Of a stretch of 41,645 nt of DNA, positions 1 through 41,645 are shown one piece after another. A program made the position numbers and the translations under genes. The notes under the pieces were generated by a model, which saw nothing but the letters and a program-made list of their open reading frames with translations, was not told the origin of the DNA and did not search any database. Each line of letters begins with the position of its first letter. The first letter of the stretch is position 1. Source of the stretch: an uncultured Prevotellaceae bacterium (GTDB taxonomy: Bacteria; Bacteroidota; Bacteroidia; Bacteroidales; Muribaculaceae); the NCBI GenBank assembly GCA_900317835.1, contig ONIL01000026.1:1-41645 (forward strand). The letters are read 5' to 3'.

Positions 1-536
1 ACATATTCGGTCACATCATACACCTGCGTGGCATAGCCGCTGGGTTCGGTACCCATATAGAAGCCGTTGAACCATACGCGGGCATTGCGGAAGATGCCGT
101 CAAACTGCAGGGCAATGTGCTTGCCCAAGTCCGACTCGGGAATTGTGATCACCTTACGATACCAACCCACACTCGTTTCGGGATATTGATAACCCACAGT
201 TTTGTAACCGTGCGAATGGCTGGCCTTTTGAGCATAGGGCAAGGTAGTCACCCAATCGTGCGGAATGCGCACCTCTTGCCATGTAGAGTCGTTAAACTTG
301 ATGGAGTAAGGGCCCTCGTTGTGTATTGAGTTGGCCTTGGTCAAATAGTTGAAATACTCGGTGCCGCAGCCGAAGTCCTTTGCCGGGTCGGCAGCGTTGC
401 CCAGAGAGAATTTCCAGCCCTCGTCCAAGCGTATGGTCTCACGCACATTTTGCGCATAGACAGACAGCATTGTACAAAGCATCCAACCCAGAATGGCGAG
501 CCTCTTCCCCACACGGTTACCGTTGATCTTTTTCAT
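1..536 (-). CDS. Glycoside hydrolase family 2 protein (beta-galactosidase-like), N-terminal part, runs off left edge
   Basis: Partial gene read leftward from the ATG at 536; the first ~178 residues are present and the catalytic barrel lies outside. A signal peptide (MKKINGNHVGKRLAILGW... ending near VYAQ) points to export. The remainder matches the N-terminal sugar-binding jelly-roll of GH2 enzymes: a WKFSLGN block, the IPHDW motif, GWYRK, and near the edge DGIFRNARVWFNG followed by GTEPSGY. GH2 members hydrolyse beta-galactosides, mannosides or glucuronides; the exact substrate cannot be told from this part. A consensus promoter lies 70-100 bp upstream. The first ~55 codons plus leader are duplicated at 2131-2460. 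Family assignment is firm, substrate unknown. Confidence 0.85.
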   Translation of the reverse strand, partial: MKKINGNRVGKRLAILGWMLCTMLSVYAQNVRETIRLDEGWKFSLGNAADPAKDFGCGTEYFNYLTKANSIHNEGPYSIKFNDSTWQEVRIPHDWVTTLPYAQKASHSHGYKTVGYQYPETSVGWYRKVITIPESDLGKHIALQFDGIFRNARVWFNGFYMGTEPSGYATQVYDVTEY

Positions 537-618
537 ATTTCCTGAATTTGAAGATTATTCATTCGTCGTGTAAAAATACCGTTAAAGCATACCAATTTGT
601 AAGCATTGCAAAGATACG
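369..618. repeat. Duplicated segment, copy 1 (5' end of GH2 gene and its leader)
   Basis: From 369 to about 545 this is nearly identical to 2131-2307; beyond that the leader is still recognisable (ACCGTTAAAG, then a CCARTTTGTAAGCA block, then GCAAAG) but with indels. This copy sits in the intact gene. Confidence 0.85.
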
Positions 619-639
619 GCACTCTGCTGAACTTTCCAA
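609..639 (-). promoter_or_regulatory. Promoter of the GH2 gene
   Basis: On the minus strand: TTG (complement of 637-639), 20 nt spacer, TATCTTTG (complement of 609-616), the Bacteroidetes -33/-7 pattern. The duplicate copy of this region at 2452-2459 has lost the TA of the -7 box. Confidence 0.7.
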
Positions 640-774
640 CAAAAAATATGTCAATCCTCGGTTTCTTCAGTTCGTTGATTGCTGCTTTCGTTCAATGACT
701 TGCGATAAGTGCGCTTGGATGTACTAACAAATATTAAAATGGAGAGGGTAAAGCGTTTTATGGATTAAATGATG

Positions 775-782
775 TAACTTGG
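775..782 (+). promoter_or_regulatory. Likely -7 promoter box for the 876 gene
   Basis: TAACTTGG at 775-782 is one base off TAnnTTTG and sits 14 nt before the structured leader, matching the position of the perfect TAACTTTG at 12022 in front of the related leader. The upstream AT stretch (AACAAATATTAAAATG, 726-741) also resembles that upstream of 12022. Confidence 0.4.
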
Positions 783-795
783 CTGCAAAAGATTA

Positions 796-863
796 AGAGC
801 CGCATTTGCGGGATTAACGGGTTCTTCCCTGATTGCAGCTCTGAAAATTGATTTATAGAACCC
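796..863 (+). ncRNA. Candidate structured 5'-leader (pseudoknot), copy 1
   Basis: Stem P1 is AGAGC (796-800) with GCTCT (838-842). A small hairpin CGC-ATTT-GCG lies at 801-810. GGGTTCT (819-825), inside the P1 loop, is complementary over seven bases to AGAACCC (857-863), giving a pseudoknot that ends 12 nt before the ATG at 876. The same plan with compensatory changes is seen at 12043-12107, and the strings TTAAC, GGTTCT, ATTTATAGAACC are shared. The layout suggests a cis-acting element controlling translation. I do not recognise it as a named riboswitch class. Confidence 0.6.
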
Positions 864-875
864 ACCATTATCAAT

Positions 876-1886
876 ATGAATAGATTCTTTACGCTTGCCG
901 CAGGTCTGATGATGCTTACTGCATCGGCCGAAACGCTGACGGTCTTCAGCGACGTTGAAAACACCAACATTTTAGTTCCTATCTCCATCGACATGCTCGA
1001 GGTAGCCAACTCTCGCTGCCAGATGCTCTATCCTGCCGATAAGCTCACTGCAATGAAAGATATGGATATCAAGTCAATCACGTTCTACACCGACGGCATG
1101 AGCACCTTGGAGGGTGGCGAGTTGACCATCTTGATGGGAGAGACCACTATGAGCGAGTTTGTGGATGATTTCGCTGAAGACTTGACCGTTGTTGGCACCA
1201 CCACAATACCGAGTGAGTGGTTGGATGATTATATCTGGGAAATGCCGATCCCGTTCACGACTCCCTACCACTACAATGGAGGGAACCTGGTGATTGAGGT
1301 CTTTACTACCACGCCCGGTTACGGTAGTCGGACCGAATTCCTAGGCGTTACAACCGATTATTCCTCTGCCTTGATAGATATTTATAACTACTCCTTCATG
1401 AGGGAGAGTTTCTTGCCCATGACAACCTTTGCCTATGAGGGCTCCTATAACCCCTTTGAGCCTACCGAGAAGACCGGTGCTCCCGTTTTCCGCGAATATA
1501 CCATCGACGGCATCGACGCCTATTTTGTAGAGATCCAGGAGGTCATGCCCAGCACCATCTACTACCGCATGAAACGCGGTCACGACGGCGAGCTCTCGGG
1601 CTGGACCGTCTATGAGGATGCCCTGAGTTTCACCGAGGACGGCTGGTACTACATTGAGGCTTACGCTGTTGCCGATGGCATGTTGCCCAGTGATCCCAGC
1701 GCTTGTGAGTTTACTGTCAGCCTTGACCCGAATACCGGCTTGGACGAGATGGCCACCAGCAAGCAGGTTGCCAGCGTGCGCTACTACAATACGACCGGCC
1801 AAGAGATGCAGCAGGCCAGCGGCTTGACCATCGTCGTTACCACCTTCACCGACGGCAGCACCACCGCTGTTAAAGTCGTTAAGTAA
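876..1886 (+). CDS. Secreted beta-rich surface protein with C-terminal sorting-like tail, function unknown
   Basis: 336 residues. Residues 1-18 (MNRFFTLAAGLMMLTASA) are a signal peptide. Residues ~30-170 resemble a beta-sandwich found in Bacteroidales surface proteins, with MLYPADKL, IKSITFYT, YHYNGGNLVIEVF and FLGVTT as landmarks. Residues ~205-285 form a second beta region resembling a chitobiase/FN3-type module (TIYYRMKRG... GWYYIEAYAVADG). The last ~40 residues (VASVRYYNTTGQEM ... GLTIVVTTFTDGSTTAVKVVK-like) resemble the C-terminal tail used for export and anchoring by type IX secretion in this phylum. It stands alone, with a structured leader upstream and two hairpins downstream. Domain calls are by eye; no enzymatic motif is visible. 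Confidence 0.8.
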   Translation: MNRFFTLAAGLMMLTASAETLTVFSDVENTNILVPISIDMLEVANSRCQMLYPADKLTAMKDMDIKSITFYTDGMSTLEGGELTILMGETTMSEFVDDFAEDLTVVGTTTIPSEWLDDYIWEMPIPFTTPYHYNGGNLVIEVFTTTPGYGSRTEFLGVTTDYSSALIDIYNYSFMRESFLPMTTFAYEGSYNPFEPTEKTGAPVFREYTIDGIDAYFVEIQEVMPSTIYYRMKRGHDGELSGWTVYEDALSFTEDGWYYIEAYAVADGMLPSDPSACEFTVSLDPNTGLDEMATSKQVASVRYYNTTGQEMQQASGLTIVVTTFTDGSTTAVKVVK

Positions 1887-1887
1887 T

Positions 1888-1929
1888 CACTTCAAGTTTT
1901 GAAGTGTTTATCACTTCAGAACTTGAAGT
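1888..1929 (+). terminator. Two tandem hairpins after the 876 gene
   Basis: CACTTCAA-GTT-TTGAAGTG (1888-1906), then ACTTCA-GAACT-TGAAGT (1913-1929). Both repeat the same ACTTCA arm. There is only a short T run, so intrinsic termination is plausible but not certain. Confidence 0.45.
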
Positions 1930-2130
1930 TTAGAGGTTATAGCTTAGAGTTTAGAGAAGAAAAATTTTTGTATTGATGTCCGGGAAAAATTCGCCAAGAT
2001 TGCATAAACGACTCGTAATCAATACTATCATGGCGGCATGACATGAAGGGGCTTGATTCTTCATGCTGGCAGGTCGAATGACCTGCACAAGGCCAGCGGC
2101 CTTGAATTACAGCAACCCCAGGGCGCACTG

Positions 2131-2298
2131 GCCGAAGTCCTTTGCCGGGTCGGCAGCGTTGCCCAGAGAGAATTTCCAACCCTCGTCCAATCGTATGGTC
2201 TCACGCACATTCTGCGCATAGACAGACAGCATTGTACAAAGCATCCAACCCAGAATGGCGAGCCTCTTCCCCACATGGTTACCGTTGATCTTTTTCAT
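2131..2298 (-). pseudogene. Truncated duplicate of the GH2 gene 5' end
   Basis: Read leftward from the ATG at 2298, the first ~55 codons repeat the signal peptide and WKFSLGN start of the gene at 536 with only a few base changes. After the codons for DPAKDFG the similarity stops abruptly near 2131 and the frame runs into unrelated sequence (QCALGLL, stop at about 2107). The leader is copied too, to about 2460, but the -7 box is altered (CAAAGCGT in place of CAAAGATA on the plus strand). It is therefore a dead remnant. Confidence 0.85.
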
Positions 2299-2460
2299 AT
2301 TTCCTAAATTTGAAGATAATTCATTTGCCGTAAGCGATGTTGTCCCCCGTCATCATTTGGCCACACTTTAACCAAATTGCAGGCAATTGCAAATAATACC
2401 GTTAAAGTACACAAAAAAATAATTTAGAAGTATACCAGTTTGTAAGCACTGCAAAGCGTT
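2131..2460. repeat. Duplicated segment, copy 2 (relic)
   Basis: Partner of 369-618. Near-identical over ~175 bp of coding and start region, with indels in the leader: about 50 extra bases after the start-proximal part, then a recognisable ACCGTTAAAG and CCAGTTTGTAAGCA block. Confidence 0.8.
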
Positions 2461-2506
2461 TGTTACTTGACAATGTGTGTTGTCTGCTAGTTTAATGGGA
2501 AAGCAT

Positions 2507-3106
2507 TTATTCATTGCCCTTATGGACGGCATCCATCTCACTGGCCACCTGGGCTTCACAATCCCTCATGGCGTCGAGGGTCTTTTGCAGCACCTCATCC
2601 AAGGGCCATCCCAACATTTCCGCTCCCTGTTCAATCACCTCGCGGGAGCAGCCAGCGGCAAATGCTTTCGTCTTGTACTTCTTCTTGAGAGACTTCAGCT
2701 CCATGTCCTGGACGCTCTTTGAAGGGCGCATCAGAGCTGCCGCCCATATCAGTCCCGTCAGCTCATCGGTGGCGAAGAGCACCTTCTCCATCAGGTGTTC
2801 AGGCTTTACATCCACGTGCAAGCCGTAAGCGTGACTACAGATGGCGTGAATCATTTCTTCGCCCACGCCCCCTGCACGCAACAGTTCAGGCGCCTTGATG
2901 CAATGCTGTTCAGGATACTGCTCAAAGTCGATGTCGTGCAGTAGTCCCACCATACCCCAAAAATCCACTTCGCCGGCAAATCCAAGTTGCCCAGCATACC
3001 AGCGCATGACGCCTTCCACCGTCAGCGCATGCTGCAGGTGAAACGGGTCTTTGTTGTATTTTCTCAGCAGCTCCCAAGCTGCCTCCCTTGTAATTTGACT
3101 TTCCAT
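2507..3106 (-). CDS. HD-domain hydrolase
   Basis: 199 residues, no signal peptide, so cytoplasmic. HD-superfamily metal-binding residues are visible: H26 in FHLQHALTVE, H57-D58 in GLLHDIDFEQYPEQHC, a further H in ICSHAYG, and a late D in FATDELTGL. Together these form the usual H...HD...D site of phosphohydrolases acting on nucleotides or other phosphate esters. The C-terminal part is helical (SLKKKYKTKAFAAGCSREVIEQGAEMLG). The substrate cannot be deduced. It is transcribed alone; the upstream 228 bp carries the terminator of the neighbouring leucine-rich-repeat gene. Confidence 0.85.
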   Translation of the reverse strand: MESQITREAAWELLRKYNKDPFHLQHALTVEGVMRWYAGQLGFAGEVDFWGMVGLLHDIDFEQYPEQHCIKAPELLRAGGVGEEMIHAICSHAYGLHVDVKPEHLMEKVLFATDELTGLIWAAALMRPSKSVQDMELKSLKKKYKTKAFAAGCSREVIEQGAEMLGWPLDEVLQKTLDAMRDCEAQVASEMDAVHKGNE

Positions 3107-3270
3107 ATATCTTTACATTTTGATTATTCGAGATCTCTTCATGGATGTCCTTTCACTTCCGTGATATAGAGATTGGGTGCGAATTTAATGAAAACTTTGA
3201 TACCGCACAAAGATTATGGCATAAAAAAGACTTGTTTCGATTACATGGCAAGATCTTTTCGCATGGTGAC

Positions 3271-3311
3271 ACAAAAACAAAATCCCTCACGCCCGCGAGA
3301 GCATGAGGGAT
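3271..3311 (-). terminator. Intrinsic terminator of the LRR-dockerin gene
   Basis: Minus-strand stem ATCCCTCA (complement of 3304-3311) with TGAGGGAT (complement of 3282-3289), GC-rich loop, followed by TTTTGTTTTT-like tract (complement of 3271-3281). Located just after the stop at 3335. Confidence 0.8.
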
Positions 3312-3334
3312 CTCATTTTGACTTAATTGGAGAT

Positions 3335-5137
3335 TTAATTCCAAGTGCCGCCTAATACAAAGTCGATCAGGGCCGTCACGTCACTAATATTGACAGCGTT
3401 GTCCTGGTTGCAGTCGGCATTATTCAGATTGATGTTGCTAGCATCATGGGCCAACACATAATCAATCAATGCCGTCACGTCGCTGATGTTCACACTGCCG
3501 TCACCATCCACGTCACCGCGCTCCGAGGAGCTACCATATTGAACCCATGTGTTGGCGTCCCAATCATAGTAATAGACACCCCATTTTTTAGCAATGGCTT
3601 GGCTGATCTGGTCGTCGGTGATGACGTTAGCCTCGATATATTCACTGCCGTCTATGTTTTCAACCAGGGCACGAAATTGTCCGCGGTCATTGTTGCTCCT
3701 CGTGGGAAGCGCGTTAACAATCTGCCCCATCGCGTTACTGCTGAGGTTGTTGTATTGGATATGAAGAAATTGCAGATCAGGACAACCATTCACATTCAGG
3801 CTCGTCAAGTGGTTGACTTGAGCATACAGCACTCGCAGAGAGGTGCATCCGTTCACGTCGAGGCTGGTCAAATTGTTGAATTGGCACCTCAGGTCCACAA
3901 GATTCGTGTGGTGAGCGATATCAAGGCTGGAAATCTGGCAATGAACGCAGTCGAGATAGGTCAGGGCGGTACAGTCACTCAAGCCGGAGATTTCAGTTAG
4001 GTTGGGGTTTGACTGGCACGTGATCGACGACAATCGGCTGCAACCGGTCACATTAAGACTGACCAGCTCGTTATTGCCAACACATTCGAGGCTCGTGAGC
4101 TGTGAATTGTCATCCACCCACAGTTGCACCAGATTGTTCCTGTAGTTAAGCTTTAACGAGGCCAGATTGTTGGCAGAGCAAACAACGACCCTCAAATTCG
4201 GCAGTTCTTGTAAATCATCGAGGTTGGTCAAGGCGCAGCAATAGCAACTCAGATTCTCCAGCGCCGGGCACTCATCCAAACCGTTTATCGTCTGAAGAAT
4301 ATAATTGTCATTGCAGGACAGGCGAGTCAATGCGCTACAGCCCGACACGTAAAGAAACTGCAAGGCGCACCCATTGCACTTTAGCTCGGTCAACCCCTGG
4401 TTTCCAGCTACCCTGAGGTTTTTCAGTCTTCCCAATCCCGAAACGTCGAGTGACGTCAGATTGTTGTTGCGGGCATACAGGGATTCCAAATCAGGCATGC
4501 TCATGACCGCGCTCAAGTCGCCAATCTTGCAGTCCTCACAGTCCAGATAGGTAATGGCCGTACAGCTCCCCAAACCGTTAATATATGATAGATTAGGGTT
4601 ACTGCTACAGTTGAAATTGGTCATCGCAGTGCAATTAAGGACATCCAAATTGTTCAACATGTTGTTATAACACGTTAATGTCGTCAGGTACGGGTTGCTG
4701 TACAGCCACAGGGTGTTCAGGGCGCTGTGATTGACGACATAGACCGAGGTGAACTCGTTTCTCTGCAGATACAGTTCCTGCAGAAGCGTGTTATTATTCA
4801 CATTGATCGACGTCAACTGGTTCTTACCCACATTCAGGTAAGTCAACTTGGTGTTGGCGCTCACGTCGACCGCAGTGAGTCTGTTGTTGTAGAGATCCAA
4901 CTTTGTCAACTGGGTAAAGTACTCGATACCCTTGGCGTTAGAGATGTACTTGCCATCAAGCACGAGCTCGGTGCGGGCATTGAGTTGCGCCGTAGTGATG
5001 GTGCCGCTGGGATACTCGCTCAACAGGTAGGAGCGGAAGTTCGCATCAGGGAAGTTCGTGCTGTTGATGGTCACATCGGCGTGGACTGCGAGTGCAGCCA
5101 TCAGTGCAGCCAATGAAAAAAGTAATAGTTTCTTCAT
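3335..5137 (-). CDS. Secreted leucine-rich-repeat protein with C-terminal dockerin-like module
   Basis: 600 residues. Signal peptide 1-20 (MKKLLLFSLAALMAALAVHA). Residues ~25-75 form a cap typical of these proteins (INSTNFPDANFRSYLL, then TTAQLNARTELVLDG). Residues ~80-480 are internalin-like LRRs of about 21 residues (LTKLDLYNNRLTAVDVS, LTYLNVGKNQLTSINV, with TALTYLDCxxCxI blocks rich in cysteine). Residues ~540-600 carry two calcium-loop repeats (DVDGDGSVNISDVTALIDYVL and NQDNAVNISDVTALIDFVLGG), a dockerin-like ending seen on many secreted proteins of rumen and gut Bacteroidales. The likely role is surface binding. Promoter at 5189-5219, terminator at 3271-3311, monocistronic. Confidence 0.88.
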   Translation of the reverse strand: MKKLLLFSLAALMAALAVHADVTINSTNFPDANFRSYLLSEYPSGTITTAQLNARTELVLDGKYISNAKGIEYFTQLTKLDLYNNRLTAVDVSANTKLTYLNVGKNQLTSINVNNNTLLQELYLQRNEFTSVYVVNHSALNTLWLYSNPYLTTLTCYNNMLNNLDVLNCTAMTNFNCSSNPNLSYINGLGSCTAITYLDCEDCKIGDLSAVMSMPDLESLYARNNNLTSLDVSGLGRLKNLRVAGNQGLTELKCNGCALQFLYVSGCSALTRLSCNDNYILQTINGLDECPALENLSCYCCALTNLDDLQELPNLRVVVCSANNLASLKLNYRNNLVQLWVDDNSQLTSLECVGNNELVSLNVTGCSRLSSITCQSNPNLTEISGLSDCTALTYLDCVHCQISSLDIAHHTNLVDLRCQFNNLTSLDVNGCTSLRVLYAQVNHLTSLNVNGCPDLQFLHIQYNNLSSNAMGQIVNALPTRSNNDRGQFRALVENIDGSEYIEANVITDDQISQAIAKKWGVYYYDWDANTWVQYGSSSERGDVDGDGSVNISDVTALIDYVLAHDASNINLNNADCNQDNAVNISDVTALIDFVLGGTWN

Positions 5138-5188
5138 AATCGTTATCGTTTATAAGTTTGTAAATGTTTCAATATTCAAGTCATACCG

Positions 5189-5219
5189 CAAATTTAGCGA
5201 CAATTTCCCGCATATCCAA
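5189..5219 (-). promoter_or_regulatory. Promoter of the LRR-dockerin gene
   Basis: Minus strand TTG (complement of 5217-5219), 20 nt, TAAATTTG (complement of 5189-5196); about 50 nt of leader before the ATG at 5137. Confidence 0.65.
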
Positions 5220-5349
5220 TAAAAATAACGAAAAATGCAAATATTATCTCACGATCCCACCCACCCCTCATAATGGGAAAACAATAAAAGAATAAAAGCC
5301 AAGTTAAATGGTATGTGACTGTGTCATAATTCAACGTCGCAATGATTAA

Positions 5350-5446
5350 CCGTGCTACGCACGGGAAATTAATACAAATTATTCTAATATTAATACAAAA
5401 TTTGTTTTAATTTCCCGCCCAAGGGCGGTTATAATTCCAGCAGATG
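5350..5446 (-). repeat. Double-hairpin interspersed repeat, copy A (inverted relative to copy B)
   Basis: Hairpin CCGTGC-TAC-GCACGG (5350-5364), GGGAAAT, ~40 bp AT-rich middle, ATTTCCC, hairpin CCGCCC-AA-GGGCGG (5415-5428), then a tail reading CTGGAATTATA on the other strand. The same modules in the same order, opposite strand, occur at 10041-10134. Lies downstream of the 5542 mini-gene. Confidence 0.8.
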
Positions 5447-5541
5447 AAAAATGACACACCCTCAATACCATAGAGAGTTATAAACGTATTTAACGTCTAA
5501 CTTTTTAGGGGCACTTCATAATTCATTCGTTGCAGATTGAA

Positions 5542-5718
5542 TCACGGCTTAGCGTTATTGACGATAATCTGAGAGGGCCAAGTGCCGCCCAGCATGTAGT
5601 CGATCAGCGTCGTGTTCGCCGGCGTGTAATTGGCATAGGCCACTTGGGCACTGACGCCGAGGGCGCACATCATGGCCGCCACCATGACAGCTAGTCTGAA
5701 AAGTGGTTTCTTGCTCAT
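5542..5718 (-). CDS. Mini-gene: signal peptide fused to the last helix of a dockerin-like tail (58 aa)
   Basis: Read leftward from ATG 5718 to TGA 5542-5544. Residues 1-25 (MSKKPLFRLAVMVAAMMCAL, then GVSAQ) are a good signal peptide. Residues ~36-47 read TLIDYMLGGTWP, very like the ALIDFVLGGTW that ends the neighbouring 600-residue LRR-dockerin protein. Nothing lies between them. The simplest reading is a remnant of a larger secreted dockerin protein after an in-frame internal deletion, possibly still translated. Alternatively it is a genuine small secreted peptide. The frame is open and uses codons like its neighbours. Confidence 0.5.
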   Translation of the reverse strand: MSKKPLFRLAVMVAAMMCALGVSAQVAYANYTPANTTLIDYMLGGTWPSQIIVNNAKP

Positions 5719-6107
5719 AGTTTTCAGGATTTATTGGTTAAGTATAATATTGTTTGCGGTTTGGTGTACTTTGCGAGGTGCTGACTACAAAGGTTATCAA
5801 TTATTTCCAATTCTCTTCATCGGTTTGCCCATTTCCCATCTCCCATAGTCGCCTTATATATACTGAGATTTAACTAACGTTTTTATTAACAACTAATTAC
5901 AATAATAACAACCTGATGAGACGACTTTTGAGATTTATGAATTACGCGGCTTAACTATTGGCACTGACCGATATCGGGAAACATGCCCTAAGTTTGCACC
6001 GTCAAAGTCAAACATAGGGCTTGTATTTACCTCATGAATGAAACAAAATAACCAGATAACAACATGACCGATTGAAGGCTGACATCCATGCACTGTATGA
6101 CTAACTA
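5719..6107. other. Intergenic stretch, no gene seen
   Basis: AT-rich sequence between the mini-gene and the GH97 promoter. Open frames here have no recognisable protein features. No repeat copy or clear hairpin was found. Confidence 0.5.
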
Positions 6108-6138
6108 TTGCATCCATCGCGCAAATGATATATCTTTG
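6108..6138 (+). promoter_or_regulatory. Promoter of the GH97 gene
   Basis: TTG (6108-6110), 20 nt, TATCTTTG (6131-6138): perfect match to the Bacteroidetes housekeeping pattern. It leaves a leader of about 100 nt before the ATG at 6244. Confidence 0.75.
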
Positions 6139-6234
6139 CACAATGAATGAGACGTGAAGAATCAAGCCTAATGAGTTTGCTGAAAATGCATCCTGAATTA
6201 GTGGTCACTCTTTGAACTCAAAACTGACAAATAG

Positions 6235-8520
<2,286 letters not shown>

Positions 8521-8542
8521 CCTCCCTGCACAAGAAAAAAAG

Positions 8543-8585
8543 GAGACGCAACCAACTGATTTTTCAGCGATTGCGTCTCTTTTAA
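8543..8585 (+). terminator. Intrinsic terminator of the GH97 gene
   Basis: GAGACGCAA (8543-8551) pairs with TTGCGTCTC (8571-8579), an inner CTGA/TCAG extends it, and TTTTA follows. Confidence 0.85.
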
Positions 8586-8777
8586 GTACCAGCAGGATTA
8601 CGCTTCCAATCGGACACTGAAAATCAAGTGTTTGTCGCATGTTTTTCGGTATCTTTTCTTTCGGGGCAACGTTAGCAAAAGCCCTTGCTACACACTTCAT
8701 TTTCTTTTAGATATCTGTGATTTGAGTTAATTGTTCTTGTTATTTTTCATGGGGATTTCGAAAGTATAAAACCGATA

Positions 8778-8801
8778 TTTGAATGAAAAATAGTATATTT
8801 G
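8778..8801 (+). promoter_or_regulatory. Promoter of the C1 peptidase gene
   Basis: Perfect -7 box TATATTTG (8794-8801). A TTTG (8778-8781) lies 12 nt upstream rather than the usual 19-20, a spacing shared by several other promoters in this window. Confidence 0.55.
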
Positions 8802-8829
8802 CAGAAATGTAACAAAACTCCACCATAAC

Positions 8830-10011
8830 ATGAAAAAGATAGCTATTTTGTTGATGACGTGCATAGCTTGCACGTTTGCAGGCCAAGCAAGTGACGAGAT
8901 TGAATTCACGACTGTGCTGGAAAACGGTATCACCCCAGTGAAGAACCAGAGCCGCAGCGGCACGTGCTGGGACTATGCGACCATCGGCTTTATTGAGGCT
9001 GAGCTGCTGCGAACGACAGGTAAGGTGTATGACCTGAGCGAGATGTTTGTGGCCAACAAAGACTACGTGGATTGTGCTGAGTATCACGTGAGGATGCACG
9101 GCAGCAGCCGTTTCTCAGAGGGAGGCTCGGCCGACGACGTGTTTGAGGTGATTGACCGCCACGGCATCTGTCCCGAGGACGCCATGGCTCGCCCTGGTTC
9201 AATGATTGGAGACACGCTGGCCAACTTCACCGAATTCTTTGCTACACTGGAGCCCTATGTAGAATCTATCGCTAAGGGCAACAGCACCAAGTTGACCACG
9301 CAGTGGAAGGTGGGTTTGCAGGGTATTCTCGACGCTTATCTGGGTGTGTGCCCCGAGCGGTTCACCTTTGAGGGCAAGCAATACACCCCCAAGTCGTTCG
9401 CTCAAGCACTAGGCATCGACAAGCGGAACTATGTGAGCATCACAAGCTTTACCCATCATCCGTTCTATGAGCAATTTGTCATCGAGGCTCCTTACAAGTG
9501 GCGCCCCCGCCCAAGCTGGAACGTGACGCTCGACGAGATGATGGCGACCATTGACGAGGCGTTGAAGAAAGGTTACACCGTTTGTTGGGGTGGCGACGTG
9601 AGCGAGGACGGTTTCACCCGTACAGGCTTAGGAATAGCAGCCGACATCGAGCACGCCGACGACCTGACGGGTAGTGATGCCGCCCGCTGGCTGAAGCTGA
9701 CCAAACAGGAAAAAGCCGAATCGTTGAAGAAACTCGGAGCCAAAACGCCGGAATTGGTTCCCACTCAGGAACTGCGCCAGGAGCGCTTTGATAACTGGCA
9801 GACAACCTATGACCATGTGATGCTCATCTACGGCATCGCGCGTGACCAAAACGGACGCGAATACTACATGGTGAAAAACTCTTGGGGTAAGACTGGCGAG
9901 TATGCCGGCATTTGGTACATGTCCAAGGCCTATATCGCGTTGAACACCACCTACATCTTCCTCAACAAAGACGCTGTCAAGAAAGACGTGCGCAAAAAAC
10001 TGGGATTCTAA
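8830..10011 (+). CDS. Secreted C1-family cysteine peptidase (bleomycin hydrolase/PepC-like)
   Basis: 393 residues. Signal peptide 1-20 (MKKIAILLMTCIACTFAGQA). Papain-fold catalytic residues are present in order: Q40 and C46 in KNQSRSGTCWDYA, H329 in TYDHVMLIYG, N350 in VKNSWG. The large insertion between Cys and His and the length fit the bleomycin hydrolase/aminopeptidase C branch; here the protein is exported rather than cytoplasmic. It likely trims peptides in the periplasm. The neighbouring C69 dipeptidase, convergent on the other strand, would fit a role in peptide use. Substrate specificity is not visible. Confidence 0.9.
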   Translation: MKKIAILLMTCIACTFAGQASDEIEFTTVLENGITPVKNQSRSGTCWDYATIGFIEAELLRTTGKVYDLSEMFVANKDYVDCAEYHVRMHGSSRFSEGGSADDVFEVIDRHGICPEDAMARPGSMIGDTLANFTEFFATLEPYVESIAKGNSTKLTTQWKVGLQGILDAYLGVCPERFTFEGKQYTPKSFAQALGIDKRNYVSITSFTHHPFYEQFVIEAPYKWRPRPSWNVTLDEMMATIDEALKKGYTVCWGGDVSEDGFTRTGLGIAADIEHADDLTGSDAARWLKLTKQEKAESLKKLGAKTPELVPTQELRQERFDNWQTTYDHVMLIYGIARDQNGREYYMVKNSWGKTGEYAGIWYMSKAYIALNTTYIFLNKDAVKKDVRKKLGF

Positions 10012-10040
10012 ATACAAGCCTAACAGGCTGGGGCATTATT

Positions 10041-10134
10041 CATCTACTGGAATTATAGCCGCCCTTCGGGCGGGAAATTATTCAAATTATATTTAAATTT
10101 ATAAATTTGTTTGATTTCCCGTGCGAAAGCACGG
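10041..10134 (+). repeat. Double-hairpin interspersed repeat, copy B
   Basis: CATCTACTGGAATTATA, hairpin CCGCCC-TTC-GGGCGG, GGAAATT, AT-rich middle, ATTTCCC, hairpin CCGTGC-GAAA-GCACGG. Same order as the complement of 5350-5446, including the CTGGAATTATA flank. It sits between the convergent stops at 10011 and 10139, so it may also act as a two-way terminator. Confidence 0.8.
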
Positions 10135-10138
10135 ACAC

Positions 10139-11791
10139 TTACAGCGACTTGATATCTCCGGTGCTGTCGGGCATCAGGTAACGGGTGCCGGTGTCCTTGC
10201 TGATTTGTTCACGGAACTGCTGATCATAGCCAGGTGTAGTATAGCGTCCCGGAACGACGACGCCATTCTCTGAAGGCTTCATGATCTGGTCGTTATGCTT
10301 CACGGCAATGAGGCGGAAGAGTTTGTCCCAACGTTGCATCATCTGGGCGGTGTACTCAGCACTCTTGCGGGTGAGGTAGCTGACGCGCTCACGCTTGGTG
10401 AGGGGCTCGATGTCTTTCAAGACCTGCTCTTGATCGGCAGCGTAGAAGTCCTCCAACTCCTGCTGCGCCTCACGCAGGTCGCCTATCATGGCACTGTAGC
10501 GCGGATAAATCATGTTGGCGACCAGATTGTTCATCCAGAAAGCGCTGTGCTCGCTGAACTCGTTGTTCACGTTGTTCTCACGGCGGAAGGCTTCGGGTAC
10601 CTCATCCACACAGCAATACACAGGCACATAGGCGATCATGTTGGCATCGTCGCAGTTGAAATACATGATGCCTCCCACCTCATCGGGTAGCCAGTTGCGA
10701 AGCTGTGACACCAGCGTGAAACCCGACTGCGGAGTGCCGATGGCGCGCTCACGGAAGTAGCTCTTTCCATCGACTTCCCAGTTCATGGGTAGCGGACGGT
10801 AAGGCGAGCTCCATGGCCCTGCACTCATGTCAGTTGTCATGTCAAGTGGAGTGCCCTCGTAATGGTCGCGCATGTCATTCATGATGTCACGCACTGAGAC
10901 CTTCCTGTCGGGCTTGATGTAGAGGGGCAGATGGTCGTATACGTCATACTGACCGTTGATGTAGGGCAGGTACTTGTCCATCTCAGCCTTGTCGTAGTGG
11001 TGGCGGAAGAAACTCCACACACGGGCATCGGCATAGCGTACTTTGTCGAAAGAGATCGGACAATAGGCATCGCGGAAGCTGAAGTCCTTATCCTTGCCAC
11101 TGAAATAGCCTTTCTCACGTGCAAAGGAAATCACGTCCTTGGAATACATGCAGTTCTTGGGATCCTTCAACGGGAACTGGCGTATGCGGGAGAGATTGGC
11201 ATGGGCACAGATGCAATCGTCAGGGATGCGAACGGCTACCCACACGGCACCTTTCACGCCAGGCCCCTTACCCATGATTTCAAGAATCCAAGCCTCGTTC
11301 TTGTCGCACACGGTGATTGTCTCTCCTGTGCTGTTGTAACCATACTCCTGCACCAGGTCGGTCATGATGATGATAGCCTCACGTGCCGTGGCTGCACGCT
11401 CCAGTCCCAGATGCATCATGGTGAAATAGTCGAGCCATCCTTCAGGATTCTGCAACTCCAGGCGGCCATCAAAAGTGGTTTCCACGATGCACACCTGCTT
11501 CTCATTAATATTGCCGATGACGTCATAGGTGTACTCCACTTGAGGGATATATCCCCTCACAGGTCCCCTGCCCCACTCACGGATGGCAATCTTCTCGTCT
11601 TTCTCATGTCTGCCGCCTGGAGTGCGTGACATGGAGCCTGCGAAGCCATAGCCGTCACAATTGTAGGTACAAATCACGGAGCCATCTACAGAGGCTGCCT
11701 TACCAACGATAAGGTTGGTACATGCCCATGACGGAGTGACAGCCAGCGCCAACATCGCCACGAGGGAAAAAAGAAATCGTTTCGTTTTCAT
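10139..11791 (-). CDS. C69-family dipeptidase (PepD-like), secreted
   Basis: 550 residues from the ATG at 11791 (MKTKRFLFSLVAML). The frame is open to 11857, but a perfect -7 box lies inside that extension, so the shorter start is preferred. A hydrophobic leader runs to A23, followed directly by C24 in ACTNLIVGKAASVDGS. In C69 enzymes, which are N-terminal nucleophile hydrolases, the cysteine exposed at the mature N-terminus is the catalytic nucleophile. Other family blocks: a GAMV-like VAVRIPDDCICAHANLSRIRQF region, and QSGFTLVSQLRNWLPDEVGGIMYFNCDD. It should cleave dipeptides outside the cytoplasm. Monocistronic. Confidence 0.9.
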   Translation of the reverse strand: MKTKRFLFSLVAMLALAVTPSWACTNLIVGKAASVDGSVICTYNCDGYGFAGSMSRTPGGRHEKDEKIAIREWGRGPVRGYIPQVEYTYDVIGNINEKQVCIVETTFDGRLELQNPEGWLDYFTMMHLGLERAATAREAIIIMTDLVQEYGYNSTGETITVCDKNEAWILEIMGKGPGVKGAVWVAVRIPDDCICAHANLSRIRQFPLKDPKNCMYSKDVISFAREKGYFSGKDKDFSFRDAYCPISFDKVRYADARVWSFFRHHYDKAEMDKYLPYINGQYDVYDHLPLYIKPDRKVSVRDIMNDMRDHYEGTPLDMTTDMSAGPWSSPYRPLPMNWEVDGKSYFRERAIGTPQSGFTLVSQLRNWLPDEVGGIMYFNCDDANMIAYVPVYCCVDEVPEAFRRENNVNNEFSEHSAFWMNNLVANMIYPRYSAMIGDLREAQQELEDFYAADQEQVLKDIEPLTKRERVSYLTRKSAEYTAQMMQRWDKLFRLIAVKHNDQIMKPSENGVVVPGRYTTPGYDQQFREQISKDTGTRYLMPDSTGDIKSL

Positions 11792-11829
11792 ATTGCACAT
11801 ATTCCCATTTGTCATTTTTCTATAGGGGG

Positions 11830-11837
11830 CAAAGGTA
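11830..11837 (-). promoter_or_regulatory. -7 box of the C69 dipeptidase promoter
   Basis: TACCTTTG on the minus strand (complement of 11830-11837), about 40 nt before the ATG at 11791. It overlaps the longer open frame and rules out the upstream ATG at 11857 for this promoter. No clear -33 box. Confidence 0.6.
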
Positions 11838-12005
11838 GCGATTATTTCGTTAAACATTTCATTTTCTTTTCTTTTTCGGTGAATTATTGTTCATGAGGCG
11901 ATAGCAATCACTTGCGCTCACAGCCATTGGCTACATCATTTTGAATACTCTGACAACAGCATGGAGTGTGTTAATAAATATTAAATGCTTATACACAAAA
12001 TGATT

Positions 12006-12029
12006 TTTGCACTAAAAGATATAACTTTG
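12006..12029 (+). promoter_or_regulatory. Promoter of the BspA-like gene
   Basis: TAACTTTG at 12022-12029, with TTTG at 12006-12009 (12 nt gap). Start of transcription would fall just before the structured leader at 12043. Confidence 0.6.
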
Positions 12030-12042
12030 TAATATAAAGACG

Positions 12043-12107
12043 GGGCCTATTTGAGGGTTTAACAGGTTCTGCTCTCAATTTGGCTCGGAATAGTATTTAT
12101 AGAACCT
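12043..12107 (+). ncRNA. Candidate structured 5'-leader (pseudoknot), copy 2
   Basis: P1 is GGGCC (12043-12047) with GGCTC (12082-12086, one G-U pair), against AGAGC/GCTCT in copy 1. The hairpin alternative CCT-ATTTG-AGG lies at 12046-12056. AGGTTCT (12064-12070) pairs with AGAACCT (12101-12107); the outer pair changed from G-C to A-U compared with copy 1. It ends 15 nt before the ATG at 12123. These compensatory changes support a real RNA fold. Confidence 0.6.
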
Positions 12108-12122
12108 ACCTCATGAACCCAA

Positions 12123-14024
12123 ATGAAACATTACTTTACATTTCTCTCAGTCAGTTTGATGGCAATGTGTGCGCTGGCACAGTTGCAGTTTACTTCAGGT
12201 AAATTCAAGTATGAAGTGATTGAAGGTCTCGACAACGCCGTACAGATTATTCCCAAAAGCAATTCAGAGAGCGGGGCTGGCTACAGCAATCTTTTTTCCT
12301 CTGATTTCCATAGCACGGTGACTTATGACGGCGTGACCTATAATGTAGTGGGCATCGGCGCCAACGCGTTCTACAGGTGCACACTCAATGATCAAGCCAT
12401 CCTGCAGTTGCCCGAAGGCATCATCTTCATTGATGCGGGTGCCTTCTCCTACGCCGAGGTGGGCTCGTTGAAGATGCCCACGACCTTGAGGTTAATTGCC
12501 GAAACGGCATTCGCCAACAATAAATTTGGGGGAATGACCGTGCTGGCCGACAACCCCTATTTTGCACATTTGGTTTCGACGCAGGGTAACGTCACCTACA
12601 CCATGCTCACCAATAAGGAGAAGACCAAAATCATCGCCGCTCCCGGAGCCAAGCCCACGCAGTTCAGTTCCAGCGGCACTACCTATCTCACCTCAATCAC
12701 CATTCCCGAGCAAATCACCGAGATCGGCGATTATGCCTTCTATGGCAATCCCACGCTCAAGACGGTGAATTTCCATGCCGGCATCACACGCATCGGCATG
12801 GCCGCGTTCTATGAGACGCAGCTCACCCGGGTTAACATTCCCAACCCTGATTGTGAGATCGGCAATAGCTGCTTCAGCAACAGCCAAGTGGGCAGTGTTA
12901 CACTGCCTCAAGGCATGAAAAAGCTAGGACGCCACGTGTTCTTCTACTGTGTCAACCTCACCAGTCTCACCCTGCCCGAGGGTATGGAGGAAATCGGCAT
13001 GATGTGCTTTAGCAGCTGCAACCTCACTACCGTGAACCTGCCCAGCACGATGGTTAAGCTCGACAGTTGTGCGTTGCAGAGCAACCCGTTCACAAGCATC
13101 AACCTCAAGAATGTCAAGTACATTGGCCGCCAGGCCTTCAGCATGTGTTCCAACCTCACGTCAGTTACCAGCAACGGCAAGCTCGAAGAGATTGACGGAA
13201 CGGCCTTTACCCGCTGCCCCCTCACCACGGCCTATCTGCCCGAGGGTTTGCTCACCATCATCATGAATGCCTACTTCCGGTGCACCGACCTGAACTCATT
13301 CACCGTCCCCACGACAGTGACCACCATCACAGGTAACCCCTGCGTGGGAGCAACTTCGCTGAGGGCATTTAACGTGGCCGAGGGCAGTGAACATTTCGCC
13401 ACCTATGACGGCTGCCTCTATGCCACCGACGGTAACACAGTCAAGCCGAACCGTGCCGAGGGCGATGAGCCCGCAGGACTGACCGCCCTTGTGGGTGTGC
13501 CCACCGGCTGGCTGCAAAGCTTGCTTCATGTGCCCGAGGGCGTAACTGTCATTGCCAACCAGGCAGCACGTGAAGCGACTTCCATCACCGAGGTGGAATT
13601 ACCCTCGACAATGTCCGAAATTCGTCCCAGCGCCTTCAGCAGCATCACAGGCATCACCAGCGTGACCTGCCTTGCCGTCACACCGCCTATATTCACTGGC
13701 GAAACCGGCAACTACTTCACCGATGAGGTTTACCAAAACGCCACACTCTATGTGCCCATGCGCAGCCTGAGACTCTACATGGACGGGGAGGTATGGCGCA
13801 ATTTCCAGCACATCGAGGGTATTGATACCGGCGAGGATCCCCACCAGCCAGGTGATGTCAACCACGATGGCATCATTGCGATCAACGATGCGTCAATTTT
13901 GATCGATTACGTGCTGGATAACAGCAATGAAATCTGTACCACTTGTGCAGATGTCAATGGTGATACTTTTATCAATATTGCCGATGTGAGCGCTCTCATC
14001 GACAAAGTACTGAACAGCATGTAA
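12123..14024 (+). CDS. Secreted BspA-like leucine-rich-repeat protein with dockerin-like C-terminus
   Basis: 633 residues. Signal peptide 1-20 (MKHYFTFLSVSLMAMCALAQ). A short N-terminal beta part holds VTYDGVTYNVVGIGANAFYRC, the usual lead-in of BspA-type repeats. Residues ~70-540 are LRR_5 repeats of ~23 residues (SITIPEQITEIGDYAFYGN, TSLTLPEGMEEIGMMCF, VELPSTMSEIRPSAFSS). Residues ~572-633 hold two calcium-loop repeats (DVNHDGIIAINDASILIDYVL; DVNGDTFINIADVSALIDKVL), a dockerin-like end. BspA relatives bind host or matrix proteins; here the function is inferred only. It shares its leader RNA with the gene at 876 and is closed by a strong terminator. Confidence 0.88.
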   Translation: MKHYFTFLSVSLMAMCALAQLQFTSGKFKYEVIEGLDNAVQIIPKSNSESGAGYSNLFSSDFHSTVTYDGVTYNVVGIGANAFYRCTLNDQAILQLPEGIIFIDAGAFSYAEVGSLKMPTTLRLIAETAFANNKFGGMTVLADNPYFAHLVSTQGNVTYTMLTNKEKTKIIAAPGAKPTQFSSSGTTYLTSITIPEQITEIGDYAFYGNPTLKTVNFHAGITRIGMAAFYETQLTRVNIPNPDCEIGNSCFSNSQVGSVTLPQGMKKLGRHVFFYCVNLTSLTLPEGMEEIGMMCFSSCNLTTVNLPSTMVKLDSCALQSNPFTSINLKNVKYIGRQAFSMCSNLTSVTSNGKLEEIDGTAFTRCPLTTAYLPEGLLTIIMNAYFRCTDLNSFTVPTTVTTITGNPCVGATSLRAFNVAEGSEHFATYDGCLYATDGNTVKPNRAEGDEPAGLTALVGVPTGWLQSLLHVPEGVTVIANQAAREATSITEVELPSTMSEIRPSAFSSITGITSVTCLAVTPPIFTGETGNYFTDEVYQNATLYVPMRSLRLYMDGEVWRNFQHIEGIDTGEDPHQPGDVNHDGIIAINDASILIDYVLDNSNEICTTCADVNGDTFINIADVSALIDKVLNSM

Positions 14025-14049
14025 TTGAAAATCAGGATTTTGCTTAATG

Positions 14050-14082
14050 GCTCAAGCGCTCTCAGGCGCTTGAGCTTTTTTT
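14050..14082 (+). terminator. Strong intrinsic terminator
   Basis: GCTCAAGCGC (14050-14059), TCTCAG loop, GCGCTTGAGC (14066-14075), then seven Ts. Ten perfect pairs. Confidence 0.92.
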
Positions 14083-14128
14083 ACATTCAGATGAGAGTTG
14101 TGACTTTTCCAAATAAAGGCGAGTGAGA

Positions 14129-14160
14129 TTTTGCGGAGCAGGGATTTTTGAGTACTTTTG
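14129..14160 (+). promoter_or_regulatory. Promoter of the YigZ-family gene
   Basis: TTTTG (14129-14133), 19 nt, TACTTTTG (14153-14160). It overlaps a possible TTG start at 14148 and therefore favours the ATG at 14181. Confidence 0.7.
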
Positions 14161-14180
14161 TCGCTAGAAAAGAAGAACCG

Positions 14181-14777
14181 ATGAGTGATTTCTATAAGAC
14201 AGTGAAGGGTGTGTCTCAAGGTATTTACCGTGAGAAGATGAGCCGTTTTCTGGCGTTTGCCGAGCCTGTGTCGAGCGCCGAGGAGGCACGCGCCGTCATC
14301 AAGCGTTATGCCAACGAGTACCATGACGCGCGTCACTGCTGCTGGGCCTACATGATCGGGACCGAGCGCAACGAGTACCTGAGCAGCGACAACGGCGAAC
14401 CCAGCGGCACGGCTGGCAAGCCCATCTTGGGGCAAATCAACTCATTTGAGCTGACCAACATCGTGATTGTGGTCATTCGCTACTTTGGCGGCATCAAGTT
14501 AGGCACCTCGGGACTGATTGTCGCCTATCGGGAGGCGGCCAAGCTCGCCATCGAGGCTGGTGAAATCCTCGAGTGCCACGAGCAGGCACGGCTGTCGTTC
14601 ACCTTCCCCTACTTGAGCATGAATGACGTGATGAAAGTGGTGAAAAAGAGTGACTTGAAGGTTGTGGAGCAGGCCTTTGACAACGTGTGCTCGATGACCA
14701 TCGAGGCCGACGCCGACAAGGTGCCGGGACTGCGTGAGCAGTTCGCAGGCATTGATGGCACCAGCATCATATCTTAA
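14181..14777 (+). CDS. yigZ: YigZ/IMPACT family protein
   Basis: 198 residues from ATG 14181 (MSDFYKTVKGVSQGIYREKMSRFLAF). The N-terminal IMPACT domain has the family signature: YHDARHCCWAYMIG, SSDNGEPSGTAGKPILGQI, NIVIVVIRYFGGIKLGTSGLIVAYREAA. Residues ~135-198 match the C-terminal DUF1949 ferredoxin-like domain. Homologues are linked to translation control in eukaryotes (IMPACT); the bacterial role is unsettled. The frame can be extended to a TTG at 14148, but that codon lies upstream of the promoter's -7 box. Cytoplasmic, monocistronic. Confidence 0.88.
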   Translation: MSDFYKTVKGVSQGIYREKMSRFLAFAEPVSSAEEARAVIKRYANEYHDARHCCWAYMIGTERNEYLSSDNGEPSGTAGKPILGQINSFELTNIVIVVIRYFGGIKLGTSGLIVAYREAAKLAIEAGEILECHEQARLSFTFPYLSMNDVMKVVKKSDLKVVEQAFDNVCSMTIEADADKVPGLREQFAGIDGTSIIS

Positions 14778-14876
14778 CTACGAATTACGTGAATTAAACA
14801 AAGGTTACCCAGCGAATGCCAATTAGTTAAATTAGCTTCGCTGAGCAAAATACGTTAAATCCGTATAATTCGTAGT
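14777..14876. repeat. Imperfect inverted repeat at a convergent gene junction
   Basis: ACTACGAATTA (14777-14787) is complementary to TAATTCGTAGT (14866-14876), with further partial pairing inward. It shares TACGAATTACGYGAATT with the inverted repeat at 33877-33925, which also lies between convergent genes. Probably a two-way terminator or a small repeat family. Confidence 0.6.
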
Positions 14877-14879
14877 TTA

Positions 14880-15623
14880 TTATCGTTGTTGCCAGAGGAA
14901 ACGGGCGCGAATGTGGTCATCGCCGTCAACGGTAATGCTCATCCGGGAGTCCATCGGGTCAGCATCGTCGATGATAAACTGAGCGGTCTCGCCATAGTGC
15001 GTCTCCTTGATAAATGAGATCTCCATGCGACGGATAAAGTAGTGGTCATAGCAATCCATGTCAAAGAGGTTCATCAGGTGTGACAGGTAGCGCACCGTAT
15101 TGACGTGGCGGATAAAGTCGCAATCCATGTAACCAAAGGTGTAGTCCACCGCATGGCCTTCCTCTATGGGTCGCAGACGACTCATCGGCTCGATGGGGCA
15201 AGGGAGATCAGAAACCTTATCGCTGATATATCCCAGTTGGGAAATGTCCACGCTGGCGCGGGTATTCAAGTCGATGACCATCCATATGGTGCGTACATAG
15301 CCCAGAGGATTGCCGTTGGCATCGTCGAGACGCATGTTGCGCTGCGAGAAATGGCGGTTGTAGTCCTCGATCCACGTCGTGAGGCGATAATTCTCGTTGA
15401 TTTTAGGATAAGCCTTCAACTCGATGGTCACACGGGATAGCACCCACACCTGGTTGTCTTGAATCAGGCGGGCATAGCCCGCGCCCCACGAATTGGCGTG
15501 AAAAGTTGCCACCTCGATGATGCGTGTCATCAACAGCGTCAAGGGCATCTCACCCTGAGGATTGCACTCGCCTGCAGCGAGGTAATAGTCCTTGAAAAAT
15601 ATCTTTTTATCGTCAGAGCACAT
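14880..15623 (-). CDS. Acyl-ACP thioesterase
   Basis: 247 residues, cytoplasmic, double hot-dog fold family (PF01643 type), which releases free fatty acids from acyl carrier protein. Landmarks: FFKDYYLAAGECNPQGEMPLT, NSWGAGYARL, WVLSRVTIEL, WIEDYNRHFSQRN, and the second-domain motif MDCDFIRHVNTVRYL. Plant FatB uses Asp, Asn and His in D-x-N-x-H; here D169 and H173 are kept but the Asn place is I171, an unusual change. The start at 15623 overlaps the aroC stop by 11 bp, so it is the third gene of the ybaK-aroC operon. Confidence 0.88.
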   Translation of the reverse strand: MCSDDKKIFFKDYYLAAGECNPQGEMPLTLLMTRIIEVATFHANSWGAGYARLIQDNQVWVLSRVTIELKAYPKINENYRLTTWIEDYNRHFSQRNMRLDDANGNPLGYVRTIWMVIDLNTRASVDISQLGYISDKVSDLPCPIEPMSRLRPIEEGHAVDYTFGYMDCDFIRHVNTVRYLSHLMNLFDMDCYDHYFIRRMEISFIKETHYGETAQFIIDDADPMDSRMSITVDGDDHIRARFLWQQR

Positions 15624-16611
15624 GAGTCTTTTGAATGAGGTAATTATCCAATAACACTAATGCCGCCATAGCCTCAACAATAGGGAGGGCACGCGACAAC
15701 ACACAGACATCGTGGCGCCCACGCGCATGCAGGGTCAACGGATTGCCGTCACGATCAACGGTCGGCACGTCGCGCATGAGCGTCGGCACTGGCTTGAGGG
15801 CAATGCGCATGACAATATCCTCGCCATTGCTGATACCGCCCTGAATACCGCCCGAGTGGTTGGTTTTTGTTCCGATGGTGCCATCCTCACGTCTCTCGAA
15901 CACATCCATCACCTCGCTTCCACGCTTGGTAGCCATGACAAAGCCGTCGCCGTACTCAAAGCCGTGCACCGACGGAATGCCCATCATTGCTGCGGCCAAT
16001 TGGGCATGGAGTTTGTTGAACACAGGCTCTCCCAAACCAGCAGGGGCTCCATGCACGATGCAACGGATTATGCCACCCAAGGTGTCGCCCTCACTCACCG
16101 CACTGGCGATTATCTCATCAAAGTGGTCGGTAGAGTCTCCCACCTGCTCCACATCGGCTGTTACAGTGATACCCAAGAAATCAAGCACTTGAATCGCCAA
16201 TCCACCGGCCACCACACGCGCCACGGTCTCGCGGGCCGACGCCCGGCCTCCACCTCGAGGATCACGGATACCGTATTTGGCTTCCCATGTGAAATCGGCA
16301 TGGTTGGGGCGGTAACAGCCAGCCAGTTGCTCATAGTCGGCGCTACGGGCATCATCATTGCGCACCACGAAACCGACAGGTGTTCCCATCGTCTTGCCCT
16401 GCCAGATGCCTGACAAGATTTCCACCTTGTCGCTCTCATCACGGGTGCTGGAACCAACCGATTGCCCAGTGCGCCGACGATCAACAAAGCGTTGCAACCG
16501 TTCCATATCGATATCCACACCAGCGGGCATTCCGTCAAGCACGCCGCCCATAGCAGGGCCGTGTGATTCACCGAAGGTGGTGAGCGTCAATATCTTTCCG
16601 AAAGTATTCAT
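15613..16611 (-). CDS. aroC: Chorismate synthase
   Basis: 332 residues. Converts 5-enolpyruvylshikimate-3-phosphate to chorismate, the last step of the shikimate pathway, using reduced FMN. Family signatures: TFGESHGPAMGGVLDGMPAG at the N-terminus, RRRTGQ, ESDKVEILSG, YRPNHADFTWEAKYGIRDPRGGGRASARET, NHSGGIQGGISNG, and RHDVC near the C-terminus. It is slightly shorter than the ~360 residues of other species. It starts four bases into the ybaK end (ATGA overlap) and overlaps the thioesterase start by 11 bp, so translation is likely coupled. Confidence 0.96.
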   Translation of the reverse strand: MNTFGKILTLTTFGESHGPAMGGVLDGMPAGVDIDMERLQRFVDRRRTGQSVGSSTRDESDKVEILSGIWQGKTMGTPVGFVVRNDDARSADYEQLAGCYRPNHADFTWEAKYGIRDPRGGGRASARETVARVVAGGLAIQVLDFLGITVTADVEQVGDSTDHFDEIIASAVSEGDTLGGIIRCIVHGAPAGLGEPVFNKLHAQLAAAMMGIPSVHGFEYGDGFVMATKRGSEVMDVFERREDGTIGTKTNHSGGIQGGISNGEDIVMRIALKPVPTLMRDVPTVDRDGNPLTLHARGRHDVCVLSRALPIVEAMAALVLLDNYLIQKTHVL

Positions 16612-17099
16612 TCCATTTTCTCTGCTATGAGGTCGACGGCCTCGGCTCCAACAAAATCCACTAGCGTCTGCGGGTTAATCTTGAACTGTAGCCCCCGCAC
16701 GCCCGCACTCACGTAGATGTAGTCATACAGGATGCAGGTCTCATCGATATAGGTAGGGAATGGTTTCTTCATGCCCACAGGCGAGCAGCCGCCACGAATG
16801 TATCCCGTTGTCGGCAGCAATTCTTTCATGGGGATGAGGTCCACCTTCTTGTTTCCCGACACGCGGGCAGCCTTTTTCAGGTCAACCTCTTCGGCGCCAG
16901 GGATGACACACACCAGATGTCCTGTCTTGTCGCCCATGAGCACTAACGTCTTGAACACCTGTTCGATGTTCTCGCCCAACTGGTCGGCAATATGCTGTGC
17001 CCCCAGGTCGGTCTCATCGACCTCATAAGGGATCAGCTCATACTCTACCTGGGCGGCGTCCAGCAGTCGTGCAGCATTGGTTTTAGCGATTTTTTTCAT
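16608..17099 (-). CDS. ybaK: YbaK/EbsC-family aminoacyl-tRNA deacylase
   Basis: 163 residues. YbaK-type proteins hydrolyse mischarged Cys-tRNA(Pro) and related aminoacyl-tRNAs in the cytoplasm. Family features: TNAARLLDAAQVEYELIPY at the start, GENIEQVFKTLVLMG, VCVIPGAEEVDLKKAARVSGNKKVDLI, TGYIRGGCSPVGMKK and AGVRGLQFKINP. First gene of an operon with aroC (ATGA overlap) and the thioesterase. Its promoter overlaps that of the divergent DUF5106 gene. Confidence 0.9.
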   Translation of the reverse strand: MKKIAKTNAARLLDAAQVEYELIPYEVDETDLGAQHIADQLGENIEQVFKTLVLMGDKTGHLVCVIPGAEEVDLKKAARVSGNKKVDLIPMKELLPTTGYIRGGCSPVGMKKPFPTYIDETCILYDYIYVSAGVRGLQFKINPQTLVDFVGAEAVDLIAEKME

Positions 17100-17119
17100 C
17101 GTTTTTCTCGTTTATTCGG

Positions 17120-17137
17120 CAAAGTTACTTAAATTTG
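17120..17137. promoter_or_regulatory. Overlapping divergent promoters (ybaK operon and DUF5106 gene)
   Basis: Minus-strand -7 box TAACTTTG (complement of 17120-17127) and plus-strand -7 box TAAATTTG (17130-17137) lie back to back, two bases apart. The two polymerases cannot sit there at once, so the promoters should compete. Confidence 0.6.
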
Positions 17138-17184
17138 CACGATAAATAAATCGTAACTAGACAAAATTTAATGATTAAGATAAA

Positions 17185-18378
17185 ATGAAAAAGCTGATTT
17201 TTGCTGCAATTATTGCCATCGCAGGATGGTTCAACCTTCAGGCTCAATCAATGCCTGCCCCCGAAAGATACAATGAATACCTTGAACAAGTCGTTCAACT
17301 GGAACCCCGCAAAGCCGAGTTCCTGATGACCGCCACAATGGAAACCCTGGCTAAGGATCCCAAAGGCTACCGCCAGATGATGGAATTGGCCGAGAAGCGC
17401 TTCAGTGATCCTGCTGATCCCTTGCACAACGAGGTCCTGTATATGGTCGTGCTCAAGCATGCCAGCGAGAACTTTGTGCTCAGCGGTGCCGAGAAAGAAA
17501 AACAGCGCCTCCTGCTTGAGGGCGCCAAGAAGAACATGATCGGGACGATTGCCGCCGACTTTGACTATGTCGTACTCAAGGACAAGAATGTGCATCACCT
17601 CAAGGACCTGAAAGCCGACAACATCCTCGTTTATTTCAATAATCCAGATTGTGAGTCATGCGAGATGGTCAAGGAACGCCTGGCTAACAGTGAGTTCATC
17701 AACCAGCTTGTCAACGACAAGAAACTCATCGTGTTGGCGATCTACCCCTATGATGACAAGAACCTGTGGAGCAAGACCAAATATCCCAAGATGATGATCA
17801 ACGGCTGGAATCAGAGTCGTCAGATTGAATATAACGAACTGTATGACCTGCCCACTCTGCCCTGCTTCTACCTGCTGGACAAAAACTACAAAGTGCTCAT
17901 CAAGAATGAGGGCAGCCTCAACAAGGTCGAAGCCATGCTCCAGGAACTGGCCACTGCTCAAACGTCAGGACCCGCTCCGGCAGCTCCTGCCACTCCTGTC
18001 GCCAAACAGACAAACGCCACCAGTCAAGCAGCAGTGCTCGCTCCTGCCAATGACCCCAACACGGCACGCAGCGAACAAATGTTAGGTCTGCTGCTCGAGA
18101 ACAAGGCTCAGGAACTGTATGACAACTTGTCGGACAAAGTCAAAGGTCAGGTTCAGCTCGCAGCCTTTGAGGGTATTCTTGAAAAGCTCGAGGGCAAGTT
18201 AGGCAAATACCAGGGCCATCAAGCATGGGAAATTCAACAGATTCAAGGCGCGAAAGCCTATACCACGTTAGCAAACTTCGAGAAGAGTTCACTAGGCTTC
18301 CTTATCGTCTATGATGAGGATGGCAAGATCCTAGGAGTGAACTTCGTTCCAGCCCAAGCGATTAAAAAAGGCAACTAA
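17185..18378 (+). CDS. Periplasmic DUF5106 / thioredoxin-fold protein
   Basis: 397 residues. Signal peptide 1-20 (MKKLIFAAIIAIAGWFNLQA). Residues ~25-125 are a helical DUF5106-like domain. Residues ~130-260 are thioredoxin-like: ILVYFNNPDCESCEMVKERL has a C-x-x-C pair, and YDLPTLPCFYLLDKNYKVL holds the cis-proline loop. A Pro/Ala/Gln-rich linker (SGPAPAAPATPVA) follows. The last ~110 residues resemble DUF3887 (ENKAQELYDNLSDKVKGQV ... LGVNFVPA). It probably handles disulfides or binds partners in the periplasm; the reaction is not known. Confidence 0.82.
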   Translation: MKKLIFAAIIAIAGWFNLQAQSMPAPERYNEYLEQVVQLEPRKAEFLMTATMETLAKDPKGYRQMMELAEKRFSDPADPLHNEVLYMVVLKHASENFVLSGAEKEKQRLLLEGAKKNMIGTIAADFDYVVLKDKNVHHLKDLKADNILVYFNNPDCESCEMVKERLANSEFINQLVNDKKLIVLAIYPYDDKNLWSKTKYPKMMINGWNQSRQIEYNELYDLPTLPCFYLLDKNYKVLIKNEGSLNKVEAMLQELATAQTSGPAPAAPATPVAKQTNATSQAAVLAPANDPNTARSEQMLGLLLENKAQELYDNLSDKVKGQVQLAAFEGILEKLEGKLGKYQGHQAWEIQQIQGAKAYTTLANFEKSSLGFLIVYDEDGKILGVNFVPAQAIKKGN

Positions 18379-18429
18379 CTACACATCACAGACCGAGCGT
18401 GGCACTGTTGTCACGACGGGAAGCAAGAC

Positions 18430-18470
18430 ACGCCTGCAGGCCACCCAGTGTGAGCCTGCAGGCGTTGTTA
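18430..18470 (+). terminator. Hairpin terminator after the DUF5106 gene
   Basis: ACGCCTGCAGGC (18430-18441) with GCCTGCAGGCGT (18454-18465), 12 perfect pairs, followed by TGTTA only, so the T tract is weak. Confidence 0.6.
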
Positions 18471-18676
18471 ACTATCCTATCGGCGTGCTTGTGCACAGCA
18501 GGAGAGCACTTGACAAGGAAGATAGCATCTAGAAAAGCGCACATGATGTCTAAAGGGGCCACCTGTCTCACGGGAGTCACAGACCGAATGCGATACACCC
18601 TTGAGAGCGGGGAAATCCCTGCCATGGTCATCAACGACATCGCCGACTTCATTCAACGCGCCAGCAAGTAAGCAAG
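18466..18676 (+). other. Intergenic stretch with a doubtful 42-codon frame
   Basis: An ATG at 18543 opens a frame to 18671 encoding MMSKGATCLTGVTDRMRYTL and ending DIADFIQRASK. It could be the tail of a lost gene, but no family is recognised and no promoter box is seen. The string TCACAGACCGA appears at about 18387 and again at about 18578, flanking the terminator region. Confidence 0.2.
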
Positions 18677-20767
18677 TTATCGGGTCATGCGCTTGAGAAC
18701 GTTGTAACTGGGGAGGATGCCAAGCTCACCGGCCTTACTCAAATCAGCAATACCCAGGGACTTATTGCCCATGCGCAGGTACATCAGGCCCCGGTTGTAA
18801 TAGGCCTCGGCCAAATCGGGTTTAAGCTGAATGGCATTGGTGTAGCTGCTGATGGCGCTGGTGTAATCACCTTGCAGCATATAGACATTGCCCTTGTTGT
18901 AGTGTGCATACACGTTCTTGGGTGACAGTTTGATGGCTTGGTCCAGGTCTTTCATCATCAGGTCGAGCGTCGTCACGTCTTGCCGCTGACGCAACATCGC
19001 CTGTGATCTGGCGTCAGGAGCCTCACCCAATGTCGTGTTGTTCTCGTCCCGAGCCTGTGCCATGAGATATTGCATGTAGTGGGCATCGGCACGCAAAATA
19101 TAGGCCAGCATGAATTGAGGGCTCAAGGCTATCGCCGCATCGGCATCAGCTATCGCCGCATCGGGGTTCTTGACCAACAGATAGTCCAACCCTCGTGCAA
19201 AATGGTCGAGACTGCGAGGCTTGGCGTTAACCAACAACGAGTTATAGTACTCTATGTTGCCAAAATGCCGTTGAATCTGCTCAGCGTCAAGCTGAGTCTC
19301 GCCGACCACCAACGAGAGGGTGCCCGGCAATTGCCTCAAATCATTGATGTCACCTATCTCACGGATGTAGTGTGTCTTGTTATTGAGCTCACCGTCTTGA
19401 GCATAATAGGACAAGGTGAACATGGGCATGGGTTCCACCTCAATGTTGTCGTTCTGGATATGCCCTCGCTGCCGATTTGCATACTCCGGCTTGATCGGAT
19501 CGTTTTCCTTAACCGTGAGCAAGGTATTGAAACGGTTGATGATTTCCTCGGCGGTTTCGGGTTCGTCTTCTCCACCATTCAAGGCACGCTGTTCGGCTTT
19601 TTTGATAGCCGCCGTGGCTTCGATTTCAGCAGGATTGAAGGTGGAGACGTGTGTCTTGTGCCGTCTGAAGATAGCCATTGCCTTCTCCATATCGGCTTCA
19701 CTGCCCTTGTGGTCACCCATGCGGCGCTTAGCCTCGCCACGTGCCATGTAGCCCGCCTCAAACTCGGGATACTTCTTCAGGATGGCACTGAAGTCATTGA
19801 CAGCATTACGGAACTGTCCCGTGCGCATGTGCAGCAAGGCGCGGTTATAGAGTGCCATGAAGTTGGACGGATTGCTCTTGAGCACGTAGTCAAAATCACT
19901 GATTGCCTTATTATTATCGCCCACCTCGGCTCGCAACAGGCCACGGTTGAAGTGAGCTTCCTGACTCAATGGATCGAGGCTCAAAGCGTAGTCATAGTCG
20001 GCCATCGCCCCGAAATAGTCATCAAGATTATACTTCATGTAGGCACGGTTGATGAAGTAACCCGCGAAGTGCGGCTCCAGCATGATTGCGCTGTCCATGT
20101 CGGCAACCGCATGCTCAAAATCCTTATAGGAGCGGGTATAAACCTCGGCACGCATGACATAGGCTCCTGCATTCTTCTTGCTCAAGGCGATGCCGCGATT
20201 CAGGTTTTCGAGAGCGGCAGTTGTATCCTGGCGGGCCAGATTCATCTGCGCCAGGCCAATGTAGGCTCGGTCATTGCGACGGTCAAGCTGCAGCAGGCGG
20301 TCGAACGTCGTCTGGGCCTCGTCAAAGTTCTTCAACGCACTCTCGCACACAGCACGGTTGATCAACAGGTTCTTGTCTTCGGGCATGAGTTTCAATCCTG
20401 CGTCATAGTCCTCAACCGCTCCCCGGTAATCACCCAAATTCTGACGCGACACGCCACGCACCTGGTAGGCATCAACGATGAACGGGTTGCGCTCAATGGC
20501 CATGCCCGCATCCTGCTCGGCCCCACGGTAATCCTCCAGACTGATCTTAGCCACTGAACGGTAGAAATAGGGTTCAGCAAGGAACGGCTTGGCTTTAATC
20601 GCCTGATTAAAATACTGGATGGCAAGGATATAGTCCTCGAAGTAGAGTGCATTGCGGCCGATGTTCACCACCTGGTCGGTATTGATTTGGGCCAGCGAGC
20701 CCAGGCTGGTCACCATCAGGGACAGCAACAACGTCAAACGGCAATATGTTGTCAGTATCTTCTTCAT
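18677..20767 (-). CDS. Exported TPR-repeat protein
   Basis: 696 residues from ATG 20767 (MKKILTTYCRLTLLLSLMV), chosen because the promoter at 20787-20817 lies inside the longer frame to 20800. Signal peptide to about residue 27 (LGSLAQ). About ten tetratricopeptide repeats in residues ~30-360 (YFEDYILAIQYFNQAIKAKPF, DYRGAVEDYDAGLKLMPEDK, DDYFGAMADYDYALSLDPLS). A charged linker (~375-440) and a middle section follow, then four more repeats near the end (VYAHYNKGNVYMLQGDYTSA, LAEAYYNRGLMYLRMGN). TPRs mediate protein-protein contacts; partners are unknown. The central non-TPR part (FTLSYYAQDGELNNKTHYIRE) is typical of Bacteroidales homologues. Confidence 0.85.
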   Translation of the reverse strand: MKKILTTYCRLTLLLSLMVTSLGSLAQINTDQVVNIGRNALYFEDYILAIQYFNQAIKAKPFLAEPYFYRSVAKISLEDYRGAEQDAGMAIERNPFIVDAYQVRGVSRQNLGDYRGAVEDYDAGLKLMPEDKNLLINRAVCESALKNFDEAQTTFDRLLQLDRRNDRAYIGLAQMNLARQDTTAALENLNRGIALSKKNAGAYVMRAEVYTRSYKDFEHAVADMDSAIMLEPHFAGYFINRAYMKYNLDDYFGAMADYDYALSLDPLSQEAHFNRGLLRAEVGDNNKAISDFDYVLKSNPSNFMALYNRALLHMRTGQFRNAVNDFSAILKKYPEFEAGYMARGEAKRRMGDHKGSEADMEKAMAIFRRHKTHVSTFNPAEIEATAAIKKAEQRALNGGEDEPETAEEIINRFNTLLTVKENDPIKPEYANRQRGHIQNDNIEVEPMPMFTLSYYAQDGELNNKTHYIREIGDINDLRQLPGTLSLVVGETQLDAEQIQRHFGNIEYYNSLLVNAKPRSLDHFARGLDYLLVKNPDAAIADADAAIALSPQFMLAYILRADAHYMQYLMAQARDENNTTLGEAPDARSQAMLRQRQDVTTLDLMMKDLDQAIKLSPKNVYAHYNKGNVYMLQGDYTSAISSYTNAIQLKPDLAEAYYNRGLMYLRMGNKSLGIADLSKAGELGILPSYNVLKRMTR

Positions 20768-20786
20768 TATAGCGATAATATAACGG

Positions 20787-20817
20787 CAAAAGTAACGCAA
20801 AATTTCCCGCCTGCCAA
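20787..20817 (-). promoter_or_regulatory. Promoter of the TPR gene
   Basis: Minus strand TTG (complement of 20815-20817), 20 nt, TACTTTTG (complement of 20787-20794). Confidence 0.7.
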
Positions 20818-20945
20818 AAAACGCTTCTCGACATTGCTATTTTTCACATTTGATGATATAGTTTCTTAAAAGTCGCTAACGGATTTGGCTGAATGGGAAA
20901 AAAGTGCGAAATTTGAAGTTTGAAATCAAGAAGACGACATTAAAG

Positions 20946-21806
20946 ATGAGAAAATATATCATACTGAGTCTGTTAGTGGCCATGCTGATGGCTCCCGCCA
21001 CGATGGATGCCCGCAAAAAGAAAGACAAGAAGTCGGACAAGCGCGGCGTCAACATCGAGATCGTCATCAACGACGTGGAGCAGCCCATGCGCGAAGTCAC
21101 GGTCACCGACCCAGCCAAGCAACTGTACGGGGAGTGGGACATCGTGACCATGCGCAAGAAGAAAGTCTATTCGCTGGAGCGTGCTTACCTGTATCTCGAC
21201 TTTGCTGGCGGCAACAAGGTGTATGGCAATAACGGGTGTAACACGATTAACGGCACTTTTCAGTTGAGCGGCAACAACTTGAAGTTCGGCGAGTTCATCT
21301 CGACCAGCGAGTCGTGTCGCAATGTGACCAACGAGAAGACCATCATGCACACGCTTGCCGACGTTAGACGATACACGCTGGAAACGCAGTATAATGCCCA
21401 GTACATGAATCTGATGAACTCCAAGGGCGTTGTCATCATGGTCCTCAAGCGGCATAATCTGGACGCCCTGAACGGTGCTTGGCTCATCAAGGAGATTGAC
21501 AGCGAGAATATCAGTGACCTCAACATGCGCGTCGTCATCGATGCGACGATGCAGACCATTCACGGCGACACGGGCTGCAACATCATCAACGGCATCATCA
21601 CGCTTGACCACACCAAGGACATGGCCATCCAGTTCGAGGACCTGCACTCGACCGAGCATGATTGTGAGGAAATCGACCATGAGACCGCCCTGTTGTTGGC
21701 TCTGGAAAGCACCGAGTCGTGCAAGCGCATCAACCAATATGAGATGGCGCTTCTTGACAACAAGGGCAACATCGTCATCATGCTGCAGCGCATCAACTTG
21801 AGGTAA
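20946..21806 (+). CDS. Exported protein with two META (HslJ-like) domains
   Basis: 286 residues from ATG 20946 (MRKYIILSLLVAMLMAPATM); a GTG at 20904 is in frame but would put a charged stretch before the signal peptide. A lysine-rich segment (RKKKDKKSDKR) follows the signal peptide. Two META domains come in tandem: residues ~60-165 (LYGEWDIVTM, GNNGCNTINGTF, SESCRN) and ~170-280 (LNGAWLIKEI, GDTGCNIINGII, EHDCEEID). Each carries the GxxGCNxxxG motif and a downstream Cys, so each may hold one disulfide. In Escherichia coli, HslJ is an outer-membrane lipoprotein tied to novobiocin resistance; the role here is unknown. Confidence 0.85.
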   Translation: MRKYIILSLLVAMLMAPATMDARKKKDKKSDKRGVNIEIVINDVEQPMREVTVTDPAKQLYGEWDIVTMRKKKVYSLERAYLYLDFAGGNKVYGNNGCNTINGTFQLSGNNLKFGEFISTSESCRNVTNEKTIMHTLADVRRYTLETQYNAQYMNLMNSKGVVIMVLKRHNLDALNGAWLIKEIDSENISDLNMRVVIDATMQTIHGDTGCNIINGIITLDHTKDMAIQFEDLHSTEHDCEEIDHETALLLALESTESCKRINQYEMALLDNKGNIVIMLQRINLR

Positions 21807-21820
21807 CGAGACCTACAGTT

Positions 21821-23530
21821 CTACTTGGTGAAAAGCAGGCCTTGGAGCCTCAGGCTCTCGTCATCGTTATGGGTGTAGTATTCAAAGCCTTTCACCATCA
21901 TCAAGGCATCATCGTTCTTCAGCACAAGTGTTCCGGGGGTTTCATCCTGCCACTTCTGTGAATCCATCGCGATCAAATCCCTCCTCTTGATCTCAAACGT
22001 CTGCTTTGTTCCATCTTCGGTCTCCAAGACTATTTTCATGGTGTCGTTGGCAACCTCAATTTCAGGGTATTGGTTTTCAAGCCATTCCACTCGACGATAT
22101 CCGTCGGGAATATCAATCTTTTGGAACAAATCCCAGTTGTGATAGTTTTCATGATGAACGACTGAGTAGTTGGCATCATCCATATGAGCCACTTTCCCGA
22201 GGACGGCATCCTTGCGCAACAGGTCTTTCATGTCTTTATAGCGATAGAAGTCTTGTATATAGTCCAGCTTGCTATCGATGGATGCGGCCGTCTTTGGGTC
22301 CACAGTCTTGAGCCATTTCTCGTATTGTTCTCCCGACAAAGGGAATTGTGTCAGCCCCGATGCGACAAAGGCGTTGCGGGCCTCGTCTTTTAATTTGTTG
22401 AGCGTGACGTTGGCTATACTTTGGGGCCCCACCGAAATCAGCAACAGGATAATGGCAAATGAGGTGGGAATAATCCAGATGCGCTTGTTACGGGTAAAAA
22501 TCAGCCAAAGGCAGACCACATAGCACCACAGGTTGAACACCAGCAGGTATAGGCGGCTCACCGTGATGCCGTAATCACTCAAGCGACGGCCAATGGCCAC
22601 TGTCATTAACGCCAGCAATGGCAGCATCGCCACGGGAAGCCAACGCGTCACGTGCTTGAACAGGCGATTGCCCTCCTGGAACTGGATGGGGAAAGTGAGA
22701 TAGATGAGCAGGATCATCATCACCATGCTGACCGTCACCAGATAACTCACGCCGCCCACAGGCAGCGTCCACTGGGATAGGATCTGGCCAGCATAGACAT
22801 AAAGTGTGAGCATGTAGAGCACCAGCAACGGGATGAACAGGTATTGTACCACCCCTTTGGCAAAACGAGAGAATTCCACCACAGTGTCCTGATGCTTTTT
22901 CCTGCCCTTGGGGATCAGGTTCATGAACAGCGTTGGGGCAAGCATCGTCATGCACACGGCAGCAATATCGGCGAACAGACTGGACTCCACACGGATGCCG
23001 AAGAGCATCCTCAGCGATTCCAAAAAGAGGTACAGCCCTAACGTCACAAGACCGCCAATGACGGCAGACAAACCAAAGGCCAACACCGCACCAATAGAGA
23101 AATTCCAGAACTGCACATCCTGATTCTTGCGGTAGAAGCAGGCGACGAATACTGCCAGCGACATGGCGGCAATCGTTGCACTCACGGCTATCAACTGAGG
23201 TGTGGAAAAACGGTCAAAGCCAGACAGATATACCGAAACAGTCAGCCACAAAGCATGAACCAGTACCTGCACCACTACAGCCAGTGTACAGTTCTTGAAG
23301 TCTTCGGTAATCAGCGACAGGGCAACAGCAAGCACTGCACCCGTGGCAGGATAAAAGACAAAGAAAAAGTCCTTCTTGTCGCCCAGCGAGCCATGGTGGT
23401 TTAGATAGATGAGATAACAACCCAACAGCAACGTGAGGAGCATCGCAATCGGGAAGCGCTTAAAACTCTGGCCAAAGCGCTCGACCAACGACTTGAGTGA
23501 AAAATTCTTGACGATATCCATAGTATTCAT
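21821..23530 (-). CDS. DUF4153 integral membrane protein
   Basis: 569 residues from the ATG at 23530 (MNTMDIVKNFSLKSLVERF); an upstream ATG at 23548 is possible. Residues ~25-380 contain about ten to twelve hydrophobic segments (FPIAMLLTLLLGCYLIYL, AVLAFGLSAVIGGLVTLGLYLF, VSMVMMILLIYLTF). The family motif region APTLFMNLIPKGRKKHQ lies between segments. The C-terminal ~190 residues are soluble (YEKWLKTVDPKTAASIDSKL ... HNDDESLRLQGLLFTK). DUF4153 proteins sit in the inner membrane and have no assigned activity. The stop lies 15 bp from that of the META gene (convergent). Confidence 0.85.
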   Translation of the reverse strand: MNTMDIVKNFSLKSLVERFGQSFKRFPIAMLLTLLLGCYLIYLNHHGSLGDKKDFFFVFYPATGAVLAVALSLITEDFKNCTLAVVVQVLVHALWLTVSVYLSGFDRFSTPQLIAVSATIAAMSLAVFVACFYRKNQDVQFWNFSIGAVLAFGLSAVIGGLVTLGLYLFLESLRMLFGIRVESSLFADIAAVCMTMLAPTLFMNLIPKGRKKHQDTVVEFSRFAKGVVQYLFIPLLVLYMLTLYVYAGQILSQWTLPVGGVSYLVTVSMVMMILLIYLTFPIQFQEGNRLFKHVTRWLPVAMLPLLALMTVAIGRRLSDYGITVSRLYLLVFNLWCYVVCLWLIFTRNKRIWIIPTSFAIILLLISVGPQSIANVTLNKLKDEARNAFVASGLTQFPLSGEQYEKWLKTVDPKTAASIDSKLDYIQDFYRYKDMKDLLRKDAVLGKVAHMDDANYSVVHHENYHNWDLFQKIDIPDGYRRVEWLENQYPEIEVANDTMKIVLETEDGTKQTFEIKRRDLIAMDSQKWQDETPGTLVLKNDDALMMVKGFEYYTHNDDESLRLQGLLFTK

Positions 23531-23655
23531 TTTTATCGGCTCTATCAACTAAACGGAAACACCCCTTCAAAATTGCACTTGCATGATACAAGTGTGATAA
23601 AAATACTTATCCAATCATTAAATAATTAAAAGATGAAATCAAAAGTGCCCTGAAA

Positions 23656-23687
23656 TTTGCACACTTTGATTATTTATTATAATTTTG
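23656..23687 (+). promoter_or_regulatory. Promoter of rnpB
   Basis: TTTG (23656-23659), 20 nt, TAATTTTG (23680-23687), followed by the RNA about 20 nt later. Strong match. Confidence 0.8.
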
Positions 23688-23706
23688 TGGTCCAATTCAA
23701 GTTTAT

Positions 23707-24077
23707 ACAGTATGGCGGCTTGTCGCTCGTTAACTCATGGTTGCGAGAGGAAAGTCCGGGCAACACAGAGCGTCACATTTCTTAACGGGAAGCTACGGGT
23801 GACCGTAGGGTTAAAGTGACAGAAAACAACCGCCACGTCCTCACGTGTGAGGACTACGGTAAGGGTGAAAAGGTGGGGTAAGAGCCCACCGGGCGCTGTG
23901 GTGACACAGTGTGCCGCACCACCTGTGAGTTGCAAGTTCATGTATACCGGCATCTAAGGGCTGCTCGTCCATTGCCGGGGGGTAGAACGCTATACCGACA
24001 CAGCAATGTGCCGGACAGATAAATGACAGGCACCTGCCGTCATGGCAGGCACAAAACCCGGCTTACAGCCATACTGT
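23707..24077 (+). ncRNA. rnpB: RNase P RNA (class A)
   Basis: Catalytic RNA that removes the 5' leader of tRNA precursors. The ends pair exactly: ACAGTATGGC (23707-23716) with GCCATACTGT (24068-24077). The conserved core GAGGAAAGTCCGGGC is at about 23748, the matching 3' core (GGGGGGTAGAACGCTATACCGAC, split by loops) is near 23977, and the P4 strand ACAAAACCCGGCTTA is near the end. A run of Ts at 24078-24085 terminates it. Length of ~370 nt fits class A. It lies between DUF4153 and folC. Confidence 0.96.
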
Positions 24078-24135
24078 CTTTTTTTATATTGAAACGACGT
24101 CACGTGAGTGACAAACATAGTTAGACTAAACCATT

Positions 24136-25461
24136 ATGGCTAGAAAAGAAGAATTAGCGCGCCTGTGGGAGCGCACTTTGGATTATCTGTATCACCAGCG
24201 TCCTGCATTTGAACGACAGGGGGCCGAAGGCTACAAGCCAGGTCTTGACACGAGCCTGGCCCTCGACAAACTCTACAAGGAGCCGCATCGCCACTACCGC
24301 ACCATCCACATTGCGGGCACCAACGGCAAAGGCTCCACGGCCCATTTGCTCGCGTCTTGCCTGCAAGCATGTGGTTATCGCGTGGGATTGTTCACGTCTC
24401 CGCATCTTGTGGACTTCAGGGAACGCATCCGCGTGAACGGCAAGAAAGTGAGCCGCAATTTCGTTACACAGTGGGTAGCCGATTTCCAGAAGAAAGACCA
24501 TGGCGACCTGGTACCTTCGTTCTTTGAGATTGTTTCAACCATGGCCTTTGACTACTTTGCATGGCGAAATGTCAATGTGGCCGTTATCGAGACCGGACTG
24601 GGCGGGAGACTTGACAGCACCAACATCATCACTCCGGACTTGAGCATCATCACCAACATCGGACTTGAGCACCAGCAATTCCTGGGTAACACCATCGAGG
24701 AAATCGCCAGCGAGAAAGCCGGCATCATCAAGCATGGGCAACCCGTTGTTGTGGGACATGCCGAAGGCACCGTGAGGGAAGTTATCGCCAACGAGGCCAA
24801 GCGCCTCTATGCCGAGACGCGTTTTGCCCAAGACAAACCCGAAGTCATCAGCGCTGAGCACGTTGACGACGTGTTGAGGCTTGAAACCATCAACTACGGC
24901 ACCATCGATTGCCAACTCACAGGTGACTATCAAGTCGAGAACGCAAATACCGTGCTGTGCACGCTCAACCTGCTCAAGCGCCTGAAATATCGCATCAAGA
25001 CTGAATGCGTGCAGCAAGGTTTTGCCCACGTTGTCGAGAACACCGGATTGATGGGACGATGGATGAAACTGGGCGAAGCACCCACCATCATCTGCGACTC
25101 GGCACATAACCCCGCCGGCATTGAGCAAGCCATGAAGCAAGTCAGCAACGAGCACTATAACCAACTTCACATGGTCATAGGATTCATGGCTGACAAAGAC
25201 GTGGAGGCCATTCTCAAGCTCCTCCCCAGCAAGGCACAATACTACTTCACACAGGCCCAAACACCGCGTTCGATGCGTGCTCAGGACCTGCAACAACTGG
25301 CAGCTCACACTGCCGGCATGCAGGGGAACGTTTATAATAATGTATATGACGCCTTGTCGGCTGCACGCGAGGCAGCCAAGCCCAACGACTTTATCTATGT
25401 CGGTGGCAGCATGTATGTGTTGGCCGAGCTGCTTCAATCACTAGGATACATCGACGACTAG
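24136..25461 (+). CDS. folC: Bifunctional folylpolyglutamate / dihydrofolate synthase
   Basis: 441 residues, cytoplasmic Mur-ligase fold. Adds glutamate to dihydropteroate or to tetrahydrofolate with ATP. The P-loop GTNGKGS is at residues 61-67 (K65), then GLFTSPHLVDFRERIRVNG, the VIETGLGGRLDSTNI block, LSIITNIGLEHQQFLGNT, and SEKAGIIK with the lysine that is carbamylated in the family. The second domain has DSAHNPAG. Length is as usual (~420-440). It starts 58 bp after the RNase P RNA and may be partly read through from its promoter; a separate hairpin terminator follows. Confidence 0.95.
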   Translation: MARKEELARLWERTLDYLYHQRPAFERQGAEGYKPGLDTSLALDKLYKEPHRHYRTIHIAGTNGKGSTAHLLASCLQACGYRVGLFTSPHLVDFRERIRVNGKKVSRNFVTQWVADFQKKDHGDLVPSFFEIVSTMAFDYFAWRNVNVAVIETGLGGRLDSTNIITPDLSIITNIGLEHQQFLGNTIEEIASEKAGIIKHGQPVVVGHAEGTVREVIANEAKRLYAETRFAQDKPEVISAEHVDDVLRLETINYGTIDCQLTGDYQVENANTVLCTLNLLKRLKYRIKTECVQQGFAHVVENTGLMGRWMKLGEAPTIICDSAHNPAGIEQAMKQVSNEHYNQLHMVIGFMADKDVEAILKLLPSKAQYYFTQAQTPRSMRAQDLQQLAAHTAGMQGNVYNNVYDALSAAREAAKPNDFIYVGGSMYVLAELLQSLGYIDD

Positions 25462-25490
25462 CAGCAGAGCACTTACCCAAAGACCCATCC

Positions 25491-25536
25491 CTCCCGCATG
25501 CTCCTCTCGATTTCAAGGAGCCTGCGGGAGTGCTTT
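25491..25536 (+). terminator. Intrinsic terminator of folC
   Basis: CTCCCGCA (25491-25498) with TGCGGGAG (25523-25530), inner GCTCCT/AGGAGC extends the stem, then TGCTTTTC. Confidence 0.75.
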
Positions 25537-25768
25537 TCATGACGAAAGCAGCACTCACAAAAGCGCCAAAATGTCATAAATTGTTATCTCATGGCAGCCC
25601 AATGTAAAACAAATTAAAAAGATGCAGTTGTGCTATTAATTTATTTTAAAAACAATGGCATGAATATTGCTATTGTGATTTTTAGTTGTACTTTTGGCAC
25701 ACGAATTGAAAAGTTAAATTTAACAATTGGAAATTTTAAAATCAACAATAATTTAACAGTAAAGACAC
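25537..25768. other. Intergenic stretch with long htrA leader
   Basis: AT-rich; holds only the htrA promoter at 25667-25696. The open frame starting at 25630 overlaps that promoter and encodes nothing recognisable. Confidence 0.5.
25667..25696 (+). promoter_or_regulatory. Promoter of the HtrA gene
   Basis: TTG (25667-25669), 19 nt, TACTTTTG (25689-25696); leader of about 65 nt. No obvious envelope-stress sigma sequence was seen. Confidence 0.65.
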
Positions 25769-27313
25769 ATGAACAAGAACTTGAAATTAGCGATTATGCT
25801 TGTGGCAGCGTCGATTCTTGGATCGGCAGCCACCATGATGGCAACAAGTGAGTTGCAAAAGAAAGGTGTCATCACCGACACATACGTGATGAACAACGAC
25901 AGCAAGACCGCCGACGACGGCTTTATCAAGACCGCATCTCGTCCCGTGGACTTTAGCAGCGACTTCACCGATGTGGCCGAGAGCACCATTAACTGTGTGG
26001 TAAGCATCAAGAATCTTGCAACCCCACAACAGAATATGTATCAAGGCGGCTTTATTGATCCGTTTGAGTTCTTCTTCGGCCCTGGCTTTGGACAGGGACA
26101 GGGACAGCGCAAGCAACAGCAATCCCAGCAGAAGAGCGAGCCCCAGCCCCGTGGCATGGGCTCGGGCGTGATCATTAGCCCTGACGGCTATATCGTGACC
26201 AACAACCATGTCATCGAAGGCGCCGAGAAACTTGAGGTAACCCTCAATGACAACCGCACCTTTAACGCAACGGTTGTGGGCTCCGACGAGAAAACCGATA
26301 TCGCGCTGATCAAGATCAACGCCAAGGATCTGCACGCCATCACCTTCGGCAACAGTGACGCCGTTAAGGTGGGTCAGTGGTGTGTCGCTGTGGGCAACCC
26401 GTTCGGTTTCAATTCAACCGTCACTGCAGGTATCATCAGTGCCAAGGCCCGCGGCATGAGCGACAACAGCCGCAACAACAACGGCATCAAGGCGTTTATC
26501 CAGCATGATGCTGCCGTGAACCCTGGCAACTCAGGCGGTGCCCTGGTAAACACTGCCGGTGAACTCATCGGCATCAACACGATGATCTTTTCACAGACCG
26601 GCAATTACAGCGGTTGCTCATTTGCCGTGCCCAGCAACACCGTCAAGAAAGTCGTCACCGACATCAAGCAGTATGGCACCGTACAGCGCGCCGTCCTGGG
26701 CATTCAGTACACCGAGCTGACTGCCGAGAAAGCCAAGGAAGAGAAGATCACTGCCACCACCGAGGGCATTTATGTCGCCAGCGTTACCGACCGTGGCGCA
26801 GCCAAGGAGGCTGGCCTGCAAGAAGGCGACGTGATTGTCAAGCTCAATGGCGCCCGTGTCAAGGACAGTGGCGAGATGCAAGAGGAGATGAACAAGTTGC
26901 GCCCGGGCGACAAGGCCGAGGTTGAATACTATCGTGACAACAAGCTCAAACGCACCACCGTCACCTTCAAGAACGACCAGGGTAACACCAAGATCACCAA
27001 GCAGAGCGACGTCATGTCGCTGGGTTGTGCCTTCACCGAGCTGAGCAAGGAGGACAAGGAAGATCTGGCCATTTCCAAGGGCCTGAAGGTGGTCGGCATC
27101 AAGGCCGGTAAGTTCAAGAACGCAGGCATCCGCGACGGCTTCATCATCACCGACATCAACAACATCCCCGTTGACTCGCGCGATGACGTGGAGAACATCT
27201 ACAACCAGATCATGCGTAGCGGCGACAGCGACAAGGTGATGTTCATCACCGGCTTCTACCCCACCGGCAAGAAAGTTTACTATGCCGTTGACCTGAGCGA
27301 CGACGAGGATTAA
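25769..27313 (+). CDS. Periplasmic serine protease/chaperone of the HtrA (DegP/DegQ) family
   Basis: 514 residues. Signal peptide or N-terminal anchor 1-26. A Gln/Gly-rich flexible stretch (~108-128) precedes the trypsin-like domain. The catalytic triad is intact: H147 in TNNHVIEG, D177 in KTDIALIK, S255 in NPGNSGGAL. Two PDZ domains follow: ~300-390 (LGIQYTEL ... GLQEGDVIVKLNG) and ~410-510 (LGCAFTEL ... GIRDGFIITDINN). It degrades or refolds misfolded envelope proteins. Own promoter and a 13-bp terminator, so monocistronic. DegP versus DegQ cannot be decided from sequence alone. Confidence 0.94.
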   Translation: MNKNLKLAIMLVAASILGSAATMMATSELQKKGVITDTYVMNNDSKTADDGFIKTASRPVDFSSDFTDVAESTINCVVSIKNLATPQQNMYQGGFIDPFEFFFGPGFGQGQGQRKQQQSQQKSEPQPRGMGSGVIISPDGYIVTNNHVIEGAEKLEVTLNDNRTFNATVVGSDEKTDIALIKINAKDLHAITFGNSDAVKVGQWCVAVGNPFGFNSTVTAGIISAKARGMSDNSRNNNGIKAFIQHDAAVNPGNSGGALVNTAGELIGINTMIFSQTGNYSGCSFAVPSNTVKKVVTDIKQYGTVQRAVLGIQYTELTAEKAKEEKITATTEGIYVASVTDRGAAKEAGLQEGDVIVKLNGARVKDSGEMQEEMNKLRPGDKAEVEYYRDNKLKRTTVTFKNDQGNTKITKQSDVMSLGCAFTELSKEDKEDLAISKGLKVVGIKAGKFKNAGIRDGFIITDINNIPVDSRDDVENIYNQIMRSGDSDKVMFITGFYPTGKKVYYAVDLSDDED

Positions 27314-27341
27314 AGAACAGCACTCACATGATTATTGGCAC

Positions 27342-27376
27342 GGGAGGCAGTGACTTGATGTCACTGCCTCCCCTTT
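27342..27376 (+). terminator. Intrinsic terminator of htrA
   Basis: GGGAGGCAGTGAC (27342-27354), TTGAT loop, GTCACTGCCTCCC (27360-27372), then CTTTATT. Thirteen perfect pairs. Confidence 0.9.
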
Positions 27377-27550
27377 ATTCATAGGGGCGACACGGCAATC
27401 CCCCTTGACCACGAACAATGACAAAAGTGTATTATATTTCAAATAATGCACAAGAAGCCAAACGGCGCCCCCATCACCACAATTTTATGATTTACAACAT
27501 CTTTTTGAAAAAAAATGACTGAAAACCATTATTATTTAAAAATGTTTCAT

Positions 27551-27558
27551 TATCTTTG
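27551..27558 (+). promoter_or_regulatory. -7 box of the small RHH gene
   Basis: TATCTTTG, perfect -7 consensus, 35 nt before the ATG at 27594. No good -33 element at the expected distance. Confidence 0.6.
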
Positions 27559-27593
27559 CAAGCAGTATATTAAACCCCAAAAAACGAAACTAT

Positions 27594-27782
27594 ATGAGAG
27601 GAGGATCAAGACCTGGAGCTGGAAGGCCCCGTATTTATGGAAAACGAGTGCAGTTGTCTATTTTGATTACTGAGGAGACAAAAGGCAAGCTCAAAGAGCT
27701 CGCCCAAGTCTTGGACAAGCCGCTTGCTGGGATTGTTGAGCAACTGATCATCAACAAACACAATGAACTGACGTTGACCTAG
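27594..27782 (+). CDS. Small ribbon-helix-helix-like DNA-binding protein (62 aa)
   Basis: 62 residues. N-terminal basic Gly/Arg/Pro stretch MRGGSRPGAGRPRIYGKR, similar to AT-hook-like leaders seen on small mobile-element and phage proteins. Then a beta strand VQLSILIT, helix EETKGKLKELAQVL, turn DKP and helix AGIVEQLIINKHN, which is the ribbon-helix-helix order. Proteins of this size and fold usually repress nearby promoters as dimers. No toxin partner is next to it: rpoD follows on the same strand after 300 bp. Real gene likely because of a perfect -7 box at a suitable distance. Confidence 0.65.
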   Translation: MRGGSRPGAGRPRIYGKRVQLSILITEETKGKLKELAQVLDKPLAGIVEQLIINKHNELTLT

Positions 27783-28026
27783 TGGACCCCTCGCGTTGAC
27801 CCCATTGTTGTTACCACAACGCCAACCTTAAAACCACACTCAACGACATTTGTTCAAAAGCATACAGGCCCGCCCGTCAATTTAGGGCGGCATGAATCAA
27901 GAGAAGGACTGCCCACAAGAGCGTTTTCAAGCCCGTGTCGCCCGATTCACATCAGGTGACAGCATGTGTTTTATACTGACACTGGGCAACGTTGGCACAA
28001 TTTTTGCATTTTTCCACAGATATTAC
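27783..28026. other. Intergenic stretch before rpoD
   Basis: Holds one hairpin, CCGCCC (27870-27875) with GGGCGG (27885-27890), without a T tract. No protein gene is evident; the frame from 27892 crosses the rpoD promoter. Confidence 0.4.
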
Positions 28027-28057
28027 TTGACGATATCAAAAAAATGTTGTATCTTTG
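28027..28057 (+). promoter_or_regulatory. Promoter of rpoD
   Basis: TTG (28027-28029), 20 nt, TATCTTTG (28050-28057); leader of about 20 nt. A textbook match to the pattern the encoded sigma factor is expected to read, so self-transcription is likely. Confidence 0.8.
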
Positions 28058-28082
28058 CACGCTTAAACTCTACACAAGTTAG

Positions 28083-28940
28083 ATGAGACAACTTAAAATT
28101 ACAAAATCCATTACTAATCGCGAGAGTGCATCCCTCGACAAGTATCTTCAAGAAATCGGCCGCAAGGAACTCATTACGGTCGATGAAGAAGTCGAGTTGG
28201 CACAGCGCATCCGTCAAGGCGACCAAGCGGCTCTGGACAAACTTGTCAGCGCCAACTTGCGTTTTGTCGTTTCTGTCGCAAAGCAGTATCAGAACCAGGG
28301 ATTGAGTCTTCCCGACTTGATCGACGAGGGCAATCTGGGCCTCATCAAGGCAGCGCAGAAGTTCGACGAGACGCGTGGCTTCAAGTTTATCTCCTATGCT
28401 GTGTGGTGGATCCGTCAATCCATCCTCCAGGCCCTTGCCGAGCAGTCTCGCATCGTCAGGCTGCCGCTCAACCAGGTGGGTTCGATCAACAAGATCAGCA
28501 AGGCCCAGTCAAGGTTTGAGCAGGAGCATGAGCGCCGTCCGTCGGCCGAGGAGCTTGCTGAGCGCCTCGACATCCCCGTTGACAAGATCAGCGACACGAT
28601 GAAGGTTTCGGGTCGCCACGTCTCGGTCGATGCACCGTTTGTCGAGGGCGAGGACAACAGCCTGCTCGACGTGCTGCCCAATAACGATTCGCCAATGGCC
28701 GACTCCACCCTGAACCAGGAGTCGCTGGCCAAGGAGGTGAACCGTGCACTCGATCAGCTCAGTCCGCGTGAGAGGGACATCCTCAAGATGTTCTTCGGCA
28801 TCGGCTGTCAAGAGATGACGCTCGAGGAGATTGGTGCCAAGTTTGACCTGACGCGCGAGCGTGTGCGTCAGATCAAGGAAAAAGCCATCCGACGCCTGAA
28901 GGGCCAGAAGAGCAAACTGCTCAAGGCCTATTTAGGATAA
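28083..28940 (+). CDS. rpoD: Primary sigma factor (RpoD, Bacteroidetes short type)
   Basis: 285 residues. Lacks region 1.1 and the non-conserved insert of the Escherichia coli protein, as is normal in Bacteroidetes (the Bacteroides fragilis homologue is ~287). Region 1.2: [27 protein letters not shown]. Region 2: [38 protein letters not shown], then [15 protein letters not shown] for -10 melting and binding. Region 3: [12 protein letters not shown]. Region 4.2 helix-turn-helix: [20 protein letters not shown], which contacts the -33 element. It directs RNA polymerase to housekeeping promoters. Confidence 0.96.
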
Positions 28941-28970
28941 GAACTATTTCATGCTAGCAAACACTATCAG

Positions 28971-28995
28971 GCTGCCTCACAAGGGCAGCTTTTTT
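28971..28995 (+). terminator. Intrinsic terminator of rpoD
   Basis: GCTGCC (28971-28976), loop TCACAAG, GGCAGC (28984-28989), then six Ts. Confidence 0.88.
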
Positions 28996-29048
28996 AGTCC
29001 CTAACCCCACAATATCAGGCGCATAGTTGACAAAATGCTAGCAAACTA

Positions 29049-29079
29049 TTGCGGGAATCGAAATTTGGTTGTAATTTTA
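29049..29079 (+). promoter_or_regulatory. Promoter of the small beta-barrel gene
   Basis: TTG (29049-29051), 20 nt, TAATTTTA (29072-29079; last base differs from consensus). Confidence 0.5.
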
Positions 29080-29138
29080 CACGTTTTATTAATTGTGGCA
29101 ACAACATTTTTTATCAACCAGAAAAAACTGAAAACAAA

Positions 29139-29627
29139 ATGAAAAAGATTTTGACGATTATCTGTGCGCTCATGTTGGGCATCGGTATCGGTCAGGCCCA
29201 GGTGGGCCAAGGCGAAACCGCAGCCGGCGTCAACCTTGTTTACGGCAGTGAGATCGAGAGCCTGGGCGTGGGAGCACGCTTCCAGTACGGCATCCTCGAC
29301 CAGCTGCGTGCCGAGGTGGGCTTTAACTACTTCTTTGAGCATAACCACATGTCGTGGTGGGACGTGAACATCAACGCCCATTACCTGCTGGGTCTGTGGA
29401 ACAACCAGCTCTATATATATCCCCTGGCTGGCGTGAACTACACCATGGTTGACTTCAAGGGCGAGGCCAACGACCTGGGCGAGGAGAACCACATCGGCTT
29501 GAACCTGGGCGCAGGTGTCGAGTATGAAATCACCGACCACTTCGGCGTGAACCTCGAGTACCGCCACACCATCATCCGCAAGGTGGATCAGGGCGTCATC
29601 GGCCTGGGACTCAACTACAAGTTCTAG
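29139..29627 (+). CDS. Small outer-membrane beta-barrel protein (OmpW/porin-like)
   Basis: 162 residues from ATG 29139; the longer open frame to 29049 overlaps the promoter. Signal peptide 1-20 (MKKILTIICALMLGIGIGQA). The rest alternates polar and hydrophobic residues in about eight strands (GVGARFQYGI, LRAEVGFNYFF, VNINAHYLLGL, LYIYPLAGVNYTMV, IGLNLGAGVEYEI, FGVNLEYRHTII). It ends GLGLNYKF with a C-terminal aromatic, the outer-membrane insertion signal. Function unspecified. Confidence 0.85.
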   Translation: MKKILTIICALMLGIGIGQAQVGQGETAAGVNLVYGSEIESLGVGARFQYGILDQLRAEVGFNYFFEHNHMSWWDVNINAHYLLGLWNNQLYIYPLAGVNYTMVDFKGEANDLGEENHIGLNLGAGVEYEITDHFGVNLEYRHTIIRKVDQGVIGLGLNYKF

Positions 29628-29669
29628 CACGACCTGCCTTTTAACGGCCAACTAGGCGTTCTAACGAAT

Positions 29670-29703
29670 AGGCATCCGTGCTCCATCTCGAGCGCGGATG
29701 CCT
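29670..29703 (+). terminator. Hairpin terminator after the beta-barrel gene
   Basis: AGGCATCCG (29670-29678) with CGGATGCCT (29695-29703), inner GCTC/GAGC; the T tract is weak (TCGTGTT). Confidence 0.6.
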
Positions 29704-29747
29704 TCGTGTTGGGTCTAATGCTTGATTCTTAAAGTTCTCGGGCGGGG

Positions 29748-31274
29748 TCACTCCATGGGCTGGAGCTTGTCGATGGCACCTGACATGAACGATGTGATGC
29801 CGCCGTCATCTTCGTCCTCGTTGCCGAAGGCGTCCTTCACTTTCATCGAGCACAGGGAACGCAGGAACTCGAGCGTGGCATTGGCCTTCGGCTGGTTGGT
29901 GTAGAATTGCCCCTTGCCATTGAAGATGTCCTCAAGGCCGAACTCGAAGTAGCCGTTCACGCTGTCATTCCTCGTCTGGGCAAAGAGCCCGAGCAAGGCA
30001 TGGTCAAAGAATTCCTTAACGGGCTTCATCTCGTAGGCATAGCCCTCGGTCTGCTCATAGTCCAGCATCTTCATGTACAGGATGCCGTCGATGACGCCGA
30101 TGCGTATCATCTTGTTGTCATACTGGTAGATGTACTCTCCCTCATAGAGCTCGGGCGCCTGCCCCATCGCATTGGCAAAGGAGCTGATCTGCTTGACGAC
30201 GCCATCCGGGTCGGTGGAACGTGTGGCAATCACCATGTTCCACTCGCCCTCGAGGTGCGGGTCACGAGCCAGGCCGATAGTGAACGGCCCATCGACGGTG
30301 GCCAGGATATTGGCCAAGTCAATACGTCCGATATAGGGAATCTTGCCAAACATCGACAGCAACTGCTGTATCTGCTTGAGCTTGACAAAGTTCTCGCCCT
30401 TGACGCAGATGGTGAAGATATAGTCCATCGAGTTGGGGATGGCACGAAGCACGTCGCCGCTGGGACCGCCCATCGTGGAATTGAGCAGCTGGGCATACTC
30501 ACTGTTTTGGGCGGCAAGAATGCGGGTATCCATCTCCACCCTGTCATCGTCAAAGCCGATGTTGCAGGTGATGGCGTCAATGTCGCTCTCGGTAAAAATC
30601 TCGATGAGGGGCATCTTTTGGGACAACTCACGATAGACGTCGCTCTTGTTGAGGATAGTCCTGACAGCCTTGCCCTGTATCCAGGCATTGATGGCAGCGT
30701 CCTTGTTGTGCAGGACCTCTTTCACCTCCTTATTGTCGGCCATGCTTGTGGCGGTCATGGCAAGAATTCCCTTAGCGGCCTTGGCTGCACGGGCAACCTC
30801 CATGGGCTTGTTCACAGTGCCCACAAACAGCACCTTGCCCTCAATGGCATAGAGATTGTCCTTGACATACATGCATTCCAGACCCTCGACCTTGGAGAAG
30901 TCACCACCCTCACGCATTGCCAGGGTCTTGCGCGCCTTGTCGGGGTCATTGAGCTTTGCCAAGATCACCCGCCCGAAAGTCTTGACCGTAAAGAAGGCGT
31001 AGGCTTTGCTGTCAGTGTCAATGCCCATCTGCGGCAGGTCATTAAGCAGGACGCACAACGGGGACGTGTCGTTATCATCAACCACCTGCTGCAAGGACTG
31101 CGGCAGCACAATCTTGTCATCATCAAGCATCCCTGCCTGCTTCAAGATGTCATGCACATCAAGGCTCACCACTCCCGTGGCATCGGCGGGAATCATTTTC
31201 TCAAGGCTATCGCTGGCGCAACTTGTCACCACTAGCAGGACTGACAGAGCCATAGCGATTTTCAACCATCTCAT
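29748..31274 (-). CDS. DUF4836-family lipoprotein
   Basis: 508 residues from ATG 31274 (MRWLKIAMALSVLLVVTSC); an ATG two codons earlier (31280) is also possible. Lipobox VVTSC puts the lipidated Cys at 19. The rest is a large soluble domain with repeated modules: MIPADATGVVSLDVHDIL, YAFFTVKTFGRVILAKL, NLYAIEGKVLFVGTVNK, and MIRIGVIDGILYMKML. It closes with an acidic stretch (EDEDDGG). DUF4836 is common in Bacteroidales and has no known activity; an envelope location is inferred from the lipobox. Confidence 0.85.
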   Translation of the reverse strand: MRWLKIAMALSVLLVVTSCASDSLEKMIPADATGVVSLDVHDILKQAGMLDDDKIVLPQSLQQVVDDNDTSPLCVLLNDLPQMGIDTDSKAYAFFTVKTFGRVILAKLNDPDKARKTLAMREGGDFSKVEGLECMYVKDNLYAIEGKVLFVGTVNKPMEVARAAKAAKGILAMTATSMADNKEVKEVLHNKDAAINAWIQGKAVRTILNKSDVYRELSQKMPLIEIFTESDIDAITCNIGFDDDRVEMDTRILAAQNSEYAQLLNSTMGGPSGDVLRAIPNSMDYIFTICVKGENFVKLKQIQQLLSMFGKIPYIGRIDLANILATVDGPFTIGLARDPHLEGEWNMVIATRSTDPDGVVKQISSFANAMGQAPELYEGEYIYQYDNKMIRIGVIDGILYMKMLDYEQTEGYAYEMKPVKEFFDHALLGLFAQTRNDSVNGYFEFGLEDIFNGKGQFYTNQPKANATLEFLRSLCSMKVKDAFGNEDEDDGGITSFMSGAIDKLQPME

Positions 31275-31621
31275 GAACATTATTTCTATCGAGATTTTCG
31301 GATTTAACAGTTACTGATGCCGCAGGCGCCCATGTGCCGCAAACATCGGCACAAAGATACGACAAGTTGGCCAAATATCGACCAAAAAAAACTCAACATT
31401 TTTTTAATCAAGACACTCTCGACTCCAGGCAAGAAAAACCGATTATCTTGTCATGGATGACGGATATTACCCATAATTGATAATTATATATATTTTTTAA
31501 CTAAAGTTTATGGGCATATCCAGAAAAATGGCATTAAATTTGAGCACCAAAATTTTGTTACAGGTGTATTATCAACCACAAGGGCTCAATTAACCGACGC
31601 CCGGAAAAACCGAAGGAAGAA
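31275..31621. other. Divergent intergenic region with two -7 boxes
   Basis: Minus-strand promoter of the DUF4836 gene: TATCTTTG (complement of 31352-31359), with TTTG 12 nt upstream (complement of 31372-31375). Plus-strand -7 box TAAATTTG at 31535-31542 serves the 31622 gene. The AT-rich middle holds no gene. Confidence 0.55.
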
Positions 31622-31861
31622 ATGAATGATATTTCTGAAATACTGCGTGAACTGCTGGACCGATACAGCAATACTCCTGAACTCGACCAGGAATTTGAAA
31701 GAATGCGACGAGAGGTGGAGGGATTTGAGGACGAATACGTCCAGTGGTGCGAAGACAATGGCTATAGCGTGAAAGACGGATACCTTGACTTCATCAACGA
31801 GATAGTGGAATCCCAAGACTCGTTTTGGGATAATTACAACGAGTTTGGCAACAATATATAA
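31622..31861 (+). CDS. Small acidic protein of unknown function (79 aa)
   Basis: 79 residues, strongly acidic and mostly helical by eye: EILRELLDRY, ELDQEFERMRREVEGFEDEYVQW, then GYLDFINEIVESQDSFWDNYNEFGNNI. No signal peptide, no motif recognised. It is 56 bp before aguA on the same strand, with a -7 box at 31535, and could be co-transcribed with aguA-aguB. The promoter and good reading frame support a real gene. Confidence 0.6.
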   Translation: MNDISEILRELLDRYSNTPELDQEFERMRREVEGFEDEYVQWCEDNGYSVKDGYLDFINEIVESQDSFWDNYNEFGNNI

Positions 31862-31916
31862 CGCCGGAATCCGTTTTCATTTCAAGATAACACACTAACG
31901 AATACAATAGTAATAG

Positions 31917-32990
31917 ATGTTTCTGTCAAAGAGAAACCGCTGCTTTGCCGCCGAGTGGGATCAACAGGACGGCATTCTCATTGCATGGCCCAACATGGGC
32001 ACCGACTGGGCCCACATGATTGATGAAGTCACAGCATGCTATGTTGAGATGACACGCGCCATCCTCGAGGACGAGGACGAACGCGTGATCATTGTTGCCA
32101 ACGACCCTGAGGAAGTGCGCCAGGCCCTCGGTCCCGATGTGGATTGGGAGCGCATCAACATCGCGGTGATGCCCATCAACGACACCTGGATTCGTGACTA
32201 TGGGCCCATCACGGTTTATCACAATGGCCAGTTGTCGCTGGCCGACTTCACCTTCAATGCTTGGGGCATGAAGTTTGCTGCCGACTGCGACAACCAGGTC
32301 ACGTCTCGCCTCAATGAATTGGGGGTATTCAAAACACCGATGCTCAATTACCGCGACATCGTGCTTGAAGGCGGCTCAATCGAGACCGACGGCAATGGCA
32401 CCCTCATGACCACTACTTGCTGCCTAACAGCTCCCAACCGCAACGACACCCTGTCACACGAACAACTGGAACAGGTGTTGCTTGACCGACTGGGATGCGT
32501 GAAGATGCTGTGGCTCGATCACGGCAGCCTTGTGGGTGACGACACCGACGGGCACATCGACACGCTAGCCCGTTTCGCTCCTGGCGGTGTGATTCTCTAC
32601 ACCGGTTGCGACAATCCCGAGGACGAGCATTTCCAGCCCTTGATGCAGATGGAAGAGGACCTCAAGGCATTTACCGATGCCGACGGGAACCACTACACCC
32701 TCATCAAGCTGCCACTGCCTGACCCGATTTATGAGCATGAATTTTTCAGGCTTCCTGCAACCTATGCCAACTTCCTCATCACCAATCATCAGGTGCTGGT
32801 GCCCGTCTATGGTCAACCTGAAAACGATGTCAAGGCCTGTCAACTCATTGGTGAAGTCTTTCCTGGCCGCAAGGTGGTGGGCATTGACTGCCGCCCCCTC
32901 ATCCAGGAGCACGGTTCATTGCACTGCGCTACCATGCAACTGCCCAAAGGGGCGCTCTCAAACTTAATCGCAAATCACAAAGTACTATGA
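31917..32990 (+). CDS. aguA: Agmatine deiminase
   Basis: 357 residues, cytoplasmic. Hydrolyses agmatine to N-carbamoylputrescine and ammonia. Family blocks: EWDQQDGILIAWPN at the start, NDTWIRDYGPITV (substrate-binding), LEGGSIETDGNGTLMTT, DHGSLVGDDTDGHIDTLARF, and GSLHCATMQLP with the catalytic Cys (C337). Its stop overlaps the aguB start (ATGA at 32987-32990), so the two are translationally coupled; together they turn agmatine into putrescine. Confidence 0.93.
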   Translation: MFLSKRNRCFAAEWDQQDGILIAWPNMGTDWAHMIDEVTACYVEMTRAILEDEDERVIIVANDPEEVRQALGPDVDWERINIAVMPINDTWIRDYGPITVYHNGQLSLADFTFNAWGMKFAADCDNQVTSRLNELGVFKTPMLNYRDIVLEGGSIETDGNGTLMTTTCCLTAPNRNDTLSHEQLEQVLLDRLGCVKMLWLDHGSLVGDDTDGHIDTLARFAPGGVILYTGCDNPEDEHFQPLMQMEEDLKAFTDADGNHYTLIKLPLPDPIYEHEFFRLPATYANFLITNHQVLVPVYGQPENDVKACQLIGEVFPGRKVVGIDCRPLIQEHGSLHCATMQLPKGALSNLIANHKVL

Positions 32991-33862
32991 AGGTAGGAAT
33001 CATTCAACAACGCAATAGCAGCGATGTGGCCGCCAACCGCCAGTCGCTTATCAAGAAAATCAAGGAACTGGCTGGCAAGGGAGCGCAACTGGTCGTGTTG
33101 CCCGAGCTGCATGACTCGCTCTACTTTTGCCAAGTGGAAAGCGTAGACAATTTTGACCTCGCAGTGCCCATTCCTGGGGAGGTCACTAAGGAATATGCTG
33201 CCGTGGCACGGGAATGTGGCATCGTGTTGGTCACCTCGCTGTTTGAGCGGCGCACAACGGGCCTGTATCATAACACGGCTGTCGTATTTGATACTGACGG
33301 CAGCGTGGCAGGCCAATACCGCAAGATGCACATTCCCGATGATCCCGCCTATTACGAAAAATTCTATTTCACACCTGGCGACCAGGGATTCATCCCCATC
33401 GAGACTTCGCTTGGGAAGCTGGGAGTGATGGTGTGCTGGGATCAATGGTATCCCGAGGGTGCTCGCCTAATGGCGATGCGCGGCGCCGAGTTGCTGATCT
33501 ACCCCACCGCAATTGGCTACGAGAGCAGCGACACGCCCGACGAGCAGGAGCGCCAGCGCGAGGCATGGACAACGGTGCAACGAGGCCATGCCGTGGCCAA
33601 CGGCCTGCATGTCATTACTGTCAACCGCGTCGGCCATGAGCCCGACCCGTCAGGGCAGACTAGAGGCATCCAGTTCTGGGGCAGCAGTTTTGTCGCTGGG
33701 CCTCAAGGTGAACTCATCTACCGCGCACCCAGTGACAACGAGGACATTCAAATCATCGACATCGACATGAAACGCAGCGAGCAAGTGCGCCGCTGGTGGC
33801 CCTTCCTGCGCGACAGGCGCATCGACCAGTACGGCGACATCAACAAACGCTTCCTCGACTGA
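32987..33862 (+). CDS. aguB: N-carbamoylputrescine amidase
   Basis: 291 residues, nitrilase superfamily. Hydrolyses N-carbamoylputrescine to putrescine, CO2 and ammonia. The Glu-Lys-Cys triad is seen as E40 in VLPELHDSLYF, K113 in YRKMHIPDDP and C150 in GVMVCWDQWYPEGARL. The close match of the IPDDPAYYEKFYFTPGDQGF segment to plant and bacterial CPA enzymes, and the coupling to aguA, fix the substrate. The gene ends just before the inverted repeat at 33877. Confidence 0.93.
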   Translation: MKVGIIQQRNSSDVAANRQSLIKKIKELAGKGAQLVVLPELHDSLYFCQVESVDNFDLAVPIPGEVTKEYAAVARECGIVLVTSLFERRTTGLYHNTAVVFDTDGSVAGQYRKMHIPDDPAYYEKFYFTPGDQGFIPIETSLGKLGVMVCWDQWYPEGARLMAMRGAELLIYPTAIGYESSDTPDEQERQREAWTTVQRGHAVANGLHVITVNRVGHEPDPSGQTRGIQFWGSSFVAGPQGELIYRAPSDNEDIQIIDIDMKRSEQVRRWWPFLRDRRIDQYGDINKRFLD

Positions 33863-33876
33863 TATATCTATATAAC

Positions 33877-33925
33877 AATACGAATTACGCGAATTCATCA
33901 TTGTGAAATTCGCGTAATTCGTATT
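33877..33925. terminator. 19-bp perfect inverted repeat, two-way terminator candidate
   Basis: The arms 33877-33895 (AATACGAATTACGCGAATT) and 33907-33925 are exact complements around an 11-nt loop. Lies between convergent genes ending at 33862 and 33948. Shares TACGAATTACGYGAATT with 14777-14876. No long T tract on either side. Confidence 0.65.
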
Positions 33926-33947
33926 AATGCGATAACTAGAGGCAAGG

Positions 33948-34565
33948 CTAAGCTTGGCCCTCGTCATCCTTGGGGCCAAAGGCATTCTTCAGGAAGTCCT
34001 GAACCTTGTCCATCACCCCGTCGGCTGCCTTAGCGGCATCATCGAGAGCATCCTTGGCTTTGTCCATCATGCTTGGCTCGCCTTCTTTGGGCTCAAAAGC
34101 CTCTTTTGCCTTCTGACTCAAATCCTGCGCCACCTCGGTTGCGGCAGTCGTGCCCTGCTCTACAAAATCCTTCGCCTTATCCATCATTTCGCCAGCAGCA
34201 GTTGCACCTTCGCCGAAGAGTTCTTTGGCCTTATCCAATAGACTGGGCTCACCCTCCTTGGCCTCAAAAATGACTTTTGCCTTCTCCATGAATTCATTGC
34301 TCATCTCGCCGGCCGCAGTCGTGCCCTTGTCTATCATCTCCTTGAGCTGGTCCAGCATGCCAGCCTCACCTTCTTTACCATCGAACATCTCCTTGGCTTT
34401 GTCAAAGATGCTGGGGTCGCCCTCCTTGCCCTCAAACAAGCCTTTGAGCTTATCAAACACACCGGCGCTGTCGTTGGCAGCCTCATCAAACATGCCTTTC
34501 AGCTGGTCAAAAATATTAGTGGCCTCATTTTTTGCCTGTTCGGCATTCTTCATTTCCTCATCCAT
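33948..34565 (-). CDS. LEA-like helical repeat protein
   Basis: 205 residues, no signal peptide, almost only K, E, D, A, G, F, M and S. After a 17-residue head, about ten repeats of 17-22 residues follow, with the core DKAKExFxxKEGEPS (for example IFDKAKEMFDGKEGEAG at ~53, LLDKAKELFGEGATAAGE at ~109, MMDKAKDFVEQGTTAATEV at ~127). The repeats alternate amphipathic helix and Gly/Thr/Ala turn. Composition and pattern recall group 3 LEA and other stress-protective proteins; the role is inferred. Promoter at 34634-34663. Confidence 0.75.
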   Translation of the reverse strand: MDEEMKNAEQAKNEATNIFDQLKGMFDEAANDSAGVFDKLKGLFEGKEGDPSIFDKAKEMFDGKEGEAGMLDQLKEMIDKGTTAAGEMSNEFMEKAKVIFEAKEGEPSLLDKAKELFGEGATAAGEMMDKAKDFVEQGTTAATEVAQDLSQKAKEAFEPKEGEPSMMDKAKDALDDAAKAADGVMDKVQDFLKNAFGPKDDEGQA

Positions 34566-34633
34566 TGCGATTGATTCTGTTATTGATGATGTTAACGCCT
34601 ACTCCCTTTAAAGCGTTTCGGCTTTCTCTGCTC

Positions 34634-34663
34634 CAAAAGTAGTCATTATTTGTCAATTCACAA
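34634..34663 (-). promoter_or_regulatory. Promoter of the LEA-like gene
   Basis: Minus strand TACTTTTG (complement of 34634-34641). TTG boxes lie both 19 nt (complement of 34661-34663) and 12 nt (complement of 34654-34656) upstream. Confidence 0.6.
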
Positions 34664-34745
34664 GAAATAATCAACAATAATTTTCAATTCATCATTAAAT
34701 GTATTGAAAATGTATCAATAATCGTCACGTGCCCACCTCGCTGCA

Positions 34746-34783
34746 CAAAACAAAACACCGCCGCACTGATTGTGCGACGGTGT
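34746..34783 (-). terminator. Intrinsic terminator after rpsO
   Basis: Minus-strand stem ACACCGTCGCAC (complement of 34772-34783) with GTGCGGCGGTGT (complement of 34755-34766), one mismatch, followed by TTTTGTTTT. Confidence 0.85.
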
Positions 34784-34820
34784 CATTGACGGAAATTTCT
34801 TTACGTACTCGGGATGCCGA

Positions 34821-35033
34821 TTACTTGCGGATACCCAGCTCCTTCTTGGCGATGAGCTCACGGTAGCGGGTGATGTCCTTGCGCATCAGGTAATCGAGCA
34901 ATTTGCGACGCTTACCTACCAACATCTTAAGTGCACGCTGAGTCGTATGATCCTTCTTGTTGACCTTCAAGTGCTCGGTCAAGTGGGCAATACGGTATGA
35001 GAATAATGCTATCTGGGCCTCGGGAGAACCAGT
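34821..35033 (-). pseudogene. rpsO: 30S ribosomal protein S15, N-terminal coding part missing
   Basis: Reading leftward from 35033 the frame encodes 70 residues of S15 from [20 protein letters not shown] to KELGIRK, including [22 protein letters not shown]15 is normally 88-90 residues; the first ~20 (helix 1) are absent and no ATG or GTG precedes this part in frame. Upstream in frame is only a TTG at 35055-35057, which lies within the promoter's spacer and -7 region (TATCTTTG, complement of 35047-35054). The gene therefore seems to have lost ~60 bp of coding sequence and its leader, or the assembly has a local deletion. The terminator and the rest of the gene are intact. Confidence 0.75.
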
Positions 35034-35046
35034 CGTAAAAGCGGTG

Positions 35047-35070
35047 CAAAGATACAACCATTTTTTCAAA
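35047..35070 (-). promoter_or_regulatory. Promoter directly abutting the truncated rpsO
   Basis: Minus strand TTTG (complement of 35067-35070), 12 nt, TATCTTTG (complement of 35047-35054). Only ~13 nt separate the -7 box from the S15-like codons, leaving no room for a start codon and ribosome-binding region. Confidence 0.6.
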
Positions 35071-35112
35071 TACCAGTAAGAAATCTTGATTTTTTTCTCA
35101 TCTTCATCCAAA

Positions 35113-35778
35113 TCACCACTCAATCGGCTGCTGGCCGTGCTGAACCAGGTAGTCATTCGCTCTCGAGAAATGATGCATACCGAAGAAGCCTCCCTTATTC
35201 GCCGACAAGGGCGAGGGATGGGCAGCCGTGAGCACCAGATGGCGGGAACGGTCAATGAAAGCCCCTTTGCGTTTAGCATAAGCTCCCCAAAGCATGAACA
35301 CCAGGTGTTCACGCTCCTGAGCCAAGTGGGCAATCACATGGTCGGTGAACACCTCCCATCCCCTACCCTGATGGGACAAAGGCTGATGAGCCTGAACCGT
35401 CAAGGTCGCATTTAGCAGCAACACACCCTGACGCGCCCACCTCGACAAGTCACCACTTGCAGGAATCGGAGCCCCCACATCATCATGAACTTCCTTGAAA
35501 ATGTTCACCAATGACGGCGGCATCGGCACACCCTCATTCACGCTAAAGCACAGCCCATTAGCCTGTCCCTCGCCATGATACGGGTCTTGACCCAGTATAA
35601 CCACTTTGACCTGATCGAACGGGGCCGCATCAAATGCCGCGAAAATCTGTCCACCTGGCGGGAACACACGATGCGAGCGATATTCAGACCTAACAAAGTC
35701 AGTCAACAGCTTGAAATATGGCGCCTCCCACTCACTGGAAAGCACTCGATTCCACGACGGCTCAATCCTTACAGTCAT
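35113..35778 (-). CDS. ung: Uracil-DNA glycosylase
   Basis: 221 residues, cytoplasmic family-1 enzyme that removes uracil from DNA. Motif [19 protein letters not shown] carries the catalytic Asp. LLLNATLTV and WGAYAKRKG are conserved, and the Leu-intercalation loop with catalytic His is [10 protein letters not shown]. Normal length. Its stop at 35113 is 43 bp before the rpsO promoter box, and its promoter is shared head to head with that of the tRNA gene. Confidence 0.96.
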
Positions 35779-35845
35779 AATCTCATCATTACTCTAATTC
35801 AACATCAGGCTAACGGCACAAATAGCCCATTTTGCCCATCTAATG

Positions 35846-35876
35846 TTGCAAAATTACAGAAAAAAAAGTAATTTTG
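35846..35876. promoter_or_regulatory. Divergent promoters for ung (-) and tRNA-Arg (+)
   Basis: Plus: TTG (35846-35848), 20 nt, TAATTTTG (35869-35876), 28 nt before the tRNA. Minus: TAATTTTG (complement of 35849-35856). The -33 of one overlaps the -7 region of the other, so they should interfere. Confidence 0.7.
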
Positions 35877-35904
35877 CACCCGCATTTCGCGAGAAATGCC
35901 ATTT

Positions 35905-35976
35905 GGACCCGTAGTTCAATGGATAGAATAAAGGATTCCGGTTCCTTCGATTGGGGTTCGACTCCCCACGGGTTCA
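35905..35976 (+). tRNA. tRNA-Arg (anticodon CCG)
   Basis: 72 nt, CCA not encoded. Acceptor stem GGACCCG/CGGGTTC (one G-U) with discriminator A. D arm TAGTTCAATGGATAGAA. Anticodon stem AAGGA/TCCTT with loop TTCCGGT, anticodon CCG. T arm TGGGG-TTCGACT-CCCCA, perfect. It marks the boundary between host-like sequence and the AT-rich accessory region to the right. Confidence 0.95.
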
Positions 35977-36165
35977 CTTTATTTTCTTTCATCTCCATAT
36001 CCATCCCCATATAATTGGCCATTATTCATCCTATGCTAGGTGTTATCTTGTTAAAATGAACAGATAGTAGGTTGTTGTTATGAACATAGGCACGAAGTTA
36101 TTAGCAGAGATGCAGAAGTTTTGAACACTTTGAAACAAGTGATATCAATATGAAGAAAAATGTTG

Positions 36166-36173
36166 TATTTTTG
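36166..36173 (+). promoter_or_regulatory. -7 box of the 36213 gene
   Basis: TATTTTTG, 39 nt before the ATG; no clear -33 box. Confidence 0.5.
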
Positions 36174-36212
36174 TGGCGACAAACCATAACCACACATTAA
36201 CACCCAATTCAT

Positions 36213-37175
36213 ATGAATTTCACATCATCTAAGAAATTTGGAGAAATGGCTAGAGAGATTGCTGCCCATTTTAATAATAGCGATTTTATCAAAGCAGCAT
36301 CGACCATGCCATATTCTACAGAAGAGTATTTCACCAAATCTAGATCCGCTCTTACAGAAATATATCTGAGTATTAAGACCCATTTTAAGACTGTTCAGAT
36401 GATTGTGGATGACTATATCATAAATGATGATATTGATGAATTCATAAGTAATCAAGAGTTATTTAATAATGATCGTGATGAGGATATTTATATGCAGTTT
36501 GTAAGGAATGATGTGGGGCAAGTTTTCACTGATTTGCATAATTTAAGGTTGGATTTAGTTGCCTTGAAAGTTATTGCCCATCCTGAGGATTATAGCCAAG
36601 AGATGCAGGCTTTCTCTATGAATGACATTATTATTGAGCGAATAAACGACAGTGAGCCAAATATTAGAATGTGGAATTACTGCTGCGAGCAACTTAAGAA
36701 ACGAGCTAGTAGTAAAACAAAGGAAGGAGAGAATGCGACGGAAGGAGAACCCACAAAAGAAGAACACATGAAAGAAGAAGCTAAGAATGATCAGAATCAT
36801 ATCCTGAATCCGGATGTGCCAACACATAGTAAAGATGTAAACGATGTATTTGAAATCAGTAATGTAGATCTAGTGATAGAGATATACAAGTATATCATCT
36901 CAACTGAAGTTATTTCCAAGGATTTTAAACTCCAGCAGTTTATTTCAGCCATCGAGCAAGCAAGTATCAATTGTATTCCAATTGAGAAGAAGAAAAAAGG
37001 AATTAGTATCCTTAAACCACTGAAGGATTATTGTATTGGGAGGAATAAAAAAGAATGGTATCGAAGGGCTTGTTCTTCAGTAAATGTGCCAACTTCAAGG
37101 GTAACATCGAACAACTCAAATTTGAAGGAATGGTATGAAGATTTACAAAAAATCGTCTCAAAGTACTCTAAATAG
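36213..37175 (+). CDS. AT-rich accessory gene, unknown function (320 aa)
   Basis: 320 residues, no signal peptide or membrane segment, family not recognised. Residues 1-170 are mainly helical (KFGEMAREIAAHFNN, SALTEIYLSIKTHFKTVQMIVDDYI, VFTDLHNLRLDLVALKVIA). Residues ~170-205 are a highly charged linker (SSKTKEGENATEGEPTKEEH). Residues ~215-320 form a second helical domain ending in a basic, tryptophan-containing part (GRNKKEWYRRACSS, LKEWYEDLQKIVSKYSK). Its base composition is clearly more AT-rich than the genes left of the tRNA, a sign of recent transfer. It stands alone after the tRNA and could be cargo of the element. Confidence 0.7.
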   Translation: MNFTSSKKFGEMAREIAAHFNNSDFIKAASTMPYSTEEYFTKSRSALTEIYLSIKTHFKTVQMIVDDYIINDDIDEFISNQELFNNDRDEDIYMQFVRNDVGQVFTDLHNLRLDLVALKVIAHPEDYSQEMQAFSMNDIIIERINDSEPNIRMWNYCCEQLKKRASSKTKEGENATEGEPTKEEHMKEEAKNDQNHILNPDVPTHSKDVNDVFEISNVDLVIEIYKYIISTEVISKDFKLQQFISAIEQASINCIPIEKKKKGISILKPLKDYCIGRNKKEWYRRACSSVNVPTSRVTSNNSNLKEWYEDLQKIVSKYSK

Positions 37176-37180
37176 TATAA

Positions 37181-37201
37181 TTGCCTTATTTTACCCTAAT
37201 T
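37181..37201 (+). repeat. Operator-like direct repeat, copy 1
   Basis: TTGCCTTATTTTACCCTAATT; repeats at 37291-37312 with one extra base. A weaker ACCTTATTG relative lies between them near 37219. Confidence 0.6.
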
Positions 37202-37290
37202 GACCTTAGTCTTTTTTTTACCTTATTGTTTGTTATGGTACTGATAATGAGTTAGGTACGCATGATATAAAGAACGTGATTTTTTCACAT

Positions 37291-37312
37291 TTGCCTTATT
37301 ATTACCCTAATT
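37291..37312 (+). repeat. Operator-like direct repeat, copy 2
   Basis: TTGCCTTATT then ATTACCCTAATT, ending 10 bp before the -7 box at 37322 and covering the expected -33 region of the HTH gene's promoter. Likely binding site for a regulator, perhaps the HTH protein itself. Confidence 0.6.
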
Positions 37313-37321
37313 AGTCGGCAG

Positions 37322-37329
37322 TAACTTTG
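37322..37329 (+). promoter_or_regulatory. -7 box of the HTH gene
   Basis: TAACTTTG, perfect consensus, with about 110 nt of leader before the preferred ATG at 37446. Confidence 0.6.
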
Positions 37330-37445
37330 CAATGTCCAAATAAATGAGGACTGGCGCAAAGGTTCTGCGACCGAGAGCCAATTTTATAAGGACATTGCCA
37401 AGGTTGAGTGAGAACCAGCTCGAAAGAACCGCGGCCTTTATAAAA

Positions 37446-37763
37446 ATGAGTAGTAATCAATTCTCATTAAGAGAGATCTTGGCTAGTGAGGCCAATGTGA
37501 TCCTTCAAGTTTCCTCTGATGACTTGAAGATGTTTGCCCAGGACATCTTGATTGGGGCAAAAAGTGTAGCGATGCTGGAGGCCGAGACTGCTGCATCAGG
37601 TGACCAACTGTTGACCATCGATGAAGCTTCAAAACTTCTCGCTGTGTCAAAGATGACGCTCTATCGATGGGACCAGAGCGGTGTCCTCAAGAAGCTGGAG
37701 ATCGGCGGCAAACGCCGGTATCGTAAGAGTGATATCGATCGTCTCATCGGTTGTAAAATGTGA
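37446..37763 (+). CDS. Excisionase-like helix-turn-helix protein
   Basis: 105 residues from ATG 37446 (MSSNQFSLREILASEANVIL); an in-frame ATG at 37344 would add a 34-residue basic stretch with poor codon character. Residues ~55-102 are a MerR/Xis-type winged HTH: LLTIDEASKLLAVSKMTLYRWDQSGVLKKLEIGGKRRYRKSDIDRL. Such proteins bend DNA at attachment sites or control element genes. They are frequent near replication genes in Bacteroidales conjugative and mobilisable elements. Followed by the replication gene after ~100 bp. Confidence 0.8.
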   Translation: MSSNQFSLREILASEANVILQVSSDDLKMFAQDILIGAKSVAMLEAETAASGDQLLTIDEASKLLAVSKMTLYRWDQSGVLKKLEIGGKRRYRKSDIDRLIGCKM

Positions 37764-37860
37764 TACGCCATGAGAAGCACGTTAAATCATCAGTTCTGTA
37801 AGTTCTGCCTCTAAATGGAGGTTGAACTTACAGACGAAGAACACACAAAAAGATAACGTC

Positions 37861-38592
37861 ATGATTAGCAAAGACTTCACGAAGATTCCGAATACCCTCA
37901 TTCGAACGTCAGTACTTTCTACTCTCGAAAAGGTAGTGTGGTGCTACATTGCTTCTATGCGAGACGGATACAATTATCCAGTTCGTTTTATTTGTGAAGT
38001 GCTGCACATCAAAGCCAAGACATGGCGCAAGTGCGTATCCGAACTGCAAAGGCGAGGTATGATTTCAGTGCAGATTATGCGTGGACATGCGAATGTGTAT
38101 AAGGCTATAAATGACCCTTCCGTATGGAACCTACCCCTGGTCCCAAGGGTAGGGTACTCAAGCGGCCCCCCAGTCCCAAGAGCACCATCACTTCAGCCCC
38201 AAGGGTACCTGGGTACACATTATAATAAAGAAGATATAAATAAGACTATCATCGATGATGTGCGCGAAAGGCTTAAAAAAGAAGTAATGATTGATGCCAA
38301 TATTGAACTTGCTTGCATGAGCTGTGGGATAACCACCGAACAATACAAGCAGCTTGCGGCAATGATTATCGCTGATTGGACATTTAAGGATCTTCCCGAA
38401 GGAGAGTGGACAAAGAAACACTTCCTGAATGTGCTGCATTACAAAGTTGACAATTTAAAAAACAATCAAAATGGAAAAACCAATAATAAATCAAATCCCG
38501 GAGGAAACTCCCAAGCCGAAGATAGATATGCAAATCGTAGAGGAACTGACGCAAAAGATCATACAGCGAAAGATTATGGTAGATCGTTTTAG
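37861..38592 (+). CDS. Replication-initiator-like winged-helix protein
   Basis: 243 residues from ATG 37861 (MISKDFTKIPNTLIRTSVLS). Residues ~5-80 are a winged helix as in plasmid and phage replication proteins: LSTLEKVVWCYIASMRDG, VRFICEVLHIKAKTWRKCVSELQ and RRGMISVQI. A Pro-rich linker follows. Residues ~135-200 form a helical C-terminal domain (CGITTEQYKQLAAMIIADWTFKDLPEGEW then TKKHFLNVLHYKVDNL), similar in kind to domains found at the end of DnaD-like and phage replication proteins. The tail is low complexity (Asn, Gly, Lys) and overlaps the next gene by 122 bp. The role in replication is inferred from fold and neighbour. Confidence 0.7.
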   Translation: MISKDFTKIPNTLIRTSVLSTLEKVVWCYIASMRDGYNYPVRFICEVLHIKAKTWRKCVSELQRRGMISVQIMRGHANVYKAINDPSVWNLPLVPRVGYSSGPPVPRAPSLQPQGYLGTHYNKEDINKTIIDDVRERLKKEVMIDANIELACMSCGITTEQYKQLAAMIIADWTFKDLPEGEWTKKHFLNVLHYKVDNLKNNQNGKTNNKSNPGGNSQAEDRYANRRGTDAKDHTAKDYGRSF

Positions 38593-39184
38593 GTTCAATC
38601 TTACGCCTCAGAGTGCTTTAAATTTGCTTGCGGCTCACTATGCAGCTGCAGTAAGAATGCGTCACGGGAACCCTCAGTTCGACGAGAACACCAATGAGAA
38701 CCTGCTTCAGATGGCCAACTACTTGACCCAAGAGGAACCAAAGTTTGGCGTGATGATGTGCGGCACCTGCGGCAATGGAAAGACCACGCTGCTCTATGCC
38801 TTGCAGAGCGCCCTCAACTATCTTAACCAAATGGGGCATTTCACGTTCCTGAGCGAATATTTCCAGGTCGGTATGGAGATAGTTGACGCCAAAGATATCG
38901 TTATCATGGCCAAAGATTTGAAGGCTATACGCAATCTGCGGTCACGCTCGATGCTGGCCATAGATGACCTGGGTAAAGAAGCCGCCGAGGTGTTGGACTT
39001 TGGCAACGCTCTCAGCCCCGTTATTGATCTGCTCGAGTATCGCTACCAGCACCAGCTGTTCACTGCTATTACCACCAATCTCACCAACGAAGAGATAACT
39101 AAGAAGTATGGAAAGCGAATTGCCGACCGCTTTAACGAGATGCTTGAAGTAATCATCTTTCAAGATATCACCTACAGGCACTAA
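38471..39184 (+). CDS. DnaC/IstB-like AAA+ ATPase (helicase loader)
   Basis: 237 residues from ATG 38471; later in-frame ATGs at 38528 and 38576 would shorten or remove the overlap with the upstream gene. Walker A is GTCGNGKT in MMCGTCGNGKTTLLYAL, Walker B MLAIDDLGKEA, sensor 1 TAITTNLTNEE, and the arginine-finger-type motif is GKRIADRFNEM. The order and length match DnaC-type loaders that place the replicative helicase on DNA. Next to a winged-helix replication protein it forms a typical initiator-loader pair of a mobile element. A hairpin terminator follows. Confidence 0.85.
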   Translation: MEKPIINQIPEETPKPKIDMQIVEELTQKIIQRKIMVDRFRFNLTPQSALNLLAAHYAAAVRMRHGNPQFDENTNENLLQMANYLTQEEPKFGVMMCGTCGNGKTTLLYALQSALNYLNQMGHFTFLSEYFQVGMEIVDAKDIVIMAKDLKAIRNLRSRSMLAIDDLGKEAAEVLDFGNALSPVIDLLEYRYQHQLFTAITTNLTNEEITKKYGKRIADRFNEMLEVIIFQDITYRH

Positions 39185-39238
39185 TCTGCCAGCGATTTGG
39201 TGTGGTATGAGATAGTTTATATTGAAGCTGTTATTGTT

Positions 39239-39280
39239 CCTTCCGCTGGCGTTTTCGGACGGCAGCGGAAGGTCGTTTTT
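39239..39280 (+). terminator. Intrinsic terminator after the ATPase gene
   Basis: CCTTCCGCT (39239-39247) with AGCGGAAGG (39264-39272), then TCGTTTTT. Confidence 0.75.
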
Positions 39281-39312
39281 GGTTGCGACTTATTGTTAGT
39301 ACATGACAAAAA

Positions 39313-39590
39313 ACGGCCAAAAATTTAACATTTGAGGGTAGTCTCAAAAGTGGCCGTAAAACCTGTATTCATCGGGGTTCTTTCAGAAAAAAAAGTGTTA
39401 AAATGCGCGTTTTTTTACGACTTGTAAAGGATTGAAAAAATAAAATGCCTGATAATCAAGCATTAAAGGGTTAAAAAGGGAAATTTTTCCCTTTGTCTCT
39501 CTCTCAGGATCCCCCTACCGCCCTGCGGGGCGCTTCTGAAAATGGCCGTCAAAAAAGCGCTATATGCAGGGCGAATGTGCGGTAATGTCG
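39313..39590 (+). repeat. Structured non-coding element, copy 1
   Basis: Hairpin ACGGCCA/TGGCCGT (39313-39319 / 39351-39357) with inner TTTGAG/CTCAAA. GTTAAAAT at 39397. Hairpin ATGC-C-TGAT/ATCA-A-GCAT (39445-39463). Palindrome AAAGGGAAA/TTTCCCTTT (39475-39494). GTCTCT and CAGGA. CGCCCTGC (39519-39526) pairs with GCAGGGCG (39566-39573) around AAGCGCTATAT. Copy 2 at 39841-40131 keeps the order, and stems change in a compensating way. No protein family is recognised in it. Confidence 0.75.
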
Positions 39591-39840
39591 CTTAGGTGCA
39601 TAGATGAAATCGGGCGTCAGTTCGGTTTCATCCATGCCCTGGGGACAAATTCGGCCTGGCGCAAAGGCCGAAGCATGGCAGAAAGTCCTTTGCCCTGGCA
39701 TTTTCGGCGATTATGTTGTGCGGTGAGACGGTTTCAACGAATGCTGTTACCGCTTTTCTCCGTGGCGATAACAGCCGCTCTCAAATGGTTACGTCTTGCT
39801 GATGCATCGTGTTGCCTGCTGGGACTTCATGAATGATTAA
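39564..39840 (+). other. Hairpin-rich stretch with a doubtful 90-codon frame
   Basis: An ATG inside the conserved TATATGCAGGGCG block opens a frame to 39836 (MQGECAVMSLRCIDEIGRQF...). The same block in copy 2 gives only nine codons before a stop, so the frame is probably chance. Hairpins GATGAAA/TTTCATC (about 39603-39632) and TTCGGCC/GGCCGAA (39650-39672) lie within. Near 39710-39735 the words GGCGATT and TGTGCGGTGA resemble the end of copy 2, suggesting copy 1 carries an insertion here. Confidence 0.3.
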
Positions 39841-40131
39841 GTGGAAAATTTTAACATTTGGTTTTCCTTCTTTAGAATGCCGTAAAAATTCCTATATCAG
39901 CAAGTTAGACTATAGTCTTACGGACGAGAATTTGTTAAAATCACATTTTTTCCGCACTTCAAAATAAATTTCCGCTGATTATCAGCGGATTAAAGGTTGA
40001 AAAGGAAATTTTTTCCTTTTGTCTCTGTCACAGGACCCCCCAACCGCCCTGCGGAGCGTGTTACAAACTCGCTTTCATCAAAAGCGCTATATGCAGGGCG
40101 ATTTTGGCATTGTGCGGTGATGATGCTGACG
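39841..40131 (+). repeat. Structured non-coding element, copy 2
   Basis: Hairpin GGAAAA/TTTTCC (39843-39867) around ATTTTAACATTTG-like sequence shared with copy 1. GTTAAAAT at 39934. Hairpin TCCGCTGAT/ATCAGCGGA (39971-39989). Palindrome AAAAGGAAA/TTTCCTTTT (40000-40020). GTCTCT and CAGGA. CGCCCTGC (40045-40052) with GCAGGGCG (40093-40100) around AAGCGCTATAT. Start-to-start distance to copy 1 is about 530 bp. Confidence 0.75.
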
Positions 40132-41145
40132 TGCGTGAGCGCATCCGACACGCAGTATCGGTTGCGCTTATGCTCGTCAATACCGCTGTGATCTGTGCGA
40201 CAACATCGTGCCTTGAACTTGTTCCAGGCTGGATGTTGTGCTCTGGCGATGGCGACGGGCGGTGAAGCGCAGGTAAGGGAGCGCAGAATGGCGACAGAGG
40301 CTGGAGTGTGCCCAAGGCTCACAGCACCGATACCCCTGAGCGCAGCGAAAACAGCGGGGCGCGGAGGGAATGAAGTGGAGGCACAAGATGAGTGGAGTCA
40401 TCGTGAGTGCCAGGCGGGAAACCGCAGGTGATGCACTGTCGATGACGCAGCGAAGCGCAGTGCGGAACGGGAATGACCGCAGCAGCCGGATGTGCGGGGT
40501 GTCGGCGCGGCCAGTGAGCCTGCCAGGCACTCTCCAGCCGATAAGTCAGTCATTCGGAGCGGACGCAGACGGAGCGGAACGGCCCATCGCCAGCGGGGTT
40601 CGCGGGTGGGCTAATCGCGGCAGGCGATGAAAAGATTCACCTTATGGCCGAAGGCTTGACCTTGGGATCGATGACCATGCCGCAGGCTGCACCGACAGCG
40701 ACCGAGCGAAGCGAGGTTTGCTATCGGTATTGGGCTTGTCCCCTGGAGCCTTAGCCGACGTGCCAGGATGAACGCAGTGGACGAGTGTGCCATGAGATTG
40801 GCAGCATCGATACCTCCGAGCGTAGCGAGAACGCTGGGCTTGATTGAGGAGCGTGCATCAAATCGAGCGTAGTGAGACCTGATGCGTCAGCGACGAAACG
40901 AGCCGTGCGTGTGAGGTCTCGATGCGGACAGACAGCCCGATAAGGCACTCTCGGTAACGGAGTGATCCTGAGCGGTGGGAACAGGGTGATCTCCGTCGGG
41001 CGAAGTCGTCCAGCGGCATGAGGCTGTAGCGGAGCAGCTCAATCCAGCCAGCGCAGCCGGCTGGTTGAAGTGCGGAGCGTGAAGCAGCCGAATGCAACCC
41101 CGTGACCTTAGCGAATGTAACCCCCGGGTCAATATAACGTAAATC
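40132..41145. repeat. GC-rich block of short degenerate repeats, no gene seen
   Basis: About 1 kb, markedly GC-rich, with long frames open on both strands but no recognisable protein. The word GAGCGNAGCGA and variants recur at about 40338, 40450, 40703, 40818, 40863 and 41025. A longer unit, CAGCAYCGATACC followed by GAGCGNAGCGA and a GGG run, is seen at about 40322 and 40802. This could be a transfer or replication region, a large structured RNA or recombination debris; none can be chosen from sequence alone. Confidence 0.45.
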
Positions 41146-41330
41146 AAGGCGCATCGCCAGCCGTGTCTGACGTTGCGCCTTGTGATAAGGGACTATTCTC
41201 ATGAATATAGCAAAGACTATCCTGCGATGATCGCGATTCAATTGCAAACAGAACGACCATAAGTCAAGCTGTGGTCGTTTCTGTGAATGTATGCTTAATG
41301 ATTGTTCCTATCCCGTTCCGCATGGGCACA
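41146..41330. other. Intergenic stretch with two inverted repeats
   Basis: AAGGCGCA (41146-41153) with TGCGCCTT (41174-41181), and an imperfect ACAG-AACGACCA / TGGTCGTTTCTGT pair (about 41248-41285). No T tracts and no gene. Confidence 0.45.
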
Positions 41331-41352
41331 AGAAAAGCCGCCCGAAAGCGGC
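41331..41352 (-). terminator. Intrinsic terminator of ardA
   Basis: Minus-strand stem GCCGC/GCGGC (complement of 41348-41352 and 41337-41341) with a 6-nt loop, followed by TTTTCT. It is 25 bp after the ardA stop. Confidence 0.8.
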
Positions 41353-41376
41353 CTCTCTCGCTGGGTGCGCTGCGGC

Positions 41377-41645
41377 TTAGCAGGTGCGGAACACGTGACC
41401 GCCATCGCCCATGTCATAGTCAGACATGAACAGCTCACGGGCAAAAGCCTTGAAGTCAAAAAAGCGGGTGATGCTCTCGGGAACATTGTCGAACATGCAA
41501 AGCTCATCGGCGAGGTGCTGGGCGAACTCCTCCTCGCTGTCCCACTGGCCGCAGTAACGCTCGCGGAAATCCGAGAAATCCGCATCGCTGTCGCTCGTGA
41601 CATCCAGAAACGCCCTGAAGGCCTCCTGCTCGTCATCATCGAGGT
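41377..41645 (-). CDS. ardA: Antirestriction protein ArdA, C-terminal part, runs off right edge
   Basis: 89 residues up to the stop at 41377-41379; the N-terminal part is outside the window. The last domain fits ArdA: RERYCGQWDSEEEFAQHLADEL (in two pieces RERYCGQW and DSEEEFAQHLADEL), ITRFFDFKAFARELFMSDYDM, GGHVFRTC. ArdA is a strongly acidic DNA mimic that blocks type I restriction enzymes and protects incoming conjugative DNA. Its presence supports a mobile element. Another open frame on the same strand (41295-41639) is a low-complexity shadow of this one. Confidence 0.85.
   Translation of the reverse strand, partial: LDDDEQEAFRAFLDVTSDSDADFSDFRERYCGQWDSEEEFAQHLADELCMFDNVPESITRFFDFKAFARELFMSDYDMGDGGHVFRTC

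What the first reader, a model, noticed from the sequence alone, without database searches (positions are those of the whole stretch)
796..863. Paired pseudoknot leaders in front of two secreted-protein genes
Leaders at 796-863 and 12043-12107, 11 kb apart and before unrelated coding sequences, share one plan: P1 stem (AGAGC/GCTCT against GGGCC/GGCTC), small hairpin, and a seven-base pseudoknot (GGGTTCT/AGAACCC against AGGTTCT/AGAACCT). The 3' pseudoknot strand lies 12-15 nt before the ATG. Bases differ in the stems while pairing is kept, and TTAAC plus ATTTATAGAACC are conserved. This looks like a cis-regulatory RNA, possibly a riboswitch or a translational control element for surface proteins. 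I cannot match it to a named class.
Basis: partly seen in the sequence, partly recalled or inferred. Interest (0 to 1): 0.78.

Follow-up and report, generated by a model that had tools for sequence, protein, structure and literature searches.

The report
Transposon-derived pseudoknot leader of secreted genes
A folded RNA knot that forms the outward-reading end of a gut-bacterial jumping gene also sits, under selection, just ahead of the start codon of many secreted-protein genes in one group of gut and rumen bacteria, so a piece of a mobile element seems to have become a shared gene-control part.

Summary
In detail: both leaders fold as described and belong to a real RNA family. It is an H-type pseudoknot: stem P1, stem P2 with a 12-nt loop TTAACRGGTTCT, and a 7-bp helix from the loop to AGAACCY, 12-15 nt before the ATG. 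Rfam has no match. A model built here hits 73 of 397 family genomes, with strong covariation. Wobble pairs in the pseudoknot fit the mRNA strand (46 G-U against 1 A-C).

The surprise is its origin. The same structure is the outward-reading right end of IS5-family elements related to IS1168 and IS1169 of Bacteroides fragilis, "mobile promoters" of nim genes. Two loci in the window's genus keep transposase fossils just upstream. There the leader precedes mostly signal-peptide proteins (74 of 82 nearby ORFs; 20 of 131 other ORFs in those loci). It is kept across orthologues, and where no promoter box is seen. I read it as an exapted 5'-UTR element acting at translation start. Homology and RNA-level selection are well supported; the mechanism is inferred; nothing supports a ligand.

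The parts
775..782 (+). -7 promoter box of leader 1, TAACTTGG (one change from TANNTTTG)
   Evidence: read; the G020 copy has TAACTTTG; 56 of the 65 loci with an exact box have it 18-21 nt before the motif; consensus from PMC9330008 (passage)
795..866 (+). Leader 1: pseudoknot RNA motif (model match)
   Evidence: R2 76.7 bits, E 2.8e-15 per genome; this copy is in the training set
796..800 (+). P1 5' strand, leader 1 (pairs with 838-842)
810..813 (+). P2 5' strand GGGA, leader 1 (pairs with 826-829); 12-nt loop 814-825
   Evidence: helix covariation
819..825 (+). Pseudoknot 5' strand GGGTTCT, leader 1
857..863 (+). Pseudoknot 3' strand AGAACCC, leader 1; part of what is the terminal inverted repeat in the IS and in the G005 repeats (last 16 bases of the leader identical to the latter)
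876..1886 (+). 336-aa secreted protein of unknown family behind leader 1
   Evidence: signal peptide by a simple rule
12022..12029 (+). -7 promoter box of leader 2, TAACTTTG
12040..12110 (+). Leader 2: pseudoknot RNA motif (model match)
   Evidence: R2 73.5 bits, E 1.6e-14 per genome; in the training set
12043..12047 (+). P1 5' strand, leader 2 (pairs with 12082-12086)
12051..12058 (+). P2 5' strand TTGAGGGT, leader 2 (pairs with 12071-12078); 12-nt loop 12059-12070
   Evidence: z-score of the core -4.39
12064..12070 (+). Pseudoknot 5' strand AGGTTCT, leader 2
12101..12107 (+). Pseudoknot 3' strand AGAACCT, leader 2
12123..14024 (+). 633-aa secreted BspA-type LRR + dockerin protein behind leader 2
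   Evidence: all 8 genomes found with an orthologue of 78% identity or more have the leader

Best explanation
The two leaders are copies of a cis-acting RNA module that began as the right end of IS5-family insertion sequences (kin of IS1168 and IS1169). In those elements the module is an outward promoter (TANNTTTG-like), a short 5' end, and an H-type pseudoknot whose last strand is the terminal inverted repeat. IS decay and gene duplication left the module in front of host genes, mostly for exported proteins, and selection kept it. It acts as RNA, not just as a promoter. The P1/P2 hairpin and the neighbouring pseudoknot helix fold in the leader and stop, in most copies, about 12-30 nt before the AUG, at the edge of the ribosome's landing site. 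There, I infer, the fold sets how well ribosomes start, by keeping the start region single-stranded or by limiting entry, and perhaps shields the 5' end from decay. Shown here: homology, position, covariation, strand-specific wobble pairs, conservation above its surroundings, persistence without a promoter box, two transposase fossils. Inferred: the effect on translation and its sign. Not shown: any signal that switches it.
For: Covariation: 43 sequences on a MAFFT alignment, 16 of 21 pairs with double changes, 0 of 500 shuffles as good; 80 matches in 77 of the 102 loci, on a model-fitted alignment, 17 of 21 pairs, 0 of 500. Strand: pseudoknot cells 46 G-U against 1 A-C; these columns were not modelled as pairs. 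Own 3' arm pairs better than other leaders' arms, -18.16 against -13.64 kcal/mol, 0 of 5000 permutations, and the mRNA strand is the more stable in 77 of 93 (75 of 93 with slightly longer arms). IS origin: R2 finds the motif at the right end of IS1168 and IS1169; a G270 element has transposase, then motif, then a TTCA found at both ends; near-full transposase relatives precede it in L209, L234, L236; fossils before leaders L051 and L183. Host selection: in 15 BspA orthologues the motif has mean pairwise identity 0.77, against 0.30-0.40 further upstream, 0.60 in the promoter stretch and 0.72 in the first 48 coding bases. Position: median 13 nt from motif end to ATG, 82 of 99 within 4-31 nt. No promoter box in the stretch scanned: 34 of 93, of which 30 keep all 7 pseudoknot pairs.
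Against: No expression, probing or transcript data exist here; translation is inferred from position. Only 2 of 102 loci show transposase fossils, so an IS that captured a host leader is not excluded. 13 of 99 copies lie 36-203 nt from the ATG chosen, and two have no ORF in the 180-203 bases held after them. The window's leaders lack an obvious left IS end. Many loci are orthologues, so cell and locus counts are not independent. For the first 22 IS and other-genus copies the strand bias was weak (13 of 22; stem G-U 37 against A-C 26, pseudoknot 2 against 0), clearer with 16 more (30 of 38). In that set 6 of 500 shuffles reach its 15 pairs with double changes. 12 of 28 window genes have a predicted signal peptide, more than the 20 of 131 used as background. 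Many genomes of the genus have no match at all.
Confidence: 0.6

Rival explanations
1. A ligand- or protein-responsive switch: the pseudoknot binds a metabolite or RNA-binding protein and so regulates a regulon of exported proteins.
For: Compact H-type pseudoknots near start codons are the form of several translational riboswitches (SAM-II, preQ1; recalled). Some loop bases are nearly invariant (A22, G26-T28, T31 of leader 1). One genus has dozens of leaders, mostly on exported-protein genes.
Against: No shared pathway downstream; stem and third-loop sequences vary; the one alternative pairing considered is not conserved (by eye). The IS-borne copies sit before differing flanks, where regulation by a host ligand makes little sense.
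Confidence: 0.17
2. DNA-level only: the conserved bases are the transposase-binding end plus an outward promoter, and the RNA fold is incidental.
For: The pseudoknot 3' strand lies in the terminal inverted repeat; some two dozen MITE-like repeats in G005 share its last 16-17 bases.
Against: P1 and P2 lie outside the repeat yet covary. G-U but almost no A-C in the pseudoknot of host leaders. 34 of 93 leaders have no box in the stretch scanned and 30 of them keep the full helix. Leaders before orthologues keep the fold although no transposase is near.
Confidence: 0.07
3. An mRNA 5'-end stabiliser: the knot near the transcript start blocks RNA decay and has little to do with translation.
For: Where an exact -7 box is present it is 18-21 nt before the motif in 56 of 65 loci, so the fold starts within a few bases of the likely transcript start.
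Against: In 18 of 102 loci an ORF of 100 or more codons on the same strand ends within 60 nt before the motif (some may be spurious frames), 16 of them without an exact box, so the knot there may be far from a 5' end; the spacing to the ATG is tight.
Confidence: 0.12
4. The reverse direction: host leader first, later captured by an IS5-family element.
For: Host leaders of the window's genus are numerous and diverse.
Against: Copies occur in many families of the order (18 of 393 genomes, 16 of 207 genera), 4 of 21 examined there with a transposase match upstream, while the host leaders seen here are mainly of one genus; two leaders carry transposase fossils upstream on the same strand.
Confidence: 0.12

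Closest known systems
IS1168 and IS1169 (IS5 family) of Bacteroides fragilis
   Same: Same pseudoknot, a TANNTTTG-like box before it, same ...ATAGAACYCACC end. Listed in PMC9330008 (passages) as elements whose outward promoters drive nimA/nimB and nimD.
   Different: The window copies have no transposase nearby, no left end found, stand before secreted-protein genes that other species of the genus share, and the host leaders evolve with RNA-strand wobble changes.
Putative mobile promoters (Matus-Garcia et al. 2012; seen only as a reference in PMC9208149, the rest recalled)
   Same: A small promoter-bearing piece spread before unrelated genes.
   Different: Here the conserved part is the RNA after the promoter, and it persists where no promoter box is seen.
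Translational H-type pseudoknot riboswitches such as SAM-II and preQ1 (recalled)
   Same: H-type fold close upstream of the start codon.
   Different: No Rfam match, no pathway link, mobile origin, no evidence of a ligand.
Transposase-resistance motif of Weinberg et al. 2010 (PMC2864571, table row only)
   Same: The name suggests transposase or resistance genes nearby; listed as cis-regulatory, several phyla.
   Different: Its structure did not show in the passages seen and the row gives no Rfam accession, so identity could be neither shown nor excluded.

Membership tests
Any Rfam 15 family | Match at or above the gathering score | tested here: not met
   Whole window: only RNase P and tRNA; leader 1 region best 15.6 bits against a cut-off of 45; leader 2 region none up to E 5
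H-type pseudoknot | Loop of a hairpin pairs downstream, kept by covariation | tested here: met
   98.5% of pseudoknot cells paired in 80 rows, 4 of 7 pairs with double changes; A-U/G-C exchange 14:9 at one pair in the IS and other-genus set
Right end of IS1168/IS1169-type IS5 elements | Homologous end sequence and structure | tested here: met
   R2 finds L175 38.0, L176 36.1, L174 29.3 bits
Right end of IS1168/IS1169-type IS5 elements | Intact transposase upstream and left end (a mobile copy) | tested here: not met
   No transposase match in the stretches around either window leader; G000 has no match to the G270 transposase at E 1e-10; no left-end-like site within two changes upstream of them (only 794 bases exist upstream of leader 1)
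Riboswitch | Binds a small ligand | not testable with these tools
   Needs in-line probing
Riboswitch | Genes of one pathway downstream | tested here: not met
   32 protein clusters, linked mainly by export
Mobile promoter | Promoter present and copied before unrelated genes | tested here: inconclusive
   -7 box in 54 of 93 exact, 59 with one change; none in the stretch scanned in 34 of 93
Transposase-resistance motif (2010) | Consensus structure | not testable with these tools

The most novel reading that the evidence does not exclude
A class of transposon-borne cis-regulatory RNA, part of a widespread Bacteroidales IS5 group, has been exapted in one genus into a post-transcriptional regulon of exported proteins, answering a common cellular signal (for example export load or ribosome state), so that a mobile element supplied an RNA control system and not only promoters.
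Probability: 0.3. Interest if true: 0.88.

Novelty: new variant of a known kind. Interest (0 to 1): 0.72.

Why it matters
Outward promoters at IS ends are known as switches of resistance genes in Bacteroides (PMC9330008, passages). That such an end also carries a conserved RNA pseudoknot, selected on the outward mRNA strand, did not appear in the listings of my paper searches. If right, IS insertion brings not just transcription but a ready-made 5' UTR, and hosts have kept it in front of exported proteins. It offers a testable handle on translation start in a phylum that hardly uses Shine-Dalgarno pairing (recalled).

Tried and rejected
Rejected: (1) a metabolite riboswitch as first choice, for lack of a shared pathway; (2) a GGG/CCC alternative hairpin as a conserved switch, because by eye P2 variants such as L031, L037 and IS1169 cannot form it; (3) TnpB-type guide RNA, considered because the element ends at the knot and the flank follows, but the adjacent gene in G270 is an IS5-family DDE transposase; (4) an assembly artefact for contig-end copies, because the same end stands complete in the plasmid record L174.

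Led nowhere: minimum-free-energy z-scores of the full leaders; Rfam at relaxed threshold; simple scans for sigma-70-type promoters and intrinsic terminators around both leaders, 0 found of each; the viral-contig scan, whose 3 matches are near-identical stretches that do not look like the motif by eye; the human-microbiome RNA paper (no relevant passage for four terms); the G270 transposase in 23 genomes, found only in its own at E 1e-10, perhaps because repeat contigs are missing from binned genomes. Phylum search: 2 of 395 genomes, own included.

Rows dropped or left out: before A5, the hits L041 (looks like chance), L023b, L041b, L048b and the near-duplicates L008 and L028; A5 keeps five copies from other genera (L037-L040 and none proven IS-borne). 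From the arm test 9 of 102 loci: L008, L028, L037-L041, L052, L087. Alignment A7 used 77 of 102 loci, leaving out 25, among them most G005 copies (listed); two of its 80 rows are cut off by a stretch end and one locus gives two or more rows. A6 has 25 rows, at least two partial or doubtful. L222 could not be parsed. The 38-copy 'IS' set includes copies from other genera whose IS status was not proven. The parse favours G-U over A-C, so its pseudoknot count (19 to 0) is biased; the column counts are not. One of the 34 'no box' leaders, L193, has a box nearer to the motif than the stretch scanned. Besides L014, weaker left-end-like sites were seen in L022 and L126. Four more genomes hold distant relatives of the BspA protein (38-59% identity); I did not look for leaders there one by one.

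Signal peptides were called by a simple rule written here, not by SignalP; orthologues inflate 74 of 82. By hand, by the protein clusters, it is 15 of 19.

Full report
WHAT IS THERE. RNAfold gives P1 and P2 in each, with a shared 12-nt loop TTAACRGGTTCT on top of P2. The loop's last seven bases pair with AGAACCY further down, after P1. This is an H-type pseudoknot: a hairpin stem P1-P2, a 5-nt first loop (TTAAC), a 7-bp second helix next to P2, and a third loop of about 14 nt that ends in ATTTAT. Both leaders follow a Bacteroides-type -7 box (TAACTTGG and TAACTTTG). Rfam has nothing. Simple scans found no sigma-70-type promoter and no intrinsic terminator around either leader; the scan does not cover Bacteroides promoters.

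A FAMILY. A strict pattern found the two window copies and one in each of two other genomes among 61. A model from three sequences (R1) hit 33 of 61 genomes of the genus at E 0.5 or better and 10 of 149 of the family at 0.1. A model from 43 hits (R2) hit 73 of 397 family genomes at E 0.01, in 12 of 30 genera; 18 of 393 genomes of the order at 0.003, in 16 of 207 genera; 2 of 395 of the phylum (own included). The window's genome has three strong copies, two here and one at C44, and two weak ones near E 0.6. Many genomes have none, among them G084, a one-contig genome of the genus. In a scan for one pattern, record titles of matching contigs name Muribaculaceae, Prevotellaceae, Lentimicrobiaceae and Bacteroidales MAGs, several from rumen, horse faeces and deer colon; of the 39 stretches there, those in unrelated phyla look like chance.

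STRUCTURE UNDER SELECTION. On the MAFFT alignment of 43 copies 84.5% of cells pair, 16 of 21 pairs have double changes, and 0 of 500 shuffles do as well. On 80 matches from 77 of the 102 loci, aligned by the model, 86.5% pair, and sliding the partner by one column drops this to 50-56%; that alignment was fitted to P1 and P2 but not to the pseudoknot. The 25-row set of IS and other-genus copies gives 79.3% and 15 of 21, which 6 of 500 shuffles reach for the latter and none for the former. Without any alignment, a leader's own 3' arm pairs better than other leaders' arms, 0 of 5000 permutations. In the pseudoknot columns of the 80 rows there are 46 G-U cells and 1 A-C cell. A-C on this strand would be G-U on the other, so selection sees the mRNA strand. 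Cells are not independent, because many leaders are orthologues.

THE SAME STRUCTURE ENDS AN INSERTION SEQUENCE. In other genera near-identical copies are followed at once by different DNA. In G270 an IS5-family transposase (NF033581, 266.8 bits against a cut-off of 140) is followed by a box, the motif, and a TTCA that also stands before the left end; the left end matches the inverted right end at 14 of 20 bases. The closest named elements are IS1169 and IS1168 of Bacteroides plasmids (about 61% protein identity). Their right ends carry the motif (IS1168 38.0 and 36.1 bits, IS1169 29.3 bits), and in L174 and L175 a nim gene follows. The G108 copies match the IS1169 end of L174 by eye. Near-full relatives of the transposase also precede the motif in L209, L234 and L236, and partial ones in L231 and L239. 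In G005 some two dozen short MITE-like repeats share their ends with leaders (the last 16 bases of leader 1, 17 of L043). Of six read, five have perfect 4-bp target duplications. So the pseudoknot's last strand lies in the terminal repeat of this IS group.

FROM IS END TO LEADER. In the window's genus the motif stands before host genes. Two of 102 loci retain transposase fossils just upstream on the same strand: a 23-residue C-terminus before L051 (74% identity) and 32 residues before L183 (69%). L014 has a left-end-like site 485 nt upstream, without a matching duplication. Of 82 ORFs that start within 40 nt of a leader, 74 have a predicted signal peptide, against 20 of 131 other ORFs in the same loci; in the window as a whole it is 12 of 28. 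By protein cluster, counted by hand, it is 15 of 19. Exceptions include a glycosyltransferase, an acyltransferase and a family without Pfam match. The ATG lies a median of 13 nt after the motif; 82 of 99 are within 4-31 nt.

HOST SELECTION. Of 61 genomes of the genus, 8 hold an orthologue of the window's BspA protein at 78% identity or more, and all 8 have the leader before it (one search compared). In 15 such orthologues the motif has mean pairwise identity 0.77, the promoter stretch 0.60, further upstream 0.30-0.40, and the first 48 coding bases 0.72. 34 of 93 leaders show no -7 box in the stretch scanned even with one change allowed, yet 30 of these 34 keep all seven pseudoknot pairs (one of the 34, L193, has a box closer in). 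16 loci with an ORF of at least 100 codons ending within 60 nt upstream all keep seven of seven; in L057 that ORF is hflX (TIGR03156, 423 bits), 4 nt from the motif. There the element does not have the usual promoter.

HOW IT LIKELY WORKS. I put the IS homology at about 0.93, RNA-level function of host leaders at about 0.9, IS-to-host direction at about 0.85, and an effect on translation start at about 0.5-0.6. The reasons for translation are the tight spacing to the AUG, persistence behind upstream genes, and no terminator found at the two window leaders. Why the IS keeps the fold is open. The outward strand is also the more stable one in 30 of 38 IS and other-genus copies, so the RNA may matter to the element, for instance if its outward promoter serves the transposase in an excised circle; PMC9330008 (passage) states that idea for outward promoters in general. 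I did not test it.

LITERATURE. Seen as passages: PMC9330008 (outward promoters; IS1168, IS1169, IS1186; TTTG/TANNTTTG promoters), PMC6927303 (IS1169 with nimD on the plasmid that L174 comes from), PMC9208149, PMC2864571 (parts of its table and short passages), PMC8040213. Not held: PMC188148 and PMC99653, cited there for these elements. A structured RNA at these IS ends was not seen in the listings; subscription journals are largely missing, so this is weak evidence of absence.

Noticed in passing
window 400-569 and 2162-2331: A 170-nt direct repeat, 95% identical. The first copy is the 5' end of a minus-strand gene that looks like a glycoside hydrolase (by eye from its G020 counterpart; no family search run). 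The two copies flank leader 1 and its gene, so the leader-gene unit may have come in with a duplication.
   Followed up: partly
L075-L080 and other G005 contigs: Some two dozen short MITE-like repeats (six read, about 175 bp) with 19-bp inverted ends GGTGGGTTCTATAAATTGC, five of six with perfect 4-bp target duplications; their ends share 16-17 bases with leaders, but they lack the knot.
   Followed up: partly
L108 around 1501: A CRISPR-like array in G108, a genome with IS1169 copies; one spacer ends in GGTGAGTTCTATC, which equals the outer 13 bases of the IS1169 right end read inwards, preceded by TTAT. May be chance.
   Followed up: no
L057, L180, L178, L045: Secreted dockerin-protein genes with the leader behind hflX (directly in L057 and L180, 262 nt later in L178); in the window genome (L045) a second hflX-like tail stands before the leader. 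G067 and G075 have two leaders close together.
   Followed up: partly
window 23707-24081: Class A RNase P RNA, and a tRNA-Arg at 35905-35977; ordinary.
   Followed up: no
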